Assembly: GCA_027451885.1 (NCBI GenBank)
Contig: DAIDHX010000146.1
Span: 1 to 64,000, forward strand
Length of the DNA: 64,000 bases
From: Planctomycetales bacterium
GTDB lineage: Bacteria; Planctomycetota; Planctomycetia; Isosphaerales; Isosphaeraceae
Direction of reading: 5' to 3'
Shown here in pieces: positions 1 to 64,000 of the stretch. The position numbers and the translations under genes are program-made. Within the stretch, counting starts at the first letter, position 1; every line of letters begins with the position of its first letter. The notes below the pieces were generated by a model. The model had not been told where the DNA came from. It saw only the letters and a list, made by a program, of their open reading frames with translations, and ran no database searches.

Positions 1-2040
1 GATGAACTGCGAGATGATCGCCTTCGACGCCAGGCTCGAGCCGTTGTCGATATTGATCTGGCTGTAGATCGGATAAGTGGTGGGGTAGATCCACTGAATG
101 TAATTGGTGGCGTCGTTGTTCGTGTCGGCCGCTGTGTAGGCATTATTCAGGCTGCCCACCACCGGCAAGGGATAGTAATAACCCACGCCGCTCGTTTGTG
201 CCTGGTTCACGTCAACCGGCAGGGTCGAGGTTGAGACCTGGCCAACGGTGGGGAGCGTGGTCGTGACCTGGAAGACGTAATTCGTGCCGCTCGAGAGCGT
301 GGGGAGCGCGATCTGGTCGAACACCGCCAGCCCATTGACCGCGTTGACGGTGACAGGATTGAAGGTCACGCCCGCGGGTCCGCTCTGGAGCGACAGCGTC
401 ACCTGCCCGGTGAAGCCGCTGTCGACGTTGCCATATGAGTCCTCCACGGCCGCGACGGTGCCGAAGTAACCGCCTTGCACGACATTGACCGGCGGCTGGA
501 TGGTCACCGCGACCTGGGAGGGCAGGCCGTAGGCCGCAAGCGCTGGGATCAGGTTGTTGGCCATCGGCGTGCCGATGCCGGTCACCAGATCGTAGCCTGG
601 GCCTGCACTGTAGCCGTTGTTGCCCGTGGTAATATCGTGATAGTTGGTTGTGTAGTTCTGGAGCGCGTAGAGCCCAGGAAGAGTCTGATTGGGACCGTTC
701 AGGTTGCCCGCGCCCAGGAGAGTGTGGCCCTGGTCCGCGATGGCGATCATGCCCGCCCAGGATGGGGAGGCCCAGCTTGTGCCGCCAATCACACCCCAGC
801 CCCCCAGGGCCGAGGCGCTATAAACCGCGGCGCCGGTGTTGGGATCCGCCGCGCTGGACACGTCAGGCGTAGTTCGACCACCGGTATTCTGCACACCTTG
901 CTGCCAGCTTGGCTCCGAAAACGCGCTCGAGATACCGCCGCCCGACGCGCACGACGGGCAGTATGAATCGTTGCCGTAGCTCCAGCCGGTCTCGCTCTGC
1001 CAGTTCGTGCCGCTGACGTTGAGCGTGGTGCCGCCGACGGCCACGACGTTGGGTGAAGCCGAAGGAAAGAGAGGACCGGCATACGGGCCAACATAGCTCG
1101 TAGTCGCGCCGTGATCACCCGATGAGGCCAGGAAGGTCACGCCGGGATTGATCGCCAGAGCACCCTGAAGGTACTTGGCGTCGAGCGATTGCTCGAACGA
1201 TTGATTGCCGGAGTAGTCGAAATTGAGCCCAAAGCTCATTGAGACAACCGACGCACCGACGACCGTGGCCGCGGAATAGGCCCCGGTCATCAAGTTCGTA
1301 AAGCTCGAGCTGTTGGTCTCGACAAGAACAATGTTCGCCGCGGGGGCCATGGCGTGGGCCCACTCGACATCGAGCGCGATTTCCGTACCCCAGCCCAGGT
1401 CGCCCGGCCCCGGGTTTGTGGAGGAAATCGGTTTGCCATCCTGCGTCACCTGGGTGAAGCTCGCCGGCGCGGGGAGGCCGAAATAGGAGTCGAACGTCGC
1501 CAGGTCGCTGGCGATCGTCGGATTGGTACCCGCGTCAACCACCGCGATGGTTTCACCAGCACCATTGCCCGGGGTCGAACCGAACATGATGTTGTTCACC
1601 CCGTACGCGCCGGCGAGCTGCGCAGGAGTGATTCCACCGCCAGGTCCCGTACCTGCAAGCGGCGAAGCCCCGGAGGCTGGAGCCGTGTTCCGGTTTGGAA
1701 ACACGACGTACTGAGGCCGAGCGTAGAGGGCTCCCACAGCTTGCCCCGGAGTGGGGGTCTGTCCCGGATTCTTGAGATAGGGGTAAAGAGCAACCGGCAA
1801 ATTGTTCGTGAAATTCCACGGCGAAAGAGCCGTGTTCTTGGTGATCGTCCCCTGATCAGGAATGGAAGAAAGATAGGTCTGCGGATTGGGAGGAGTGATG
1901 TATTTCGGCCCAGGCAGAAGTGGGTCCATCTGCGACAAGACGAGCCGGACCTCGAGGTTTTCAATCACAGGACGCTGCGTCCTGCGCGAGCGCTTCGAAC
2001 CTGGACCCTGGGAATGTGAGCTGGAGTTGCGACGTGCCAT
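1..2040 (-). CDS. sedolisin-family (S53) serine-carboxyl peptidase, secreted, C-terminus cut by window edge
   Basis: Reading the minus strand from an ATG preceded by AAGGAAG gives 680 codons that stay open to the window edge, so the C-terminus is missing. Residues 25-36 (VIENLEVRLVLS) resemble the LEPRxLL-like N-terminal motif of planctomycete exported proteins. The peptidase domain spans about residues 138-500. It carries the sedolisin Glu/Asp pair (E220, D224 in GTEIALDVEW), the oxyanion Asp (D309 in SSGDHG) and the nucleophile S422 in GGTSWASP. A calcium-type loop follows (HDI at 468-470, GPGYDLVTGIG near 480-490). After about residue 508 an Ig-like stretch begins. The region before the catalytic domain, about 137 residues, looks short for a pro-kumamolisin propeptide. 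Expected role: extracellular acid-active endopeptidase. Family call is firm; substrate unknown. Confidence 0.9.
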   Translation of the reverse strand, partial: MARRNSSSHSQGPGSKRSRRTQRPVIENLEVRLVLSQMDPLLPGPKYITPPNPQTYLSSIPDQGTITKNTALSPWNFTNNLPVALYPYLKNPGQTPTPGQAVGALYARPQYVVFPNRNTAPASGASPLAGTGPGGGITPAQLAGAYGVNNIMFGSTPGNGAGETIAVVDAGTNPTIASDLATFDSYFGLPAPASFTQVTQDGKPISSTNPGPGDLGWGTEIALDVEWAHAMAPAANIVLVETNSSSFTNLMTGAYSAATVVGASVVSMSFGLNFDYSGNQSFEQSLDAKYLQGALAINPGVTFLASSGDHGATTSYVGPYAGPLFPSASPNVVAVGGTTLNVSGTNWQSETGWSYGNDSYCPSCASGGGISSAFSEPSWQQGVQNTGGRTTPDVSSAADPNTGAAVYSASALGGWGVIGGTSWASPSWAGMIAIADQGHTLLGAGNLNGPNQTLPGLYALQNYTTNYHDITTGNNGYSAGPGYDLVTGIGTPMANNLIPALAAYGLPSQVAVTIQPPVNVVQGGYFGTVAAVEDSYGNVDSGFTGQVTLSLQSGPAGVTFNPVTVNAVNGLAVFDQIALPTLSSGTNYVFQVTTTLPTVGQVSTSTLPVDVNQAQTSGVGYYYPLPVVGSLNNAYTAADTNNDATNYIQWIYPTTYPIYSQINIDNGSSLASKAIISQFI

Positions 2041-2473
2041 GGTGCTGCTTCCTTGAGGTATGAACCGAATTTGGAAAGCGGGCTCAACTTCCCAAATCCC
2101 TGGTCGATCCGAGAAACTGAATGTGAATCAAACGAAGCAAATTCATCTGGCGATCGAGAGTCGGAAATCTCTCGAGCCATCCTTGAAAGCACACAATCTT
2201 GTGAAACTCAAACTCTCCAGATCCGTCGACTTCGTCGGACCTGCTCGATCGAGTGCAAAACTCCCTGTCTGTGCCGAGAAACATTCACGAGTGCGTTCAG
2301 CGCCCTCGTGGGCGTATCGCGCCGGATTGCGTCCGCTACATCCGAGAAACAACGATTTGACCGAAGACTCGGATCTACAAGCGACGCGTCAATTTCGTCC
2401 CGTTCCGTTTCGAAGTCAATTGACTACTGGCGCTCGACGTCAATCTTTTCCGTTTCCTTGCAGAGCCGTGTTG

Positions 2474-2517
2474 CAAAAAAACAACACGCCCAACCTAGCT
2501 TCATTCTTGCGTGTTGT
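2474..2517 (-). terminator. rho-independent terminator downstream of thrC
   Basis: A perfect 9-bp inverted repeat (ACAACACGC at 2481-2489, GCGTGTTGT at 2509-2517) with a 19-nt loop is followed on the minus strand by seven T residues. The polarity fits termination of the minus-strand thrC transcript, about 240 nt after its stop codon, before the sedolisin gene. Confidence 0.75.
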
Positions 2518-2565
2518 CCTAAGTCGTTTTCTCAAGAATTGTTTAGGACCACGATATTGTTAACT

Positions 2566-2594
2566 TTGGCACATGCTTGCATGCGTGCTATGCA
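2566..2594 (+). promoter_or_regulatory. sigma-70-like promoter for a small plus-strand gene
   Basis: TTGGCA (2566-2571) and TATGCA (2589-2594) are separated by exactly 17 nt. They match the sigma-70 consensus at 5 of 6 and 4 of 6 positions. The predicted start site lies about 75 nt before an ATG with a strong ribosome binding site. The spacer is rich in TGC repeats and contains GCATGC. Confidence 0.4.
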
Positions 2595-2675
2595 ATCGGT
2601 CGCTTCGACGCAAGATATGCGTTGTCCCAACTCAGGGCGTCCCCATGAAACGGACGTAGAAAAGGAGAATCGTCG

Positions 2676-2798
2676 ATGCCTGGCGGGTTGGGCACAAAGC
2701 ACAGCGGGCATTCAGATATGAATGACTGTGTACCGAAGCGAGGCGCCTGCGGATTGAGCCTAGAGCCCTCCAGCCAGAGCGTTTCGAATTGTCGGTAA
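2676..2798 (+). CDS. possible small protein, 40 residues
   Basis: The ATG is preceded by AAAGGAG (2661-2667) at 8-nt spacing, one of the better ribosome binding sites in the window, and by a plausible promoter. The product begins MPGGLGTKHSG, has Cys at 18, 25 and 39, no membrane segment and no signal peptide. The last 39 nt run antisense to the 3' end of thrC. I do not recognise it. It could be a genuine small protein, or the reading frame could be incidental to an antisense RNA acting on thrC. The call rests only on the promoter, binding site and frame. Confidence 0.35.
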   Translation: MPGGLGTKHSGHSDMNDCVPKRGACGLSLEPSSQSVSNCR

Positions 2799-4028
2799 GT
2801 ATTTTTCGGCCGAGGCGGTGTTCACGAGGATGACTCGGTCGTTGTTTCGAATCAGGCCTCGATCCGCAATTTCTGGGAGAGCTGCGAGGGTTGCCGCCCC
2901 TTCTGGCGACCAGGCGAAGCGGTGGTCACGCCAGGATTCCTGGATGGTGTGGAGAATGCGTTCGTCATCGATCTCGAGGACGGCGCCGCCACTGTTTCTC
3001 ACGACTGAGAGGACGTTCTTGTGGCCAACGTTCCGAGCGACGTTGAGGCCTGTGGCGATCGTCTTTCCTGGCGGCAAGGGGTTGATGTCGGCTGCGCCTT
3101 CCTGAAAAGCTCGAAAAAGAGGAGTACTTGCGACCGACTGAACGCAGATCATACGCGGGCGACCAGAGCCGACGAGGCCGAGTGCCTCGAGCTCGTCAAA
3201 TGCCTTGGCCATACCCACGACGCCTGTACCGCCGCCGGTGGGGTAAACGATCACGTCCGGCAGCAGCCATTTGCGAGCCGCAAGCCGTTCGCTTGCGGGT
3301 TCGGCCATCTCGAGCCCCAGTGTTTTCTTGCCCTCCGTGCGCCAGCCAGGCTCCTGGAAAGTCGCGACGTTCAGGAAACCCCGCGGCACGAGTACGTCGC
3401 GCACGCGCTGCCCACACTCAATGATCGAGCCCTGGACGAGCTCCAGAGTCACGCGGTCGGGATAGAGGTGGGAGAGCGCAGCGACACGCCCAAGAACCGG
3501 CAGGTCAGTATCGGGCGACATGACGACGACCGCTTCGAGCCCCGCGGCAACCGCATATTCCGCGAGGGAATCGCCTGCATTCCCCTGAGTCGGCACGGCC
3601 AGGCGATTCGCGCCCAGGGATCTGGCCATGGAGACGACCATCGTCATGCCACGATCCTTGAAGGACAGTGTGGGATTGGCACCAAATCCTGAGTGCGGTT
3701 TGCCCTCATCTTTGATCTCGAGCCGGCAGCCAAGCTTGCGCGCGAGCGGATGTTCGAATGGAATTGAAGGGGTGCAACCTTCACCCAGGGAGACGATCGA
3801 CGCGCGGTCCTGATCGTCGTCCCAGTCGAGCGGGAGCAAACCGCCAAAGCGCCAGAGGTTCTTACGCTCGGGAGTCCACCAGCCGTCGCGCCCCCGCGCG
3901 TGCTTGAGCCGGTCCAGGTCGAGGGCAATTTGGACGGGCCGGCCATCCTTCTCGCAAAGATTCATCACGCGATCGGCCGGGTAGGTGGCGCCGCATTCCG
4001 AACAGAACAGATGTGAAACAAAGCTCAT
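2760..4028 (-). CDS. thrC: threonine synthase
   Basis: A PLP enzyme of 422 residues that converts O-phosphohomoserine to threonine, the last step of threonine synthesis, in the cytoplasm. It starts with a short zinc-ribbon-like segment (CSECG near residue 9, second Cys near 25), typical of the longer bacterial and archaeal threonine synthases. The PLP lysine sits in TLSFKDRGMT (about residue 125), and the phosphate-binding Gly-rich loop is PTGGGTGVVGMAKAF. The ATG has GGGAG upstream. It is the last gene of a minus-strand run with the two M16 peptidases (48-nt gap), and a terminator follows. Threonine synthase is favoured over cysteate synthase or threonine dehydratase because of the N-terminal ribbon and the overall motif set. 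Confidence 0.9.
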   Translation of the reverse strand: MSFVSHLFCSECGATYPADRVMNLCEKDGRPVQIALDLDRLKHARGRDGWWTPERKNLWRFGGLLPLDWDDDQDRASIVSLGEGCTPSIPFEHPLARKLGCRLEIKDEGKPHSGFGANPTLSFKDRGMTMVVSMARSLGANRLAVPTQGNAGDSLAEYAVAAGLEAVVVMSPDTDLPVLGRVAALSHLYPDRVTLELVQGSIIECGQRVRDVLVPRGFLNVATFQEPGWRTEGKKTLGLEMAEPASERLAARKWLLPDVIVYPTGGGTGVVGMAKAFDELEALGLVGSGRPRMICVQSVASTPLFRAFQEGAADINPLPPGKTIATGLNVARNVGHKNVLSVVRNSGGAVLEIDDERILHTIQESWRDHRFAWSPEGAATLAALPEIADRGLIRNNDRVILVNTASAEKYLPTIRNALAGGL

Positions 4029-4076
4029 ATCAGCTCCCGGCGGCGAGTGTTCGGAACCGGAGGGTTCTACCTGCGC

Positions 4077-5315
4077 CTAGCATTTTGGTGCGGAGTGAGT
4101 GAGTGGGCCGACCGACGCAATTGTGGGGGGCCAGAGTGGCCATTGGGCGTGGACGTGTTCAACATCTTCACGAGTGACCTTGGAATAGAGCTCGAGCTCA
4201 TCCTCGACGGACTGATACTTGCGGTGATACATCCAGTGGAAGCCGAGCGTGGCAAGGCGCCCCATGGGACGTTCACCGCGGAGCACAGCCCGAGCAAGGA
4301 CTTTGTTCTTGGCCTGTGCGAGCTCGAGCTCAGAGAGGTCGAGGTTCACGCCGGGGCGATAGACCTCGGCGATCGTCTTGAGGTTCTCCACGACCGATTC
4401 GGGCTCGCAAGACAGGAACGTGTAGAACGCGCCTGCCTGGTTGTAATCCTGGTAGGTGAGCTCAGCACCATCCGCCCGCCCGGGATCGATGAGCGACCAG
4501 TAGAGCCGCGACCCTGTATGATCGCCCAGGATGGCTGCCAGCAGGCTGGCGGCATGACGAAGGTTCGATTCCAGCGGCGGCGCATCGCTCACGCCCACGA
4601 TGGTTTGCTGATGGTCCTCGGGACGCTTGATCGATTGAAACTGGCGAGTCCCAGCGGCGGGTGAGAGGAACCGATTGGCTGGAGGGCCCTCCCATGAGCC
4701 GCAACGTCTCTGAGCAAGCTCCAGGGTTTCCGCCCAGGAGCTTGCGCCAGCAAAGGCGAGGACGATGTTTGAAGGGCTGTAGCGGTTTTGGAAATAAGCC
4801 CGCATCTGATCGGCGGAAAGTGCCTCGATCGACTCCACGGTTCCCAGAATACTGTTGCCGAGCGGATGTTCGCGAAAATGGGCCGACTTCGCCGCCTCGT
4901 AGGCGACGGACATGGGATTATCCAGGTACATGCGAATTTCTTCAATGATCACTTGCTTTTCTGTTTGGAAGTCATCCTCGCGCAGGCTGGGACGAAGGAT
5001 GTCGGCAAGCACATCGAAGGCGGGGTCGAGGTACTCTGGCAGGCAGGAGACGTAATAGAGCGTGTCCTCTTCAGAGGTTTGAGCGTTGTGACGGGCACCG
5101 ACCTTGTCGAAATCGCGATTGACGGCAAGCGCATCACGCCTCGGGGTCCCTTTGAAGGTCATGTGTTCGAGGAAATGCGAGACGCCGGCGAGGTCGCGGG
5201 TTTCGTCCCGGCTCCCGGTTTTCACGAAGAAGCCGGCGGCGACGGAGTAAGCTCGATCGTCAAGCTCGGCCACGATTTCGAGCCCGTTTTCGAGTGTTTC
5301 GTGATGAAACGGCAT
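4077..5315 (-). CDS. M16B zinc peptidase, catalytic partner
   Basis: A pitrilysin/insulinase-type peptidase of 412 residues. The inverted zinc motif HFLEH is at residues 47-51, with the third ligand in the EKQVIIEEI segment about 76 residues on. The C-terminal half (LYWSLIDPGRADG) lacks the Arg/Tyr pair that M16B complexes use for substrate binding. It sits 49 nt downstream of a second M16 gene with the opposite pattern. Family knowledge says such adjacent M16B genes form a heterodimer, one subunit holding zinc and the other the Arg/Tyr pair, as in mitochondrial processing peptidase. No signal peptide is evident, so it is probably cytoplasmic. Substrate unknown. Confidence 0.88.
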   Translation of the reverse strand: MPFHHETLENGLEIVAELDDRAYSVAAGFFVKTGSRDETRDLAGVSHFLEHMTFKGTPRRDALAVNRDFDKVGARHNAQTSEEDTLYYVSCLPEYLDPAFDVLADILRPSLREDDFQTEKQVIIEEIRMYLDNPMSVAYEAAKSAHFREHPLGNSILGTVESIEALSADQMRAYFQNRYSPSNIVLAFAGASSWAETLELAQRRCGSWEGPPANRFLSPAAGTRQFQSIKRPEDHQQTIVGVSDAPPLESNLRHAASLLAAILGDHTGSRLYWSLIDPGRADGAELTYQDYNQAGAFYTFLSCEPESVVENLKTIAEVYRPGVNLDLSELELAQAKNKVLARAVLRGERPMGRLATLGFHWMYHRKYQSVEDELELYSKVTREDVEHVHAQWPLWPPTIASVGPLTHSAPKC

Positions 5316-5364
5316 CAGCGGCGTTCCCGTTTGCGGAGGTTTATGATCGATCGTGGTCCTGGCT

Positions 5365-6633
5365 TCAGGATTGCGGCGGTTGTTTGAGCGGGGCTGGACC
5401 GAGGGTCAGGATCGTGGGATCGAGCCGCGCGAGCTTTGCAGCGTGCTCGGACACGGAATCGGTAGTCAGGGCGTTGAATCCGGCGGCGATCTCCTCCAGG
5501 GGGCGCACCCGGCCGAGGCAGTACCAATCGCCGGCGAGCGCGGCGGAGCGGCTGATGCTCGACTCCTGGGCCATGACAAGCGCGCTTTTGAGCCCTGCGC
5601 GCATGGTTTCGAGCTCGTCAGGCTCGATTCCATCGTGGGCCAGTCTGGCGATCTCGCCGAGCATGACGTCGAGCGTTTCCTGAGCACGTTCGGGGGTCGA
5701 GCCGGCGTGACAGATCATGGCCGCGCGGTCGCGCTGGCCGTCGTAGGTTGAGTAAACCGAGTAACAAAGCCCGCGTTTCTCTCGGACCTCGGTGAAGAGC
5801 CGGGCAGAAGAATAGCCGCCGAGGATGGCTGAGACCGCGCGGGCGAGATAGGCATCGGGACTGGCGGCATTGGCGGCCGGATAGGCGAGTGCGATCTGCG
5901 TTTGCTGTGTTTCGCGTGGGATGTGATCTCTGCGCGGGCCGGTGGAGTGTTCGGCAACGTCCTGTGGCGGCTGCGGCGCCCAGTTCCCAAAGAGTTGCTC
6001 AGCGAGCGCACGGATCTCAGCAGGATCGATCGCACCGGCGACGCCCAAAATCGCGCCGTTGGGTCTGTAGTTCATGCTGCGGAAGGCGCGGAGTTGGTCC
6101 GGCTCAAGCGCAGCGACTCCTTCGGGCGTTCCGGCCGAGGAACGGCCCCATGGGTCGGGAAAATGGCGGCGGCGCAGCTCATGGACGATCTTCGCGCCAG
6201 GATCGTCTTCCAGGCTCTTGAGAGATTGCAGGCAGAGCGCTCGGATGGGATCCACCGCTTCGTCATCGAGGTGCGGGCGAAGGACCATATCAGCGCAGAT
6301 TTCGAGGGCGGCTCCAAGGTTCCGACCAAGTGTGGCCACGGCAAGGGACGTGTGAAGGGTCTGGGCACTTTCGGAGTGGCTGGCGCCGAGATTATCCAGA
6401 TCCGCCAGGAGCGCTCGGGCATCGCGTGGTCCTGCGCCCCGGCTAATCCACTCCGCGGTCATCACCGCCGCGCCCAGGCCGGTTGTGGCATTGCCGCTCT
6501 CGTGTGCGGCCCCAGCCGGCAACAGCATGGTAAATGCCGCGGAACGGACGCTCGGCATCGTTTCGGTGACAAGCACAAGCCCATTCGCCAAAACGTGGTG
6601 CTCAATCCTCGATCTCGACGACGCCACAGTCAC
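5365..6633 (-). CDS. M16B peptidase homologue, non-catalytic partner
   Basis: A 422-residue M16 homologue. Where the zinc motif should lie the sequence reads TTGLGAAVMTAEWISRG, so all three ligands are absent. The C-terminal domain keeps the Arg/Tyr pair in REKRGLCYSV (R284, Y291), the feature missing from the neighbouring catalytic subunit. It is the first gene of the minus-strand run M16-M16-thrC. The likely role is substrate-binding subunit of a heterodimeric peptidase. The two-gene arrangement is common in bacteria; joining it to thrC is probably positional rather than functional. Confidence 0.85.
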   Translation of the reverse strand: MTVASSRSRIEHHVLANGLVLVTETMPSVRSAAFTMLLPAGAAHESGNATTGLGAAVMTAEWISRGAGPRDARALLADLDNLGASHSESAQTLHTSLAVATLGRNLGAALEICADMVLRPHLDDEAVDPIRALCLQSLKSLEDDPGAKIVHELRRRHFPDPWGRSSAGTPEGVAALEPDQLRAFRSMNYRPNGAILGVAGAIDPAEIRALAEQLFGNWAPQPPQDVAEHSTGPRRDHIPRETQQTQIALAYPAANAASPDAYLARAVSAILGGYSSARLFTEVREKRGLCYSVYSTYDGQRDRAAMICHAGSTPERAQETLDVMLGEIARLAHDGIEPDELETMRAGLKSALVMAQESSISRSAALAGDWYCLGRVRPLEEIAAGFNALTTDSVSEHAAKLARLDPTILTLGPAPLKQPPQS

Positions 6634-6822
6634 CTCTCGCGCATCATTCCAGGCGCCGCCCGTGGGGGCGTCCTCGTGCCATCACCGTGGCCTGATCCAC
6701 CCGAACGACCCAGGGCGGAAGGGCCTCTGCCACAATCTACCTGTTCAGAATACCAGAATCGATTACGGGGATTGAAGGCGAATCATCCGCCTGTGCGGCA
6801 AAAGCAACCAAAACCCTGGAGA

Positions 6823-7323
6823 TCAAAGCGCCACGGCCTTGTACAGCGTCTTCGAACGATGAAAACCAAGGTCTCGATACAGTTTCACCGCGGCAGCGTT
6901 CTCGGCTGTGACTTCAAGATAAGCACGAGGCAGGCCAACGCGACGAAACCCCTCGAGCGCGCGGCCCAAAAGGGCGCGTCCAAGCCCTCGACCACGATAT
7001 TCCGGCAAGACTCCAACATTCTGGATCGCGCCGATCGGCCCCTTGTCCATAACCCCCTGGACCGTGCCCACGTATCCGCTGGAGCTGGCAATCAGCCAGG
7101 TAGCCTCAGGAAGGAAGCCTGGTTTGCGGCGGATCTCGAACATGAGGCGGCGGCAGCCGTGGGGATCACCAAGCGCGGGGAAGACGGCGGCGTCGATTTC
7201 GCCCGCGAAGCACTTGTATTTGACCGCTGCGTGGTCGTCGATCAGGGAATCGTGCCACGGAACCCAGGAAAATCCTTCGGGAAGCCGCGAGGATGGGATG
7301 ATCCCACCCAGGTCGATCTCCAT
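6823..7323 (-). CDS. GNAT-family N-acetyltransferase
   Basis: A 166-residue acetyl-CoA-dependent acyltransferase. The signature motif A is NVGVLPEYRGRGLG (about 102-115), followed by the motif B region ending LYRDLGFHRSKTLYKAV. I chose the ATG at 7323 because AAGAGG lies 6 nt upstream. An in-frame ATG at 7353 and a TTG at 7401 lack such a site. The N-terminal 70 residues are not a canonical GNAT half and could hold the substrate site. Acceptor unknown (protein, amine or small molecule). It lies between the transporter and the M16 pair on the same strand, with gaps of 124 and 189 nt, so co-transcription is uncertain. Confidence 0.82.
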   Translation of the reverse strand: MEIDLGGIIPSSRLPEGFSWVPWHDSLIDDHAAVKYKCFAGEIDAAVFPALGDPHGCRRLMFEIRRKPGFLPEATWLIASSSGYVGTVQGVMDKGPIGAIQNVGVLPEYRGRGLGRALLGRALEGFRRVGLPRAYLEVTAENAAAVKLYRDLGFHRSKTLYKAVAL

Positions 7324-7447
7324 CCGGAACCTCTTGAAATAGGTTGTCGACATGGCACGACGACGCCCGGGTGAGCCGCCGCAGCGCTCTGCGCTGCCCA
7401 ATCAGGCCGGCGCGGGATTATATGACGCCTGAGCGGGAGTGGTCAAT

Positions 7448-9424
7448 TCAGCGGTCGCGCGGTGAGCCTGGCTCCATCGGTCCCGTGCTACCACGGTCAG
7501 GCCGTGCGATTAGCATCGGAACATCAAGCCCATGCCGCACCCGATCCACGGTTTGGCCAAGCAGCAAGTCACGCACGAGCCCGTGGCCATGGGAACCCAC
7601 AACCAGCAAATCGACCGGATGGCTCTTCAGATAAGAGACAATCTCGCCTGCTGGGTCGGGCCCGTGCAGCAGGACCGCACGGGCGGATCGCCCCTGGCGT
7701 TTGAGGGCGTCCACCAGATCCGCCAGGTACTGCTCATCCGCCGCGGATTCCCGGTCTAGAATCTCAGAGCCGAGAACCCGCGTGAGAGGAGTATTCACCA
7801 CGTGCAGCAGCACCAGCTCCGATGCCTGCGGATTCGCTCCAGCCAGTCCAAGCGCGCGGTTGAGAATCTCCGCGTCGTCCGCTTCGTGCTCAAGGGCGAC
7901 ACCGATCCTACCCAACGCACGAGGACGCAGGGCTCGCACCCAGTCGAGCTGCATGCTTGGCTGCGGTGTCCACGGCGGTGAGGGCATCACCCAGGGCTTA
8001 ACCGTGACCCAGAGGATCAGTGCGAAGGCACAGCCGATCAGTCCATAGAGCAAGCCAGCCACCGGTAGCCAAACGGGAATCGGGCCGAGCAACAGGCCTC
8101 GTGTTGCTGTGACCCAATTCTGCGCCTCGTCGAGCACCAACTTACCGTTGAGCCCTACGATCGTTGCCGCGGTGGTCCACGCGAGCGCCTGAACCCATCG
8201 CGGCGAGGCGAACGAGCCCATGTTCCGACGATTCGACGTGAAGTGAATCAGGGGAATGACCGCGAATGAGAGCTGAAGGCTGAGAATCACCTGGCTCAGA
8301 ACGAGCAGCTTCTGGGTCGATTTTTCACCTGCAAGCACGATCGCGGCTACGGCGGGCACAAGAGCGAGCAGCCGCGTGGCAAGACGCCTGAGCCAGGGCG
8401 CAAGCCGCAGCCGCAGATAACCTTCCATGACAATCTGACCAGCCAGAGTGCCAGTGAGGGTGGAACTTTGCCCTGCGCACAAAAGGGCGATGCCAAAAAG
8501 CTTGGGGGCATATGTCGCGAGGAAGTCGGGCAAGATCTGGTAGGCTTCCTCGATGGTTGCAACCTCAACACCGTGCCGGAAGAATACCGCCGCGCTCAAC
8601 ACCAGGATCGCTGAGTTCACCAGGAACGCCGCGTTGAGCGCGATCGTCGAATCGAGCAAATAGTAACGTAAAGCTGATCGCTTGCTCGTGGCGTCCCCAC
8701 TGATCTGGCGCGTCTGCACCAGTGCGGAGTGCAGATAAAGATTGTGCGGCATCACCGTCGCACCCAGGATGCCAATCGCGACGTAGAGCGCGCCCTCCGG
8801 CAGAGTCGGGCGCAAACCCGCAACCACCCCGCCGATCTCAGGCTTGGCCAGAAAAAGCTGAACCAGGAAGCAGGCACCGATCGTCGCCACGAGTGCCAGA
8901 ATCACGGCCTCAACCTGGCGCATACCATAGCGCTGGAGCCAAAGCAGAACGAACGTGTCAAACGCTGTGATCACGCATCCGATCAAGAGCGGCAGGTTAA
9001 AGAGCAGTTTGAGAGCGATGATCGTTCCCAAAACCTCGGCGAGGTCCGTGGCGGCAATCGCAATCTCAGCCAGTACCCACAAAAGCGCGTTGAGCCGGGG
9101 CGAGTACTCTGCACGGCAAGCCTGGGCCAGATCATAACCCGTCACCACCCCGAGCCTGGCCGCGAGGGTCTGGAGCAGGATCGCCATCACATTCGACATC
9201 AGCAGGACCCAGATGAGCGCATAGCCAAACTGCGCGCCCCCCTGGATATCCGTTGCCCAGTTGCCGGGGTCCATGTAGCCGACGCTGACCAAATACGCCG
9301 GCCCGAGAAACGCAAACGCACGCCGTAGTCGACCATTCGCCCCTCGCGACGAAGGGATCGCCACCGAGGAGTGCACCTCCTCGAGTGAGCGACGAGTCGC
9401 GTGTGTCTCTTCAACAAACGCCAT
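7448..9424 (-). CDS. mntH: NRAMP divalent metal transporter fused to a universal stress protein domain
   Basis: A 658-residue protein. Residues about 35-460 form an NRAMP proton-coupled Mn2+/Fe2+ importer with the two metal-site motifs DPGN (52-55, TM1) and MPHNLYLHS (225-233, TM6) and about eleven membrane segments. After a linker, residues about 505-650 form a UspA-type domain ending with the nucleotide-binding signature GSHGHGLVRDLLLGQTV. The fusion suggests that transport is tuned by nucleotide or stress state. I chose ATG 9424 over an in-frame GTG 12 nt upstream; neither has a strong ribosome binding site. A promoter with a dyad in its spacer lies upstream. Metal specificity (Mn versus Fe) cannot be settled from sequence, so the symbol is provisional. 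Confidence 0.9.
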   Translation of the reverse strand: MAFVEETHATRRSLEEVHSSVAIPSSRGANGRLRRAFAFLGPAYLVSVGYMDPGNWATDIQGGAQFGYALIWVLLMSNVMAILLQTLAARLGVVTGYDLAQACRAEYSPRLNALLWVLAEIAIAATDLAEVLGTIIALKLLFNLPLLIGCVITAFDTFVLLWLQRYGMRQVEAVILALVATIGACFLVQLFLAKPEIGGVVAGLRPTLPEGALYVAIGILGATVMPHNLYLHSALVQTRQISGDATSKRSALRYYLLDSTIALNAAFLVNSAILVLSAAVFFRHGVEVATIEEAYQILPDFLATYAPKLFGIALLCAGQSSTLTGTLAGQIVMEGYLRLRLAPWLRRLATRLLALVPAVAAIVLAGEKSTQKLLVLSQVILSLQLSFAVIPLIHFTSNRRNMGSFASPRWVQALAWTTAATIVGLNGKLVLDEAQNWVTATRGLLLGPIPVWLPVAGLLYGLIGCAFALILWVTVKPWVMPSPPWTPQPSMQLDWVRALRPRALGRIGVALEHEADDAEILNRALGLAGANPQASELVLLHVVNTPLTRVLGSEILDRESAADEQYLADLVDALKRQGRSARAVLLHGPDPAGEIVSYLKSHPVDLLVVGSHGHGLVRDLLLGQTVDRVRHGLDVPMLIARPDRGSTGPMEPGSPRDR

Positions 9425-9493
9425 TAATCCAATCACTCAAATCCCACGAGACCCGATCGTCCATCAATTTCCGCGCTCGATCCAATCGTAACT

Positions 9494-9522
9494 GTTATAC
9501 ACACGGATTCCGTATCGGCCAA
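9494..9522 (-). promoter_or_regulatory. mntH promoter with a dyad in the spacer
   Basis: On the minus strand TTGGCC (-35) and TATAAC (-10, 5 of 6 consensus) are 17 nt apart, about 70 nt before the mntH ATG. The spacer holds a perfect dyad ACGGA-T-TCCGT at 9503-9513, a position where a bound repressor would block RNA polymerase. The regulator is unknown. Confidence 0.45.
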
Positions 9523-9550
9523 GTGAGAACATTGGATTCCAAAAACTCGA

Positions 9551-9568
9551 ATTTTGGGAAACCAAAAT
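9551..9568. repeat. 7-bp inverted repeat with GAAA centre
   Basis: ATTTTGG and CCAAAAT flank GAAA. As DNA it is an 18-bp dyad about 127 nt upstream of mntH; as RNA it would be a hairpin with a GNRA tetraloop. It may be a metalloregulator operator, but this is unproven. Confidence 0.45.
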
Positions 9569-9754
9569 CCGTCGCAGCGGCAAGATTGTTTTGGGATCCA
9601 TCCAGATAGTTGCTCCAGGACTGGATCCAGGTGGTTCTAGAACGAATAGGCGGTCATGGTCTCGGGACAGAGAAAATCTCAGATGATACGATAGAATGGG
9701 GTGTGGGATTTTGATGTTGCCGAATGCTGCGCGAGCGAGCGCGGAGGTGCGAGG

Positions 9755-10234
9755 ATGTGCTCACGTCTGACAGGCTGGCTGCCGGCTCTCGTTCTCGGAA
9801 CCGTACTAAGCGTTTCGATGGGTGCGGGGGAGTGCCGCGCCCAGACGACGGGGACCCAATCCTCGTACCGGGTGAGCGATTACCTTGGCTCGCCGGGCAC
9901 TTACGGCATGAGCTACGGCTTCGCGAGCTACGGCATGCCACAGACTTACTCGGTGTTTTCGGCGTATCCTGGGCCGTCCTACGGCAGGACCATGCCACCC
10001 TATGGCATCATGCCAGGCAAGTTCGGAGTCGGGCTCTGGAGGCCTGGATTTGCCACGAATGGCTATGTCTACGGTGCTTCGTATTATCAACCTTCCACCT
10101 ACACGGCGAACGTATACGGTTATCGCACCTTTGTTTATGGCTCGAATCCGGGCCGTGCCTCAACCCGCGTGGCGCCTCCGCCGGTTGGGGTCTACGCGCC
10201 GTACCTGGGGCCGCGAACGCTTTACGGTTGGTAG
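9755..10234 (+). CDS. Gly/Tyr-rich secreted protein, unknown function
   Basis: The ATG follows GGAGG at 7-nt spacing. The 159-residue product has a clear signal peptide: Arg near the N-terminus, a hydrophobic stretch about 8-22, and a likely cleavage after CRA near residue 29. The mature part is dominated by Gly, Tyr, Ser and Pro, with repeated YG and SYG pairs (TYGMSYGFASYG, VYGYRTFVYGS), few charged residues and no known domain. Such composition suits a low-complexity structural or surface-associated protein. It stands alone on the plus strand, divergent from mntH and 61 nt before the LarA-like gene. I do not recognise a family. Confidence 0.7.
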   Translation: MCSRLTGWLPALVLGTVLSVSMGAGECRAQTTGTQSSYRVSDYLGSPGTYGMSYGFASYGMPQTYSVFSAYPGPSYGRTMPPYGIMPGKFGVGLWRPGFATNGYVYGASYYQPSTYTANVYGYRTFVYGSNPGRASTRVAPPPVGVYAPYLGPRTLYGW

Positions 10235-10295
10235 CACATGTGGCCAGCAGCAGATGTTCGGCACTCTGGTTCGTGAATCAACGAGACCTTGTTTC

Positions 10296-11606
10296 ATGAC
10301 GTTCCCACCTCTCGCTCGCATCCGACAGCACCCCCCCATGACGCGCGAGGCCGACGTTCCTGGCGCGGTGCGCACGCTTATTCTCGAGAGTGCGATCGAG
10401 AAGCGGGTGAAGCCCGGAGGAACGATCGCGGTTGGCATCGGCAGCCGTGGCGTGAACCAAATCGCGCTGATCGCCCGCAGCGTTGTGGATGCGCTCAAGG
10501 AGCGAGGATATCGACCGTTTATTGTAGCGGCGATGGGTAGCCACGGTGGTGCCACGCCGGAAGGTCAGCGCGCGTTATTAGCCGAGTACGGTGTCACGGA
10601 AGACGCCATGGGTGTGCCTGTAAAGACGGATATGGAGACGGTCGAACTCGGTACAAATCCCGTCGGCTTGCCGATCTACTTCGACAAGAATGCCTACCAG
10701 GCTGACGGCATCGTGCTCGTGAACCGGGTAAAGCCGCACACCGATTTTCAGTCCGAGTTTGAATCTGGCGTTCTCAAGATGCTGGTGATCGGTCTGGGCA
10801 AACGGCAGGGTGCCAGCCAGGTTCACAAGCTTGGCGTCCGGGGGATGAAAGAGGTTTTGCCCGCGGTTGGACGCAGCTTGCTTGAGAAGACGCGTTTTGC
10901 GCTCGGGATTGCGATTCTGGAGAACGCCGTCGACGAAACGGCCGAGATTAAGGTACTCGAGCCAGACACCATTCTTACCGAAGAGCCAAAGCTGCTCGAG
11001 CGGGCGCGTGGCCTCATGGGCCGGCTGCCGTTCGATCAGATCGACGTTCTGGTTGTAGGGGAGCTGGGCAAGAACTATTCGGGAGCGGGAATGGATCCGA
11101 ACGTGATCGGCCGGCTCATGGTGGAAACCCAGCCCGACCTGGCACGTCCCGTGGTGACCCGGCTTGTTGTACTCGACGCATCGGAGGAAAGCCACGGAAA
11201 CATCGTCGGCGTCGGATTCGCGGATCTCACCACCGAGAAGCTCGTTTCTCGGCTCGACCCAGAATCGTATCGGATCAATATCCTAACTTCGTGTTTTCTT
11301 GAGCGTGGCCGAATTCCGATCACCTTGCCCACCGATCGCGACGTGATTCAGACCGCGATCGAAACATGCTGGCGGATCGACCCCGCTCAGGCGAGGATCG
11401 TAGTGATCCCCAATACACTCGAGGTCGAGACGATGTGGATCAGCAAGCCACTTCTGAACGAGACCCAGGCTAACCCCCACCTCAGCCTTGAAACCGACTT
11501 CCTGCCCATGCCGATCCTGACGGACGGCACACTTGATCAGGAATCGCTTTTTCCGAACAGCGTAAGAGGGCGGAGGCGGAAGAACGGCGTGCCGGGTTCG
11601 CATTGA
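10296..11606 (+). CDS. LarA-like protein (DUF2088, nickel-pincer lactate racemase superfamily)
   Basis: A 436-residue homologue of lactate racemase LarA. Residues equivalent to those holding the nickel-pincer nucleotide in LarA appear in order: H83 in MGSHGGAT, H148 in VKPHTDF, K161 in SGVLKMLVIGLG, H177 in QVHKLG. Their spacing (65, 13, 16) is close to that of LarA (66, 10, 16, recalled from the Lactobacillus enzyme). The lysine would carry the covalent cofactor. The N-terminal loop reads GIGSRGV instead of the usual DPTRP-type motif, so the substrate probably differs from lactate. No larB, larC or larE lies in the window. The ATG at 10296 was chosen; 10338 is an alternative. Likely a 2-hydroxyacid racemase or epimerase; substrate unknown. 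Confidence 0.8.
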   Translation: MTFPPLARIRQHPPMTREADVPGAVRTLILESAIEKRVKPGGTIAVGIGSRGVNQIALIARSVVDALKERGYRPFIVAAMGSHGGATPEGQRALLAEYGVTEDAMGVPVKTDMETVELGTNPVGLPIYFDKNAYQADGIVLVNRVKPHTDFQSEFESGVLKMLVIGLGKRQGASQVHKLGVRGMKEVLPAVGRSLLEKTRFALGIAILENAVDETAEIKVLEPDTILTEEPKLLERARGLMGRLPFDQIDVLVVGELGKNYSGAGMDPNVIGRLMVETQPDLARPVVTRLVVLDASEESHGNIVGVGFADLTTEKLVSRLDPESYRINILTSCFLERGRIPITLPTDRDVIQTAIETCWRIDPAQARIVVIPNTLEVETMWISKPLLNETQANPHLSLETDFLPMPILTDGTLDQESLFPNSVRGRRRKNGVPGSH

Positions 11607-11611
11607 GGGAG

Positions 11612-11633
11612 ACGTTCCGCCCCGGGAACGTTT
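11612..11633 (+). terminator. weak hairpin between convergent genes
   Basis: A 7-bp stem (ACGTTCC/GGAACGT) with a short GC loop and only TTT after it lies 6 nt past the LarA-like stop codon and before the end of the convergent HEAT gene. It may terminate the plus-strand transcript, but the T-run is poor. Confidence 0.35.
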
Positions 11634-11653
11634 GAAGCGGCTGCGAATGGGGC

Positions 11654-12811
11654 TCAGTTCGCCTTCGGGTTCAGGGCACGCGAGCCAGGCAGAGGCGGCA
11701 ACGATGCCGTGTTTTCCACCGGCGGCAGGCATTTGCCAGCAGCCTCGCGTACCACCTTCGAGACATCCGACCGGGCCATCTCGGCTAGTCTGCGCTCAAC
11801 GAGCGGCGACTTATGGCTTGCCAGGGCCTCGATCGCGGCCAGCCGCACCGATTCCACCGAATCCTTGGAAAGCTGGATCAGCCAGACGACGGGATCGAGG
11901 TCGCTCCGATCCTTGATCAGCGGAATCACAGACACACGCTGGGCTGGCTTGGGGCTAAAGATCAAGGCGCCGAGGCTGATCTGCTCCTGGCTCAGTCCGC
12001 GTGTCTTGAGAACAAGACTGGCTGCCTCTTGAATTGTCGGATCCGAGTCGTTCATGCGGGTGAGGAGCATGTCGACCGTCAAGACATTCGGTCGGTTGGA
12101 GTAGGAGACGAGCGTTTGCTTTCGGACCTGGCGATCCGGGTCCTCGAGGTAAGGGAGCCCTGGAGCAGACAGTTCATCGATCGGCAGCGCTCCCAGGCAG
12201 GCCACCGCTGCGGACCGAACGGTGGAATCACGGCTCGAGAGGCAACGGACCACGCCCGGGTGCATTCCACCTTTCCACTCGGCGAGCATTTGCTCTTCGA
12301 CGGGAATAATGGAACGCCCAGGGGTCCAGACCCAAAGCTTGGCGATTTCAACGAGCGCGGCCTTGCGCGTATTCGGATCCGCGTCGGCCATGCTGGCGGT
12401 CAAGATATCGTGAAGCGGAGGCAAGGCATCGACCCATTTCGGTGGGGCCGGCTCTTTGGAGTAACGATCGAAAATCCGGCAGGCGGCAAGCACTACACTC
12501 GCCCGGGCGGGTCCTTCGTACTTCAGAAATCCCTTACGAAGTGCCTGCAGGGTCTGGTTGAGCGTCTCGCATTCCTGCTCGGTGGCAGGTTGGATCTTGG
12601 CGCCCAATGCCGGAATCACTTCCTCACTGAGCGCAGTAAGCGCAGTGATGTCACCCGCGCGCAAAGCCGCATCGCGATCCATGGCGACCGGAATTGCTGC
12701 GCCTGTGCGCCGGGCACCAAACATGCCTGATTTCCAGCAAAATGCCGCCGTGGCTATGAGCGTGCAAGCCAGCACCGCTGCCACGAAGCCCACTCTCCGT
12801 CGCTTCGCCAT
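11654..12811 (-). CDS. membrane-anchored HEAT-repeat protein
   Basis: A 385-residue protein with an N-terminal anchor or signal (basic MAKRRR, then a hydrophobic stretch about 8-26). Helical HEAT-like units follow, for example DPNTRKAALVEIAKLW, DSTVRSAAVACLGAL, DRQVRKQTLVSYS, DPTIQEAASLVLK, ESVRLAAIEALASH and SKVVREAAGKCL. These repeats mediate protein contacts and are abundant in planctomycetes. The ATG at 12811 has GGAGG at 5-nt spacing, while the in-frame GTG three bases earlier would sit too close. It is divergent from the FAD dehydrogenase gene. No enzymatic residues seen; specific role unknown. Confidence 0.8.
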   Translation of the reverse strand: MAKRRRVGFVAAVLACTLIATAAFCWKSGMFGARRTGAAIPVAMDRDAALRAGDITALTALSEEVIPALGAKIQPATEQECETLNQTLQALRKGFLKYEGPARASVVLAACRIFDRYSKEPAPPKWVDALPPLHDILTASMADADPNTRKAALVEIAKLWVWTPGRSIIPVEEQMLAEWKGGMHPGVVRCLSSRDSTVRSAAVACLGALPIDELSAPGLPYLEDPDRQVRKQTLVSYSNRPNVLTVDMLLTRMNDSDPTIQEAASLVLKTRGLSQEQISLGALIFSPKPAQRVSVIPLIKDRSDLDPVVWLIQLSKDSVESVRLAAIEALASHKSPLVERRLAEMARSDVSKVVREAAGKCLPPVENTASLPPLPGSRALNPKAN

Positions 12812-13008
12812 CACCGCCTCCCTGCCACTCGGATCCTGGACTCCTATCCCGTCGGCTCCTCGATTCTTGACGCACGTTGCTTTCCACAGGCGCCGCGTAT
12901 CATAGTGAGACGGAAAAACGCGGCAAGGTCATTTCAACCTGCGTCTCGAAGGGCGCAGACCGATCCCCCATGGCCTGCCGGGTGGGTCCTGTTTGGAACC
13001 AAGCTCAA

Positions 13009-15912
13009 ATGACCACTCCACTCGCCGACAGGCTCCGCCGCGAAACCCAGGCTGAGATCCACGACGATCGCGGAACCCGTGGCGTCTACTCCACCGACGC
13101 GAGCCTTTACGAGATTCAGCCACAGTGTGTGGTAGTGCCCCGATCGGCGCGGGATGTCGTGGGCGTGGTGGCTGTGGCGGCTGACCTGGGCATCCCGATC
13201 ATCCCACGCGGCGGCGGCACGAGCCTTTCCGGCCAGACGGTTGGAGAAGGGATCGTCATCGACTTCTCGAAATGGATGAATCGAATCGGTGTGGTGGACC
13301 GTGACCGAATGACGGTGCGCGTCGAGCCAGGGGTTGTTCTCGAGCGCTTGAATACTCATCTGAAACCGATGGGCCTCATGTTCGGCCCGGACGTTTCGAC
13401 GAGTGATCGAGCAACCCTCGGCGGGATGATCGGCAATAACTCGGCGGGGGCACGTTCGCTTCGCTACGGGAAGATGGTCGATCACGTGCAGGCGCTGGAG
13501 GTGGTGTTCTCAGATGGAACAACAGGGCGGCTCGGAGCGATCGAGGCCAGCGAGCTCGACGCCCTCTGCGCTCGCCCAGATATCTTGGGACGTGTGCACA
13601 AGGTTGCGCGCGAGCAGGTCATTGCGCACGAGCAGGCGATTCGCGCACATTTCCCACGCATTCTGCGCAGAGTGAGCGGTTACAACCTTGATGAGCTTGT
13701 ACCAGGCCTTCCGATCCGACCGACCGGCTGGATCGACCCACCCTGGCGGTTCAATCTTTCCAAATTAGTTACGGGTGCGGAGGGAACGCTCGCTGTCGTC
13801 TTGTCCGCGGATGTCTCGGTCACGCCGCTTCCCGCTGCTGAAGGACTCGTCGTGATGTCATTCGCATCGATACCGCATGCGCTTGACCAGCTCTCGCTCA
13901 TCCTGCGATCTCGACCTTCCGCGGTCGAGATGCTTGACCGGATGATTCTCGACCTGGCGGCGAGCAACCCCCATTTTGCGAAGGCGCTTGACTTCACCTC
14001 GGGCCGTCCAGGTGCTGTACTTGCGGCTCAACTTCACGCGGACTCGCAAACTGAGCTTGAAGAACGGGCTCGAGCACTCGAAAACGCGATTCATGGCTGC
14101 GCGGGGCTACTTGGCGTCCGGACACGGTTGGCTGATGCAGCTCGGGACGACTTCTGGAAGATTCGCAAAGCCGGCTTCGCGCTTGTAATGGGGATGGTCG
14201 GAGATGCCAAGCCAATCGCCTTCGTCGAGGACACGGCCGTGGATCCCGCCCGACTGCCCGAATTTCATGCGCGCTTCGAATCAATCGTCAGCCGGCATGA
14301 GATTAAGGCGGCCTGCTACGGCCACGCCGACGTTGGCTGCTTGCACATCCGGCCGATCCTTTCCGTGAAGACCAAGGAGGGCGTCGAGATGATGCGCGCG
14401 ATCGCCCGCGAGGTCTCAGATCTCGTCCTTGAGTTCCAGGGAGCGATGAGCGGCGAGCATGGCGACGGACTGGCGCGGACCCTCTGGAATCGCAAACTGT
14501 TCGGGCAGGAAGTTTATACTGCTTTTCAGTCTGTGAAGGCCGCGTTTGACCCACGGGGGCTTTTGAACCCCGGCAAGGTCATTGGCGACCAGGACCTGGG
14601 TGCGAACCTGCGAATCAGCCCCGACTACCACCCGGTCGAGCCTGCCCAAACGATGCTCGATTTCAGCGGGCAGGGGGGGTTCGCACGCGCAGTCGAGATG
14701 TGCTCAGGCGTGGGGGTCTGCCGCAAGACAGAGCAAGGGGTGATGTGCCCGTCGTACATGGCCACACGTGATGAAACTCATACGACGCGCGGGCGAGCAA
14801 ACCTGCTGCGGCTGGCGATGACGGGTAAGCTCGAGACGCGAGGCACTGGCCTTGGAGACGACTCGCTCTGGCATGCGCTTGATCTTTGCCTGGAATGCAA
14901 GGCCTGCAAAAGTGAGTGCCCTTCCCAGGTGGACATGGCAAAGCTCAAATCGGAAGCGCTTCACGCGCGGTATCAGAATTCCCTGCGGCCGCTCAATCAC
15001 CACCTCTTTGCGAACCTCTTTCGACTTGGTCCGCTGGGATCAGCACTGGCACCCATCACGAATGGTCTGCTCGCGAATCCGATTGTGAAGCGAGCCCTCG
15101 AGGGACTCTTCGCGATCGATCGCCGCCGCAACTTACCGCGATATGTTCGGCCAAACTTCCGCCAGTGGTTCAATGAGCATACGCAAGATCCACGCGCCGG
15201 TGGTAAGGGGCGCGTGATTCTGCTCGACGATTGCTTTACCACGTATCATGAACCCTCAGTCGGAATCGCCTCGGTTCAGGTGCTTGAAGCCGCTGGCTAC
15301 ACGGTCGAGCGAGCAGGCATCGCCTGCTGCGGCCGTCCAGCGATTTCCAAGGGAATGCTCCACCTTGCCCGAGATCTCGCCTCGGCCGCGGTTGCACACC
15401 TGGCGCCGCTCGCCCGCGCAGGCATCCCGATCGTGGGTTGTGAGCCCTCGTGTATTGCTGCGCTCGTTGATGAGTATCCCGATTTCCGTCTCGGCGACGA
15501 CGCCCGAATCGTGGCTCGTCAAACCAGTACGGTCGAGGCGTTCATCGCCAAACACCTGCCCGATCTGCCTCTTGCGACCATACCCGCCCGGGTGCTCTTC
15601 CACGGGCATTGCCACCAAAAAGCTGTTGTCGGAATTGATGGTACGGTCGCTGCGCTTCGGGCTGCTCCCGGACTTGAGGTTGTTGTGCTCGACGCGGGGT
15701 GTTGTGGCATGGCCGGGTCGTTCGGTTACGAAACAGGACACTACGACGTCAGCGTCCAACTTGCCAATCGCGTGCTGATTCCCGCTCTTGCCGCCCATCC
15801 GGACGCGACCCTCGCCGCGTCTGGGTTCTCCTGTCGCTCGCAAGTCCACGACATCCTAGGCACGATCGCTCGCCATCCCATCGAAATTCTGGCCGATCGA
15901 CTCAAGGGCTAA
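13009..15912 (+). CDS. FAD-linked 2-hydroxyacid dehydrogenase fused to an Fe-S (GlpC/CCG) module
   Basis: About 967 residues. The N-terminal half is an FAD-binding type 4 (PCMH) domain with PRGGGTSLSGQ near residue 65 and a GIGNNS-like loop (GGMIGNNSAGA), followed by the FAD-oxidase C-terminal domain (GEHGDGLART). The C-terminal half has ferredoxin-like Cys clusters (MCSGVGVCRKT...MCPS and CLECKACKSECPSQ) and two CCG motifs (CCGRPA, CCGMAGS) of the heterodisulfide reductase type. This architecture matches D-lactate or D-2-hydroxyglutarate dehydrogenases of the YdiJ/Dld-II kind, which pass electrons to the quinone pool or another acceptor. In-frame ATGs at 12970 and 13009 are both possible; 13009 begins just before conserved sequence. 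Substrate cannot be fixed by eye. Confidence 0.88.
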   Translation: MTTPLADRLRRETQAEIHDDRGTRGVYSTDASLYEIQPQCVVVPRSARDVVGVVAVAADLGIPIIPRGGGTSLSGQTVGEGIVIDFSKWMNRIGVVDRDRMTVRVEPGVVLERLNTHLKPMGLMFGPDVSTSDRATLGGMIGNNSAGARSLRYGKMVDHVQALEVVFSDGTTGRLGAIEASELDALCARPDILGRVHKVAREQVIAHEQAIRAHFPRILRRVSGYNLDELVPGLPIRPTGWIDPPWRFNLSKLVTGAEGTLAVVLSADVSVTPLPAAEGLVVMSFASIPHALDQLSLILRSRPSAVEMLDRMILDLAASNPHFAKALDFTSGRPGAVLAAQLHADSQTELEERARALENAIHGCAGLLGVRTRLADAARDDFWKIRKAGFALVMGMVGDAKPIAFVEDTAVDPARLPEFHARFESIVSRHEIKAACYGHADVGCLHIRPILSVKTKEGVEMMRAIAREVSDLVLEFQGAMSGEHGDGLARTLWNRKLFGQEVYTAFQSVKAAFDPRGLLNPGKVIGDQDLGANLRISPDYHPVEPAQTMLDFSGQGGFARAVEMCSGVGVCRKTEQGVMCPSYMATRDETHTTRGRANLLRLAMTGKLETRGTGLGDDSLWHALDLCLECKACKSECPSQVDMAKLKSEALHARYQNSLRPLNHHLFANLFRLGPLGSALAPITNGLLANPIVKRALEGLFAIDRRRNLPRYVRPNFRQWFNEHTQDPRAGGKGRVILLDDCFTTYHEPSVGIASVQVLEAAGYTVERAGIACCGRPAISKGMLHLARDLASAAVAHLAPLARAGIPIVGCEPSCIAALVDEYPDFRLGDDARIVARQTSTVEAFIAKHLPDLPLATIPARVLFHGHCHQKAVVGIDGTVAALRAAPGLEVVVLDAGCCGMAGSFGYETGHYDVSVQLANRVLIPALAAHPDATLAASGFSCRSQVHDILGTIARHPIEILADRLKG

Positions 15913-16165
15913 GCCGCCCTCAGACGCAATGCTGGCCTGCGACTCGCAGTCTACTAATTGCATCGTTTCGCTCCGTTTCCGTGAAATTTGAAGCCACCCT
16001 CTCGCGTTTCGCAAGAAATCGTGATAAATGGGAATTGGCCGTGTTGATCCTTTCGCGGACTCTTTTCTGTACTTCCCGTGTCAGCACCCGAGACTTCGGG
16101 GCGAGAGTGCGAGCTCGTCCCGGATCTCGACACACCCCGAGTTTCCTCAATGAACAGGAGGAACC

Positions 16166-17215
16166 ATGTCTCGGAGACGATCCGGCTTCACGCTCATCGA
16201 GCTACTCGTAGTGATCGCCATCATCGCGGTTCTGATCGCGCTTTTGTTGCCGGCGGTTCAGGCAGCGCGGGAGGCTGCCCGCAGGGCCCAATGCATCAAC
16301 AATCTAAAACAGCTTGGCCTGGCTTTTCATAATTATGAGAACCAGTCTCGCAGTTTTCCGACCGGCGTGATCGCCGACGAGGGCAACCCGGTTACTGGAT
16401 GCGGGCGTTACATCTTCTCGGGCTGCCAGAACACACCCTGGTTTGTCCTGGCGTTGCCGCAGATCGAGCAGGCTCCGCTGGCGAACTCATTTAACTACTC
16501 CCTTGGGATGGAAGGTCCGTTCATGCCCTTGCCGCTTGGATTCTTCGCGAATTCAACGGTGTTCGGCGTCAAGATCTCGATCTTCCAATGTCCCAGCGAT
16601 CGTTCGAACCAGTTCCAGATCACGCCCCAATATGCCGGCGGAGCGCTCAGCAGCCCAATCGGCACGAAGGGAAATTACGGCGCCAGTTTCGGCAACACTT
16701 ACTGGGGGCAGAATATTCCAGCGACTTCGCCCCCGATGTTGGATCCCGTGACGGGACTGGTCCCAATGTTCATGCGGTCCCCGTTTGGGCACTACACGAT
16801 TCCGCTTGCGGCCGTCACCGACGGGCTCTCAAATACCGTTTTCGCGGCCGAGGTTCTCCAGGGCGAGCTATACGACGTCCGGGGGCTCGTCTGGTCGACG
16901 ATCCCGGGTGGTGGTTCGTTCTTTTCGCGCATGCCCCCGAACAATCCGGTCGACTATTACCAGACCGGGAACTACGGAGACCAGCTCAACCAGACGATTT
17001 TCTGCGTGAATGAGCCGGGCATGGATTTACCGTGTACCGGAGGCGCGGGTGATCAAATGGCCTACGCGGGTGCGCGGAGCCGCCATCCCGGCGGGATCAA
17101 CGTACTGCTGGGCGATGGATCAGCGCGATTCATCAAGAACTCAATCAACATGCGAGTCTGGATCGGCCTGAACACCATCCAGGGCGGGGAGGTCATCAGC
17201 GCAGATCAGTATTAA
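16166..17215 (+). CDS. DUF1559 protein with prepilin-type N-terminus
   Basis: A 349-residue member of the large planctomycete DUF1559 family. It begins with a type IV pilin-like motif: short basic leader, then [20 protein letters not shown], where cleavage and methylation would occur at G|F. The extended helix continues through [18 protein letters not shown]. The C-terminus carries the family's H-x9-DG signature ([18 protein letters not shown]). AGGAGG (16156-16161) precedes the ATG by 4 nt. Family members are pseudopilin-like exported proteins whose function is not established. It stands alone, followed by the convergent chemosensory cluster 27 nt away. Confidence 0.92.
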
Positions 17216-17242
17216 GCGCTCGCACTCTTGGCGGAGTATGGG

Positions 17243-18367
17243 TTAATACCAGGTGCCAACGTCGCTCGATGCGTTCCAGGCCAGAATACTGGCCGCGATT
17301 GCATCGAGCGGCAGTACGGCCTTGGCTGCGCCCCGGCGAATTGCTTCCCGTGGCATGCCGAAGACGACGCAAGTCGCTTCGTTCTGAGCGATCGTAAGTC
17401 CGCCGCTTTCGCGCATTTCGAGCAGCCCGCCTGCGCCGTCGTCTCCCATGCCGGTCATAATCACGCCCGCGGCGTACGGACCCGCCGCCTGCGCCGTGGA
17501 GCGGAAAAGCACCTCCACCGAGGGTTTGTGGCGGCAGACCGGCGGGCCCTCGACAAGTTCCACGCGGTATCCCGTGCCTGCTCGGCGCACCACGCCATGG
17601 ACGTCGCCGGGCACAATCAATGCACGGCCGTGACGGATCTGCTCGTGTTGCCGGGCCAGGGCAACCTCCATTTCGATCCGTGGATCATTATTGAGCCTCT
17701 GCGCAAAAGCCGCGGTGAACGCCGCGGGCATATGTTGCACGATCACGATGCCGGGCGAATTCTTGGGGAAGCCTGCCAGAAGCTGCTGGAGCGCCTGCAC
17801 GCCGCCGGTGGAGACCCCAACGGCGATCATGCGTTCGGTCGCACCCGCTCGTGAGGTGTACGGCAATTTGGGCAGGATGGCGTCGGCCATATGGCGGGGG
17901 TCCGTGGACGGCGTCCGTTCCTCGGAGATCGGAGCCCGCCCCGCTCGGGCCGCGTTCGTAATGCTTTCGATCAACCCTTGAGACCATTCGCTCATCCGCG
18001 ACGTGTCGTTCCAGTTGGGCTTGGCGATCACCTCCATCGCCCCCATCTCAAGCGCGGTCACCGCACGTTCGGCCTGAGCTGTGCAAAGAACGACCGGCAT
18101 CGGGTGCTGACGCATGAGCTTGCCCAGGAACGTGAGCCCGTCCATGCGCGGCATCTCAACGTCGAGCAAGATCACACCGGGAACGGATTTAGAGAGCATG
18201 GCGACCGCTTCATACGGGTCGGATGCCAGCACAACGCGAAAGCGCGGGTCGGACTCGATGATTGACTTCAGCCGCTGCCGGACGACTGCGCTATCGTCGA
18301 CAACAAGCACCTCAATGGGCTCGGACTGCGGAGATCGCCCTGAAGGATGAAGCTCTCGCCTGGCCAT
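17243..18367 (-). CDS. cheB: chemotaxis protein-glutamate methylesterase/glutamine deamidase
   Basis: A 374-residue protein with an N-terminal receiver (phosphoacceptor D69 in LLDVEMPRMDG, acidic pair in VVDDS) and a C-terminal methylesterase domain. The catalytic triad is visible as S186 (GVSTGG), H212 (VQHMP) and D309 (TGMGDDG). It removes methyl groups from receptor glutamates when phosphorylated by CheA, opposing CheR. It is the last gene of the chemosensory run; its ATG lies 5 nt after the cheR stop, so translation is probably coupled. Confidence 0.95.
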   Translation of the reverse strand: MARRELHPSGRSPQSEPIEVLVVDDSAVVRQRLKSIIESDPRFRVVLASDPYEAVAMLSKSVPGVILLDVEMPRMDGLTFLGKLMRQHPMPVVLCTAQAERAVTALEMGAMEVIAKPNWNDTSRMSEWSQGLIESITNAARAGRAPISEERTPSTDPRHMADAILPKLPYTSRAGATERMIAVGVSTGGVQALQQLLAGFPKNSPGIVIVQHMPAAFTAAFAQRLNNDPRIEMEVALARQHEQIRHGRALIVPGDVHGVVRRAGTGYRVELVEGPPVCRHKPSVEVLFRSTAQAAGPYAAGVIMTGMGDDGAGGLLEMRESGGLTIAQNEATCVVFGMPREAIRRGAAKAVLPLDAIAASILAWNASSDVGTWY

Positions 18368-18372
18368 CGCAA

Positions 18373-19236
18373 CTAGCCCTCCTTCTGGAACAGAGAAGGA
18401 GAGTGCTTGCGGAGATTGGCTGGAACTTCGGGCAGAATCTCGCCATTCCCCATCACGAGCCAGCCGCCTGGGCGGAGTTGCTGGGTCAGCCGGTGCAGCA
18501 GTGTGAGCCGCTCTTCGTCGGAAAAATAGATCGACACATTGCGGCAGAAGATCATGGGTAGGTCACCCGGCACCGGCCAGACCGGATTCCTCAGGTCGAT
18601 ATGCCGGAAGCGAACCATATCGCGGATTTCAGGCACCACACGGAAGGAGCCCTCACGAGGCCCACGCCCGAGCAAGAAGAACCTGCGCAGTCTAGGCGGA
18701 GAAATTCCTTGAACGTCGCGGGTGGTGTAGATGGCTCCCGCAGCGGCCTTGAGCATTTCGAGCGACAGATCGCTGGCCCAGATTTCGACTTTTTGAGCGA
18801 CGGTCGGGCCGAGCAACTCGAGGAGCACCATGGCCATGCTGTAGGGCTCCTGGCCGGAGGAACAGCCTGCCGACCAGATCCGCACAGGCTGGGAGGGTGA
18901 CTCCTTGAGCCAGGTTGCAACCCGCTCGGTCATGAATGTGAAATGGGCCGGCTCGCGGAAAAACGAGGTGTGGTTGACCGTGGAAAGATCGATCAAGAGC
19001 TGCGCGCCCCAGCCGTTGGGGTCGACGCGAAGCACCTGTTCATGAAACTGGGTAAAGCTTCGGTAGCTTTTCGCCTGCAATCGGGAACGCAATCGGGCCT
19101 GGAGCAAGCCCATTCGGTGCGATTCAAGCGTGATCCCGATCTGATGGCGCAGAAAGACCGTAATCGGAGTAAAGTCTTTCTCCGACCACGGCTCGGGCTC
19201 CGCCGGTGGGGGTGGCAGGCTTCCCGATGTCGCCAC
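18373..19236 (-). CDS. cheR: chemoreceptor methyltransferase
   Basis: S-adenosylmethionine-dependent methylation of receptor glutamates. The protein has the all-alpha N-terminal domain (FLRHQIGITLESHRMGLLQ, basic helix RLRSRLQAK) and the SAM-binding domain with WSAGCSSGQEPYSMAM and the downstream FCRNVSIYF motif. I favour GTG 19236, one base after the cheW stop, with GAGGG 9 nt upstream, giving 287 residues. GTG 19251, overlapping cheW, is an alternative. Which CheR subclass it belongs to, and whether it docks on a receptor pentapeptide, cannot be told by eye, but the neighbouring receptor has a candidate tail. Confidence 0.93.
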   Translation of the reverse strand: MATSGSLPPPPAEPEPWSEKDFTPITVFLRHQIGITLESHRMGLLQARLRSRLQAKSYRSFTQFHEQVLRVDPNGWGAQLLIDLSTVNHTSFFREPAHFTFMTERVATWLKESPSQPVRIWSAGCSSGQEPYSMAMVLLELLGPTVAQKVEIWASDLSLEMLKAAAGAIYTTRDVQGISPPRLRRFFLLGRGPREGSFRVVPEIRDMVRFRHIDLRNPVWPVPGDLPMIFCRNVSIYFSDEERLTLLHRLTQQLRPGGWLVMGNGEILPEVPANLRKHSPSLFQKEG

Positions 19237-19237
19237 G

Positions 19238-19747
19238 TTACACGCCCTCACCGCTCATCGACCCGAGAGTCGAAAAGATTCGATCAACATCCAGTACGAG
19301 CAAGAAGGCCTCTTGGTGACGGATCAGTCCGCGAACATACGGCGTGGCTTTTCCAAGTCCAAGCCTGGGAGCGGGTTGAATCTCGTCCTGAGGGATCTCA
19401 AGCACATCAGAAACGCGGTCGACAAGCAGACCCGTGATCTGGCGATCGTGTCCTGCGCCCGACTCCACGATCATGATGCAAGGCGCCCGGGACTGCTTGC
19501 TCTCCTTGGTTAGCCCAAACGGCGTCCTGAGATCATAAACCGGAACGACATGGCCGCGGAGATTGATCACGCCGAGCAAGTACCTGGGGCCGCCAGGAAC
19601 TTCCGTGAGCGATTGCATGTCCAGAATTTCTTGCACGCGCATCACCTCAAGGGCATACCCTTCGCCACCCAGACGAAAGACCACGAAAGACTGGGTGTGG
19701 TCGCTTTCGCTGGATTCCACACTGGCGTCGGTGATCACGTCGACCAT
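19238..19747 (-). CDS. cheW: chemotaxis coupling protein
   Basis: A 169-residue SH3-like adaptor linking receptor tips to CheA. Diagnostic sequence: FVVFRLGGEGYALEVMRVQEIL at the start of the domain (shown in part), then GVINLRGHVVPVYDLR and the C-terminal LLVDRVSDVLEI and LLVLDVDRIF strands. It sits between the receptor gene (111-nt gap) and cheR (1-nt gap). No extra domain is fused. Confidence 0.94.
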   Translation of the reverse strand: MVDVITDASVESSESDHTQSFVVFRLGGEGYALEVMRVQEILDMQSLTEVPGGPRYLLGVINLRGHVVPVYDLRTPFGLTKESKQSRAPCIMIVESGAGHDRQITGLLVDRVSDVLEIPQDEIQPAPRLGLGKATPYVRGLIRHQEAFLLVLDVDRIFSTLGSMSGEGV

Positions 19748-19858
19748 CGTACAACCCTCGGCCCTGGCCTGGCACTCTAATCAGGATTGGTTCCCTTTGC
19801 CCGCGAACCCGATCGCTGCGGATTCTCGGCAATCTGATGACCTGCAGGAATCCCTAGT

Positions 19859-21730
19859 TTACGAGAATCGCTGGAAGTTATCGTCGTCATCGAGACTCAC
19901 AATGACGCCCCCCCGAGGTGCGTTGTTGGACTGCGACGATTGAGGAGACTGCTGAGAGCCAGACATCCCCGACCCCGCTGTGTTCGGCGGCGCTGGGATT
20001 GCGTACGCGCTTAGGCCTGAAGTCGCATGCAGGTGCTGTTCCGAACTGTGAAGCGACTCCACTGAGCGTTTGTATGGTGATGGAAGCGGACGTGAGGACG
20101 CGTTGAGCTGCCCCCGCGCCGGCGTGCCGCGCGCCCGCAAGGGGGTGTCAGAGTGGATTCGGCCCATCTCATCGACCTCCGTCAGTTGAAAAAACTCGAT
20201 CTGGGTGTTCAGGTTCGAGGATTGCGAGGCCAGGCCATCGGCCGTCGCGGAAAGTTCGTGGCTCGCCGCAGCGTTTTGCTGGACCACCTCCTCGAGTTGA
20301 CTTACACCCACGTTGATTTCACGGATCGCGGTGGTTTGTTCCTGGGACGCCGCCGAGATCTCCTGAATCAGGTTGGAGACGTCGCGAATCATCGGTACGA
20401 TCCGGTCCAGCAAGGTGCCAGCATTCTCGGCAACGGCCACACTTTTCTTGGCCAGATCGCTGATCTGCTGAGCGGCCGCCTGGCTGCGCTCGGCCAACTT
20501 GCGCACCTCGCCTGCGACAACGGCAAACCCCTTGCCATGGGTGCCCGCTCTGGCCGCCTCGATCGCGGCATTGAGCGCGAGCAGATTCGTTTGATAGGCG
20601 ATATCGCCCACGATCATGATCCGCTGGGTGATTTCCCGCATGGCCACGACGGTCTCGCGCACGGCCTCGCCACCACGTTCGGCCTGGGTGCTAGCGTCGT
20701 TTGCCATGCGAGCCGTGTCCCGGGCATGTTGCGCGTTCCGGCCGACTGACGAGTCGACCGATTGCAGGCTGCTCGCGATTTCTTGAAGGGTCGCCGCCTG
20801 TTCCGCAGATCCCTGGGCAAGCTGATGAGCGCTGGAATTCAACTCGTTGCTCGCCGTGGAGACGGAGTTCGTCAGGTCGCGAATCTGGGTGATCACTTCC
20901 GACAATCGATCGACCACGGAATTCACCTGGATCGCCAGGTCGCCGAGTTCGTCGGAGCGCTTGAGCTCGGTGCGGCGATCAAGCCGGCCGTCCCGCAACA
21001 TCTGGGTGACGTCGATAATCTCCACGAGCGGGCGGACAAATCGCTTGCCGTACCAGGTTCCAAGCAGCAGCGTCAGCACGAGCACGATGCCCAGGATCCA
21101 GAGTGTTAGCGTCTGATTGTTGTAAATCGCTGCGAATGCCACTTCACGAGGCATCATCACCAGGGTGACAAAACCGTGGCGCCCCGTCTCAACCAGGCCG
21201 CTTGCAACGGGGATAGGATAGTACGCCACGAACTCTCCGCGTGACTTGGGGTCGTTCGAGAAGAGCGAGGTCATCGACCGCTCGGGCGCGACCAGCACTG
21301 TGTCGAATAACCCGACCGCCTTGTTGGCGAGGTTCAGATAGCGCGACTCGAACTGCGATGCCTGCGGCTTGGGATCGAAAGCGCCGTTGAAATCTCGGCG
21401 GGCCAGCAACACGTCGTGGGGGTTGATCAGATAAACCTGCGCCCCTTCGAGCTTGAACGCACCGAGTTCGCGTTCGATGACGCCGCGAATCTCGTTGCGC
21501 TCATTGTCGCTCAGCGCTCCCTTCTTGGCGGAATCGAGCATCTCGGGCTTCAGTTCGAGTATCGACCCCACGTCCTTGCTGATGGACGCCGCGACAAGCC
21601 CGATCATCAGCGTCTGCGTTTTACGGAATTCGTCGTTCGCCTGATAAGCGAATCCCGCGATCACGACCGCCGGCACAATGCCGAAGAGCACAAGCGCAGT
21701 CGTGATTTGCTTGCCGAGACTGATTCTCAT
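19859..21730 (-). CDS. methyl-accepting chemotaxis protein with a long C-terminal tail
   Basis: A 623-residue transmembrane receptor. TM1 is about residues 8-28, a periplasmic sensor of about 170 residues follows, TM2 is about 206-228 ([20 protein letters not shown]), then a HAMP domain and the signalling coiled coil. The tip has the conserved hairpin around [18 protein letters not shown] and [18 protein letters not shown]. After the coiled coil comes about 85 residues of Ser/Pro/Gly-rich linker ending in [10 protein letters not shown]. The last five residues before Ser, NFQRF, fit the x-aromatic-x-x-aromatic pattern of CheR-docking pentapeptides such as NWETF. The start overlaps the cheA stop by 4 nt (ATGA). 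The ligand is unknown. Confidence 0.94.
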
Positions 21731-23982
21731 GAATAGCTCTCCGCCTGCGCGGCGACCGGTCGATAGGACCGGACCGAGCGTTCCGCGAGCCGTGATTCGG
21801 AGACCACGGCTGAAAGATCAAGGATGAGTGAGACCGCGCCGTCGCCGAGAATCGTTGCACCCGAGAATCGTCCCAGCCCGTACAATCCCTCGCCAAGCGA
21901 TTGAATGACCGCCTGAACACGGCCGACCAGTCGATCGACCGCCACGCCCACGCGTTGACCAGCGTGTCGTGTCAGGAGTAATTCTTGCCGCGCTGGGGCC
22001 GAACCGTCAGCGTGGAAGAGTGTTCGCAAGGAGACCACGGGCACGAGCTCTCCACGCACGGCCACGCACGGCCGACCTTCGGCCAGGGCGGACTGGGCTC
22101 CCTGGAGCGACACGCATTCCTCAACCTGGGCGAGTGGGACCACGAACCGCCCTCCCGCGATTTCAACCAGCAGGCCGTCGATCAGGGCCAGCGTGAGAGG
22201 CAGACGAAAAACGAATGCCGTTCCCTTGCCCGGCATGCTTTCGACGGAGACACCGCCTCGAAGCGCCCGCACGGCGTCGCGCACGACATCGAGCCCGACG
22301 CCGCGCCCGGAAAGCTCCGTCACCGAATCGCGTGTGGAGAAGCCAGGCTCGAAGATCAGGCTCACGACCCGGGGATCATCGGGGGGCGTGCCCGTTGGTA
22401 CCATGCGAAGCGCGATCCCTTTTCGAACGATCTTTTCGCGATCCAGCCCACGGCCGTCGTCTTCCACGCGAATCGCCACACGATCCCCCTCGTGCCCCGC
22501 TGTCAGGGTGATCCGGCCGGCGCGTGGCTTTCCCCTGGCAACGCGTTCGTCGGGCGGCTCGAGTGCATGATCTACCGCGTTGCGGATCAGATGGATCATC
22601 GGGTCGGCCAGGCGCTCAACGATGGTACGGTCGAGCCGCGTGTCCTGGCCCACAATTTTGAGATCGATCTCCTTGCCGGATCGGTCCGAGAGGTCGCGCA
22701 CGACGCGAGGGAAACGCGAAAAGAGCTCATCCACCGGCACCATCCGGAGCTCGAGAGTGGTGTCACGGATCTGGCGGCTGACGCGTTCGAGCGCTTCAAG
22801 TGCGTGGCTCCAGGCGTCGATGCCGCGGTGTTCGCGCAAGCCCATGAGGTTGTCGGAGAGGACGACGAGCTCACCTGCGAGTCCAACAAGGTCGTCAAGC
22901 TGGGCGGCGTCAACGCGAATACGGGCGTGGGGTCGAGGCGGGGTCGCGGTGGGCGTGGGCGGCGGTGCTGGCGCGCTCGGTCCTGGTGGGGTAGGCGTGG
23001 GCGGAGGGGTCTCGGATCGTGCGCGGGCAACGGCGGGTGATTCCGTGACCTGCCGCGGAATCGCCGCTAGCTGGACCAACCCGCCGGCTGATGTTCCCAC
23101 CGGCTCGGTCTCGCCTGTTTCGGTCGCGAGCCTGATCTTGATCTCGCTGTCCATCGCTAGAAAGAGGAACACTTCCTCGATGCGTTCCAGCGGTACGGTG
23201 GTCGTCAGCGTGATCTGCCAGCTCAGATACGACCTTTCCGGATCGATCGAATCGATGCCCGGAACATCGGACGTATCGGCCACCAGTTCGAGCTCGCCAA
23301 GTTCGCGTAATTCGTCGAGGATCCCGGCCATATTCACGCCCCGGCGCAGAATATCCGGCCCGGGGCGCAACAGGATCTGATACTGACCGGCCTTGGGTTC
23401 GGCTTTCTGCCGTGCGCGGGAACGCCGCGGGGTGGATGCCTTCTTGCTGCGTGACTTCCTGGCGGGGAGCGGGGCCCCCACGGGCTCGCGTTCAGGGGCA
23501 GAAGCAACAACCGCCACAGGCGCAGGTGGTTCCGCCGCCGCGGCGCGGCCACTTTCGCCCAGCAGGTCCGCAAGCCGCGCCACCAATTCGCTTGACGGCG
23601 GAATCGGCGAATGCGCAGCCTCGGCTTCCACCATCGCGGCCAGATGGTCGCGCGCCTCGAGCAAACAACTGATAATCTCGGAGTCAACCCCCATCGCGCC
23701 CGAACGGATCCTGTCGAGCACCGCCTCTATGCCGTGGGTGAACTCGGCGATCGCGCCCAGGCCGACCATCGCCGCCGCGCCCTTCAGACTGTGGGCCGCC
23801 CGGAATGTCCTATCAAGGTGCGCACGGTCTCCGCGCCTGCGTTCGAGATCCATCAGCCCTTCTTCCAGGCCGATCAGAAGCTCGCGCGCTTCCTCGTGAA
23901 ACATCTCGCGAAAGCGGTCCTCAGCACTACTCAACGGCTTGAACCCCCTCTGCCTTGATGGCGGCCGACCCTCTTTCTCCAC
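21727..23982 (-). CDS. cheA: chemotaxis histidine kinase
   Basis: A 751-residue autokinase that phosphorylates CheY and CheB. Domains in order: Hpt/P1 with phospho-His H64 in AAHSLKGAA; a Pro-rich linker; a P2-like domain (residues about 205-300); a second Pro-rich linker; dimerisation helices; the ATPase with N box [13 protein letters not shown]1 box [10 protein letters not shown] box FEPGFST and G2 box GRGVGLDVV; and a C-terminal CheW-like P5 domain. The start is a GTG; GGGAG is about 17 nt upstream, so the start is less sure than the gene. The stop overlaps the receptor ATG, so the two are translationally coupled. Confidence 0.95.
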
Positions 23983-24006
23983 CCTGACACTTTCGTTCTC
24001 CCACGG

Positions 24007-24372
24007 CTAACTTGGCAATGCTCGCTTGACCCATCGCCTCAAGCTCTCAGGCTCAACAGGCTTAACCAACCATCCGGTCACGCCATGGCGTTGCTGGGGA
24101 TCGATCTCGTGAGGCTTGCGTGAGGAAAGTACGAGCACGGGCAAGAAACGGTGCGCGGGCAGTTCACGAACGGCAGCGAGCAATCCCAGGCCATCCAGGT
24201 TCGGCATCTCGAGATCCGTGAGCAGCAAATCGCAGTCTGATTCGCGCAGGATCTCAAGCGCGGCCGCACCGTCCGACACAGACACCACTCGGACGTCGAG
24301 CTCGGCGAGCTGTTCCGCCACCCAGCGCCGGACTGAGGCGCTATCGTCGGCGTGAAGCACGGTCTTGCTCAT
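24007..24372 (-). CDS. cheY: single-domain response regulator (CheY-like)
   Basis: A 121-residue stand-alone receiver. It has the acidic pair ADD (8-10), phosphoacceptor D53 in LLTDLEMPNLDG, the switch Ser in LVLSSRKP, and the conserved Lys in WLVKPVEP. It lies 24 nt before cheA in the same run and is the obvious phospho-acceptor of CheA. The frame stays open upstream of ATG 24372, but that extension has no receiver sequence and overlaps the STAS gene in another frame, so the ATG with MSKTVLHADDS is taken. Output could be the flagellar motor or another target; no flagellar genes are in the window. Confidence 0.9.
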   Translation of the reverse strand: MSKTVLHADDSASVRRWVAEQLAELDVRVVSVSDGAAALEILRESDCDLLLTDLEMPNLDGLGLLAAVRELPAHRFLPVLVLSSRKPHEIDPQQRHGVTGWLVKPVEPESLRRWVKRALPS

Positions 24373-24436
24373 GGAATTCGAACCGTCCTGGAGTCGTCGC
24401 CGTGCGGTCGGGCTGCTTTCGTGTCTCCGCTCGGCT

Positions 24437-24733
24437 TCATTCGCTGATCCCGGCCAGCCAGTCACCCAGTCCGCACCTGGAGGCAAGCCCCGAAAACACG
24501 CCCGGCGCGCCTGCAACTTGAACCGCCAGCCCATGTTCCTTCGCCGATCGCTCGAGCGCCAGCAAAAGTTGCAACCCGGCGAGATCCCAGCTCGTGGTAT
24601 CCGCCAGCTCAATCCGGATCGGCTTCCCTGCCGATATTGCCCGCGCAAGCGTCTCTCGCACCCCGATCGCTTCATAAAGAGTGATCGGTCCCGCCAGCGC
24701 GACCGTTTCCAGATCTCGAGGTTCGACCGCCAT
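24437..24733 (-). CDS. STAS-domain protein, phosphoserine position lost
   Basis: A 98-residue single STAS domain of the anti-sigma-antagonist fold (ITLYEAIGVRETLARAI, IRIELADTTSWDLAGLQLLLAL, GLAVQVAG). In SpoIIAA/RsbV the helix start reads D-S-S/T-G with the first Ser phosphorylated. Here it reads D50-L51-A52-G53, so that Ser is absent. It lies between the PP2C phosphatase gene and cheY on the same strand. The context implies a partner-switching or scaffolding role linked to chemosensory signalling, but the usual phosphorylation control appears missing. MlaB-like lipid-transport STAS proteins are an alternative family, less likely here. Confidence 0.8.
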   Translation of the reverse strand: MAVEPRDLETVALAGPITLYEAIGVRETLARAISAGKPIRIELADTTSWDLAGLQLLLALERSAKEHGLAVQVAGAPGVFSGLASRCGLGDWLAGISE

Positions 24734-24847
24734 AACCCCCGTACCATATCTCGCACGACGAACCGTCGCGGCGGCTCGGCGATCGTGCTCGGCCGATGGA
24801 CTGACCGTCTTTTCAGTCTATCACGCCCTGCGCGGATTGGGGAACAA

Positions 24848-26017
24848 TCACCCCACGTGATGTTGCACGACAATGATGTTGATGTCGTCTGCCGGACGGC
24901 CAGGGGAGGTGTGTTCTGCGATCGCCCGATCAACCTGGCTGAGAATCTCGCTAGGATCAGCCCCGTGGTAGGACTGAAGCACTGTCTTGAGCCGGTCCTC
25001 GCCGAAGAGGACATCGGAGGGATCCATCGCGTCGGTGAGCCCGTCGGTGTAAATCACGAGCGACTCGCCTTCGCAAATTCGATCGACGGAACCGGCGGTG
25101 CCATCCACCATGCCAATTCCAAGCATTCCCGGGTTGGAGACCAGCGTCCGCGGCCCTTTGGGCCCGACGATGATCGCTGGCGGATGACCCACCCCCGCAT
25201 ATCGGACAAGCCCTGTCTCCTCGTCGGCGATCAAATAAAACGCGGTGCAAAAGTATCCCTCGGGGAAATATTGCTCGGCGGCGCTATCAAGCCCCGCGAG
25301 CAGCTCGCCCGGCTCCATGACGGCGAGCGACAACGGCGCAGCAAGTGCCTTCACCATGCCTGAGAGCATCGCCGAATTCACCCCGTGGCCGGACACATCC
25401 GCCACCAGAATTCCCAGGCGATTGTTGTCCAGCCGGTAGAAGTCGTACACGTCGCCGCCAAGCTCGTTGGCCGGCTTGTATCGCACCGCCGCACGAAGGA
25501 CGCCACGAGGTTTCGGCGGCCGCGGCATCAGCGCGAACTGGACCTTCCGCGCAAGATCGAGCTCAAAGCTCATCTTCTTGTGAGCCGCCTCAAGCTGGCG
25601 ATTACGCTCCGTTACCTCTCGATTCAAATCCGCAAGACGCAGGTGCGCCTTGAGCCGCGCACACAGCTCCCGAAACTCATCCGGCCCCTTCGGCTTTTGG
25701 ATGTAGTCATCCGCCCCAGCCTCCAGCCCCGCGATCCGGTTCTTGATCTCGCCCAGCGTGGTGAGCATGAGCACGGGAATCGCACGCAGGTCCTTATCCT
25801 GCTTCACGGCATGGCAAAACCCCACGCCGTCCAGTTCGGGCATCTCGTAGTCGGTGAGCATGATCTCCGGTGGCGGATCCATGCGCGCCTTCGCTAGCCC
25901 CTGAAGACCATCGTTGGCCGTCTCGACGGAATATCCCTCCTCGGCGAGCATGCTCGAGAGCATGCGTCTCATCGTCGAGCTATCTTCCACGAGCAACAGT
26001 CGGCGGGAGGGCTTCAA
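24848..26017 (-). CDS. response regulator with PP2C-type (SpoIIE/RsbU) serine phosphatase output
   Basis: A 389-residue protein. Receiver domain 1-120 has phosphoacceptor D56 (LTDYEMPELDG) and conserved Lys in YIQKPKGP. A coiled-coil linker (about 125-160) leads to a PPM phosphatase domain with metal-binding motifs GGDVYDFY, VADVSGHGVNSAM, YTDGLTDA and the terminal DDINIIVV. Such proteins dephosphorylate STAS antagonists when their receiver is phosphorylated, so CheA is a plausible input. The start is TTG with GGAG at 7-nt spacing; no better start is nearby. First gene of the chemosensory run, 118 nt before the next gene (STAS). Confidence 0.92.
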   Translation of the reverse strand: MKPSRRLLLVEDSSTMRRMLSSMLAEEGYSVETANDGLQGLAKARMDPPPEIMLTDYEMPELDGVGFCHAVKQDKDLRAIPVLMLTTLGEIKNRIAGLEAGADDYIQKPKGPDEFRELCARLKAHLRLADLNREVTERNRQLEAAHKKMSFELDLARKVQFALMPRPPKPRGVLRAAVRYKPANELGGDVYDFYRLDNNRLGILVADVSGHGVNSAMLSGMVKALAAPLSLAVMEPGELLAGLDSAAEQYFPEGYFCTAFYLIADEETGLVRYAGVGHPPAIIVGPKGPRTLVSNPGMLGIGMVDGTAGSVDRICEGESLVIYTDGLTDAMDPSDVLFGEDRLKTVLQSYHGADPSEILSQVDRAIAEHTSPGRPADDINIIVVQHHVG

Positions 26018-26134
26018 GCCGCGGCTCCGTACGTGGACCCGAATCCAATCGCAAATCTGGCATTCAAGAATAGAAAGCGAGAGGGAAGGCTGTCTAGGGA
26101 TGAGACAAGGCGAACGGTCCCGCGGACAGCCTGG

Positions 26135-27220
26135 CTAGGTTGCGGACCGGGTGGGTCGCTCCGCGGGGCGATGCGGTGGAGCTGGACAGCACGCTTCCGG
26201 ACAAACGTCATGATTGGCCCCATACAGACCAATGACTCGTTTGCGAGACACATCCCAGCCTTCAATTCGTTCCACGACCAACTCTCGAAGCATGCTCACA
26301 AAGCGGGGATGAATGCCCACCGTCTGCGCACGCTCCATGCGCATTCCAAGTTCGCTACAAAGCAGCCGTGCTTCCTCGTCGAGATCGTAGAGAACTTCCA
26401 GATGGTCCGAGAGAAAGCCGATGGGGTGGATCACCAGCTCGGCCACACCCTGGGCATGCAGCTTGCGTATGTAATCCAGAATATCGGGCTCGAGCCAGGG
26501 ATCCTGAGGACGTCCGCTCCGACTTTGAAAGACAAGCGCCCACTGAGACTCGGGAATGCAAAGCTCACTGGCGACGAGCCGGCAAGCCTCGCGCAGTTGT
26601 TGCTCGTAATCGCAACCCGTCGCCATCGACACCGGAATGCTATGGGCGGTGAACGCCACGTGTGCCGTGGCCGGTTCACTTAATCGCGCAAGAGCTTGAC
26701 GTACGCGGTCGACGTTGGCGGCTATAAAATCGGGGTGGTTGTAGAAGACGCGGATCTTGTCAAACACGGGCGCTTGTGGGCCAATCAACGCGCACGCTCC
26801 AGCAACGTCCTCGCGATATTGCCTGCAACTGGAGTACGAACTGTAACCCGCGAGAACAAGCGCGAGTCCGCGGCGGACTCCCGCGCCGACCATCTCGCGG
26901 ACTGTATCGGAAAGCATCGGCCGCCAGTTCCGATTGCCCCAGTAAATCGGCAGCTTGACCCCCGCGCGATCAAACTCGCCCCGAAGCGCGACAATGAGTT
27001 CCCGCACCTGATCGTTGATTGGACTCTTGCCCCCGAAGTGATGGTAATGCTCGGCAACTTCGAGCAAACGCAGGCGCGGAACCCCGCGCCTGCGAGTCAC
27101 ATTCTCGAGGAACGGCATCACGTCGTCCGGTCCCTCGGGACCGCCAAACCCCACGATGAGAAGAGCGTCATACGCGGCGACGCCCTGCTCAGAGCTAGAT
27201 GGAGGCGACATAGAATCCAT
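26135..27220 (-). CDS. hemH: ferrochelatase, coproporphyrin (CpfC)-like with C-terminal cysteines
   Basis: A 361-residue enzyme inserting Fe2+ into a porphyrin at the end of haem synthesis. Catalytic H193 lies in FTAHSIPVSMA and E275 in FLSDHLEVLYDLDEEA. The segments GYSSYSSCRQYREDV, FQSRSGRPQDPWLEPD and GGKSPIN resemble actinobacterial ferrochelatases, which act on coproporphyrin III and hold a [2Fe-2S] cluster. The C-terminus has C340, C344 and C345 (HDVCPEACCP); with an internal Cys these could ligate a cluster. Start at ATG 27220 with GAGG 10 nt upstream; a further ATG at 27211 is possible. The symbol could equally be cpfC. No other haem gene is adjacent. Confidence 0.9.
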   Translation of the reverse strand: MDSMSPPSSSEQGVAAYDALLIVGFGGPEGPDDVMPFLENVTRRRGVPRLRLLEVAEHYHHFGGKSPINDQVRELIVALRGEFDRAGVKLPIYWGNRNWRPMLSDTVREMVGAGVRRGLALVLAGYSSYSSCRQYREDVAGACALIGPQAPVFDKIRVFYNHPDFIAANVDRVRQALARLSEPATAHVAFTAHSIPVSMATGCDYEQQLREACRLVASELCIPESQWALVFQSRSGRPQDPWLEPDILDYIRKLHAQGVAELVIHPIGFLSDHLEVLYDLDEEARLLCSELGMRMERAQTVGIHPRFVSMLRELVVERIEGWDVSRKRVIGLYGANHDVCPEACCPAPPHRPAERPTRSAT

Positions 27221-27332
27221 GCGCGCTTGGCCTCGTCCCGTTGCCCCAATAGTCCAGACCAGCTCGACTTCCAGATGAAGTATAAGCAGCGACCGGCAGA
27301 CGGGGAGTGGGCCAGCTTGCGCGGGACGAAGA

Positions 27333-28493
27333 TCACCACGCGCGATCGAGCAGATCCTCAAGCGCGTGCTGGTCACACTTTTGGGGGTTTGTGCGGTGAC
27401 AATGATCAATCATGGCCAGCCGCGCATAATCCGGAATTGCGGTGCGTTCAAGCCCATCAATCGCTCCAAGCCTGCGAGGCAGGGGGAGCCGGGCGAGAAG
27501 CAATTCGACGAGAGTGATCAGATGCCCCGCGGCGTCCTCACCGCGTCCCAGGCCGATGCGTCCGGCCAGATCCGCCATTCTCGCACCCGCGGCCTCGCGG
27601 TTAAACCGCAGTGCATGAGGCAAAAGAATGGCATTGAGTGTGCCATGATGCGCCCGACCCGTATGCCCCAGGGCATGCGACAGCGAGTGAACTACCCCAA
27701 GCCCCTTGTGAAAACTGATGCCGCCCAGAAGCGCCCCCATCATCGCGGCCGACCGTGCCTTGGCATTCGACCCATCTCGCACGGCGGTCTCAATCCCCTT
27801 GGAAAGTTGACGGAGGCCTTCGACTGCAATCCCGTCGCAGATGGGATGGATTGTGATCGACAGATAGCTCTCGATGCAGTGTGAAAGCGCATCCATCCCC
27901 GTCGCTGCGGTGAGCACCGGTGATAGACCACGCGTCAGCTCCGGATCGCAAAGCGCGAAGGTCGGGAGGAGATACTGGCTCAAAACGGCCGTCTTGCGCT
28001 GATTCTGGGGAAGCTGGATGAGCGCAGCACGGCCGGACTCGCTTCCAGTTCCCGCGGTCGTGGGAATCGCAGCCATCGGCGGCATGTCAGGCCGAATGAG
28101 GTCTGACTTCCCAGCCGTAAGATCATAATCGACGAGTCGGCCCGAGTGAGTCACAAGCAGCCGAATCCCCTTGGCCGCGTCGATCGGGCTACCGCCGCCG
28201 ATCGCCACCAGCCCATCGCACTTTGCAGCGCGGTACTGATCCAACCCGGCCAGTACGTCATCCTCGGTTGGATTCGGTTGAACCCGGTCGAACACAACGC
28301 TGCTCGTGATTCCGCCTAGAACCGCGTCCACCAGACCGGCCTTCAAGACACCTGGGTCGGTCACAACGAGCGGGCGGTTCACACCAACGCGAGAAAGTTC
28401 GAGTCCAAGCGAAAACCGCGCGCCCTCGCCAAACAAGATTCGGTTCGGAAAAGTGAAAATCGCGGGATCCAGCCGGGGAGGGTTTTGCTCCAT
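27333..28493 (-). CDS. iron-containing alcohol dehydrogenase
   Basis: A 386-residue group III NAD(P)-dependent dehydrogenase. The nucleotide-binding loop is GGGSPIDAAKG, with PTTAGTGSE following. The metal ligands Asp and His are seen in GMDALSHCIESY, and two further His in the segment VVHSLSHALGHTGRAHHG. The ATG at 28493 has GAGG at 5-nt spacing and gives the usual family length; the frame runs 28 codons further upstream without a domain. It probably reduces aldehydes or oxidises short-chain alcohols or diols; substrate not predictable. It is 112 nt upstream of hemH on the same strand. Confidence 0.9.
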   Translation of the reverse strand: MEQNPPRLDPAIFTFPNRILFGEGARFSLGLELSRVGVNRPLVVTDPGVLKAGLVDAVLGGITSSVVFDRVQPNPTEDDVLAGLDQYRAAKCDGLVAIGGGSPIDAAKGIRLLVTHSGRLVDYDLTAGKSDLIRPDMPPMAAIPTTAGTGSESGRAALIQLPQNQRKTAVLSQYLLPTFALCDPELTRGLSPVLTAATGMDALSHCIESYLSITIHPICDGIAVEGLRQLSKGIETAVRDGSNAKARSAAMMGALLGGISFHKGLGVVHSLSHALGHTGRAHHGTLNAILLPHALRFNREAAGARMADLAGRIGLGRGEDAAGHLITLVELLLARLPLPRRLGAIDGLERTAIPDYARLAMIDHCHRTNPQKCDQHALEDLLDRAW

Positions 28494-28740
28494 CGCGTCC
28501 TCACTGCCTCCCACGACCACGCTCGGGCATTCAGCCCGCTCCGGACATCTCGGACTTACAAAATCGAGCGACGACATTGGCTCTATGCTCTAGATTCGAA
28601 GGCGGCCCACGTCCCTGCACGGCCTTCCAACGCAGTGAATACGGGAGCACTTTCCTCGTGCGCAGGTCACGCCTGCATTGTTAGCCGACTCCCCTATCCA
28701 ATTACTCAAGCTTGAGCGGCTGTGACCCGCCACGGGCAGA

Positions 28741-29070
28741 TCAGGCGAGCGAGCTCAGGAACCCATTCATCTCCGCCGCGGCGTGGCCATCCCCGGCGGC
28801 GAGTGCCCTGCGTACCCCCTCCGCTAGCACCAGGCGGGCTTCGGCAAGCTCGCCGGAATCCGCCAGCGATTGCCCAAGTTGCTGGTAAGCCGCGATTTGT
28901 GAATCCGGATGGTCCGTGATCAGCGACCTCAAACGTTCCCGACCCTCGGCAACATCCCCTTCGGTCAGGCACTGCATGGCCAGGCCATAACGCAGAAACA
29001 AATCCTCCGGATCCGCCTCAAGCGACTGTTCGAGCAGAAGTCGGCGTCGTGATTTCTCACCCATGGACAC
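28741..29070 (-). CDS. small TPR protein
   Basis: A 109-residue helical protein with about two to three tetratricopeptide-like units (ADPEDLFLRYGLAMQCL, DSQIAAYQQLGQSLADSG, ELAEARLVLAEGVRRAL). TPRs bind partner proteins. I keep GTG at 29070 because AAGGA lies 6 nt upstream; the ATG two codons on would sit 12 nt away. No signal peptide or membrane segment. It lies 247 nt upstream of the alcohol dehydrogenase and is divergent from the HtrA gene. No partner can be named from context. Confidence 0.72.
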   Translation of the reverse strand: MSMGEKSRRRLLLEQSLEADPEDLFLRYGLAMQCLTEGDVAEGRERLRSLITDHPDSQIAAYQQLGQSLADSGELAEARLVLAEGVRRALAAGDGHAAAEMNGFLSSLA

Positions 29071-29490
29071 ACTCGATCCTTCGTCTCAAAACCGCATCTG
29101 AAACCGCCGTTTCAGGCTAGTCGCCGTGAACATCGAGTGTCAACCACGCTCGATCCGCCACCACTCCCTCCGATCAGGCAGACCTTGACGCCAACACGCT
29201 CCGCCAGACAGCACGGCAACTCAACCTCGCCAGGAACGTTCGCCGGGTCGTTCAACCCCGCCCCGTCTCTCCAGTGGATAATAACGCAAAATAGGAAGCC
29301 TGGAGAAAACATAGGGATAATTGCGAAGACAAGGAAAACTGGGAAAGCCAGTGCGCAGGAGACCTAAGCCCCGAATTCGATGGAACCGATTCAGAAGGTT
29401 GGTTGGACGTCAGTGTGGCTTTTAGCAACCGGGACGCGTGCGAAGGGAATCGACCGCCGCAACACGAACGCCAAAGAGGGGACGACCGCC
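29071..29490. other. divergent intergenic region upstream of the HtrA-type gene
   Basis: About 420 nt without a convincing gene. A perfect 7-bp hairpin CTGAAAC/GTTTCAG (29098-29115) lies just upstream of the TPR gene. The plus-strand frame of the protease stays open back to 29380, but the likely start is at 29491. No terminator or RNA gene is visible. Confidence 0.45.
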
Positions 29491-30903
29491 GTGCCAACGC
29501 CCTTGATGAGTCGGAGACGAGGCGTGACGAAGATCCTTGGGTTGGGGGTGATTCTGGCTGGGTTCGCGACCCTAGCCCTGCCGCGGGCCGAGGCAGCGGG
29601 CTCTGGCTCGAGGCGTACCGCGGTCGTCGATGCCGTTGAGAAGGTCAAGCGCTCGGTGGTGAGCATCTCAAGCGAGAAGAAAGCCGCGTCTCACACACGC
29701 TGGCCGTTCTCGCCAGAGGAGAATCAGCATCCCCGCGTGAGCGGCATGGGCAGCGGCGTGGTCATCGACCCCCGCGGCTACATCATCACGAATCATCATG
29801 TCGTCGATCGCGTGCAGGGAATCGAGGTCCAGCTTTTCGATGGAGCGACCTATCCGGGCAAGGTTTTACAGGTCGACCCGGTCATGGATATCGCGGTCGT
29901 GAAAATCGAGCCCACACGACCGATTCCGGCCATCGAAATCGGTCGCTCAGCCGACCTGATGGTCGGCGAAACCGTGATTACCCTTGGCAATGCATATGGG
30001 TATGAAAACACCGTCTCGGTGGGAATCGTAAGCGCACTTCACCGCGATGTGACACTGTCGGACGAGCAAACCTATCGCAACCTGATTCAGACCGATGCGT
30101 GCATCAATCCGGGCAACTCCGGCGGCCCGCTCGTGAACATTGACGGCGAATTGATTGGCGTCAACGTGGCGGTGCGTGCCGGTGCGCAGGGGATCGGTTT
30201 CGCCCTTCCGATCGACGATGTGAAGCGGGTTGCGGCGGAGCTACTTTCTACACGTCGACTCGCTTCAACCTGGCATGGATTGGTCGTGGGCGAGGTGTAT
30301 CGCGGCGCCAAGCGTTCGGTTGTGGTCTCTGAGATTCAGCCTGGAAGCACCGCCGAGGGTTCGGGCTTCAAAGTCGGCGATGAACTCGTGAAGGTCGGCG
30401 AGATTGCGGTCACGAATGTGGTCGACGTCGAGCGTGGCATGCTCGACGCAGCGCCCGGACGCCCGGCCCAGATCATTTACCGTCGGGGCGGGGTCGAATC
30501 GAAACTCGCCCTGGATGTTCGGCCCACGCCAGAAGCGATTATTCCCGCAAATGGCGATCCGGATGAACTCGTCTGGCGTGTGCTCGGCCTCAAGACCCTT
30601 CCTGTCGACAACGAATACGTTGCGGCCGTGTCACCCAAGCTTCGTGGCGGACTGTTTGTGCAGGCGGTCTCACCCGGCAGCCCCGCGGCCCTCGCCGCCA
30701 TCCAGAAAGGGGACGTACTCGTCGGTATGAACGTCGGCCGCCGTCACTGGGAAACCATCCGCCCTGACAACATCATTTATGTTCTTCGCCAACCCGAAAC
30801 AGTTCAAAACAATAGCGCCATTTTCTATGTGGTTCGGAAGAACGAAATTCAGCCCCGCAAGGTCAGCCTGGCCGAGACCACGCGGACTTCGGCCAGCCGA
30901 TGA
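29491..30903 (+). CDS. HtrA/DegP-type serine protease with two PDZ-like domains
   Basis: A 470-residue exported quality-control protease. After a signal peptide (basic MSRRRG near residue 6, hydrophobic 13-30, AEA cleavage about 33-36) comes a trypsin-like domain with H103 (TNHHVVD), D133 (DIAVVKI) and S210 (PGNSGGP). Two C-terminal PDZ-like regions follow (about 295-375 and 385-465). GTG 29491 is chosen because GAGGGG lies about 9 nt upstream; an ATG at 29506 is also possible. It should act in the periplasm or attached to the membrane, degrading or refolding damaged exported proteins. It is monocistronic by appearance. Confidence 0.9.
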   Translation: MPTPLMSRRRGVTKILGLGVILAGFATLALPRAEAAGSGSRRTAVVDAVEKVKRSVVSISSEKKAASHTRWPFSPEENQHPRVSGMGSGVVIDPRGYIITNHHVVDRVQGIEVQLFDGATYPGKVLQVDPVMDIAVVKIEPTRPIPAIEIGRSADLMVGETVITLGNAYGYENTVSVGIVSALHRDVTLSDEQTYRNLIQTDACINPGNSGGPLVNIDGELIGVNVAVRAGAQGIGFALPIDDVKRVAAELLSTRRLASTWHGLVVGEVYRGAKRSVVVSEIQPGSTAEGSGFKVGDELVKVGEIAVTNVVDVERGMLDAAPGRPAQIIYRRGGVESKLALDVRPTPEAIIPANGDPDELVWRVLGLKTLPVDNEYVAAVSPKLRGGLFVQAVSPGSPAALAAIQKGDVLVGMNVGRRHWETIRPDNIIYVLRQPETVQNNSAIFYVVRKNEIQPRKVSLAETTRTSASR

Positions 30904-30980
30904 CTCAGAAGCACGAACCGGCGTGGCCTAGCGCCACGTCGGCGGTCGATTTCCAGATGCTATGTTGAAAGCAAGCATTG

Positions 30981-31001
30981 TGTCTATCCATCTTGTAGAC
31001 A
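30981..31001. repeat. 6-bp inverted repeat with 9-nt spacer
   Basis: TGTCTA (30981-30986) and TAGACA (30996-31001) face each other upstream of the CPBP protease gene. The spacing would suit a dimeric regulator, or it may be chance. Confidence 0.25.
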
Positions 31002-31128
31002 GAACCTTTCGAAATCGCATATTCTCTTATCTCCGTGTCGTCCGAGCGGCAACAATACGGGCGGCACCAAATCCCACGCTACGGGTAACGGGGGATCCGA
31101 CAGAGGCTCACCAGGGCGATGCGCGTCG

Positions 31129-31770
31129 ATGACCGCGACTCCGGACGATCAAGACTCGCCTCCCGATGACGAGAGCTTCGAAGCGCATGATGATCGTCCC
31201 GCGCGGGATGTGGTGATCATCTTCGCGGTTTTCTTCGAGGCCGGGCTCGCGCCTCTGTCGGTTTTCCTTGGCTGGCTGCTTTCCGCACCACCGCTGGCGA
31301 GCTTCCGCTTTAGCCTGCAGGACGCAGCGCTCGGCGTTCTTGCAGCCGTACCACTTGTCTTGCTTTTCGTGGCCATGTTGCGCTGGCCGGTCGGTCCGCT
31401 GAAACGTGTCGAGTCCTTCTGCGATCTCGAGGCAGCGCCCCTGTTCGCGGGCCGCTCATGGTCCGAATTTGCTCTCATCTCCCTCTCCGCCGGTGTCGGT
31501 GAGGAGATGCTCTTCCGCGGTGTGGTGCAGACCTCGCTGTCTGCCTGGATCGGCACCCAGCCTGGCGTTGTTGTGGCAAGCCTGCTGTTCGGCCTGTTTC
31601 ACCCGATCTCGTTCACATACATGGTCCTGGCCGCCGTCCTGGGTCTTTACCTCGGCGAGTTCCTCATCTTCAACCAGAATCTGCTTTCCGTAATGGTTGC
31701 GCATGCGGTGTACGACCTGGCCGCACTCGGCTATCTCGTGAAGATCCGGCCCAGATTCAACGCGAGTTGA
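31129..31770 (+). CDS. CPBP-family intramembrane metalloprotease
   Basis: A 213-residue membrane protein of the CAAX-protease/bacteriocin-processing family. Motif 1 is GEEMLFRG (E125, E126, R130), motif 2 includes H158 (LFGLFHPIS), motif 3 includes H192 and D196 (AHAVYDLAAL). There are about five to six hydrophobic segments between residues 28 and 200. These are intramembrane proteases whose bacterial substrates are mostly unknown. It is convergent with the M50 protease gene, 25 nt apart. The ATG was chosen by frame length; the ribosome binding site is weak. Confidence 0.87.
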   Translation: MTATPDDQDSPPDDESFEAHDDRPARDVVIIFAVFFEAGLAPLSVFLGWLLSAPPLASFRFSLQDAALGVLAAVPLVLLFVAMLRWPVGPLKRVESFCDLEAAPLFAGRSWSEFALISLSAGVGEEMLFRGVVQTSLSAWIGTQPGVVVASLLFGLFHPISFTYMVLAAVLGLYLGEFLIFNQNLLSVMVAHAVYDLAALGYLVKIRPRFNAS

Positions 31771-31795
31771 TTCCAGAGTGTGCGATCCGCTCGGG

Positions 31796-32869
31796 CTAGA
31801 TCCTGGGTAAGGGCAGGGCCATGATCCCTGTGAGCGCAGCAACCACAAGTACATACCCGGCGAGCATTTCACGATCGCGGCGTGCGGGCTGAGACTTCTC
31901 GGTCGCTGCGCGCCAGGCGCCTCCCGCCATGAGTAGAAGGAGCAGGGGATTCGCCGACAGAGCCCACGCCGTGGCCACGCCAGCCATGGCGAGCCATCGG
32001 TGGGGTCGGGTCAATCCCTGGAATACACGACCGCCATCGAGCCAACCGATGGGAATCAGGTTAAAGAGATTGAGCATCGCTCCGAAATTGGCCAATCCGC
32101 CCCAGATCGGCGAATTGGTTGCCGTGTAAATTCCGAAGCAGCCGAGCGCGGTGAAGAGCCCCCAGAGCGGGCCGGCAAGGCTCACACGCGCTTCCTGGCG
32201 CGGGTCCTCGAGCCGCTGCCCATAACGCACGAACGCGCCAAACCCAGGTACGAACATGGGAGCGTTGGGAGTGATGCCGTACCGCAAAAGCGCGGCCATG
32301 TGCCCCATCTCGTGAATGTAGATTGATAGCACAAGCCCAAGGGCAAACCAGAGGCCGAAGAGCCGGAAATAGGCCCCGATCCAGGCAAACATCGAGAGAA
32401 AGGTGCTTGCCTTGGTTAGACCCAGCAACAAGAACTTGGCCTTGCCCAGGACAAGCAGTCCCAGAAACTTGAATTTCCAGCAGCCAAGCAGAATGGCGCC
32501 GGTGATCCCGCCATATTTCCCTGCGCTGGAGATGCCGCCCCAGTGATCGTTTTCTTCGGGATTCGCCGCGGATGGTCGGGGCGACTGGTCGATCTGGCGC
32601 CCGACCTGGGCAATTCTTTCGGAGACGATCGTGTATTGCCGGCTTTCGCTCGGCAAGAGCGCGAGTACCATGCGCCAGTGCCCGAGAGCAGCCTGCAAGT
32701 CTCCCCTCGACTGAGCATCCTCGGCCTGTGCTGCTCGTTCCTTGAGCGTATCGCCATGAACGAGCCGCCGGCAGGACGGGCACGCGAGCAGACCGGGCGC
32801 AATCTCGCCGCCGCAACCAGGGCAGAGCTCCGGCAGGGGTCCGTACTCGTGGTCAGGCTCAGACTGCAT
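31796..32869 (-). CDS. M50 (site-2 protease-like) zinc metalloprotease with N-terminal zinc ribbon
   Basis: A 357-residue membrane protein. The N-terminus has a two-CxxC zinc ribbon (CPGCGG at 16-21, CPSC at 30-33), then a short helical segment resembling a TPR unit (about 45-90), then the membrane domain with zinc motif HEMGH (186-190) and distal ligand D278 in NLIPIGWLDGGR. Such proteins cut substrates within or near the membrane. The ATG at 32869 has GAGG 9 nt upstream and overlaps the stop of the preceding gene by 11 nt, so the pair is an operon. Substrate unknown; the soluble ribbon/TPR part may recruit it. Confidence 0.88.
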   Translation of the reverse strand: MQSEPDHEYGPLPELCPGCGGEIAPGLLACPSCRRLVHGDTLKERAAQAEDAQSRGDLQAALGHWRMVLALLPSESRQYTIVSERIAQVGRQIDQSPRPSAANPEENDHWGGISSAGKYGGITGAILLGCWKFKFLGLLVLGKAKFLLLGLTKASTFLSMFAWIGAYFRLFGLWFALGLVLSIYIHEMGHMAALLRYGITPNAPMFVPGFGAFVRYGQRLEDPRQEARVSLAGPLWGLFTALGCFGIYTATNSPIWGGLANFGAMLNLFNLIPIGWLDGGRVFQGLTRPHRWLAMAGVATAWALSANPLLLLLMAGGAWRAATEKSQPARRDREMLAGYVLVVAALTGIMALPLPRI

Positions 32870-33689
32870 GATCCTCGTCCTCGGGATGCGTGGGGCCAGC
32901 ACCAACCTGGAACGGGCCAGCGAACGCGAGCACCCGCCGCTGGTTGAGCGACCACGCCTGGAAGAGCCCAAACGCGAAGATCAGTCCGCTCATCGGCGAC
33001 TGGATTGCCACCGCGACCGGCAGCGCAAAGCTCATCGCCACAGCAAACCCAATCAACACGCCGAGTGCCGCGGCAAATCCACCGGCGTCAAACGGCTTCT
33101 GCGCCGGGCCGCCCGCAGCATTCGCCTCGGCTGCCTTGGGCGCCTCCGCTTCAGGCACAACCTTACCATCGGGTCCAACTGCAGCCGCCACGCCGGCAGG
33201 GTCATCCGGCGGTGGATTTTTGACAAACTCCTCGATCGCGATCGGCAAGAGCATGAGCGAAATCGCCGCGTAGGTCAGGAACAGCGACAGAAACTGATAT
33301 CCCAGACCGCCGCGATTCCCCGATCCCATGTTCACTCCACGCCCAACCATGTATCCCACAAGAATCGCCACCAGTCCGATGTTGTAGCCCGTGAATCGAA
33401 AAATCAGGTAGTAGATCAGCGCTCCGATCAGCGCTGCGCCGCTCCCCAGCGCAAGCGCCTTGATCAACCGCGCGATCCTGGATCCGCCGTACCAGGCGTG
33501 CTCGAGGCCGTGCCGACAGTTTTCGCACACGACGCTTCCATTCACAGTGTAATAGGCGTCGTGAATCTCAGAATGACAGGTCGAACATTCCGCGTGCGTG
33601 TCGGACGCGGCAGAACTCGGTAGCTCGGCCTCGTCGAATTGCAACTCGTCAGACTCGTGAGCCGGCTCGTGGGGGGCGCCGCTGGACAT
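32859..33689 (-). CDS. membrane protein with N-terminal CxxC zinc-ribbon-like domain, unknown function
   Basis: A 276-residue protein. An acidic N-terminus leads into a Cys motif CSTC (35-38) and CENC (55-58) with a His between, likely binding zinc. Four to five hydrophobic segments follow (about 77-95, 100-118, 133-150, 205-222, 225-250), interrupted by an Ala/Pro-rich loop (about 160-200). It overlaps the downstream M50 protease start, which suggests a shared task, for example presenting substrates or forming a membrane complex. I do not recognise a named family. Divergent from the PL11 lyase gene. Confidence 0.75.
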   Translation of the reverse strand: MSSGAPHEPAHESDELQFDEAELPSSAASDTHAECSTCHSEIHDAYYTVNGSVVCENCRHGLEHAWYGGSRIARLIKALALGSGAALIGALIYYLIFRFTGYNIGLVAILVGYMVGRGVNMGSGNRGGLGYQFLSLFLTYAAISLMLLPIAIEEFVKNPPPDDPAGVAAAVGPDGKVVPEAEAPKAAEANAAGGPAQKPFDAGGFAAALGVLIGFAVAMSFALPVAVAIQSPMSGLIFAFGLFQAWSLNQRRVLAFAGPFQVGAGPTHPEDEDHAV

Positions 33690-33836
33690 GGTCTTCCCCT
33701 GGCAGAAAATGAATCGATCTGGCCGAAGAATCGCAGACTCGGTCTCGGTAATCTAATGCATGGGATACGCTGTTCGCTAGCCGCCGCGAACACGCGACCC
33801 CAGACGCGTCCATCATCGGCCTCGTGGGAGGGGTTC

Positions 33837-35723
33837 GTGCAACGCCTCAATGTTTTCATGAATTGCTCACACTGCCTGGCCTGGGCCGCCATGTTCGTGT
33901 TGGCGCTCGATACAACCTCCTGGTCGCAACCGCCACAAAACAGGCCCCTTCGCAAGCTTGAGCACCTTGGCCGCGGACTTGCCGCCGTCCGCTCACCTGA
34001 GGGAAAAGTCTGCCTGAGCTGGCGCCTTCTGGAGGATGATCCACCCCACGCCGGGTTCAACATTTACCGATCTTTACAGGGGTCGCCGGCGACGAAATTA
34101 AACTCCGAACCTCTGGTTGAGGCGACTTATTACAGTGACTCAGGAGTGGGTTTGGATCAGAAGGCGATCTACCATGTCACCCGGGTCCTCAACGGGCGAG
34201 AAGACGCGCGGAGCCGGCCTTTTACGGTCGAGGCGGGTTCACACGCGGGATATCTCTCGATCCCGCTCGAGACGCCCGAAGGTTACTCGCCCAACGACGC
34301 GGCCGTGGGGGATCTCGACGGCGACGGCGAATACGAGATTGTGATCAAGCAAGAGCTTCACGGTTTCGACAACTCCCAGCGCGGGGTTTGCAAGGGCACC
34401 ACCAAGCTCGAGGCGTACTCGCTTTCGGGCCGCCGGCTGTGGCGGATCGACCTGGGCCCCAATATTCGCGAAGGTGCGCACTACACTCCGTTCATCGTCT
34501 ACGATCTCGACGGCGACGGCCGTGCGGAAATCGCAGCTCGAACCGCCGAGGGAACGGTCGACGGCACCGGCGTCGAGATCGGCGACGCCAACCACGACGG
34601 CCACACGCGCTACGTGAACGCCGCCGGCTACATTCTCGAGGGCCCGGAATTCCTTTCCATCTTCGACGGCCGCAGCGGGCGCGAACGCGCGCGCGTCGAT
34701 TACATCCCACGCGGGAAGGTGAGCGACTGGGGCGATGCCTATGGCAATCGAGTCGATCGCTTCTTGATGGCCGTCGCCTACCTCGACGGCGTCCGCCCAA
34801 GCGTGATCATGTGCCGCGGTTATTATACAATCACTCGGCTCCAGGCGTGGGACTGGAACGGAGCCCGGCTTTCAGAGCGCTGGTCGTTCGATACGTTCAA
34901 GAACCCGAAGCTCGCACGCTACGAAGGGCAGGGGAACCACAACCTCGCGGTCGGCGATGTCGACTCGGACGGCCGGGACGAGATCATCTACGGCGCCATG
35001 GCGCTGGACGACGACGGCAGCCCGCTCTACAGCACAGGGCTTGGACACGGCGACGCGATCCACCTATCAGACCTGGACCCCAACCGGCCGGGGCTCGAAA
35101 TCTTCGACATCCACGAGAAACCCAGGCACCCAGTGGGCGCTGAGTTCCGTGACGCCCGGACAGGGGCGCTCATCTGGGGAAAACCCTCGCCGGACGTTGG
35201 CCGCGGTATCGCGCTCGACATCGACCCCCGCCATCCCGGCTGCGAATTCTGGGCGTCAGGGCCTGGCCTCACAGGACTCTGGGATGTCCACGGCAACACG
35301 ATCGCCCAGAAGAAGCCGCGGTCATGCAACTTTGGCATCTGGTGGGATGGAGACCTGCTCCGCGAGATTCTCGACCGCACCACAATCACCAAGTGGGACT
35401 GGACCAACGAGACCGAGACGCGGCAGCTTTCGGCAGCCGGTTGCGCCTGGAACAACGGCACCAAGGCCAACCCTTGTCTCTCCGCCGACATCCTGGGCGA
35501 CTGGCGCGAGGAGGTGATCTTCCGCACGAGCGACAACCGCTCGCTACGGATCTACATCACCACCATCCCCACCCGCTCCCGCCTCACCGCCCTCATGCTC
35601 GATTCAACCTACCGCACGTGCGTGGCAATGCAGAATGTCGGTTACAACCAGCCGCCGCATCCCGGGTACTTCCTGGGACAGGGCATGAAGCTCGCGCCCG
35701 GTGCCACAGCCCACAAACGCTGA
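33837..35723 (+). CDS. rhamnogalacturonan lyase, polysaccharide lyase family 11
   Basis: A 628-residue secreted lyase that cleaves the rhamnogalacturonan I backbone of pectin. After a signal peptide (hydrophobic core about 14-27) comes the family's opening strand (GLAAVRSPEGKVCLSWRLL, GFNIYRS) and then an eight-bladed propeller rich in Ca-binding repeats of the DxDGDG kind: GDLDGDGEYEIV, YDLDGDGRAEIA, GDVDSDGRDEIIYG. The C-terminal segment ADILGDWREEVIFR is characteristic. GTG 33837 with GGAGG 5 nt upstream gives the best start; the frame upstream overlaps the divergent gene. No other pectin genes are adjacent. Convergent with the CRTAC1 gene, 10 nt apart. Confidence 0.9.
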   Translation: MQRLNVFMNCSHCLAWAAMFVLALDTTSWSQPPQNRPLRKLEHLGRGLAAVRSPEGKVCLSWRLLEDDPPHAGFNIYRSLQGSPATKLNSEPLVEATYYSDSGVGLDQKAIYHVTRVLNGREDARSRPFTVEAGSHAGYLSIPLETPEGYSPNDAAVGDLDGDGEYEIVIKQELHGFDNSQRGVCKGTTKLEAYSLSGRRLWRIDLGPNIREGAHYTPFIVYDLDGDGRAEIAARTAEGTVDGTGVEIGDANHDGHTRYVNAAGYILEGPEFLSIFDGRSGRERARVDYIPRGKVSDWGDAYGNRVDRFLMAVAYLDGVRPSVIMCRGYYTITRLQAWDWNGARLSERWSFDTFKNPKLARYEGQGNHNLAVGDVDSDGRDEIIYGAMALDDDGSPLYSTGLGHGDAIHLSDLDPNRPGLEIFDIHEKPRHPVGAEFRDARTGALIWGKPSPDVGRGIALDIDPRHPGCEFWASGPGLTGLWDVHGNTIAQKKPRSCNFGIWWDGDLLREILDRTTITKWDWTNETETRQLSAAGCAWNNGTKANPCLSADILGDWREEVIFRTSDNRSLRIYITTIPTRSRLTALMLDSTYRTCVAMQNVGYNQPPHPGYFLGQGMKLAPGATAHKR

Positions 35724-35733
35724 TGAACCTCGA

Positions 35734-38052
35734 TCATTTCGGTTGAGGCAACGGTTTCGTTACGCGGGGGTGCAGTGACTCTTCGAATTCGGTGACTTCG
35801 AACATCTGGTCCGCGCGAACGCCGGTGAAGACCTGGGTTGTACGGCTCGCCGGCCAGTGGATCTCGAGCCGTGCGATCCGATCGTGCTTGCCCAATCCGA
35901 TGGTTTGCTCGAGCGGATTCGCCCCAAAACTCGAGCCCGAGGTCACCTGCCGCTCGATCACAAGGGCAGGCTCGGTCGCGGTGACCACCTTGATCCGAGC
36001 TCCAATCGCCGCTCGATTGGTCTTTTTGCCGGTGAGCTTGAGCGTGAGCCAGTGATTTCCCTGGCCGGGATTCTGAAAGAGAATGTTGTGATATTTATCG
36101 CCGTTGATCGCGCCGCCGGTCTCCACGAAAAGATCGACGTCGCCATCGCGATCCCAGTCGCCGCAGGATACCGCATGCCCCTTTTGCAGATGCCCGGTCC
36201 GCGAGCTCCCCGTGATCTCGGCAAAGCGCGAACCGCCGACGTTCTTGTACATCCGATTCGGCGACAGGAAATCGATCCCTGGGTCGCCAGTCCCCAGGTA
36301 GAAGTCCAGAAAACCATCGTTGTCAAAATCGGCGTAATTACTCCCCATGCTGGCGTAAACCAGGTCCAGGCCAGCGGCCCGGGTGACGTCTTCGAACCCC
36401 TTGCCTTGCAGGTTGCGAAACAGCCGGTTCGATTCCTGGACATGGGGTTGACCGATGATTCCGCAAACCATGTCGGAAAGCGAGTGGTCGTAGCAGGTGG
36501 CGAAAAGATCGAGCCAGCCGTCGTTGTCGTAATCCCAGGCCCAGCAAGAAAATCCGTGGAGCGGACCATCGATGCCCATGATGGACGCCACGTCCGCGAA
36601 GGTTCCATCGTGGTTATTGCGATAAAGCTCGGGTCGGCCACCGTAGTTGTTCAGGAATAGGTCGGGATAGTCGTCATTGTCAAAGTCAAACCAGGTCGCC
36701 CCCTTGCAGAATTGCGAAGCCATGCCGGGGACCGTCAGTTTTGCTTTTTCGGCGACTTCCTCGAACGTACCATCACGGCGATTGTGATAAAGCCGGTTCG
36801 GTTGCCGTTCGCAACATACGAAAAGATCGAGCCAACCGTCGTTGTCGTAATCCGCCCACGCCGCGGAGTTCGAATTCACAGGATCAAGCAGGCCGGCCGG
36901 CCCAGTAACGTCGGTGAATGTGCCGTCGCCGTTGTTTCTGAGCAAGCTCGGGCGCACCCCGACCGGCAACCACGCACCCCGAGGAACATAGACATCCAGG
37001 TAACCGTCGTTGTTATAGTCGGTCTGAACACAATAGAGCCCACCCCCCACCTGAGCGGCCAGTCCCGCGGTGGCGCTGCGATCCTCGAAGAGACCGTCTC
37101 CCTTGTTGTGGAAATAATGCATCGGCTCGGTGGGGTCGAAACACGAGATCACCAGGTCCAGCAGACCGTCATTGTCGAAGTCGTCCAGAATCGCTCCACC
37201 CGCCTGATTGAAGTGATTCACGCCGACCAGGTGCCCCACATCGCGAAAGCGGCCGATATCAAACTCCGATTTTGTGTAGCCATCCAACGCGAGCAAGAAG
37301 CGGGGATCGACCCTGGCGGGGTATTCACCCAGCGTCATATGAGCGATATTAAGCAGCCACTTGACGCCTAGATCGCTGGGAAAGCGCTCGAGATACTCGC
37401 GAAATCGCGCGATCGCCAGCCGCGAGCCGGCGGGGATCTTGTGAATCGCCGCCTCAGAAATCGGCAAGATGCAGGAGCTCTCGCCGCGGCACTCGACGCA
37501 GTTTTCAGTCTCGCCGCGTCTGAGCGCGACGACTCCCTGGAAATAGATCACGGAATAGAGCCACCGCCGCGCGAGCGGCTCGTCCCGGGCGAGCAGCGCT
37601 CTTGCCTCTTCAAGCCGCTCGTAGGCGCGTTTTGCTTCCCCCTCGCTGGCGTGGAGTGCGGCAAGCTGGAGCAAACGCGAAAGCGCAGGCTCGGTTCCTC
37701 GATCGGGCGAGCCGCCCGCCTGCGACTCAAGCCGAGCGATGATCTGATGCCCCGGCTCCTTCCAGCACTGGGCGATTTCCTCAAGACTCGCACGCGGCGA
37801 CCAGCGCGGCAACATTCCCATGATCGGCCCGAAGCCGCTCGTATCGATCGGCTTGCGCGGCTCGTAGTCGGGCAGTTTCGACGCGGTGGCCGCGCGCTGA
37901 ACCAGGTGCACCCTCCTGGAATCGCGCACCGAACCTGATCCTTGCCTGGCTTCTCGGCCCCCTCCGCTTCGATTCTTAACCCAGACCACCCCCCCCAGAA
38001 CCACCCCTAGAACCAATGCTCCAACCACTGCCCAGCCCGGTTGCTTCAACAC
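35734..38052 (-). CDS. CRTAC1-family FG-GAP/VCBS repeat protein with ASPIC/UnbV domain
   Basis: A 772-residue exported or membrane-anchored protein. Residues 7-27 form a signal anchor (WAVVGALVLGVVLGGVVWV). A helical TPR-like region spans about 80-240. Residues about 270-680 hold repeated FG-GAP/VCBS units with D-x-D-N-D-G calcium loops (DDFDNDGLLDLV, TDYNNDGYLDVY, ADYDNDGWLDLF, FDFDNDDYPDLF). The C-terminus is the ASPIC/UnbV domain (about 690-755). The GTG start has GAGG at 8-nt spacing. Such proteins are numerous in planctomycetes and are thought to work at the cell surface in adhesion or ligand binding; the exact role is unknown. Confidence 0.88.
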   Translation of the reverse strand: MLKQPGWAVVGALVLGVVLGGVVWVKNRSGGGREARQGSGSVRDSRRVHLVQRAATASKLPDYEPRKPIDTSGFGPIMGMLPRWSPRASLEEIAQCWKEPGHQIIARLESQAGGSPDRGTEPALSRLLQLAALHASEGEAKRAYERLEEARALLARDEPLARRWLYSVIYFQGVVALRRGETENCVECRGESSCILPISEAAIHKIPAGSRLAIARFREYLERFPSDLGVKWLLNIAHMTLGEYPARVDPRFLLALDGYTKSEFDIGRFRDVGHLVGVNHFNQAGGAILDDFDNDGLLDLVISCFDPTEPMHYFHNKGDGLFEDRSATAGLAAQVGGGLYCVQTDYNNDGYLDVYVPRGAWLPVGVRPSLLRNNGDGTFTDVTGPAGLLDPVNSNSAAWADYDNDGWLDLFVCCERQPNRLYHNRRDGTFEEVAEKAKLTVPGMASQFCKGATWFDFDNDDYPDLFLNNYGGRPELYRNNHDGTFADVASIMGIDGPLHGFSCWAWDYDNDGWLDLFATCYDHSLSDMVCGIIGQPHVQESNRLFRNLQGKGFEDVTRAAGLDLVYASMGSNYADFDNDGFLDFYLGTGDPGIDFLSPNRMYKNVGGSRFAEITGSSRTGHLQKGHAVSCGDWDRDGDVDLFVETGGAINGDKYHNILFQNPGQGNHWLTLKLTGKKTNRAAIGARIKVVTATEPALVIERQVTSGSSFGANPLEQTIGLGKHDRIARLEIHWPASRTTQVFTGVRADQMFEVTEFEESLHPRVTKPLPQPK

Positions 38053-38242
38053 ACGCTACGCCTCATGACAGGGATAAGCCACGTCGAAACCAATCGCGCT
38101 CCACGACCGAATTAGGCGTCATTGTACCCGCCCAGGGACCGACCAAATGCCTCAAGCGGCGAAAATTCGCGGCGAATCAAGCTGTTCCGCCTGGAGTAAA
38201 TCCCGATCGCAAGCCCGTCTCTCGCCGATTGTGGCTCAATTC

Positions 38243-38272
38243 GCTAGGCTGGATCAATTGAGATGGCCTAGC
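38243..38272 (+). promoter_or_regulatory. 7-bp hairpin in the EF-G leader
   Basis: GCTAGGC (38243-38249) and GCCTAGC (38266-38272) form a perfect stem with a 16-nt loop, 33 nt before the EF-G start codon. It may influence translation; no T-run follows, so it is not a terminator. Confidence 0.35.
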
Positions 38273-38305
38273 CTGGGCCCAGGGATTTCCGCGAAAGACG
38301 CCACC

Positions 38306-40435
38306 ATGGACAGCGACGCCTCACATTCCGCACTGGCCTCGATCCGCAACATTGGCATCATCGCCCACATCGACGCCGGCAAGACGACAACCACGGAGCG
38401 AATCCTCTTCTACACCGGTGAAATCCACCGCATGGGGGATGTCGACAAGGGGAACACGACCACCGACTACCTCGAGGAAGAGCGCGAACGCGGGATCACG
38501 ATCGTCGCCGCGGCGATCAGTTGCCACTGGAAAGACGCCGCGGGCAAGCCAATCACCATCAACATCATCGACACGCCCGGCCACGTCGACTTCACCGCCG
38601 AGGTCGAACGCTCGCTCCGCGTGCTCGATGGCGCGGTCGTGGTGTTCTCCGCCGTGGAAGGAGTCGAAGCCCAGAGCGAAACCGTCTGGCGCCAGGCGGC
38701 CAAGTATCGCGTGCCGCGCATCTGCTTCATTAACAAGCTCGATCGCATCGGCGCGGAATTCGAACGCGTCTTCCAGGAAATCACCGATCGCCTGGTCGAC
38801 AGCCGGCCCATCCCCGTGCAAATCCCAATCGGCGCGGGGCCGGAAGGGAGCATGGGCGAGTTCAAGGGCCTGATCGATCTCATCGCCATGCGCGCGCTGT
38901 TCTACAAGACCGAGGACCTCGGTTCGTCCATCACCGAGGCCGAGATCCCCGAGACCGTTCTCCCCGAAGCCGAGCTCTGGCGCGAGCGCTTGCTCAACAC
39001 GCTCACCGATCTGGATGAGACGTTTACTGATATTTACATGGCCCATCTGGAAGGCGCGGAACTCCCCGCGACGGCGATCGAGGCCGCGCTCAGGCGGGTC
39101 ACGCTCTCAGGCCACGCGCAGCCGGTTCTTTGCGGTTCCAGCCTGCGCTATGTGGGCGTTCAGCGCCTGCTTGACGCCGTCGTGCTCTATCTGCCCAGCC
39201 CACTCGACAAACCGCCGGTCCTGGGCACACATCCCAAAAAAGGAACCGAGCTGAGCCGCAAGCCCGATCCCAACGGCCCCCTGGCTGGCCTCGTGTTCAA
39301 GATCACAAGCGACGCCCACGGCGATCTCTCATTTGTGAGGATCTATTCCGGGCGTCTGAAGGCGGGCACGCGGGTTTACAATCCCGGCAAGGACAGGAAG
39401 GAAATCTGCTCGCGGCTCTACCACATTCGCGCCGACGATCGCGAGCAAATCAATGAGGCCATCGCCGGCGATATCGTGGGCGTCGTCGGCCTCAAGGATT
39501 CCGTCACGGGGGACACGCTCTGCGATGCCTCCGACCTGATCCTGCTCGAGCGGATCGAATTCCCCGAGACGGTCATGAGCATGTCCATCGAGCCCGTGAG
39601 CTCGGCCGATAAGGGCAAGCTCGCCGACACCCTGGTCGCGCTCGCACGTGAGGATCCCACCTTCGCGTTCCGAGTCAACGAAGAAACGGGCCAGACCCTG
39701 ATCTCAGGCATGGGGGAACTTCACCTCGAAATCCTGAAAAACAAGATGATCCGCGATTATCGGCTCAAGGTGCACGTGGGCCGACCGCGCGTGAGCTATC
39801 GCGAAACCATCAAGCGCGCTGTGAAGCGGGTCGAAGGAAGCTGCATCCGCCAGACGGGGGGATCTGGGCTCTATGCCAGGATCACGATCGATCTCGAGCA
39901 CGAAACACAGCCCAAGGGTGCACCCGTGCTCCATTTCGTGAACAAGCTCAAAGGAGGCGTGATCCCGCCCGAATTCCTCCCCGCGATCGAGGCCGGCCTG
40001 CGCGAGGAAGCCAAGTCCGGCGGGCGCACCGGCTACCCGCTTGTCGATCTCAAGGTCACCCTCACCGACGGCTCAACCCACGACGTCGATTCCAATGACC
40101 TCGCCTTCCGCTTTGCCGCCAGCGACGCCCTGCGCAAGGCCGTGCAAGAGGCAGGTTCCGTGCTGCTCGAGCCAATCATGAAGCTCGAGGTCGTTACCCC
40201 GGAAGAGTATCTGGGTGGCATCGCGGCCGATCTTTCCAGCCGCCGAGCACTCATCGACCAAACAAGCACACGCGGCAACCTGATGGTCATCGAGGCCCGC
40301 GTCCCGCTCGAGAAGATGTTCGGCTACTCCACAGCCGTGCGCAGCCTAAGCCAGGGTCGAGCGGGTTACACCATGGAACCGCTCGAATACGCCGCTGCGC
40401 CCGACAGTATGCTCGAGGCACTCGCCGGCATGTAA
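38306..40435 (+). CDS. fusA: elongation factor G, EF-G2-like paralogue
   Basis: A 709-residue translational GTPase. The P-loop is AHIDAGKTTTT (20-30), switch II DTPGHVDF, and the NKLD guanine motif is present, followed by domains II-V typical of EF-G. Several segments are closer to mitochondrial EF-G2 and its bacterial relatives than to the main translocase: GDVDKGNTTTDY, ERERGITI, VEAQSETVWRQA and PRICFINKLD. EF-G2 in mitochondria recycles ribosomes with RRF rather than translocating. It precedes rpsJ by 634 nt without rpsL, rpsG or tuf. EF-G family is certain; the EF-G2 assignment is from remembered sequence, so the symbol is provisional. Confidence 0.88.
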   Translation: MDSDASHSALASIRNIGIIAHIDAGKTTTTERILFYTGEIHRMGDVDKGNTTTDYLEEERERGITIVAAAISCHWKDAAGKPITINIIDTPGHVDFTAEVERSLRVLDGAVVVFSAVEGVEAQSETVWRQAAKYRVPRICFINKLDRIGAEFERVFQEITDRLVDSRPIPVQIPIGAGPEGSMGEFKGLIDLIAMRALFYKTEDLGSSITEAEIPETVLPEAELWRERLLNTLTDLDETFTDIYMAHLEGAELPATAIEAALRRVTLSGHAQPVLCGSSLRYVGVQRLLDAVVLYLPSPLDKPPVLGTHPKKGTELSRKPDPNGPLAGLVFKITSDAHGDLSFVRIYSGRLKAGTRVYNPGKDRKEICSRLYHIRADDREQINEAIAGDIVGVVGLKDSVTGDTLCDASDLILLERIEFPETVMSMSIEPVSSADKGKLADTLVALAREDPTFAFRVNEETGQTLISGMGELHLEILKNKMIRDYRLKVHVGRPRVSYRETIKRAVKRVEGSCIRQTGGSGLYARITIDLEHETQPKGAPVLHFVNKLKGGVIPPEFLPAIEAGLREEAKSGGRTGYPLVDLKVTLTDGSTHDVDSNDLAFRFAASDALRKAVQEAGSVLLEPIMKLEVVTPEEYLGGIAADLSSRRALIDQTSTRGNLMVIEARVPLEKMFGYSTAVRSLSQGRAGYTMEPLEYAAAPDSMLEALAGM

Positions 40436-41069
40436 GCCAGATAGCCTGCCAACCCCCCAAATGCCAACCAGGCCCCATGCAAAACCCCGGGAATCCGCAC
40501 CCGCGCGCCGGACCGCCTTGCCTCCATCACCGGCCTGCTGCGAGCTCCGAGACCCCGCATGGCCATTCACGGCGATTAACCACTTCCTATCTTTGCCACA
40601 TATTCCAGGCGCGATCCGCAGAAGTTTTCCCCGCGCCCACGGATCGCAACAGAGCCCTGGACTCGCTGATAAACGGTGTTCAGTCGCGCGAATTCAGACT
40701 CGAACCCGCTTACGACTCCCCCAGAAGAGCCGTGCACAGCACCCCAACCATTTCCGAACACATGTGTCTTCTGATCGCGTGTTCTCTCTGCACCAGCGTG
40801 CGAGGACTGGCGAGAGTCGCGATTCTCAATGGCTTCTTGCCGTATCCTGGTTTCCCTCACTACACATTGCCAGACGCGCCGATATAATGAGACTCCCGCG
40901 TGCCGGCAGGAGCCACTTGATTCGGGGTTCGAAAAAAGTGCTCAGTGCTGATTGACGCTGGCTGAGAGGATTGGTATCCTCTTCGTTTCCTAACGTGATG
41001 CGCGTGGTTCGGTGAGGGCCTCGCGCTCGGGTCGTCTGAATCGTCTTAGTTGAAGAGGAATGGCGCGCG
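40436..41069 (+). promoter_or_regulatory. S10 operon upstream region and leader
   Basis: A 634-nt gap with no convincing gene. A perfect -10 box TATAAT lies at 40883-40888; the -35 region (CTACAC at 17-nt spacing) is poor. The implied leader of about 175 nt contains a 7-bp hairpin AGAGGAT/ATCCTCT with a 4-nt loop (40965-40982) and a CTCAG/CTGAG pairing that competes with it. This is where ribosomal-protein feedback control of the operon would be expected. Confidence 0.45.
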
Positions 41070-41402
41070 GTGGCAGGTCCCAGCAACGATCGGATTCGCA
41101 TTCGGATGGAGGCCTACGACCACACCATCCTGGATCAGTCCGCCAAGGACATCGTCGACACGGCCAAACGGACCGAGGCGATTGTCCACGGGCCGATACC
41201 GCTGCCGACGCGTATCGAGCGTTACACGGTTCTCCGCAGCCCGCATATCGACAAAAAGTCGCGCGAGCAGTTTGAGATCCGCACGCACAAGCGGCTGATC
41301 GATATCGTTCAGCCAACGAACAAGACGATCGACGCTCTCAACAAGCTCAGCCTGCCCGCGGGCGTGGACATCAAGATCAAAGCCTCCCCCACGGGTGGCT
41401 GA
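41070..41402 (+). CDS. rpsJ: 30S ribosomal protein S10
   Basis: A 110-residue small-subunit protein, also the NusE antitermination factor. Recognised by [41 protein letters not shown] (shown in part) and the terminal [10 protein letters not shown]. The start is GTG, with AGAGGA about 10 nt upstream; an ATG ten bases earlier is in another frame. First gene of the S10-spc operon. An unusually long 281-nt spacer separates it from rplC. Confidence 0.96.
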
Positions 41403-41536
41403 TCTTGGCGTGATACGCATGCATGGGCACGTTGTGATCGGTTTGATGGTTTCCTGGACCAGCCGGGGGGGTATCTCCCGCTGACCGTCCGGTTGCGTCG
41501 GAAGTCTCCATCGGGCATGGGCCTGAGGGAAAGCTC

Positions 41537-41578
41537 CGACGCCCGAGCCGCCGTGATGCCTGGCGGCGGCTTGCGTCG
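41537..41578 (+). ncRNA. strong structured element in the rpsJ-rplC spacer
   Basis: CGACGC (41537-41542) pairs with GCGTCG (41573-41578), enclosing a small internal loop and an 8-bp stem AGCCGCCG/CGGCGGCT (41546-41553, 41564-41571) with a 10-nt loop. Two smaller dyads follow: CGGTC/GACCG (41610-41623) and the palindrome GGTTCGCGAACC (41644-41655). No T-run follows, so it looks like a cis-acting RNA structure rather than a terminator. It could serve feedback control, processing or partial attenuation before rplC. Confidence 0.45.
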
Positions 41579-41683
41579 AAATCACACCACCCCACCCCAG
41601 GTGCATTCGCGGTCGCGGGACCGGCTCTTTGCTGGTTGCCTGCGGTTCGCGAACCCGGTGCGTTCCCTCGACGGAGCTCGACG

Positions 41684-42316
41684 ATGCGTGTTGGTCTATT
41701 GGGTCGCAAAGTTGGAATGACCCAGATCTATCAAGAAGGCGGAACGGTCGTCCCGGTCACGGTCGTGGAATGTGGACCCTGCACCGTGCTTCAGGTTCGC
41801 ACCCTGGAGCAAGACGGCTACCATGCCTTGCAGCTCGGCTTTGACGACAAGAAGCGTAAAAATGCCCGGCAATCGGAACGTGGGCATGCACGCAAGGTCG
41901 ACACGGAACCCAAGCGCTTTGTTCGCGAGGTCCGGCAGGACGGCCCAACGGACATTGCCGCGGGGCAAACCCTCACCGTCCAGCTTTTCGGCGAGGTCGG
42001 CCGCGTCGATGTCATTGGCACCAGCAAGGGTCGCGGCTATGCGGGCGTCATCAAGCGCCACGGATTCCGCGGCCTGCGTGCCTCGCACGGCGTCAAGCGA
42101 ATGCACCGGCATCCGGGCTCGTCAGGCCCGAGCGCTGATCCCGCCCGTACCCAGAAGGGCATTCGTAAGCCCGGTCACTTCGGCCACGCGCAGGTCACGG
42201 TGCGCAACATCGAAGTTGTCCGCGTCGATGCAGAGAACAACTTGCTTCTGCTCCGCGGCGCGGTGCCGGGGCCCAATGGCGGCTACATCACGGTAAGGCA
42301 AACGAACAAAGTCTGA
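41684..42316 (+). CDS. rplC: 50S ribosomal protein L3
   Basis: A 210-residue large-subunit protein that helps organise the peptidyl transferase centre. It begins MRVGLLGRKVGMTQIYQEGG and contains the hallmark FKGTKG-like segment as VIGTSKGRGYAGVIKRHGF and SSGPSADPARTQKGIRKPGH region. The ATG has GGAG at 8-nt spacing. The reading frame is open for 16 codons upstream but the conserved start is here. Confidence 0.96.
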   Translation: MRVGLLGRKVGMTQIYQEGGTVVPVTVVECGPCTVLQVRTLEQDGYHALQLGFDDKKRKNARQSERGHARKVDTEPKRFVREVRQDGPTDIAAGQTLTVQLFGEVGRVDVIGTSKGRGYAGVIKRHGFRGLRASHGVKRMHRHPGSSGPSADPARTQKGIRKPGHFGHAQVTVRNIEVVRVDAENNLLLLRGAVPGPNGGYITVRQTNKV

Positions 42317-42384
42317 ACGAATGGGCAGACCGCAGGGAGTACGCGTCCCGGGCGCTGCCTTCGATCCTCGATCGGATTCGACCA

Positions 42385-43113
42385 ATGCTTACAGTCCCTG
42401 TTTACAATCCGGCCGGTGAAAAGATCGGAGAGGAGACGGTTGATCCAGCCGATTTCGGCGGCGAGATCAACAAGCAGCTCCTTCACAACGTCGTCGTGAT
42501 GCACCTGGCCAACCGCCGCGTAGGCACGGTGAACACACGCGGTCGCGCGGACGTGGCCGGCTCCGGTAAGAAGATCTTTCGCCAGAAGGGTACTGGTAAC
42601 GCGCGAGCGGGTGCCAAGCGCACCAACAAGCGCAAGGGTGGTGGTGTCGCCTTCGCCCGCCGCAATCGCGACTATCGCTACGCCATTCCCAAGAAGGCCG
42701 TGCGCACCGCAATCCGCATGGCCCTCCTGTCAAAGTTTCAGGATCATCAGGCCATCATCGTCGACGGCTTGCCCCAGGCACCCTCGAAGACCAGGGAATT
42801 CGCCCGGATTTTGAGCGTGCTTCAGCGTCCCGATTTGCAAGAATCCGATCGCGTCGAAGCCACGGGAGAGACCAAGCGGCAGGCCCGGTCGCGCACACTT
42901 GACCGCCGGACTGTCTTGCTCGGCCTGCCCAGCCAAAATCCCCTGGTTCATCGATGTGTGCGAAATATTGACGGCGTTAAGGTTGCGCCCGTCGCCGAAT
43001 TCAATACCTACGACATCTTGCGGCAACGCTACCTGGTGCTCACCCGGGAAGCACTCGCGGCCCTCAAGGACCGTGGCAAGACCGCCGCTCAGCCCGCGAG
43101 CCAGGAGAGCTGA
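42385..43113 (+). CDS. rplD: 50S ribosomal protein L4
   Basis: A 242-residue protein binding near the exit tunnel. Conserved parts: LLHNVVVMHLANRRVGT, the loop with RQKGTGNARAGAKR, and the domain ending FNTYDILRQRYLVLTREAL. In E. coli L4 also represses the S10 operon; whether it does so here is unknown. Three bases separate it from rplW. The C-terminal 20 residues form an extra tail. Confidence 0.96.
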   Translation: MLTVPVYNPAGEKIGEETVDPADFGGEINKQLLHNVVVMHLANRRVGTVNTRGRADVAGSGKKIFRQKGTGNARAGAKRTNKRKGGGVAFARRNRDYRYAIPKKAVRTAIRMALLSKFQDHQAIIVDGLPQAPSKTREFARILSVLQRPDLQESDRVEATGETKRQARSRTLDRRTVLLGLPSQNPLVHRCVRNIDGVKVAPVAEFNTYDILRQRYLVLTREALAALKDRGKTAAQPASQES

Positions 43114-43116
43114 TCC

Positions 43117-43446
43117 ATGGCCACCATTCGCCGTCCTCCCCGCGGAGACCAGCGCACGGGACCCAAGCTTGAGCCTTACCAGGTCGTGCTCCGTCCCTTG
43201 ATCACTGAAAAGACCACGCATCTGTCGGAACGGCAGAACGCCTACACGTTCGAGGTCAATCAGCTCGCAACCAAGACTGAAATCAAGGATGCGATTGAAA
43301 CCCTCTTCGACGTCAAGGTGGCGCACGTTCATACTCAGAACCGCCGCGGAAAGCCCAGGCGATACCGCCAGATCGTGGGCCGGATGCGGAACTGGAAAAA
43401 GGCTGTCGTGACTCTGCACGACGAACATCGCATCACGTTCTATTGA
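43117..43446 (+). CDS. rplW: 50S ribosomal protein L23
   Basis: A 109-residue protein at the tunnel exit, docking site for trigger factor and SRP. Conserved segments: VVLRPLITEKTTHLSE, YTFEVNQLATKTEIKDAIE and VKVAHVHTQNRRGKPRR. Its ATG is 3 nt after the rplD stop. A GC-rich hairpin follows before rplB. Confidence 0.95.
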   Translation: MATIRRPPRGDQRTGPKLEPYQVVLRPLITEKTTHLSERQNAYTFEVNQLATKTEIKDAIETLFDVKVAHVHTQNRRGKPRRYRQIVGRMRNWKKAVVTLHDEHRITFY

Positions 43447-43457
43447 TCGGAAAACAC

Positions 43458-43480
43458 GCCCCGCGTCCGCTTCGCGGGGC
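43458..43480 (+). promoter_or_regulatory. intra-operon hairpin between rplW and rplB
   Basis: GCCCCGCG (43458-43465) and CGCGGGGC (43473-43480) form a perfect 8-bp stem with a 7-nt loop, 12 nt after the rplW stop. TTCTGAG follows instead of a T-run, so read-through is likely. It may be a processing or pausing site. Confidence 0.45.
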
Positions 43481-43527
43481 TTCTGAGATTGGCCGTGGGC
43501 GTCTGAGCCTGGCAAAGGAACCGTTCG

Positions 43528-44388
43528 ATGGGAATCAGAACCTATAAACCAACGAGTGCTGGCCGCCGCAATGCGTCGGTGAGTGACTTCTCTGAGCTGA
43601 CCGACAGGAACAAGAAGCCCGAGAAGTCGCTCACGGAACCACTCCGTAAGACGGGCGGTCGCAACAACCAGGGTTTCATCACGTCCCGACACCGTGGTGG
43701 CGGCCACAAGCGGATGTACCGGGTCATCGACTGGAAGCGGAACGACCACGACGGCCACACAGCGGAGGTCACTCATATCGAGTACGACCCCAATCGTTCG
43801 GCCCGGATCGCGCTTGTGAAGTACGCGGACGGCGTGAAGCGCTACATCCTGGCCCCGGACGGCCTGAAGGCCGGCATGCTGGTTTCGAGCGGGCCTGAAG
43901 CCGAACCCAAGCTTGGTAACTGCCTGCCGCTGGCCAGGATCCCCACTGGTCTCTCGATTCACAATATTGAGATGCAGCCAGGCGGCGGCGGCAAGCTTTG
44001 CCGATCGGCGGGCGTGGCCGCGGTTCTCACCGCTCGCGAGGGTGAATGGGCGCAGATTACGTTGCCTTCGGGTGAAGTACGCCGTATTCCCGCGGCCTGC
44101 CGCGCCACGATTGGCATGGTGGGCAATCCGGATCACATGAACGTCCGTCTTGGCAAGGCCGGCCGTTCCCGTTGGCTGGGTATCCGGCCTCATGTTCGCG
44201 GCGTGGCCATGAACCCCGTCGACCATCCGATGGGTGGTGGTGAAGGGCGGACCTCCGGTGGCCGGCATCCGTGCTCCCCAACCGGCAAGCTCGCCAAGGG
44301 TGGCAAGACACGTCGGCCGCGGAAGCCTTCGAACAAGGCCATCATTCGTCGCCGTCGCAGCGTCCGTTACGGCCAGCTCAAGATCTGA
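43528..44388 (+). CDS. rplB: 50S ribosomal protein L2
   Basis: A 286-residue protein needed for subunit association and peptidyl transfer. Recognised by [49 protein letters not shown] and the near-universal [17 protein letters not shown], which contains the essential His. Ends with the basic tail [13 protein letters not shown]. Normal length and position. Confidence 0.97.
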
Positions 44389-44474
44389 TTTCTCACGCAA
44401 ACGGCATCCTTCCGGCGGTACGGAAGGACGCGGCATGATTATCGCGGTTTCGCGAGGACAGGGTAGGACGAGTC

Positions 44475-44756
44475 ATGGGACGTTCGCTCAAAAAAGGACC
44501 TTACGTCGTCGATCGGCTGCTCGAGAAAGTCGCGCGGGCCGAGGCGAGCGGCAACCGTGAGCCGATCAAGACCTGGGCGCGCGCCTGCACGATCGTCCCG
44601 GAATTCATCGGCAAACATTTCGCCATCCACAACGGGCGGAATTTCATCAAGCTCTACGTGACGGAAGACATGGTCGGGCACAAACTCGGCGAATTTGCCC
44701 CCACGCGGACATTCCGAATCCACGGCGGCAAGGCCGCCAAGGCATCCAAGAAGTAA
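44475..44756 (+). CDS. rpsS: 30S ribosomal protein S19
   Basis: A 93-residue small-subunit head protein. It begins [19 protein letters not shown] and contains SCTIVPEF-type sequence ([18 protein letters not shown]) and [17 protein letters not shown]. Length is typical. Gaps of 86 and 101 nt to rplB and rplV are long for this operon. Confidence 0.97.
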
Positions 44757-44857
44757 GGCGCTTGATGGTTCAGCGCCACGGTTGCAGTGGTGCTGCCATT
44801 ACCCGTTTGAATCACGTGTGATCGATCGCGGCGATCGGTCTTTCCGAGGTCTGGGTC

Positions 44858-45244
44858 ATGAATTTGAATCCTCAATACCAAGCTAGCCACCGATTCGCGC
44901 GGATCTCGGTTCGCAAGGTTCGGCCGCTGCTCGACCTGATCCGCGGCAGCTTTGCCGAGGACGCACTCAACCGGCTCAAGTACATGCCGCACCGGGGCGC
45001 ACGGCTGGTGGAGCAGGTGCTGAGAAGTGCAATGGCCAACGCCGAGGATCAGCAGGTGCGCGACGTCGGTGATCTCATGGTCGTCGATGCGCGTGGCGAT
45101 GGCGGCCCCATGGCCAAGCGTCTGATGCCGCGGGCGCGCGGCATGGCCTATTTGATCCGCAGGCGGACCGCACACATTTCGATCGGCCTGGCGGAGGTGA
45201 ACAACGACTTCGCAAATCAGGACAACGAAGATAACGAGGACTGA
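44858..45244 (+). CDS. rplV: 50S ribosomal protein L22
   Basis: A 128-residue exit-tunnel protein. Conserved helix FARISVRKVRPLLDLIRG, then MANAEDQQVRDVGDLMVVDA, and the beta-hairpin tip region KRLMPRARGMAYLIRRRTAHISI. The last residues form an acidic tail (NQDNEDNED) not usual for L22. The ATG is set by the start of homology. Confidence 0.95.
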   Translation: MNLNPQYQASHRFARISVRKVRPLLDLIRGSFAEDALNRLKYMPHRGARLVEQVLRSAMANAEDQQVRDVGDLMVVDARGDGGPMAKRLMPRARGMAYLIRRRTAHISIGLAEVNNDFANQDNEDNED

Positions 45245-45329
45245 ACAAGCTCCCCAGCCGTGAACTGGGGCCGGTCGCCGCCGGCGGCCATGACGCGAGC
45301 GACCAATCGAACACAGGACTTCGACGCCT

Positions 45330-46031
45330 ATGGGCCAAAAAATTAGACCAACCGGGTTCCGCGTGGGCGTGATGGAGGACCATCGTAGCCGGTGGTTCGC
45401 CTCCAAGCACGAATTCAGCGACCTTCTGGTCGAGGATTTCAAAATCCGCCAGGCGATCAAGAAGCAGCATGCTTCCGCGCGGATTCCCAAGATTGAGATC
45501 GAGCGCACACGCGACGCCGTGACGGTGCTGCTTTCGACCGCGCGCCCCGGGGCCATCATTGGCCGCAAGGGCGCTGAGGTCGACGTGCTCCAGAAGGAGC
45601 TTCAGGCCCTCACCGGCCGTCGCATCGAAATCAAAATCGTCGAGGTCACCCGTCCCGACCTCGACGCCCAGCTTATCAGCGAGAACATCGCCGAGCAGCT
45701 CCAGAAACGCTCGAGCTTTCGCCGCACGATGAAGCGGGCGATTGACGAGACGATGGAGGGCGGAGCGAAAGGTGTCAAGATCCAGCTCTCCGGGCGCCTT
45801 GGCGGCGCGGAGATGTCGCGGACCGAATCGGCCGCTGCCGGCTCGGTTCCATTGTCTACCCTGCGGGCGAAGATCGATTACGGCTTCGCCGAGGCAAGCA
45901 CGGCCCAGGGTAACATCGGCATCAAGGTCTGGGTCAACCAGGGCGACTATCTGAAGATGGAGGCCGGCGATGGCTCTGATGCCCAAACGGGTCAAGTACC
46001 GAAAAAGCCAAAAAGGCCGCGTAAAAGGTAA
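45330..46031 (+). CDS. rpsC: 30S ribosomal protein S3
   Basis: A 233-residue protein at the mRNA entry channel. It begins MGQKIRPTGFRVGV and has the KH domain with ARPGAIIGRKGAEVDVL and the C-terminal domain with GAKGVKIQLSGRLGGAEMSRTE and IKVWVNQGDY. The last 20 residues, a Lys/Pro/Arg-rich tail ending KKPKRPRKR, are encoded by bases that also encode the start of L16 in another frame. The overlap is 62 nt. Confidence 0.96.
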   Translation: MGQKIRPTGFRVGVMEDHRSRWFASKHEFSDLLVEDFKIRQAIKKQHASARIPKIEIERTRDAVTVLLSTARPGAIIGRKGAEVDVLQKELQALTGRRIEIKIVEVTRPDLDAQLISENIAEQLQKRSSFRRTMKRAIDETMEGGAKGVKIQLSGRLGGAEMSRTESAAAGSVPLSTLRAKIDYGFAEASTAQGNIGIKVWVNQGDYLKMEAGDGSDAQTGQVPKKPKRPRKR

Positions 46032-46389
46032 CGCCACCCGGGGAAACTACGTCTCCTTCGGCGACTATGGTCTGCAGACGCTCGAATCTGGAAAGATCAG
46101 CGCACAGACCATCGAGGCTGGCCGTGTGGTGGCCAGCCAGGCGGTGAAGGGGGGCGGAAAAATCTACATTCGGATTTTCCCGCACAAGAGCGTTACGGCC
46201 ATTCCGGCCGAGACGCGAATGGGTAAGGGAAAGGGTGAAGTCGAGTACTGGGCAGCCGTCGTTCGGCCCGGCACCATTCTCTATGAAGTGAGTGGGCTTT
46301 CGGAAGAAGCCGCCCGCGAGATGTTTGCTCGCGTCGCCCACAAAATGCCGGTTACGTGCCGTTTTGTCACCCGCCGGCCCACGATCTAG
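45970..46389 (+). CDS. rplP: 50S ribosomal protein L16
   Basis: A 139-residue protein near the A site. It begins [20 protein letters not shown], the conserved L16 N-terminus, so this start inside rpsC is credible; the second Met (45979) is a possible alternative. Further hallmarks are [30 protein letters not shown] (allowing for length) and [18 protein letters not shown]. Its start overlaps rpsC by 62 nt out of frame, which implies internal initiation or coupling with S3 termination. Confidence 0.96.
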
Positions 46390-46400
46390 GAGTTAGCGAG

Positions 46401-46622
46401 ATGTCGAAGCCTGCGGAGCTCCGCGAACAATCCGACGAACAGCTCGAGATCTTGCTCCAGGAGGTCCAGCAGAACCTGTTCCGGCTGCGTCTTCAGAGCG
46501 AAACCGAGCGTCTCGAGGCGCCGAGCGAAATCGTGAAGGCCAAGCGTGAAATTGCTCGCGTCAAGACCATCCTACGGCAGCGGGTCCTCGAGCGTGAGCG
46601 GGCCGCGGCCATTGCGAAGTGA
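46401..46622 (+). CDS. rpmC: 50S ribosomal protein L29
   Basis: A 73-residue helical hairpin protein beside the exit tunnel. Conserved parts are ELREQSDEQLEILLQEVQQN and REIARVKTILRQR. AGGAG lies 9 nt before the ATG, 11 nt after the rplP stop. Slightly longer than E. coli L29 (63). Confidence 0.94.
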   Translation: MSKPAELREQSDEQLEILLQEVQQNLFRLRLQSETERLEAPSEIVKAKREIARVKTILRQRVLERERAAAIAK

Positions 46623-46719
46623 CGTCACTCGAGGAGTGATCTCAAAGGGGCCGCGAGCAGGCGCGGCGGGCGGCTCAATCCGAATCCGAGGCGACAACGC
46701 GTTCTACCCGAGAAACGAA

Positions 46720-47037
46720 ATGACTGAGTCCACAAGCACAAAACCGGCCGCTCGCGGCCGCCGCAAGACTGAGATCGGTGTGGTCGCCTCCGACAAGATG
46801 ACCAAGACGCGCCGCGTGGTGGTCGAGCGCCTGGTGCCTCATCCCAAATACGGCAAGCTTCTCAAGCGCAGGACCGTGTGCCACGCCCACGACGAGGAGA
46901 ACATCTCGCGCAAGGGGGATCTCGTCGAGATCATGGAAACGCGGCCGCTCTCTCGCCTCAAGCGTTGGCGCATTACCCGGATCGTCCGCCCTGGCGCCCA
47001 GCAGGCGCTCGCTGGCGAGGATGAGGCCGCCAAGTAA
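46720..47037 (+). CDS. rpsQ: 30S ribosomal protein S17
   Basis: A 105-residue 16S rRNA-binding protein. Recognised by GVVASDKMTKTRRVVVERL, HPKYGKLLKRR and CHAHDEENISRKGDLVEIMETRPLS (shown in full order, family signature). It has a 15-residue N-terminal extension rich in Thr/Ser/Lys. The ribosome binding site is weak, so the exact start is less certain than the gene. Confidence 0.94.
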   Translation: MTESTSTKPAARGRRKTEIGVVASDKMTKTRRVVVERLVPHPKYGKLLKRRTVCHAHDEENISRKGDLVEIMETRPLSRLKRWRITRIVRPGAQQALAGEDEAAK

Positions 47038-47089
47038 GTACAGCACGTGGCCGATGGCCGCGATTGATTGAAAGAGAGGCGAATTCGCC

Positions 47090-47470
47090 ATGATCCAGAT
47101 GCAGACGCGGCTCGATGTGGCCGACAACACAGGCGCGAAGGAAGTGATGTGCATCAAGGTGCTGGGCGGCAGCGCATCACGCTACAAGCGGCGCGTGGCT
47201 GGCATCGGCGACACCATCATCGCCAGCGTCAAGAAGGCGAGCCCCGGCGGCGACGTCAAGGCCGGTGATGTGGTTCGTTGCGTTGTGGTGCGGACCCGCA
47301 ACCAGACGCGCCGCGGCGACGGTTCTTATGTCAAATTCGACCGGAACGCCGTGGTGCTGATCGACAATGAAAAGAATCCCCGCGGGACTCGCATCTTCGG
47401 CGCCATCGCCCGCGAGCTCCGCGACCGCCAGTTCATGAAAATCATCAGCCTCGCAGCCGAGGTGGTTTGA
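47090..47470 (+). CDS. rplN: 50S ribosomal protein L14
   Basis: A 126-residue intersubunit-bridge protein. It begins [21 protein letters not shown] and has [20 protein letters not shown] and [17 protein letters not shown]. Compared with the usual 122 residues it has a small insertion. GAGAGG is upstream of the ATG. Confidence 0.96.
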
Positions 47471-47516
47471 AGCGACGAGGTCTTCCCACGCCGGCCTTGA
47501 TCCCGGAACGAGACGT

Positions 47517-47900
47517 ATGAACATTCGCAAAGACGACCAGGTGGAAGTGATCGCCGGCGACGATCGCGGCGAGCCCTCGAACCGCCGTATCGCCAAGGTA
47601 CTGCGGGTGATTCCCGAGCGCGGCAAGATCGTCGTCGAAGGGATCAACCGGGTGTACAAGCACATGCGCCCGAGTCAGAAGAATCCGAGCGGCGGCCGGC
47701 TGTCGAAGGAAATGCCGATCGACGTTTCGAATGTGCTGCTTGTGTGCCCCAAGTGCAGCCGCGGCGTCCGGGTGGGCCGCCGGTTCACCACCGAAGGCTA
47801 CAAGGAGCGTTACTGCAAGGTCTGCGGTACGGGGCTTGGAAACCTGGGCCCGAAGAAGCCAACGCACGCCGCCCGTGCCAAGGCCGCCAAGACGTCCTGA
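47517..47900 (+). CDS. rplX: 50S ribosomal protein L24 with C-terminal zinc motif
   Basis: A 127-residue assembly-initiator protein. The KOW motif starts [17 protein letters not shown] and continues [17 protein letters not shown], followed by [13 protein letters not shown]. The C-terminal part carries four Cys in two CxxC pairs (C77, C80, C100, C103), which should bind zinc. Gly/Lys of the usual GxDKG loop is replaced by DDRGE. Otherwise normal. Confidence 0.94.
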
Positions 47901-47967
47901 TTCCCCTAACCTGAACTCAACCCAGGATCGTCCTGGAACGCCAGCTCGGTCGCGAGGTACGAGAGCC

Positions 47968-48522
47968 ATGGCCCGATTATACGATACATACAAGAAGGAC
48001 ATCGCCAAGGCGATGGCCGCCAAGTACAACCTGACGAACCCGATGGCGATCCCCAAGCTCTCGAAGATCGTGGTGAACATGGGCGTCGGCCGCGCCACGC
48101 AGGACAAGGCCGTGCTCGAGGCCGCGGTCGAGACCTTGAGCCGGATCACCGGGCAGAAGCCGTTAGTGACCAAGGCCAAGACGTCGGTCTCCAGCTTCCG
48201 TCTTCGCGAGGGGAACGACATTGGCTGCAAGGTCACCCTGCGCGGGCGGCGGATGTATGAGTTTCTCGACCGCCTGATTTCGATCGCCTTGCCGCGTATT
48301 CGCGATTTTCGCGGAGTGAACCCGAACAGCTTCGACGGCCACGGCAATTACAGCCTGGGCATGGCCGAGCAGGTGGTTTTTCCCGAGATCGACGCCGACA
48401 GGATCCAGCATACGCAGGGCATGGATATCACGATCGTCACGACGGCCGCGAGCGATGAGCAGGCCCGTGAACTTTTGAAGGCCTTCGGCATGCCGTTCCG
48501 GCAACCGGCCAAGGCCAGCTAA
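47968..48522 (+). CDS. rplE: 50S ribosomal protein L5
   Basis: A 184-residue 5S rRNA-binding protein. Hallmarks: [49 protein letters not shown] and [20 protein letters not shown], ending [22 protein letters not shown] 47968 is set by homology; the frame runs further upstream inside rplX territory but without L5 sequence. Confidence 0.96.
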
Positions 48523-48597
48523 GACAACGTTCAAGGAGGCGCCGGGGGCGCAGTCAAGATAAACGAGATCCGTCGCGAATCCTGGTGAGCAATCGCA

Positions 48598-48792
48598 ATG
48601 TCGACGAAAGCCCAGAAGCTGAAATCCGAGATCCCGATCAAGGATCTCAAGTTCCCTGTGCGGCACCGCAATCGCTGCAAGTTGTGCGGCCGCCCTCGCG
48701 GTTACTATCGCAAATTCGGCATCTGCCGGATCTGCTTCCGAAATCTGGCCAGCCGCGGCCTGATTCCCGGAGTCAAGAAGTCGAGCTGGTGA
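48598..48792 (+). CDS. rpsN: 30S ribosomal protein S14, zinc-binding type Z
   Basis: A 64-residue short, zinc-containing S14. The two CxxC pairs are C27/C30 ([10 protein letters not shown]) and C43/C46 ([10 protein letters not shown]), and the C-terminus [11 protein letters not shown] is diagnostic. The zinc form (C+) contrasts with the longer zinc-free paralogue some bacteria use under zinc limitation. A 178-nt spacer to rpsH follows. Confidence 0.95.
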
Positions 48793-48798
48793 CGGCTA

Positions 48799-48819
48799 GG
48801 CCGCTCTGGAAACGCGGCC
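48799..48819 (+). promoter_or_regulatory. intra-operon hairpin between rpsN and rpsH
   Basis: GGCCGC (48799-48804) and GCGGCC (48814-48819) form a 6-bp GC stem with a 9-nt loop, 6 nt after the rpsN stop. No T-run follows. The spacer to rpsH (178 nt) is the second longest in the operon and otherwise featureless. Confidence 0.35.
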
Positions 48820-48970
48820 AGATTTCCCAAACACGGCCCCAGGCGCGACGTCTGGTGCTTGAACGAACGCGATCACGCACGAACATACACCGCCGCCCCG
48901 ACGAAGTCGAAACCGAAGCGTCCGACCTCGGCTTCGTGACCCGCGACGGATCTTGAAGGCTGGTTCGCCC

Positions 48971-49366
48971 ATGATGACCGACCCGATCGCCGATATGCTG
49001 ACCCGGATCCGCAACGCCGTCCGTATCGAGCGGACCGTCCTCGAGATGCCCGCGTCGATCATGCGCAAGGGGATCGCCCAGGTCCTCAAGGAAGAGGGCT
49101 ATATCTGGGACTTCGAGGAGATCGACACCGTCCCCAGCAAAACGCTCCGGCTGCACATGAAGTACGGTCCGAACGGCGAGCGATTGATCACGCGAATCGA
49201 CCGCATCAGCAAGCCTGGGCGTCGGGTCTACAAGGGCTATCGTGACCTCAAGCCGGTGCTGGGGGGGCTGGGTATCCAGATTCTCTCCACGCCCAGGGGC
49301 GTGATCAGCGACCGCCGCGCTCGCGTTGAGAAGGTGGGCGGCGAGGTACTGGCCCTGGTTCAGTGA
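48971..49366 (+). CDS. rpsH: 30S ribosomal protein S8
   Basis: A 131-residue 16S rRNA central-domain protein. It begins MMTDPIADMLTRIRNA and has KKGIAQVLKEEGYI-type sequence (MRKGIAQVLKEEGYIWDF), RISKPGRRVYKGYRDL and the C-terminal ILSTPRGVISDRRAR. In E. coli S8 represses the spc operon. The second Met is an alternative start. Confidence 0.95.
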   Translation: MMTDPIADMLTRIRNAVRIERTVLEMPASIMRKGIAQVLKEEGYIWDFEEIDTVPSKTLRLHMKYGPNGERLITRIDRISKPGRRVYKGYRDLKPVLGGLGIQILSTPRGVISDRRARVEKVGGEVLALVQ

Positions 49367-49407
49367 ACCGGGTTTTCAAGACACAAACGCAAGAAGGTCA
49401 AGCCGCC

Positions 49408-49959
49408 ATGTCCCGAATCGGTCGAAAACCGGTGGTCGTGCCTCCGGCCGTCAAGGTCTCGATCGCCGACAAGACGATCCAGATTGAAGGTCCGAAGGGT
49501 AAGCTCAGCTATACTCATCGCCCTGAGATCGGCGTCGCCTACGAAGCGTCCGCCGGCCAGATTATCATTACCCGCAGCGATGATGAGCGTCAAAACCGGG
49601 CGCTGCACGGCCTCACCCGCAGCCTCGTGGCGAACATGGTCCAGGGCGTCACGACGGGCTATGCCAAGAAGCTCGAAATCGTGGGGGTGGGTTATCAGGC
49701 CCAGCTCAAGAAGGCGAATACAGTCGCGCTCCAGGTTGGTTATGCCAACCAGGTGGTCCTGGAAGCCCCCGCGGGGGTGAGTGTTACTGTCCCCGACCCG
49801 ACGCACATCGTGATCACCGGCGCGGACAAGCAGGCGGTCGGTCAGTTCGCGGCCGTGGTTCGCAAGGTGCGTCCGCCCGAACCCTACAAGGGCAAGGGAA
49901 TCCGCTACGAGGGTGAGGTTGTCCGCAAGAAGGCCGGTAAGGCGTTTGGCTCCAAGTGA
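49408..49959 (+). CDS. rplF: 50S ribosomal protein L6
   Basis: A 183-residue protein near the factor-binding site. It begins MSRIGRKPVVVPPAVKVSI; LHGLTRSLVANMVQGVTTGY and the C-terminal VVRKVRPPEPYKGKGIRYEGE are typical. AGAAGG lies about 10 nt before the ATG. Confidence 0.96.
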   Translation: MSRIGRKPVVVPPAVKVSIADKTIQIEGPKGKLSYTHRPEIGVAYEASAGQIIITRSDDERQNRALHGLTRSLVANMVQGVTTGYAKKLEIVGVGYQAQLKKANTVALQVGYANQVVLEAPAGVSVTVPDPTHIVITGADKQAVGQFAAVVRKVRPPEPYKGKGIRYEGEVVRKKAGKAFGSK

Positions 49960-50023
49960 TCCGTTCAATCGGGATCGAGCCGCGTAAGGACGCGAGCTTG
50001 ATCCCGAAGTCGAGGTTGGTCCC

Positions 50024-50401
50024 GTGAATATCGCCAATCAGCAACGGCTTGTGCAAACTCGTAGGCGCCGGCGTGCCCACCGGGTGCGCAACCGCGTCAT
50101 CGGAACTCCTGAACGGCCGCGGCTGGCCGTCTTCCGGAGCTCCAAGCACATTTATGCCCAGATGATCGACGACCACGCCGGCAAGACGTTGGTTTCGGCC
50201 AGTACGCGCGACCCGGAAATCCGTTCACAGGTGGCCTATGGCGGTAACAAGGCCGCCGCCACGATTGTGGGCCGGGTCGTGGCAGAACGTGCCCGAACAG
50301 CCGGCATTGACAAGATTTGCTTCGACCGCCGAAGCTACAAGTATCATGGCCGGGTGGCAGCGCTCGCCGACGCGGCGCGCGAGGCCGGACTCTCATTCTG
50401 A
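50024..50401 (+). CDS. rplR: 50S ribosomal protein L18
   Basis: A 125-residue 5S rRNA-binding protein. Conserved parts: [34 protein letters not shown], and the C-terminus [23 protein letters not shown] start; GAGG lies about 10 nt upstream. Confidence 0.95.
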
Positions 50402-50491
50402 TTCCAATGGGCTCGGGCGCTTCACGGCGGCGAGCCTCAACCGGTTCTTTCATCGGCGAGGGCGGATTCCGAGTCCGCGAGGAGTGGTTTC

Positions 50492-51001
50492 GTGGCAGGC
50501 GAATCTCGAGAGCGCGACCGGGACCGCGGCGGCGACCGTGGCGGCTGGACAGAGAGCGTAGTGTCAATCCGCCGCTGCGCCGCGGTCGTCAAGGGCGGCC
50601 GTCGGTTCAGCTTTAACGCGCTTGTGGTGGTCGGCAACGGCCAGGGTCAAGTCGGCTGGGGTTACGGCAAGGCGAACGAAGTCCCCCCCGCCGTTGAGAA
50701 GGGCGTCAAGGACGCTCAGAAGCAAATCAACCGCGTGAACCTCAAGGGAACCACCATCCCGCACGCGGTGATTGGCCGTCATGGAGCAGCGCGGGTGTTG
50801 CTCATGCCTGCAAGCCCCGGCACGGGTGTCATCGCCGGCGGTGCGGTTCGCGCAGTCCTGCAGGCCGCCGGCGTGAAGGATATCCTGACCAAGAGCTTCG
50901 GCTCAAATAACAAACTGAACCTGGTCAAGGCAGCCGTCAACGCCATGACCCAACTGCGCACGAAAGACGAGATCGCTCGTCTGCGAGGAGTGGATCTCTA
51001 A
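50492..51001 (+). CDS. rpsE: 30S ribosomal protein S5
   Basis: A 169-residue protein of the decoding region. RNA-binding domain: [37 protein letters not shown]-terminal domain: [20 protein letters not shown]. An Arg/Asp/Gly-rich N-terminal extension precedes it. GTG start with GAGGAG upstream. Its stop TAA shares one base with the rplO ATG (TAATG), leaving no room for rpmD (L30). Confidence 0.95.
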
Positions 51002-51498
51002 TGCAATTGCACGACGTCCACCAGGGGATTCACAAAAACAAAAAGCGCAAGCGCGTGGGCCGCGGTACCGGCTCGGGCCATGGCAAGACCTCCTCGAAGG
51101 GTCACAAGGGCCATTCGTCGCGCCAGGGCTTCAAACTGAGTCCGATCTTCGAAGGCGGCCAGATGCCCCTGGCACGCCGAGTACCCAAGCGCGGGTTCTT
51201 CAATGGTGCCTTCAAGAAGCACTACGCCATCGTGAACCTGGGCGATCTTGACGCCAAGTTCGATCCCGGCGCAGTGGTCGACGAACGGGCGCTCCGTGAA
51301 TCTGGTCTCGTCAAGGGCCAGGAGTTCGACGGCATCAAGATCCTTGGCGATGGCGAAATCGCCAAGCCGCTCGAGATCCACGCCACCAAGTTCAGCGGGC
51401 CCGCCGCCGCCAAGATTGTCGCCGCCGGCGGCAAGGCGATCGTCGTTCCCTACAAGCCACATGCGGTCCGGCTCGGCGACAAGGCCGAGGCCAAGTAA
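51001..51498 (+). CDS. rplO: 50S ribosomal protein L15
   Basis: A 165-residue late-assembly protein. The Gly-rich N-terminus contains KKRKRVGRGTGSGHGKTSSK and GGQMPLARRVPKRGF; the C-terminal domain has the VDERALRESGLVKG and ATKFSGPAAAKIVAAGGK segments. Translationally coupled to rpsE by the one-base overlap. Confidence 0.95.
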   Translation: MQLHDVHQGIHKNKKRKRVGRGTGSGHGKTSSKGHKGHSSRQGFKLSPIFEGGQMPLARRVPKRGFFNGAFKKHYAIVNLGDLDAKFDPGAVVDERALRESGLVKGQEFDGIKILGDGEIAKPLEIHATKFSGPAAAKIVAAGGKAIVVPYKPHAVRLGDKAEAK

Positions 51499-51634
51499 AC
51501 CGCGCCAGAGCGAAGAAGCAACAGCCGGCCGTCCATTGTCTCTGAGACCGCGTGGGCGTCCGGCTGCTCCAACCTCGGCCCCGCTGCACTCGACCAGGAC
51601 GGCCCGCTGACCGAGACCCACGAGGAGATCGCGC

Positions 51635-53008
51635 GTGGATAAACTGATCACGATCTTCAAGATCCCTGACCTGCGGCGGAAGATTCTCTTCACCGCCGCG
51701 CTGCTCGCAATCTATCGCATCGGCTTTTACGTTCCCTTGCCGATCGTCAACCAGGCGCAACTCCGCAACTGGGAAGAGCAACAGTCGGGGAACGCGGCCG
51801 GAAAAATCTTCGGCACCGTGGCGATGTTCGGCGGCACCTCGATCGGCATGAGCACGATCTTCGGCCTGGGCATCATGCCCTACATCTCCGCTTCGATCAT
51901 CTTTCAGCTCCTTGGCAGCGTGATTCCCTCGCTCGAAGCCATGATGAAGGAGGGCGAGAGCGGGCGCAAACGCATAAACGAATATACACGTTATGCCACG
52001 GTCGCACTCTGCGCTGTCCAGAGCGCCTTCTGGGTGCGTTACATGATGAGCCCGCAGATGAACGTCGTCCTGCCAGACTATCGAGGCTTCTGGAACGGCT
52101 TCGTCTGCGTGTGCATCATGACCGCCGGCACGATCTTCCTGATGTGGATCGGCGAGCAGATTGACGAATACGGCATCGGCAACGGCATCAGCTTGCTCAT
52201 CATGGCCGGCATTCTGGCCCGGCTTCCCGTGGCGCTCAAGGGGCTATGGGACAATGCCACGCCTGAGCTCACACCTCCTTCCGGCAAGTACGGCATCACC
52301 ACGATCATCATGCTTGTGATTCTGTTCATAGCAGTTGTCGTCGGTGTCATAGCCATTACCGAAAGCCAACGACGCATTCCCACACAGTCAGCCAAGCATG
52401 TCCGGGGCCGAAGGGTCTTCGGCGGCACCAAGCAGTACCTGCCCCTCAAGGTCAATCAGGCTGGCGTCATGCCGATCATCTTCGCTTCGAGCTTGCTCAT
52501 CTTCCCCTCGTTCATCTTCGGGAACCTGGCGCAGCTCACTTCCAAACTCAGAGGCGAATCCTGGTCGATCGGCTCGATGTTCGCAGGCTTTATTGACGAA
52601 CTCTCGACCGCATTCCAGCGCCAGAGCTATATCTACACCGTCTGCTACATCATCCTGATCTACTTCTTCTGCTACTTCTGGACGGCCATCACCTTCAATC
52701 CCAAGGATATGGCCGACAATCTCAAGGACTACGGCAGCTTCATCCTCGGCTATCGACCTGGTCGCAGGACCGCGGATTACCTCGAGAAGGTGATGTTGCG
52801 GATCACATACGTCGGTGCTGCGTTTCTTTCACTCGTGGCAGTCATCCCGTCGATGGTTCAGCGCTACTTCGAAGTCGACTGGACCATCGCCCAGTTCCTG
52901 GGTGGTACTGGGCTCTTGATTGTGATCAGCGTCTGCCTTGACCTGGTCCAGAAGATTGATAGTCACCTTGTTATGCGCGACTACACCGGGCTTGTGAATC
53001 GACGATAG
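51635..53008 (+). CDS. secY: protein translocase channel subunit SecY
   Basis: A 457-residue ten-helix membrane channel of the Sec translocon. Recognised by the N-terminal RIGFYVPLPIV, the plug region with FGLGIMPYISASIIFQLL, RRIPTQSAKH-containing cytoplasmic loop, LKVNQAGVMPIIFASSLLIF and the C-terminal SPKDMADNL-like TFNPKDMADNLKDYGSFI followed by GYRPGRRTADYL. GTG start with GAGGAG at 6-7 nt. SecE and SecG are not in the window. map follows after 77 nt. Confidence 0.96.
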   Translation: MDKLITIFKIPDLRRKILFTAALLAIYRIGFYVPLPIVNQAQLRNWEEQQSGNAAGKIFGTVAMFGGTSIGMSTIFGLGIMPYISASIIFQLLGSVIPSLEAMMKEGESGRKRINEYTRYATVALCAVQSAFWVRYMMSPQMNVVLPDYRGFWNGFVCVCIMTAGTIFLMWIGEQIDEYGIGNGISLLIMAGILARLPVALKGLWDNATPELTPPSGKYGITTIIMLVILFIAVVVGVIAITESQRRIPTQSAKHVRGRRVFGGTKQYLPLKVNQAGVMPIIFASSLLIFPSFIFGNLAQLTSKLRGESWSIGSMFAGFIDELSTAFQRQSYIYTVCYIILIYFFCYFWTAITFNPKDMADNLKDYGSFILGYRPGRRTADYLEKVMLRITYVGAAFLSLVAVIPSMVQRYFEVDWTIAQFLGGTGLLIVISVCLDLVQKIDSHLVMRDYTGLVNRR

Positions 53009-53085
53009 GTAGCCTTGCCGCGCGTTATAAGGAATAATGAATCAAGGCACCTGGGATCTGAGCCTCGAGCCGGAGAAACCACGTC

Positions 53086-54027
53086 GTGTCATCTCACCGT
53101 TCGCTGGGTCCTCGCCCGCCATTCCCCGGTCTTTTTGCGGGTCTGGGCCGCAAATCGCAACCTCCGGGCCGGCCGGAGCGTGCAGCCAGACCGGTCATCA
53201 AACTCAAGAGTCCGCGAGAGATCGGGCTCATGCGTGAGGCCGGACTCGTGGTAGCCGAGGCGCTCGACCGGGTTCGCGCCATGGCTGCCCCCGGCGTGAC
53301 CACCGCCGACATGGCCGACGTGGTGGCCGAGGTCTTCCGCCGCCATAACGCAAAGCCCCTCTTTCTGGGCTATCCAGCCAACGAAAAGGGCAAGCCGCCA
53401 TTTCCCGCCGTGATCTGCGCCAGTGTCAACGAGCAGGTGGTTCATGGTATCCCGAACCGCCGCCCGCTACGTGATGGCGATATCGTGTCGATCGACACCG
53501 GTTGCAGTTTGAACGGTTGGTGCGGCGATTCCGCAGTCACGCTTGCCATCGGCACCCCCTCGGCCGAGGCCAAAAAGCTCCTCGACGTGACGCTCGAGAC
53601 ACTCAATCTGGCCATTCGTGCCATGGGCCGGTGCAATTACTGGTCGGAAGTGGCCAGCTTGATGGATCGCTACGTCAAGAGCCAGGGCTTCTACGTGGTT
53701 GAGAAATTCGTCGGTCATGGCATCGGTCAGGCCATGCACGAGGAACCTCAGGTTCCCAACTTCGTGAGCAAGAGCCTGATCAAGCACGATATCAAGCTCG
53801 AGCCAGGGCTCGTTCTCGCGGTTGAGCCGATGGTCTCCGTGGGCACGAAGGACGTACGGACACTCAGCGACGGCTGGACGGTAGAGACCAAGGATCGCCG
53901 ACCGAGCGCCCATTTTGAGCACACGGTGGCGATCACGCACGAAGGGATCAGGGTGCTTACTCTGAAGGACGACGACTCGTCTTCCGGAGCCCAGTCGCCC
54001 ACGCCTACCATCGCGACGACTGCCTGA
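53086..54027 (+). CDS. map: methionine aminopeptidase, type I
   Basis: A 313-residue enzyme that removes N-terminal Met from new proteins. The five metal ligands are D137 (SIDTG), D148 (GDSAV), H211 (VGHGIG), E247 (AVEPM) and E278 (FEHTVAIT); H120 (QVVHGIP) is the usual catalytic His. The conserved fold begins at VIKLKSPREIGLM (residue 37); the 36 residues before it are a Pro/Arg/Gly-rich extension with no start codon nearer in frame, so GTG 53086 is used. A C-terminal Ser/Thr/Pro tail is present. Last gene of the operon. Confidence 0.93.
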   Translation: MSSHRSLGPRPPFPGLFAGLGRKSQPPGRPERAARPVIKLKSPREIGLMREAGLVVAEALDRVRAMAAPGVTTADMADVVAEVFRRHNAKPLFLGYPANEKGKPPFPAVICASVNEQVVHGIPNRRPLRDGDIVSIDTGCSLNGWCGDSAVTLAIGTPSAEAKKLLDVTLETLNLAIRAMGRCNYWSEVASLMDRYVKSQGFYVVEKFVGHGIGQAMHEEPQVPNFVSKSLIKHDIKLEPGLVLAVEPMVSVGTKDVRTLSDGWTVETKDRRPSAHFEHTVAITHEGIRVLTLKDDDSSSGAQSPTPTIATTA

Positions 54028-54097
54028 TTCCGTCCGGATTTGCGTTTTCGAACCGGCTGAGATGGTTCTTGTGACTTGAAAGCTGTGTGACGAAAAT

Positions 54098-54135
54098 CGG
54101 CCGACCATGTGAGTCAATCACCTGGCCGGCCGTTT
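54098..54135. terminator. bidirectional terminator candidate between map and the aldo/keto reductase
   Basis: CGGCCGACCA (54098-54107) and TGGCCGGCCG (54123-54132) pair with one mismatch. TTT follows on the plus strand, and TTTT follows on the minus strand. The position between two convergent genes fits a shared terminator. Confidence 0.45.
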
Positions 54136-54164
54136 GTGGTTGCGAACTCGATTGCGGTTGCGGG

Positions 54165-55407
54165 TTAGCCCAGAACCTTCTCGGCGCGGGGGAGCAAGGC
54201 TTCGAAGTCGAGCTTGCTCGGGCATGCATTGCGTGCCGCCGCCAGGTCGGCCCCCTGCCAGTTGCGGGCGGCGTCAGGCATCTCGGAGTAAAGTCTGCGT
54301 GCTTCGACCCGATAACCGTGGTGGTCGTGATAGGTGAGGAAGCGAGTCAGGTTTCCGAGCTCGGCGTCGGTGCCTGCTGCGAGTGAACAGCGCCCGTCGC
54401 AGCCGGGGCAGAGAGTCGGTCCGGCGGCGATGACCGCATCGCGGATCCGGTCGAGTTCAGCCTTCGTCAACGGCTGAAAACGCTTGGCCGCGTCGATGTT
54501 GTCTCGCACCTGGTCGGTGTTGCGCATCGAGACACAGCATGACGAAAAGCGTTCGTCGGTCCAGATCGCGTGCAGCAAGCCCTGGTAAGGCTTGAGCTTC
54601 TTCTCCTTGAGGTCGGGGAGCCTGCGAGCAATCTCGTTCAGGTTCACGTTGCCCGCGACCTGCTTCATGGAGATAAGCCCGATTCCCGCCTTGTGGCAGG
54701 CGTCGAGCGCCCGGTTCATGGCGTCTTCCTCAGCGCTCCAGGGATTGTTCTGAAGCATGATCGCGTCGACGAAGCCGCCTTCCACCGCGGCCTGAAGAAT
54801 CTCGGGCCTGCGTACGTGGTGGGTGGAGAAACCAACAAACCGGGCCTTGCCCGACTTGCGGATCGTTTCGGCTGCTTCCTTGAATTCCTTGCTCTTCGGC
54901 CACTCGATCTCGGTGTTGATGTCGTGATCGCCAAGAGCGTGGATGAAAATCAGGTCCACATAGTCGGTCTTGAGGGCGGCAAGGCGTTCGTCAAGCTTCT
55001 TGACGAGCTCGCTGGGCGTGCCTGGATGATCCTTGGTAACGAGGAAGAGGTCCTTGCGGATGCTCGGAATCGGACTGGAGCCAGCGCCCGATCGCGGGTT
55101 CGGAACCGTAGCTCTTGGCGGTATCGACGTAGCGGATGCCATTGGCCCAGGAGAGCCGCAGGATCCGGTCGAGACCGACGCTCCGCCACGTACCAAGATT
55201 CAGCATGCTGACTTCGACGCCGGTCTTCCCAAGCTTACGCTTGCCAACCAGGCCCCCGGTCTTGGCCTTGACCGCGGCCTGTGCGCTCGCCTGTTCCCCA
55301 GCGGCAAGGGCCATGCCGGCAACGGCAGCACCCGCGCCTGCTTCGATGAAGCCGCGACGGTTCAACCGCGACCCCTGTGCATCCGAATCTTCCCGAATTG
55401 ACTGCAT
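54165..55407 (-). pseudogene. Tat-exported aldo/keto reductase, interrupted by a single-base frameshift
   Basis: The N-terminal part is in one frame: Tat-like signal (NRRGFIEAGAGAAVAG), then KRKLGKTGVEVSMLNLGTW and YVDTAKSYGSEPAIGRWLQS with the catalytic Asp and Tyr. The rest continues in another frame from SIRKDLFLVTKD (catalytic Lys) through DYVDLIFIHAL (His) to the end. Skipping one base near 55068 joins them as WLQSDPSIRKDLF, which reads as normal AKR sequence. The joined product would be about 413 residues, with CPGCDGRC near the C-terminus suggesting an Fe-S or zinc site. It is either a recent pseudogene, a sequencing error or a programmed shift. All other parts look intact, so decay, if real, is recent. 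Confidence 0.75.
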
Positions 55408-55539
55408 CAGGAACTCCTCTTACGACGGTTGGAGGTCGACGCTTCCCGGCTGCGATCTCAAATTAAAAGACTGCTAACCAGGCTAATCGACGCCAGAGCG
55501 CTTGTCGAGTACGAAAGATCCGAGCGCCCCAGGACAGAA

Positions 55540-55734
55540 TTAGGCGTCCGCCGCCATCAGCTCGGCCCGCGTGCGCCTGGCGTGTTGATCGACCAGCTCC
55601 TGGCGATAGACCCGCACATCGGCAGGGGCTTCGATTCCCAGGCGGACCTGGTTGCGGTCAACCTTGACGACCGAGATCACGATTCCACCGTCGATCACGA
55701 TCTTCTCGTTCAACTTGCGGCTGAGCACCAACAT
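55540..55734 (-). CDS. csrA: carbon storage/translation regulator CsrA
   Basis: A 64-residue RNA-binding post-transcriptional regulator. It begins MLVLSRKLNEKIVI, contains VVKVDRNQVRLGIEAPADV and RVYRQEL, all typical of CsrA, which binds GGA motifs in mRNA leaders. AAGGAG lies 8 nt before the ATG. No FliW or flagellar gene is nearby. The binding targets are not evident from the window. Confidence 0.95.
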   Translation of the reverse strand: MLVLSRKLNEKIVIDGGIVISVVKVDRNQVRLGIEAPADVRVYRQELVDQHARRTRAELMAADA

Positions 55735-56152
55735 CCTGCACTCTCCTTCCCTAGGTTCCTCGTTCCCTTCGACCGACTGGGAATCCAGCGCCTTTTTGCG
55801 GCTGAAACTCCGGAATTCCCTTTCACGTCCCGGGCATTGACCTTGTCATGCCACTCGTTTGATACATAGTGCATTGCCGGTGCCACGTGTCGAAGAAAAA
55901 CAGCAGAATTCGCCATAACCTACGATGAGGGTTTGCTTTAAATTTTTCTAAGGTTTTCTGGAGCCGCGGTCGAATCGGAGCGGGGGTGAGAGGACTTGAA
56001 ACTTTCTCTTCTCAAAATGACCAAAACTCAGGGGTGTGCTTCTTGCTGGCGGGAAGATCAGTTGGCCGGGATAGCCAATCTGGGAAGAAGACGCTACGAT
56101 TCGCCAGGCGAGGCGGGCGTTCCGCCGGATTGATCAGAGGATGGGGAACAGG
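55735..56152. other. divergent intergenic region between csrA and ispF
   Basis: About 418 nt without a convincing gene. It should hold the promoters for csrA (minus) and the ispF-cysS-ruvC run (plus). An AT-rich patch (about 55930-55960) stands out from the GC-rich surroundings. I see no clear -35/-10 pair and no RNA gene. Confidence 0.4.
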
Positions 56153-56638
56153 ATGCCGCGAGTCGGAATCGGTCACGACACGCATCGGCTTGTGAGTGGG
56201 CGCCCACTCATCCTGGGCGGGATCCGGATCGAGAATGATCGTGGTCTCGCCGGCCACTCGGATGCGGATGTGGTTTGCCATGCCGTGGTCGATGCGATTC
56301 TGGGTGCTGCCGGGCAAGGGGATATCGGTGAGCATTTTCCCGACACGGATCCAGCCTGGCGTGATGCGGACAGTACTCGACTGCTCCAGGCGGTGGTTGA
56401 CCGGATCCACAGGGCCGGTTGGTCGCTGATCAACTGTGATGTGGTGATTCATGCCGAGGCGCCCAAGCTCACTGCACACAAGCCTGCGATCCGCGCCCGC
56501 TTGGCGGAGCTACTTGGTCTCGACGCGTCCGCGGTCAACGTGAAGGCGAAGACGGGCGAACGGGTTGGGCCAGTCGGTCGGGGGGAGGCAATCGAATGCC
56601 AGGCCGTGGTCCTGATCGAAACCGCCAACCCCATCTGA
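56153..56638 (+). CDS. ispF: 2-C-methyl-D-erythritol 2,4-cyclodiphosphate synthase
   Basis: A 161-residue MEP-pathway enzyme forming the cyclic diphosphate in isoprenoid synthesis. Metal ligands D9 and H11 lie in GIGHDTHRL and H43 in AGHSDADVVCHAVVDA. GDIGEHFPDTD and the C-terminal KAKTGERVGPVGRGEAIECQA (partly shown) complete the signature. I chose ATG 56153, where homology begins, over an ATG four codons upstream. First gene of a plus-strand run with cysS and ruvC; no ispD is adjacent. Confidence 0.93.
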   Translation: MPRVGIGHDTHRLVSGRPLILGGIRIENDRGLAGHSDADVVCHAVVDAILGAAGQGDIGEHFPDTDPAWRDADSTRLLQAVVDRIHRAGWSLINCDVVIHAEAPKLTAHKPAIRARLAELLGLDASAVNVKAKTGERVGPVGRGEAIECQAVVLIETANPI

Positions 56639-56741
56639 TCCCCGCGAAGATCGTGCGCCGCAGCCCGCTCCACAAGGCGAGAGACTTCCGTCCGGGTGCT
56701 CCTCGCGCCCGGCTTACTCGAAGCTGAATTTACACTCCATC

Positions 56742-58214
56742 ATGCCGTTACGTATTTATAGCACTCTGACTCAGAGCAAGATTCCGTTCCAGCCCTTGAA
56801 CCCTGGCAAGGTCGGCATGTACGTTTGCGGGCCGACCGTTTACTCCCCCAGCCATATCGGCCACATGGTCGGCCCGGTCATCTTCGACACCATCAAGCGA
56901 TACCTTGTCTACCTCGGATTCGAGGTGAACTGGGTGGTCAACATCACCGACGTTGACGACAAGCTCATCGTGCAGGCCCAGAAAGACGGCACCACGGTCA
57001 AGGCGCTTGCGGAGGAAGTCACACGCGATTACCTGCGCTGCCTGGACGCACTCGGCGTGACTGGCATTGACCATATGCCGCGGGCGACCGAGCATATCCA
57101 GGAAATCATCGGTATCACGCAAGGCTTGATCGCCAGGGGATTCGCGTACGAATCGAAAGGCGACGTTTACTTCGATGTCACAAAGGCGTCGGAATACGGC
57201 AAGCTCAGCCACCGTGATCCAGAAGAGTTGCTCGCCGGGGCGCGCATTGAGCCCTCCGCCATCAAGCGGCATCCCGGCGATTTCGCGCTCTGGAAAAGCT
57301 CCAAGCCCGGTGAACCGGCGTGGCCAAGCCCCTGGGGACCTGGCCGCCCTGGCTGGCATATCGAATGCTCCGCGATGAGCATGAAGTACCTGGGTCAACA
57401 GTTTGACATCCACGGCGGCGGTCTCGACCTGGTCTTCCCGCACCATGAAAACGAGCTCGTTCAGTCCGAGTCATACACCGGTGTCCCATTCGCAAACTAC
57501 TGGATGCACAACGGGTTGCTCACGAAGGACGGCCGCAAGATCTCGAAGTCGGATCCCGGTACGATCGTGCTCATGAGCGACCTGCTCAAGGCCCATGCGC
57601 CGGATACGATCCGCGCGCTTTTGCTTTCAAGCCACTACCGCAGGCCCATCGATTTTGGCCCGAACAGGCTCACCGAGATTGGACGGGGTCTACGTTCTTT
57701 CGAGCGTGCCTTTGAACGCTTTTCGGAGTCCACGGGGGAATCGTTTTTCGACCTCGTGCCACCTGGCCGACGGCAGGAGCTCAAGATCGCCGGCTCTGGG
57801 TTGCTCGCGGAGCTCTCGCAGCACCGTCAGCGCTTCCTCGATGCCATGGACGATGACTTCAACACTGGCGGAGCGATCGGCGAGCTGTACGAAATCGTGC
57901 ACGTGCTCAATCGCCACGCCGACACGCTCGAGGGGACTGCTGGCAACGAGATGAAGGACGAATACCGCCGCGGTATGCTCGTGCTGCGTGAGGTGTCGTC
58001 GATCCTGGGGCTCTTTCTCAGGAAGCCGAGTTCGGTCTCTGCAAGCCAGGGGGATTCGAAGGTCGGTCCGCTACTCGATCTTCTCGTGGAGCTACGCGGC
58101 CGGCTGCGGAAGGAAAAGAACTTCGCGCTTTCGGATGAGATCCGCAATCGTCTCACGGCGCTTGGGGTGACAATCGAGGACCGCTCAGAGGGAAGCCGCT
58201 GGCGGATCGAGTAG
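56742..58214 (+). CDS. cysS: cysteinyl-tRNA synthetase
   Basis: A 490-residue class I synthetase charging tRNA-Cys. Zinc/substrate Cys C29 is in YVCGPTVY, the HIGH signature at 38-41, and the KMSKS-type loop is KISKS (266-270). The zinc-ligand set continues with WHIECSAM and FPHHENE. The C-terminal anticodon-binding helices follow. Length is normal. It lies 103 nt after ispF and 48 nt before ruvC. Confidence 0.96.
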   Translation: MPLRIYSTLTQSKIPFQPLNPGKVGMYVCGPTVYSPSHIGHMVGPVIFDTIKRYLVYLGFEVNWVVNITDVDDKLIVQAQKDGTTVKALAEEVTRDYLRCLDALGVTGIDHMPRATEHIQEIIGITQGLIARGFAYESKGDVYFDVTKASEYGKLSHRDPEELLAGARIEPSAIKRHPGDFALWKSSKPGEPAWPSPWGPGRPGWHIECSAMSMKYLGQQFDIHGGGLDLVFPHHENELVQSESYTGVPFANYWMHNGLLTKDGRKISKSDPGTIVLMSDLLKAHAPDTIRALLLSSHYRRPIDFGPNRLTEIGRGLRSFERAFERFSESTGESFFDLVPPGRRQELKIAGSGLLAELSQHRQRFLDAMDDDFNTGGAIGELYEIVHVLNRHADTLEGTAGNEMKDEYRRGMLVLREVSSILGLFLRKPSSVSASQGDSKVGPLLDLLVELRGRLRKEKNFALSDEIRNRLTALGVTIEDRSEGSRWRIE

Positions 58215-58262
58215 GAAGACAGGCGATCGGGAACGAAGGCGCAGGGACAAGGAGCGTCCATC

Positions 58263-58811
58263 ATGGCCTTGAGTGCGGCTCGTGTCGGAACCGTGGTTCC
58301 GCTCCTGGACCCGAACCGGGTGATTGGGATCGATCCTGGTTTGACGGTCACGGGTTACGCTGTTCTCGAGCGCAGGGGGAGTTCCTCGGCGGCGATGATC
58401 GAGGCCGGAGTCATCCGGCCGCGTGGCGATGATTTGGCGCGCAAGCTGGCCTGGCTTCACAAGGCCGTGGCGGATGTGATCAAGTCGTTCCCCGCGAGCG
58501 CAGTGGCGCTCGAACAGGTTCATAGCCGCGTGGCGTTTCCCCGCACAGCGCTGCTCATGGCGCACGCGCGGGGCGTGATCGTGCTCGCCGCGGCGGAGCG
58601 CGGCGTCCCCGTACATGATTATGCGCCCTCTCGCATCAAGAAAACTCTGACGGGTAACGGCCGGGCGTCCAAGGAGCAAATGCAGCACGCCGTGATGACT
58701 GAGCTTGGGCTTGGAAGACTACCAGAGCCGCACGACGTGGCCGATGCCTGCGCGCTGGCGATCTGCCATCTGGCCATCGCACGCATCGCCCGGGGACTGG
58801 CAGGAGCGTAG
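58263..58811 (+). CDS. ruvC: Holliday junction resolvase RuvC
   Basis: A 182-residue endonuclease resolving recombination junctions with RuvAB. Acidic active-site residues: D24 (IGIDPGLTVTG), E84 (ALEQV), D158 and D161 (HDVADA). The N-terminus is 17 residues longer than usual. No ruvA or ruvB in the window. Convergent with the phosphohydrolase gene 23 nt on; no terminator is visible between them. Confidence 0.94.
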   Translation: MALSAARVGTVVPLLDPNRVIGIDPGLTVTGYAVLERRGSSSAAMIEAGVIRPRGDDLARKLAWLHKAVADVIKSFPASAVALEQVHSRVAFPRTALLMAHARGVIVLAAAERGVPVHDYAPSRIKKTLTGNGRASKEQMQHAVMTELGLGRLPEPHDVADACALAICHLAIARIARGLAGA

Positions 58812-58834
58812 CAGTCGAGAAGCTGCGATCGTTT

Positions 58835-60535
58835 CTAGAGGTAACCGAGATCAGCCAGGCGACGGCGAATCTCAGCATCTTCATCCGCCGTGTAGGGCGT
58901 GTCGTACGGTGCACTGCCGACCGGCGTGGGAGCAACGGCGGCCGCGGTAACTGCGGAACGCGTTGGTGCTGGTCGGACTGCGTAATCAGGCAGCAGGGCT
59001 TCATTCAGCACCCGCCCGTCCATGTCGCCGGGCAGGGGAGTGCCGAGCAGGTGCAAGACGGTCGGTGCGACGTCCAGCAGCTCCGCGTCACGCACCTGGC
59101 CACCCGCGCGGAAAGGCGCACCCGCCGCGATAAACACCCCTTCGAGCCGGTGATCGCCAGTTGGCCCGAATGCCGGCGAGATCACCTTGTGCGTCGTGAA
59201 GTCGTGCAGGCCGATGGTTCGGTAACGCCAGTCCTTGAGCACAACCGTAAGGTCCGGCGCCAGGCCGATGTGCGGCCCCTCGTAGAGTTCCTCACGCTCG
59301 TAAACCTTCTCCACCAGGGGCTCGCCCGTCTCCGGATGCGGGATCTCCCCAAGCGCGGCTTTCAGGTCGCGAAGCATCGGCCTCATATCTTCCTCGGCCA
59401 CGCAACCCTGCGGCTGGCGCCCCTTCACGTTCAGGAAGAACTGGCCAAAGTTCCCCTGGGCATAAGCCCTGGTGCGCGACCAGTCGATATGCCTGCGCGA
59501 AAGGAAAAGCGATTCGGCCAGGCGGTCGACAAAGCTCTCCTGCTTGCCGCGGAAGCGGCTGACCCGGTGGTCGCCTAGACCAAGCTTGCTCATCACGCCA
59601 TAGATCCACTCCGGCGTGATTCCCCTGCGGTGGCACCAGAGCTTCTGGCGAACATAGAACGAATTCTGAAGCGCCAGGAAGCCCTGTTCTAGCAACCATA
59701 TGTTGAAATTTACATAATATTCAATTGGGCCAAAGCCGTGATCGCTGATGAGCAAAAGCGCAGTATCGGGGGGGAGCGCGGCCTCGATTTCGCCAATTCC
59801 CCGATCCAGTGAGCGCCAGAATTCAACCAGTCGTGGCCGGAGTGCGACCAGCTCGGCCTCACGCCCCCGCGCGGCCCGGTGCGTGAGATCCCAGACATGC
59901 CAGAGCTCATGCTGAATCCGGTCCGTCGCCATCAAGTCGAAGAGGAAGAGATCCCACTCGCAGCGCTTCATCAGGAACCGGACCGCGGCCAGATGCTGGT
60001 CAAGGAACGACTGCAGGTCGTCCAGCACCGCCGCCTCATTCCCACCGTCATGAATCACCGTCGCCCAGGGGCGATACGGGCCGACTTCACGCTCCAGCTC
60101 GGCGAATAACCCTGGGTCGCTGCTGAAATCCTCAGCATTGGCAGGGCTCAAGAAGTCACCCAGGAAAAACCCAGGAAAGCGATTACTCGGCCGGCAGGGA
60201 TAGGAAAGCGGAATCCCACCCGCGACCGTCTTCTTGCCGTACCGCGCGGCAATCTCCCAGATGAGCTTCGCCTGGATCGCTCGCGATGAGTTCACACGAC
60301 CAGAAATCGGGTCGTGACCATGCTCCACAAACTCAAAAACCCCATGCTTGCCCGAGTTCTTGCCCGTCATCACCCCGGTCCAGGCAACCGGGGAAAGCGG
60401 CGGGAAAACGGACCTCAACGTCCCAGAAGCACCTTCCTCGCGCAGCCGAGCCAGGTTCGGCATGAGACCCTGTTCGATCAACGGATTCAGGACATCCCAT
60501 GTCGCTCCGTCCAACCCCAGCACAAATACCTTCAT
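58835..60535 (-). CDS. alkaline-phosphatase-superfamily phosphohydrolase/nucleotide pyrophosphatase-like enzyme
   Basis: A 566-residue protein of the type I phosphodiesterase/AlkP fold. The first metal Asp is D9 in VLGLDGATWDV, the nucleophile Thr is in TGVMTGKNSGKHG, and ISDHGFGPIEYY supplies further metal ligands; a later HDFTTHK/GDHRLEG region adds His ligands. The ATG at 60535 has AAGGA about 10 nt upstream; an in-frame TTG seven codons earlier is less likely. The C-terminus (about 530-566) is Ala/Pro-rich. No signal peptide, so cytoplasmic. Substrate may be a nucleotide, phosphonate or sugar phosphate; it cannot be settled by eye. Confidence 0.87.
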   Translation of the reverse strand: MKVFVLGLDGATWDVLNPLIEQGLMPNLARLREEGASGTLRSVFPPLSPVAWTGVMTGKNSGKHGVFEFVEHGHDPISGRVNSSRAIQAKLIWEIAARYGKKTVAGGIPLSYPCRPSNRFPGFFLGDFLSPANAEDFSSDPGLFAELEREVGPYRPWATVIHDGGNEAAVLDDLQSFLDQHLAAVRFLMKRCEWDLFLFDLMATDRIQHELWHVWDLTHRAARGREAELVALRPRLVEFWRSLDRGIGEIEAALPPDTALLLISDHGFGPIEYYVNFNIWLLEQGFLALQNSFYVRQKLWCHRRGITPEWIYGVMSKLGLGDHRVSRFRGKQESFVDRLAESLFLSRRHIDWSRTRAYAQGNFGQFFLNVKGRQPQGCVAEEDMRPMLRDLKAALGEIPHPETGEPLVEKVYEREELYEGPHIGLAPDLTVVLKDWRYRTIGLHDFTTHKVISPAFGPTGDHRLEGVFIAAGAPFRAGGQVRDAELLDVAPTVLHLLGTPLPGDMDGRVLNEALLPDYAVRPAPTRSAVTAAAVAPTPVGSAPYDTPYTADEDAEIRRRLADLGYL

Positions 60536-61443
60536 CGAGACGAAGTCCTTTCTCAAGCCGCGAGTTCCCTCTCGTCAGGACCGATGGTCTATCCGATAGG
60601 CTTGAAACAAGTCGCTCAAAACCTCTAGTTTATCCAACCCTCGCAAAACATTGCGACAGGTCACCCTCAGAGATCGGAAGTTCTTGCCCTCACGCTGCTT
60701 GGAGGAATGTGTCGACTCGCATCGACTTCTTCGGCCGATTGTGCCCTCCGCTTGCATCGAATCACACGGTTCCCGGTGCAAGAGGACTGAACATTCTAGT
60801 TCCCCTGTCCAGACCACGCAGCGCGAGGTTCGATTCAATCGATTGCATCGACTTTGCGGGTTTACCGAAAGCAACTGCCCGCAAATCGATCGACGAAGCT
60901 CACAAACCAGGCAATCCCGGATGGTCCGTGCGAACGAGCGTGCCTCCCAAGCAGCCCTGACATCGCCATAACCTATTTGCAGAAAAGACATTCGAAAACG
61001 ACCGAGAACCCATCCGGAGATTTCGCGCGGAATGGTACACAAACTGCTTTAGCTGGGAATCGAAGAGAAGTGCATGGTCAGTCAGAACTGAATTCCAATC
61101 CTGATTAAAGCCACTGTACCTGGTTTACTCTTAGCGGATCACGAGCAAGCGTCGTTCTCCCTGGCTGTGCCCGGCCCCCTCGTTGGGGGCCGGGCTTTTT
61201 TTTGCGCCTTGCCTTTCATTGACGCGAACCCGTCCAAAACTGGCCCGCAGATTCGATACAAACGGTGAATTCTGACATCAGTTTCGAATTGAGAATTCCC
61301 GATGCTATTGATTGGCCGTGATCCAATCGTTCCGAACTCCCAGGGACGCGAGCCGATGGGATCGCTGCGAATTGCCAGCAACGTTGCGCGGCGATAGAGT
61401 GGATGTACAGATCGTTCTTGCTCGATCGAGGGAGGACCTGGTC
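60536..61443. other. long intergenic region
   Basis: About 900 nt without a convincing protein gene or tRNA. Short open frames on both strands have no ribosome binding site or recognisable sequence. A very strong plus-strand terminator at its right half is listed separately and has no upstream gene on its strand, so a small RNA may be encoded before it. Confidence 0.5.
61169..61203 (+). terminator. strong rho-independent terminator without an evident gene
   Basis: An 11-bp perfect GC stem (GCCCGGCCCCC at 61169-61179, GGGGGCCGGGC at 61185-61195) with loop TCGTT is followed by eight T residues. The polarity is plus only. The nearest plus-strand gene upstream, ruvC, ends 2.3 kb away beyond a convergent gene. 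Confidence 0.9.
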
Positions 61444-63009
61444 ATGTCAACCCCGGTGGCTTCCCCGCCGCTACTTCCGGTGGACCAGGCGAGCCCTCCA
61501 CCTCCCCGCGCCAGGCGAGATCTCCTCATCGGCGTGCCGATTGTCCTGATTCTCCTATGCGCTGTCCTGATCTGTTACCTTGCCTATCAGTCGCAACTAC
61601 GCATGGAAGCCGCTTTACTGAGTCTTCAAGTTCAAACGGCGTCGCACCCGCCGGCGGCATTCATTGAAGCGAAGCCGCAGCCCAAACCCAGCCCGTCGAA
61701 ACCGGTCGCGGAAGGCGGCTCTGCTCAGGCCACGAAGCCAGCAAGCCCTTCACAGGAGCAGGCCTCTACCGGGATCCAATGGAGTCTTCTTGGACCGCGT
61801 CTTCGGGACCAGTTGATTGCCGTCGAAACTCGAGACAGCCAGGCGATTGTTCGCGAATTCTTCGATCCTCAAGGATTGGTGGAGCGAATTCCCCAAGGGT
61901 GGTTCCCAGCCGGTCCCTACGAGTCTGAATTCAAACAGGCATTGCTCAATGAGATTGAGTCCAGTCTGATCTTCCTGGTGGATCAAATCCGGCAAAACCT
62001 CAAAAGCGGTGGTTCTTACCAGTTCCTGGGGTCTGCCGAAAAGCAATTGCGAGTCGACTTACCGGCCAGCCCAGGCAATTCGGAAACCGTGGAATGGACT
62101 ACATTGCAGGTTCTGGTCTTTCGAATGATTCGGCCGAACGGTAACGGCGTGACGTATCACGACCTTGTTGTGAAGAATCCCTCGCCCCCCTCCAGCGGAT
62201 CTCCATGGCCTCGAATCGTCGATGTCTACGACTACGACGCGGGCGAGACCTTGTCGATCTCGAGCGCACGCAACGTGTTCGGGAAGCCACGAGACGAGAC
62301 CATTGCAGACGCTGATCCACATTCTCAGCTCCTGTTGCTCGAAGCCAGGACGAGTCAAGCTCTGTCGTCACGCTCATCTGCCAGTTCCGCCGCGGGAGGT
62401 GGATCGCCCAACGATCAGCAGGCCGCCGAGGCAACGTATCGTGAGATGTGGAGAGCCTATGAAGAGGTGACGCCGAACTATCGTGTCAGGAACGCGCCTG
62501 CGCAGAACCCAGCGCGAGATTTGCGCGCCTTCTTCCCGCTGCTCATGCTGGGCAACCGCGATCGCGCCTCTGAGTGTCTTGAGCATCTTCGCCAGGTTCT
62601 CGGTGTACAGGACAGCTATCTCCAGGTTCTCGATGCCGCACTTGAACTGGCGAAAGCCCGATCGGAAACGTCGAAGGATCCCATGATTAACCTTCGTGCC
62701 GCGGCGAACCATGCACTCAAAGGAATCGAAGCCGCCGCGAACGATCCGGCTGCGTTACGCGATGCCTCCGCCCAGTTGCTGGCGGTGATCAGCGCGGTTG
62801 CGCCTTCTGAGGAATCCGGGCTCAAGCGCGAATATGACCTGCTTCTTGCGGAGGCACGCGATCTTGCCCTGGCACGCTCGACGCGACCCGAATCCGACTT
62901 TCGAGAAAGGGTTCTCGGCCTGCTGCAAAAGCCACTATCTCTCAGAGGTGCACCGAGGGCGAAGGGGTTCAAGGAATCCGTTGCCAGGCTTCCGAAACTG
63001 ATCGATTAG
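61444..63009 (+). CDS. membrane-anchored protein of unknown function
   Basis: A 521-residue protein. ATG 61444 has GGAGG 8 nt upstream. A Pro-rich N-terminus precedes one membrane helix (about 28-50, IGVPIVLILLCAVLICYLAY), then a Pro/Ser/Lys/Ala-rich spacer (about 65-105). A mixed globular domain follows (about 110-290; FDPQGLVERIPQGWF, WTTLQVLVFRMIRPNG). The C-terminal half is mostly helical with Ala/Leu-rich segments, perhaps TPR-like (about 340-500). The helix orientation suggests a type II membrane protein with a large exported part. I do not recognise a family. The next gene converges on it. Confidence 0.75.
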   Translation: MSTPVASPPLLPVDQASPPPPRARRDLLIGVPIVLILLCAVLICYLAYQSQLRMEAALLSLQVQTASHPPAAFIEAKPQPKPSPSKPVAEGGSAQATKPASPSQEQASTGIQWSLLGPRLRDQLIAVETRDSQAIVREFFDPQGLVERIPQGWFPAGPYESEFKQALLNEIESSLIFLVDQIRQNLKSGGSYQFLGSAEKQLRVDLPASPGNSETVEWTTLQVLVFRMIRPNGNGVTYHDLVVKNPSPPSSGSPWPRIVDVYDYDAGETLSISSARNVFGKPRDETIADADPHSQLLLLEARTSQALSSRSSASSAAGGGSPNDQQAAEATYREMWRAYEEVTPNYRVRNAPAQNPARDLRAFFPLLMLGNRDRASECLEHLRQVLGVQDSYLQVLDAALELAKARSETSKDPMINLRAAANHALKGIEAAANDPAALRDASAQLLAVISAVAPSEESGLKREYDLLLAEARDLALARSTRPESDFRERVLGLLQKPLSLRGAPRAKGFKESVARLPKLID

Positions 63010-63065
63010 GCCGTCTCTCCCCAGGGGTCGATCAATAAGTCGGCTTCGAGCAAGCCCCAGGTCCT

Positions 63066-64000
63066 TCAACCGGGCGGGAGAAAAAGAAATCCCAGGTTCA
63101 CCCCGTCACCTTCGCACGACTCGGTCGTGATGAGCAGTTGCACCACAAACCCTCCCGTTTTCACTTTTAGCAGATGTTCGTCGCTTGCACTCAGCTTCGT
63201 GGATCCCTGGGGTGATCGAATCACTAACATATTTTGCGGATCCAGGGTCAACTCAAAGTCGGTTTGCTCGCCGCGGCTGGCATTGAGAACACCAAGCGTC
63301 AGCACCTTATCTCGCGTGAGCCTGTACCTCTGGAACTGGGAAGGCTGGAACAGGGTCTTGCCCTTGCCCTCGATGAACTCGCGCGCGAATGTGCTCGCTG
63401 CGTCTCCGATGCCTGCTCCCGTGGCCACGACGGCGTAGAGCTGGATTTGCTCGTCGTAGATTTCCCGGGAACTTTCGGGTGAGGCGAGCGACTTGTCCTG
63501 GTATTCACCAATCATGCGAATCGAGCGGCTGACTCCTCGAAAGGCGAATTCCGCTCCCCGGCCATCGGCCGAGAAACCCAGTTGAAGCTCGATTGGGCAA
63601 GCTTTTTGCGTCAACGGATGCCGAAACGTCACGACGCCCCAGCCGCCGCCGTCGAGTGGGGCGACCCATTCATCCAGCCTCAAGCGAGAGGGTGGAATAT
63701 ACCAGAGCAGAGGAGCCATGCTCAGCGACAGGGTGATCGCGAGATTGGCTCGGCGCGCGAAGGGAGACTCTCTTGCGCCCAGCTTTTGATCGCAGTCGCT
63801 CGCCGGCACTCGGCTATTGGTGTGTAGCTCGAAGGCTTGATCCTCCTGGTCGAATCCCAGCGCGACCCAGTGGAGCTCGTGACAAAAGGGGCAGTCGACC
63901 CCCAGCACGATCCAGTCCTTGAGCAACGAGAATCTTCGCCGCGTGACCACGCCCGAGGGGACCAGCGAGATTGAATTCCAGAGCACCGCACGCGCTGCTT
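63066..64000 (-). CDS. protein of unknown function, N-terminus possibly beyond window
   Basis: At least 306 residues from GTG 63986, but the frame stays open to the window edge, so the start may lie outside. A CPFC motif (33-36, DCPFCHELHW) hints at zinc or redox function. A hydrophobic stretch lies about 85-100 (ITLSLSMAPLLWYIPP). The rest is beta-rich with Gly-turns (LDGGGWGVVTFRH, KTGGFVVQLLITTESC). No catalytic motif recognised. It converges on the preceding hypothetical gene with a 56-nt gap. Strand and frame are supported by length and codon use only. Confidence 0.6.
   Translation of the reverse strand, partial: AARAVLWNSISLVPSGVVTRRRFSLLKDWIVLGVDCPFCHELHWVALGFDQEDQAFELHTNSRVPASDCDQKLGARESPFARRANLAITLSLSMAPLLWYIPPSRLRLDEWVAPLDGGGWGVVTFRHPLTQKACPIELQLGFSADGRGAEFAFRGVSRSIRMIGEYQDKSLASPESSREIYDEQIQLYAVVATGAGIGDAASTFAREFIEGKGKTLFQPSQFQRYRLTRDKVLTLGVLNASRGEQTDFELTLDPQNMLVIRSPQGSTKLSASDEHLLKVKTGGFVVQLLITTESCEGDGVNLGFLFLPPG

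Follow-up and report, generated by a model that had tools for sequence, protein, structure and literature searches.

A chemoreceptor tail of Isosphaeraceae planctomycetes that probably tethers the CheR methyltransferase through a pentapeptide placed one residue off the C-terminus

Does a chemoreceptor that ends one residue past an aromatic pentapeptide recruit its methyltransferase in the manner of enteric receptors? This question is raised by a chemosensory operon at 17243-23982 (minus strand) of a 64,000-nucleotide stretch of DNA from a Planctomycetales bacterium (contig DAIDHX010000146.1 of assembly GCA_027451885.1), referred to below as the window. The reason why some receptors need a pentapeptide, and others do not, is described as poorly understood (PMC7390727). 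The genes of interest are as follows.

24848-26017, minus strand: receiver-SpoIIE phosphatase, a possible output
24437-24733, minus strand: STAS-domain protein, a possible output partner
24007-24372, minus strand: CheY-like receiver
21727-23982, minus strand: cheA
19859-21730, minus strand: mcp, transmembrane receptor; ORF of 623 aa with HAMP (226-277), MCPsignal (341-482) and a disordered C-terminal arm
19238-19747, minus strand: cheW
18373-19251, minus strand: cheR, methyltransferase
17243-18367, minus strand: cheB, receiver and methylesterase

The order cheA-mcp-cheW-cheR-cheB bears out the initial annotation, which had placed cheR and cheB in one operon with the receptor, and is common to the window and 27 other operons; the exception is genome G006, where CheR and the tailed receptors are on separate contigs. 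The window receptor contains the MCPsignal domain (PF00015, E 4.9e-37). The genome from which the window is derived has three MCPs and four CheRs, and its remaining two MCPs end without a tail. Upstream of cheA, the genes for the CheY, the STAS protein and the receiver-SpoIIE phosphatase suggest that the output of the pathway may be a partner switch instead of a motor or motility; this trio is present there in nine of the ten relatives fetched, and was not found in the stretch taken from G034.

The C-terminal arm of the receptor is built of four elements.

19913-20194, minus strand: hypervariable disordered linker, residues 513-606
19880-19912, minus strand: conserved block preceding the pentapeptide, residues 607-617
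19865-19879, minus strand: pentapeptide NFQRF, residues 618-622, a probable CheR dock
19862-19864, minus strand: extra C-terminal Ser623, followed by the stop codon (19859-19861)

The receptor had been described at first reading as ending with NFQRF and then one Ser, which is exact. The flexibility ascribed to the preceding tail also stands, and its length, given as about 85 residues, was an underestimate: in an AlphaFold2 model of the receptor, for which 19 orthologues were used, residue 512 closes the last helix and pLDDT is below 50 for residues 517-623. The stretch ahead of the pentapeptide therefore comes to about 105 residues, of which the final 11 are conserved. A linker of at least 10 residues behind the signalling domain is the rule given for pentapeptide chemoreceptors (PMC7698151), which the arm of about 105 residues exceeds. 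The survey of Ortega and Krell (2020) defined these receptors by xZxxZ (Z = F, W or Y) as the C-terminal sequence. NFQRF agrees with the x-[FWY]-x-x-[FWY] pattern of tethering pentapeptides, as had been proposed, yet its position is one residue off the C-terminus, so that the published criterion would miss a receptor ending NFQRF-S. Judging by its sequence, the window receptor lies outside the strict published class, yet very probably works like a member.

We searched the family (45 genomes, the same 45 that make up the order) with the window receptor, at an orthologue threshold of E 1e-60 or better, and found an orthologue in 29 of them. Among the named relatives are Singulisphaera acidiphila, Singulisphaera sp. 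GP187, Aquisphaera insulae and Paludisphaera soli, all of which we take to be Isosphaeraceae, a name that several of the matched records bear. Receptor ends were compared for 31 proteins, namely the window receptor, 28 orthologues, and the paralogues L068 and L069. Fourteen of these, the window receptor included, end with xZxxZ and one further residue (Ser in 13, Asn in one), 11 end exactly with xZxxZ, and six show neither arrangement (three end FERM, one FERQP and one FERIP, and in L058 of G031 the intact tail is in another frame). When 19 receptors are aligned, the commonest residue at a position accounts on average for a fraction of 0.85 over the last 17 residues, 0.89 in the signalling core, and 0.33 in the linker (516-606); within the tail, block 607-617 is conserved at 0.87 and NFQRF at 0.86. 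Conservation extends over about 16 residues, not five, with the consensus GG[VI]VVNLDDDD plus NFERF. Compared with the congeners L039 and L040, 9 and 6 of the 17 tail codons in the window differ, all synonymously, and only 25/85 and 20/82 aligned residues of the linker are kept. Synonymous-only changes in the tail next to a diverged linker show selection on the peptide, acting over this whole unit and not on the pentapeptide alone. The tail thus proves to be conserved in orthologues, with constraint on its last 17 residues close to that on the signalling core; the initial annotation's view of the pentapeptide as a CheR dock gains support, and the extent of the conserved unit is what it had not noticed.

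The same data decide whether the likeness to a tethering pentapeptide, a motif defined by two residues only, is a coincidence within a low-complexity acidic tail. Among 616 non-MCP ORFs of at least 250 aa, collected from the window and 70 fetched loci after MCPs were removed by an HMM filter, xZxxZ is found at the very end in one and at end-1 in one, and the lone very-end match comes from the G031 receptor, its tail being translated there in a different frame. Against this background of 1/616 at each offset, the family-wide conservation and the exclusively synonymous changes among congeners already refute chance, which we regard as so improbable that it can be set aside.

Several unusual forms of the tail, or of its parts, were observed. 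The paralogues L068 (G006) and L069 (G028) are receptors outside the operon that have the same tail (GGVSIQLDEDKHFERIP and GVVIQLDEDQEQAHDRNFTRF, respectively), and in L069 ten residues separate the block from the pentapeptide. In L130 (G014:C185:14300-14800), the receptor ends YFERQP, and another stretch resembling the tail, DMVVNLDVDDNFERFS, follows in a different frame about 30 bases past the stop; it looks as if the tail was duplicated in tandem. In L132 (G031:C1:868000-868500), the receptor tail is intact and in a different frame from the receptor body, which we attribute to a frameshift, either genomic or introduced by the assembly. Finally, L131 (G016:C637, 1118-1576) is a non-MCP ORF of 153 aa with hydrophobic stretches and with NGEGIVVNLDDDEHF, without FERF, near its end; it matches the tail profile with E 4.6e-5 and resembles the receptor block. 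A search of 397 genomes of the class with the tail profile gave matches of E < 0.001 only in the window's family, and matches from E 0.01 upward were taken as chance.

If the tail is a CheR tether, its counterpart should be sought in CheR. Longer beta-loops of CheR have been found to go with pentapeptide receptors, and shorter ones with their absence (PMC3062574). The pentapeptide-binding loop, on which the proposal of a CheR dock had been made to depend, is represented in the operon CheR by a long beta-subdomain loop.

18625-18690, minus strand: long beta-subdomain loop of CheR, LRRFFLLGRGPREGSFRVVPEI, residues 188-209

The window CheR aligns gap-free through the loop to Salmonella CheR (1BC5), and P. 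aeruginosa CheR1 is short by three residues (loop lengths of 22, 22 and 19, respectively). The contact positions in Salmonella CheR are Q182, R187, G188, G190, G194 and R197 (PMC2577667), of which the window CheR keeps four (G188, G190, G194 and R197) and has Arg in place of Q182 and Leu in place of R187. The loop is complete, and G188, G190 and G194 are present, in each of the 28 operon CheRs (that of the window and 27 more); position 197 is Arg in all but L044 and L051, where it is Lys. The full-length loop is also found in the CheRs of G017, G035 and G006, the last of which differs at G190. By comparison, the long loop is seen in none of 36 other family CheRs examined, all of them shorter by 1-4 residues; these controls consist of 34 sequences fetched from more than 100 further matches listed, one of which (L168) ends at a contig edge just past the loop, and of L006 and L007 from the window's genome. 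Inspection of the translation by eye indicates that the loop is shorter also in L005, the third further CheR of this genome.

Two other approaches to CheR were tried. A fold search was not used to tell pentapeptide-dependent from pentapeptide-independent CheRs, because B. subtilis CheR (5ftw) has about the same TM score as the best matches, 1af7 and 1bc5, and because the CheR model is of mediocre quality (mean pLDDT 70.7, and 47-68 in blocks of residues 171-210). We also considered whether residue 187 of CheR, Arg or Leu, covaries with a receptor that ends freely in Phe, and rejected this likewise, as agreement by eye is rough and exceptions go both ways, with Leu or Met beside Phe-ending receptors in L056, L057 and L060, and Arg beside an extra residue in L055 and L061.

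Tail and long loop are found together throughout the family. In the 45 genomes, orthologues of both the receptor and CheR are present in 29, neither in 14, and CheR only in two, G017 and G035, where CheR sits on contigs of 4.7 and 3.3 kb and the receptor would fall beyond the contig end. To look beyond the family, 397 class genomes were searched with a CheR profile, and 40 non-family stretches were fetched from the 77 matches listed at E 1e-40 or better; three of these stretches contain no receptor. With a long loop defined as at least 21 residues, a cut-off chosen after the lengths were seen, an xZxxZ-ending receptor is present at 27 of the 28 long-loop loci that contain any receptor (the exception is L266, one of whose receptors ends GFVEM), and eight of the nine short-loop loci lack one (the exception is L296, loop length 20, with SFQEF). 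At a cut-off of 22, L289 and L290 (loop length 21, pentapeptide present) join L296 as exceptions. Fisher's test gives p 2e-6 for this pairing when related loci are treated as independent. Many of the long-loop CheRs from other families of the class (L266-L291) are in open frames of about 500 aa, so that an extra domain may be present. The xFxxF endings of these families were found by reading MCP ends, not with the tail profile. Position 2 in the 32 non-family xZxxZ ends is Phe in 31 and Tyr in one, and never Trp. Blocks repeated before the pentapeptide, as judged by eye, are of other kinds there: HELDRLG in family f3, LVGAG in parts of f2, f5 and f11, and RIPMP in f15.

Further away, the pairing has exceptions. 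Of the CheRs at 42 more distant loci (L194-L235), 38 have short loops and four have loops of 22 residues. These four (L223, L228, L231 and L234, Chloroflexi by title) are without a pentapeptide, and in Gluconobacter (L201 and L210) receptors near a short-loop CheR end with GWEEF and two or one residues, respectively, so that loop length alone is no universal predictor. The Gluconobacter ends are an instance of a pentapeptide off the C-terminus in a different phylum.

All 32 xZxxZ ends from the other families of the class, among receptors inspected from end to end-3, are exactly C-terminal, for which reason the Ser added in the window receptor and its relatives seems to be a derived feature. 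It might then be asked whether the device has decayed, CheR binding having been lost with the added Ser and the altered contact residues, and the replacement of R187 by Leu in the window's relatives would be in line with such a loss. A decaying tail would hardly be expected, however, to show zero amino-acid changes in 17 codons among congeners that differ in 6-9 of them, nor its CheR to retain the loop glycines in 28/28 operons, and we consider decay highly improbable.

A stronger competitor is that the tail mainly docks another partner, such as CheB, CheW, CheA or a localisation factor, and that its likeness to CheR pentapeptides is secondary. The block is as conserved as NFQRF (0.87 vs 0.86), and nothing corresponding to it is seen in the arms of E. 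coli Tar and Tsr as printed in PMC10561060; the FERM, FERQP and FERIP ends retain the first Phe and the block and lose the last aromatic residue; and the 153-aa membrane-type ORF of G016 contains GIVVNLDDDEHF without FERF. The tail nevertheless accompanies the long CheR loop both in the family and in the class, and we hold a principal partner other than CheR to be unlikely. The conserved tail, the long CheR loop and the class-wide pairing together indicate that the receptor tail is very probably a CheR tether, as far as can be read from sequences. A point against the tether is the positive charge of NFQRF, given that published pentapeptides are mostly negative (PMC7390727), although NFQRF is preceded by DDDD. 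The loss of Q182 and R187 from the window CheR, the six of 31 family receptors that depart from xZxxZ at end or end-1, and the exceptions to the loop-length rule outside the class also count against it.

As a CheR tether, the tail would operate as follows. The disordered arm of about 100 residues would end in NFQRF(S), with Phe619 and Phe622 docking, much as Trp and Phe of NWETF do, on the CheR encoded in the operon, at its beta-subdomain. Tethering would concentrate CheR locally around the sites at which the receptor itself and its neighbours are methylated, and the arm would let the held CheR sweep these sites, with a wider reach, at about 105 residues, than the shorter arms of E. coli would give. 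The upstream GG[VI]VVNLDDDD block may either extend the docking surface or hold a second partner. The tail would also single out the window receptor for the operon CheR, as against the other three CheRs that the genome encodes. Tail carriers are few in the genomes of this kind examined (one of three receptors in the window's genome, one paralogue each in G006 and G028) and there is one long-loop CheR, which suggests by analogy that the tail probably insulates the pathway as well.

Insulation was the conclusion drawn for McpB and CheR2 of P. aeruginosa (PMC7390727, PMC7698151), where McpB/Aer2 is likewise one tailed receptor among several and CheR2 one pentapeptide-reading CheR among four. Binding was measured for that pair, whereas for the pair in the window we infer it from sequence, together with its geometry, the effect on methylation, the insulation of the pathway and any use of the tail by CheB. 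With the NWETF-bearing Tar and Tsr of E. coli and Salmonella and their CheR (1BC5), the window system shares a flexible arm, an aromatic-x-x-aromatic end and a gap-free long beta-loop; it differs in having Phe for Trp at position 2, one residue after the pentapeptide, a conserved block ahead of it, and an arm of about 105 residues versus 30-34 in E. coli, where arm length sets the place at which CheR is most concentrated (PMC10561060). The class 34H receptors of Geobacter (EFEKF, with group B CheRs; PMC2577667) resemble the window receptor in their xFxxF type and in having the cognate CheR in the same gene cluster, and the distances from the end of HAMP to the hairpin tip (114) and from the tip to the end of the helix (121) in the window receptor would fit about 34 heptads. 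Geobacter belongs to another phylum, however, and its pentapeptide is described as strictly C-terminal (PMC2577667).

The device itself is known, and its well-supported variant in the window is set apart by a long arm, an extended block and one residue added at the C-terminus. In the available portions of the literature, we found nothing on point about planctomycete pentapeptides or about blocks before a pentapeptide, and the 11 phyla of the 2020 survey may include planctomycetes. More tentatively, and with rather less confidence than in the tether as such, we suggest a bipartite dock, in which xFxxF would be combined with a family-specific block making a second contact on CheR or another Che protein, as an address that separates parallel chemosensory pathways, and the pentapeptide would be freed from its C-terminal position. 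A strict C-terminal xZxxZ filter overlooks good candidates such as the window receptor. The conserved block before the pentapeptide is now exposed, and its partner is directly testable. The natural contrast is a clean one and recurs across a bacterial class, with long-loop CheRs next to receptors that have a tail and short-loop CheRs next to receptors that lack it.
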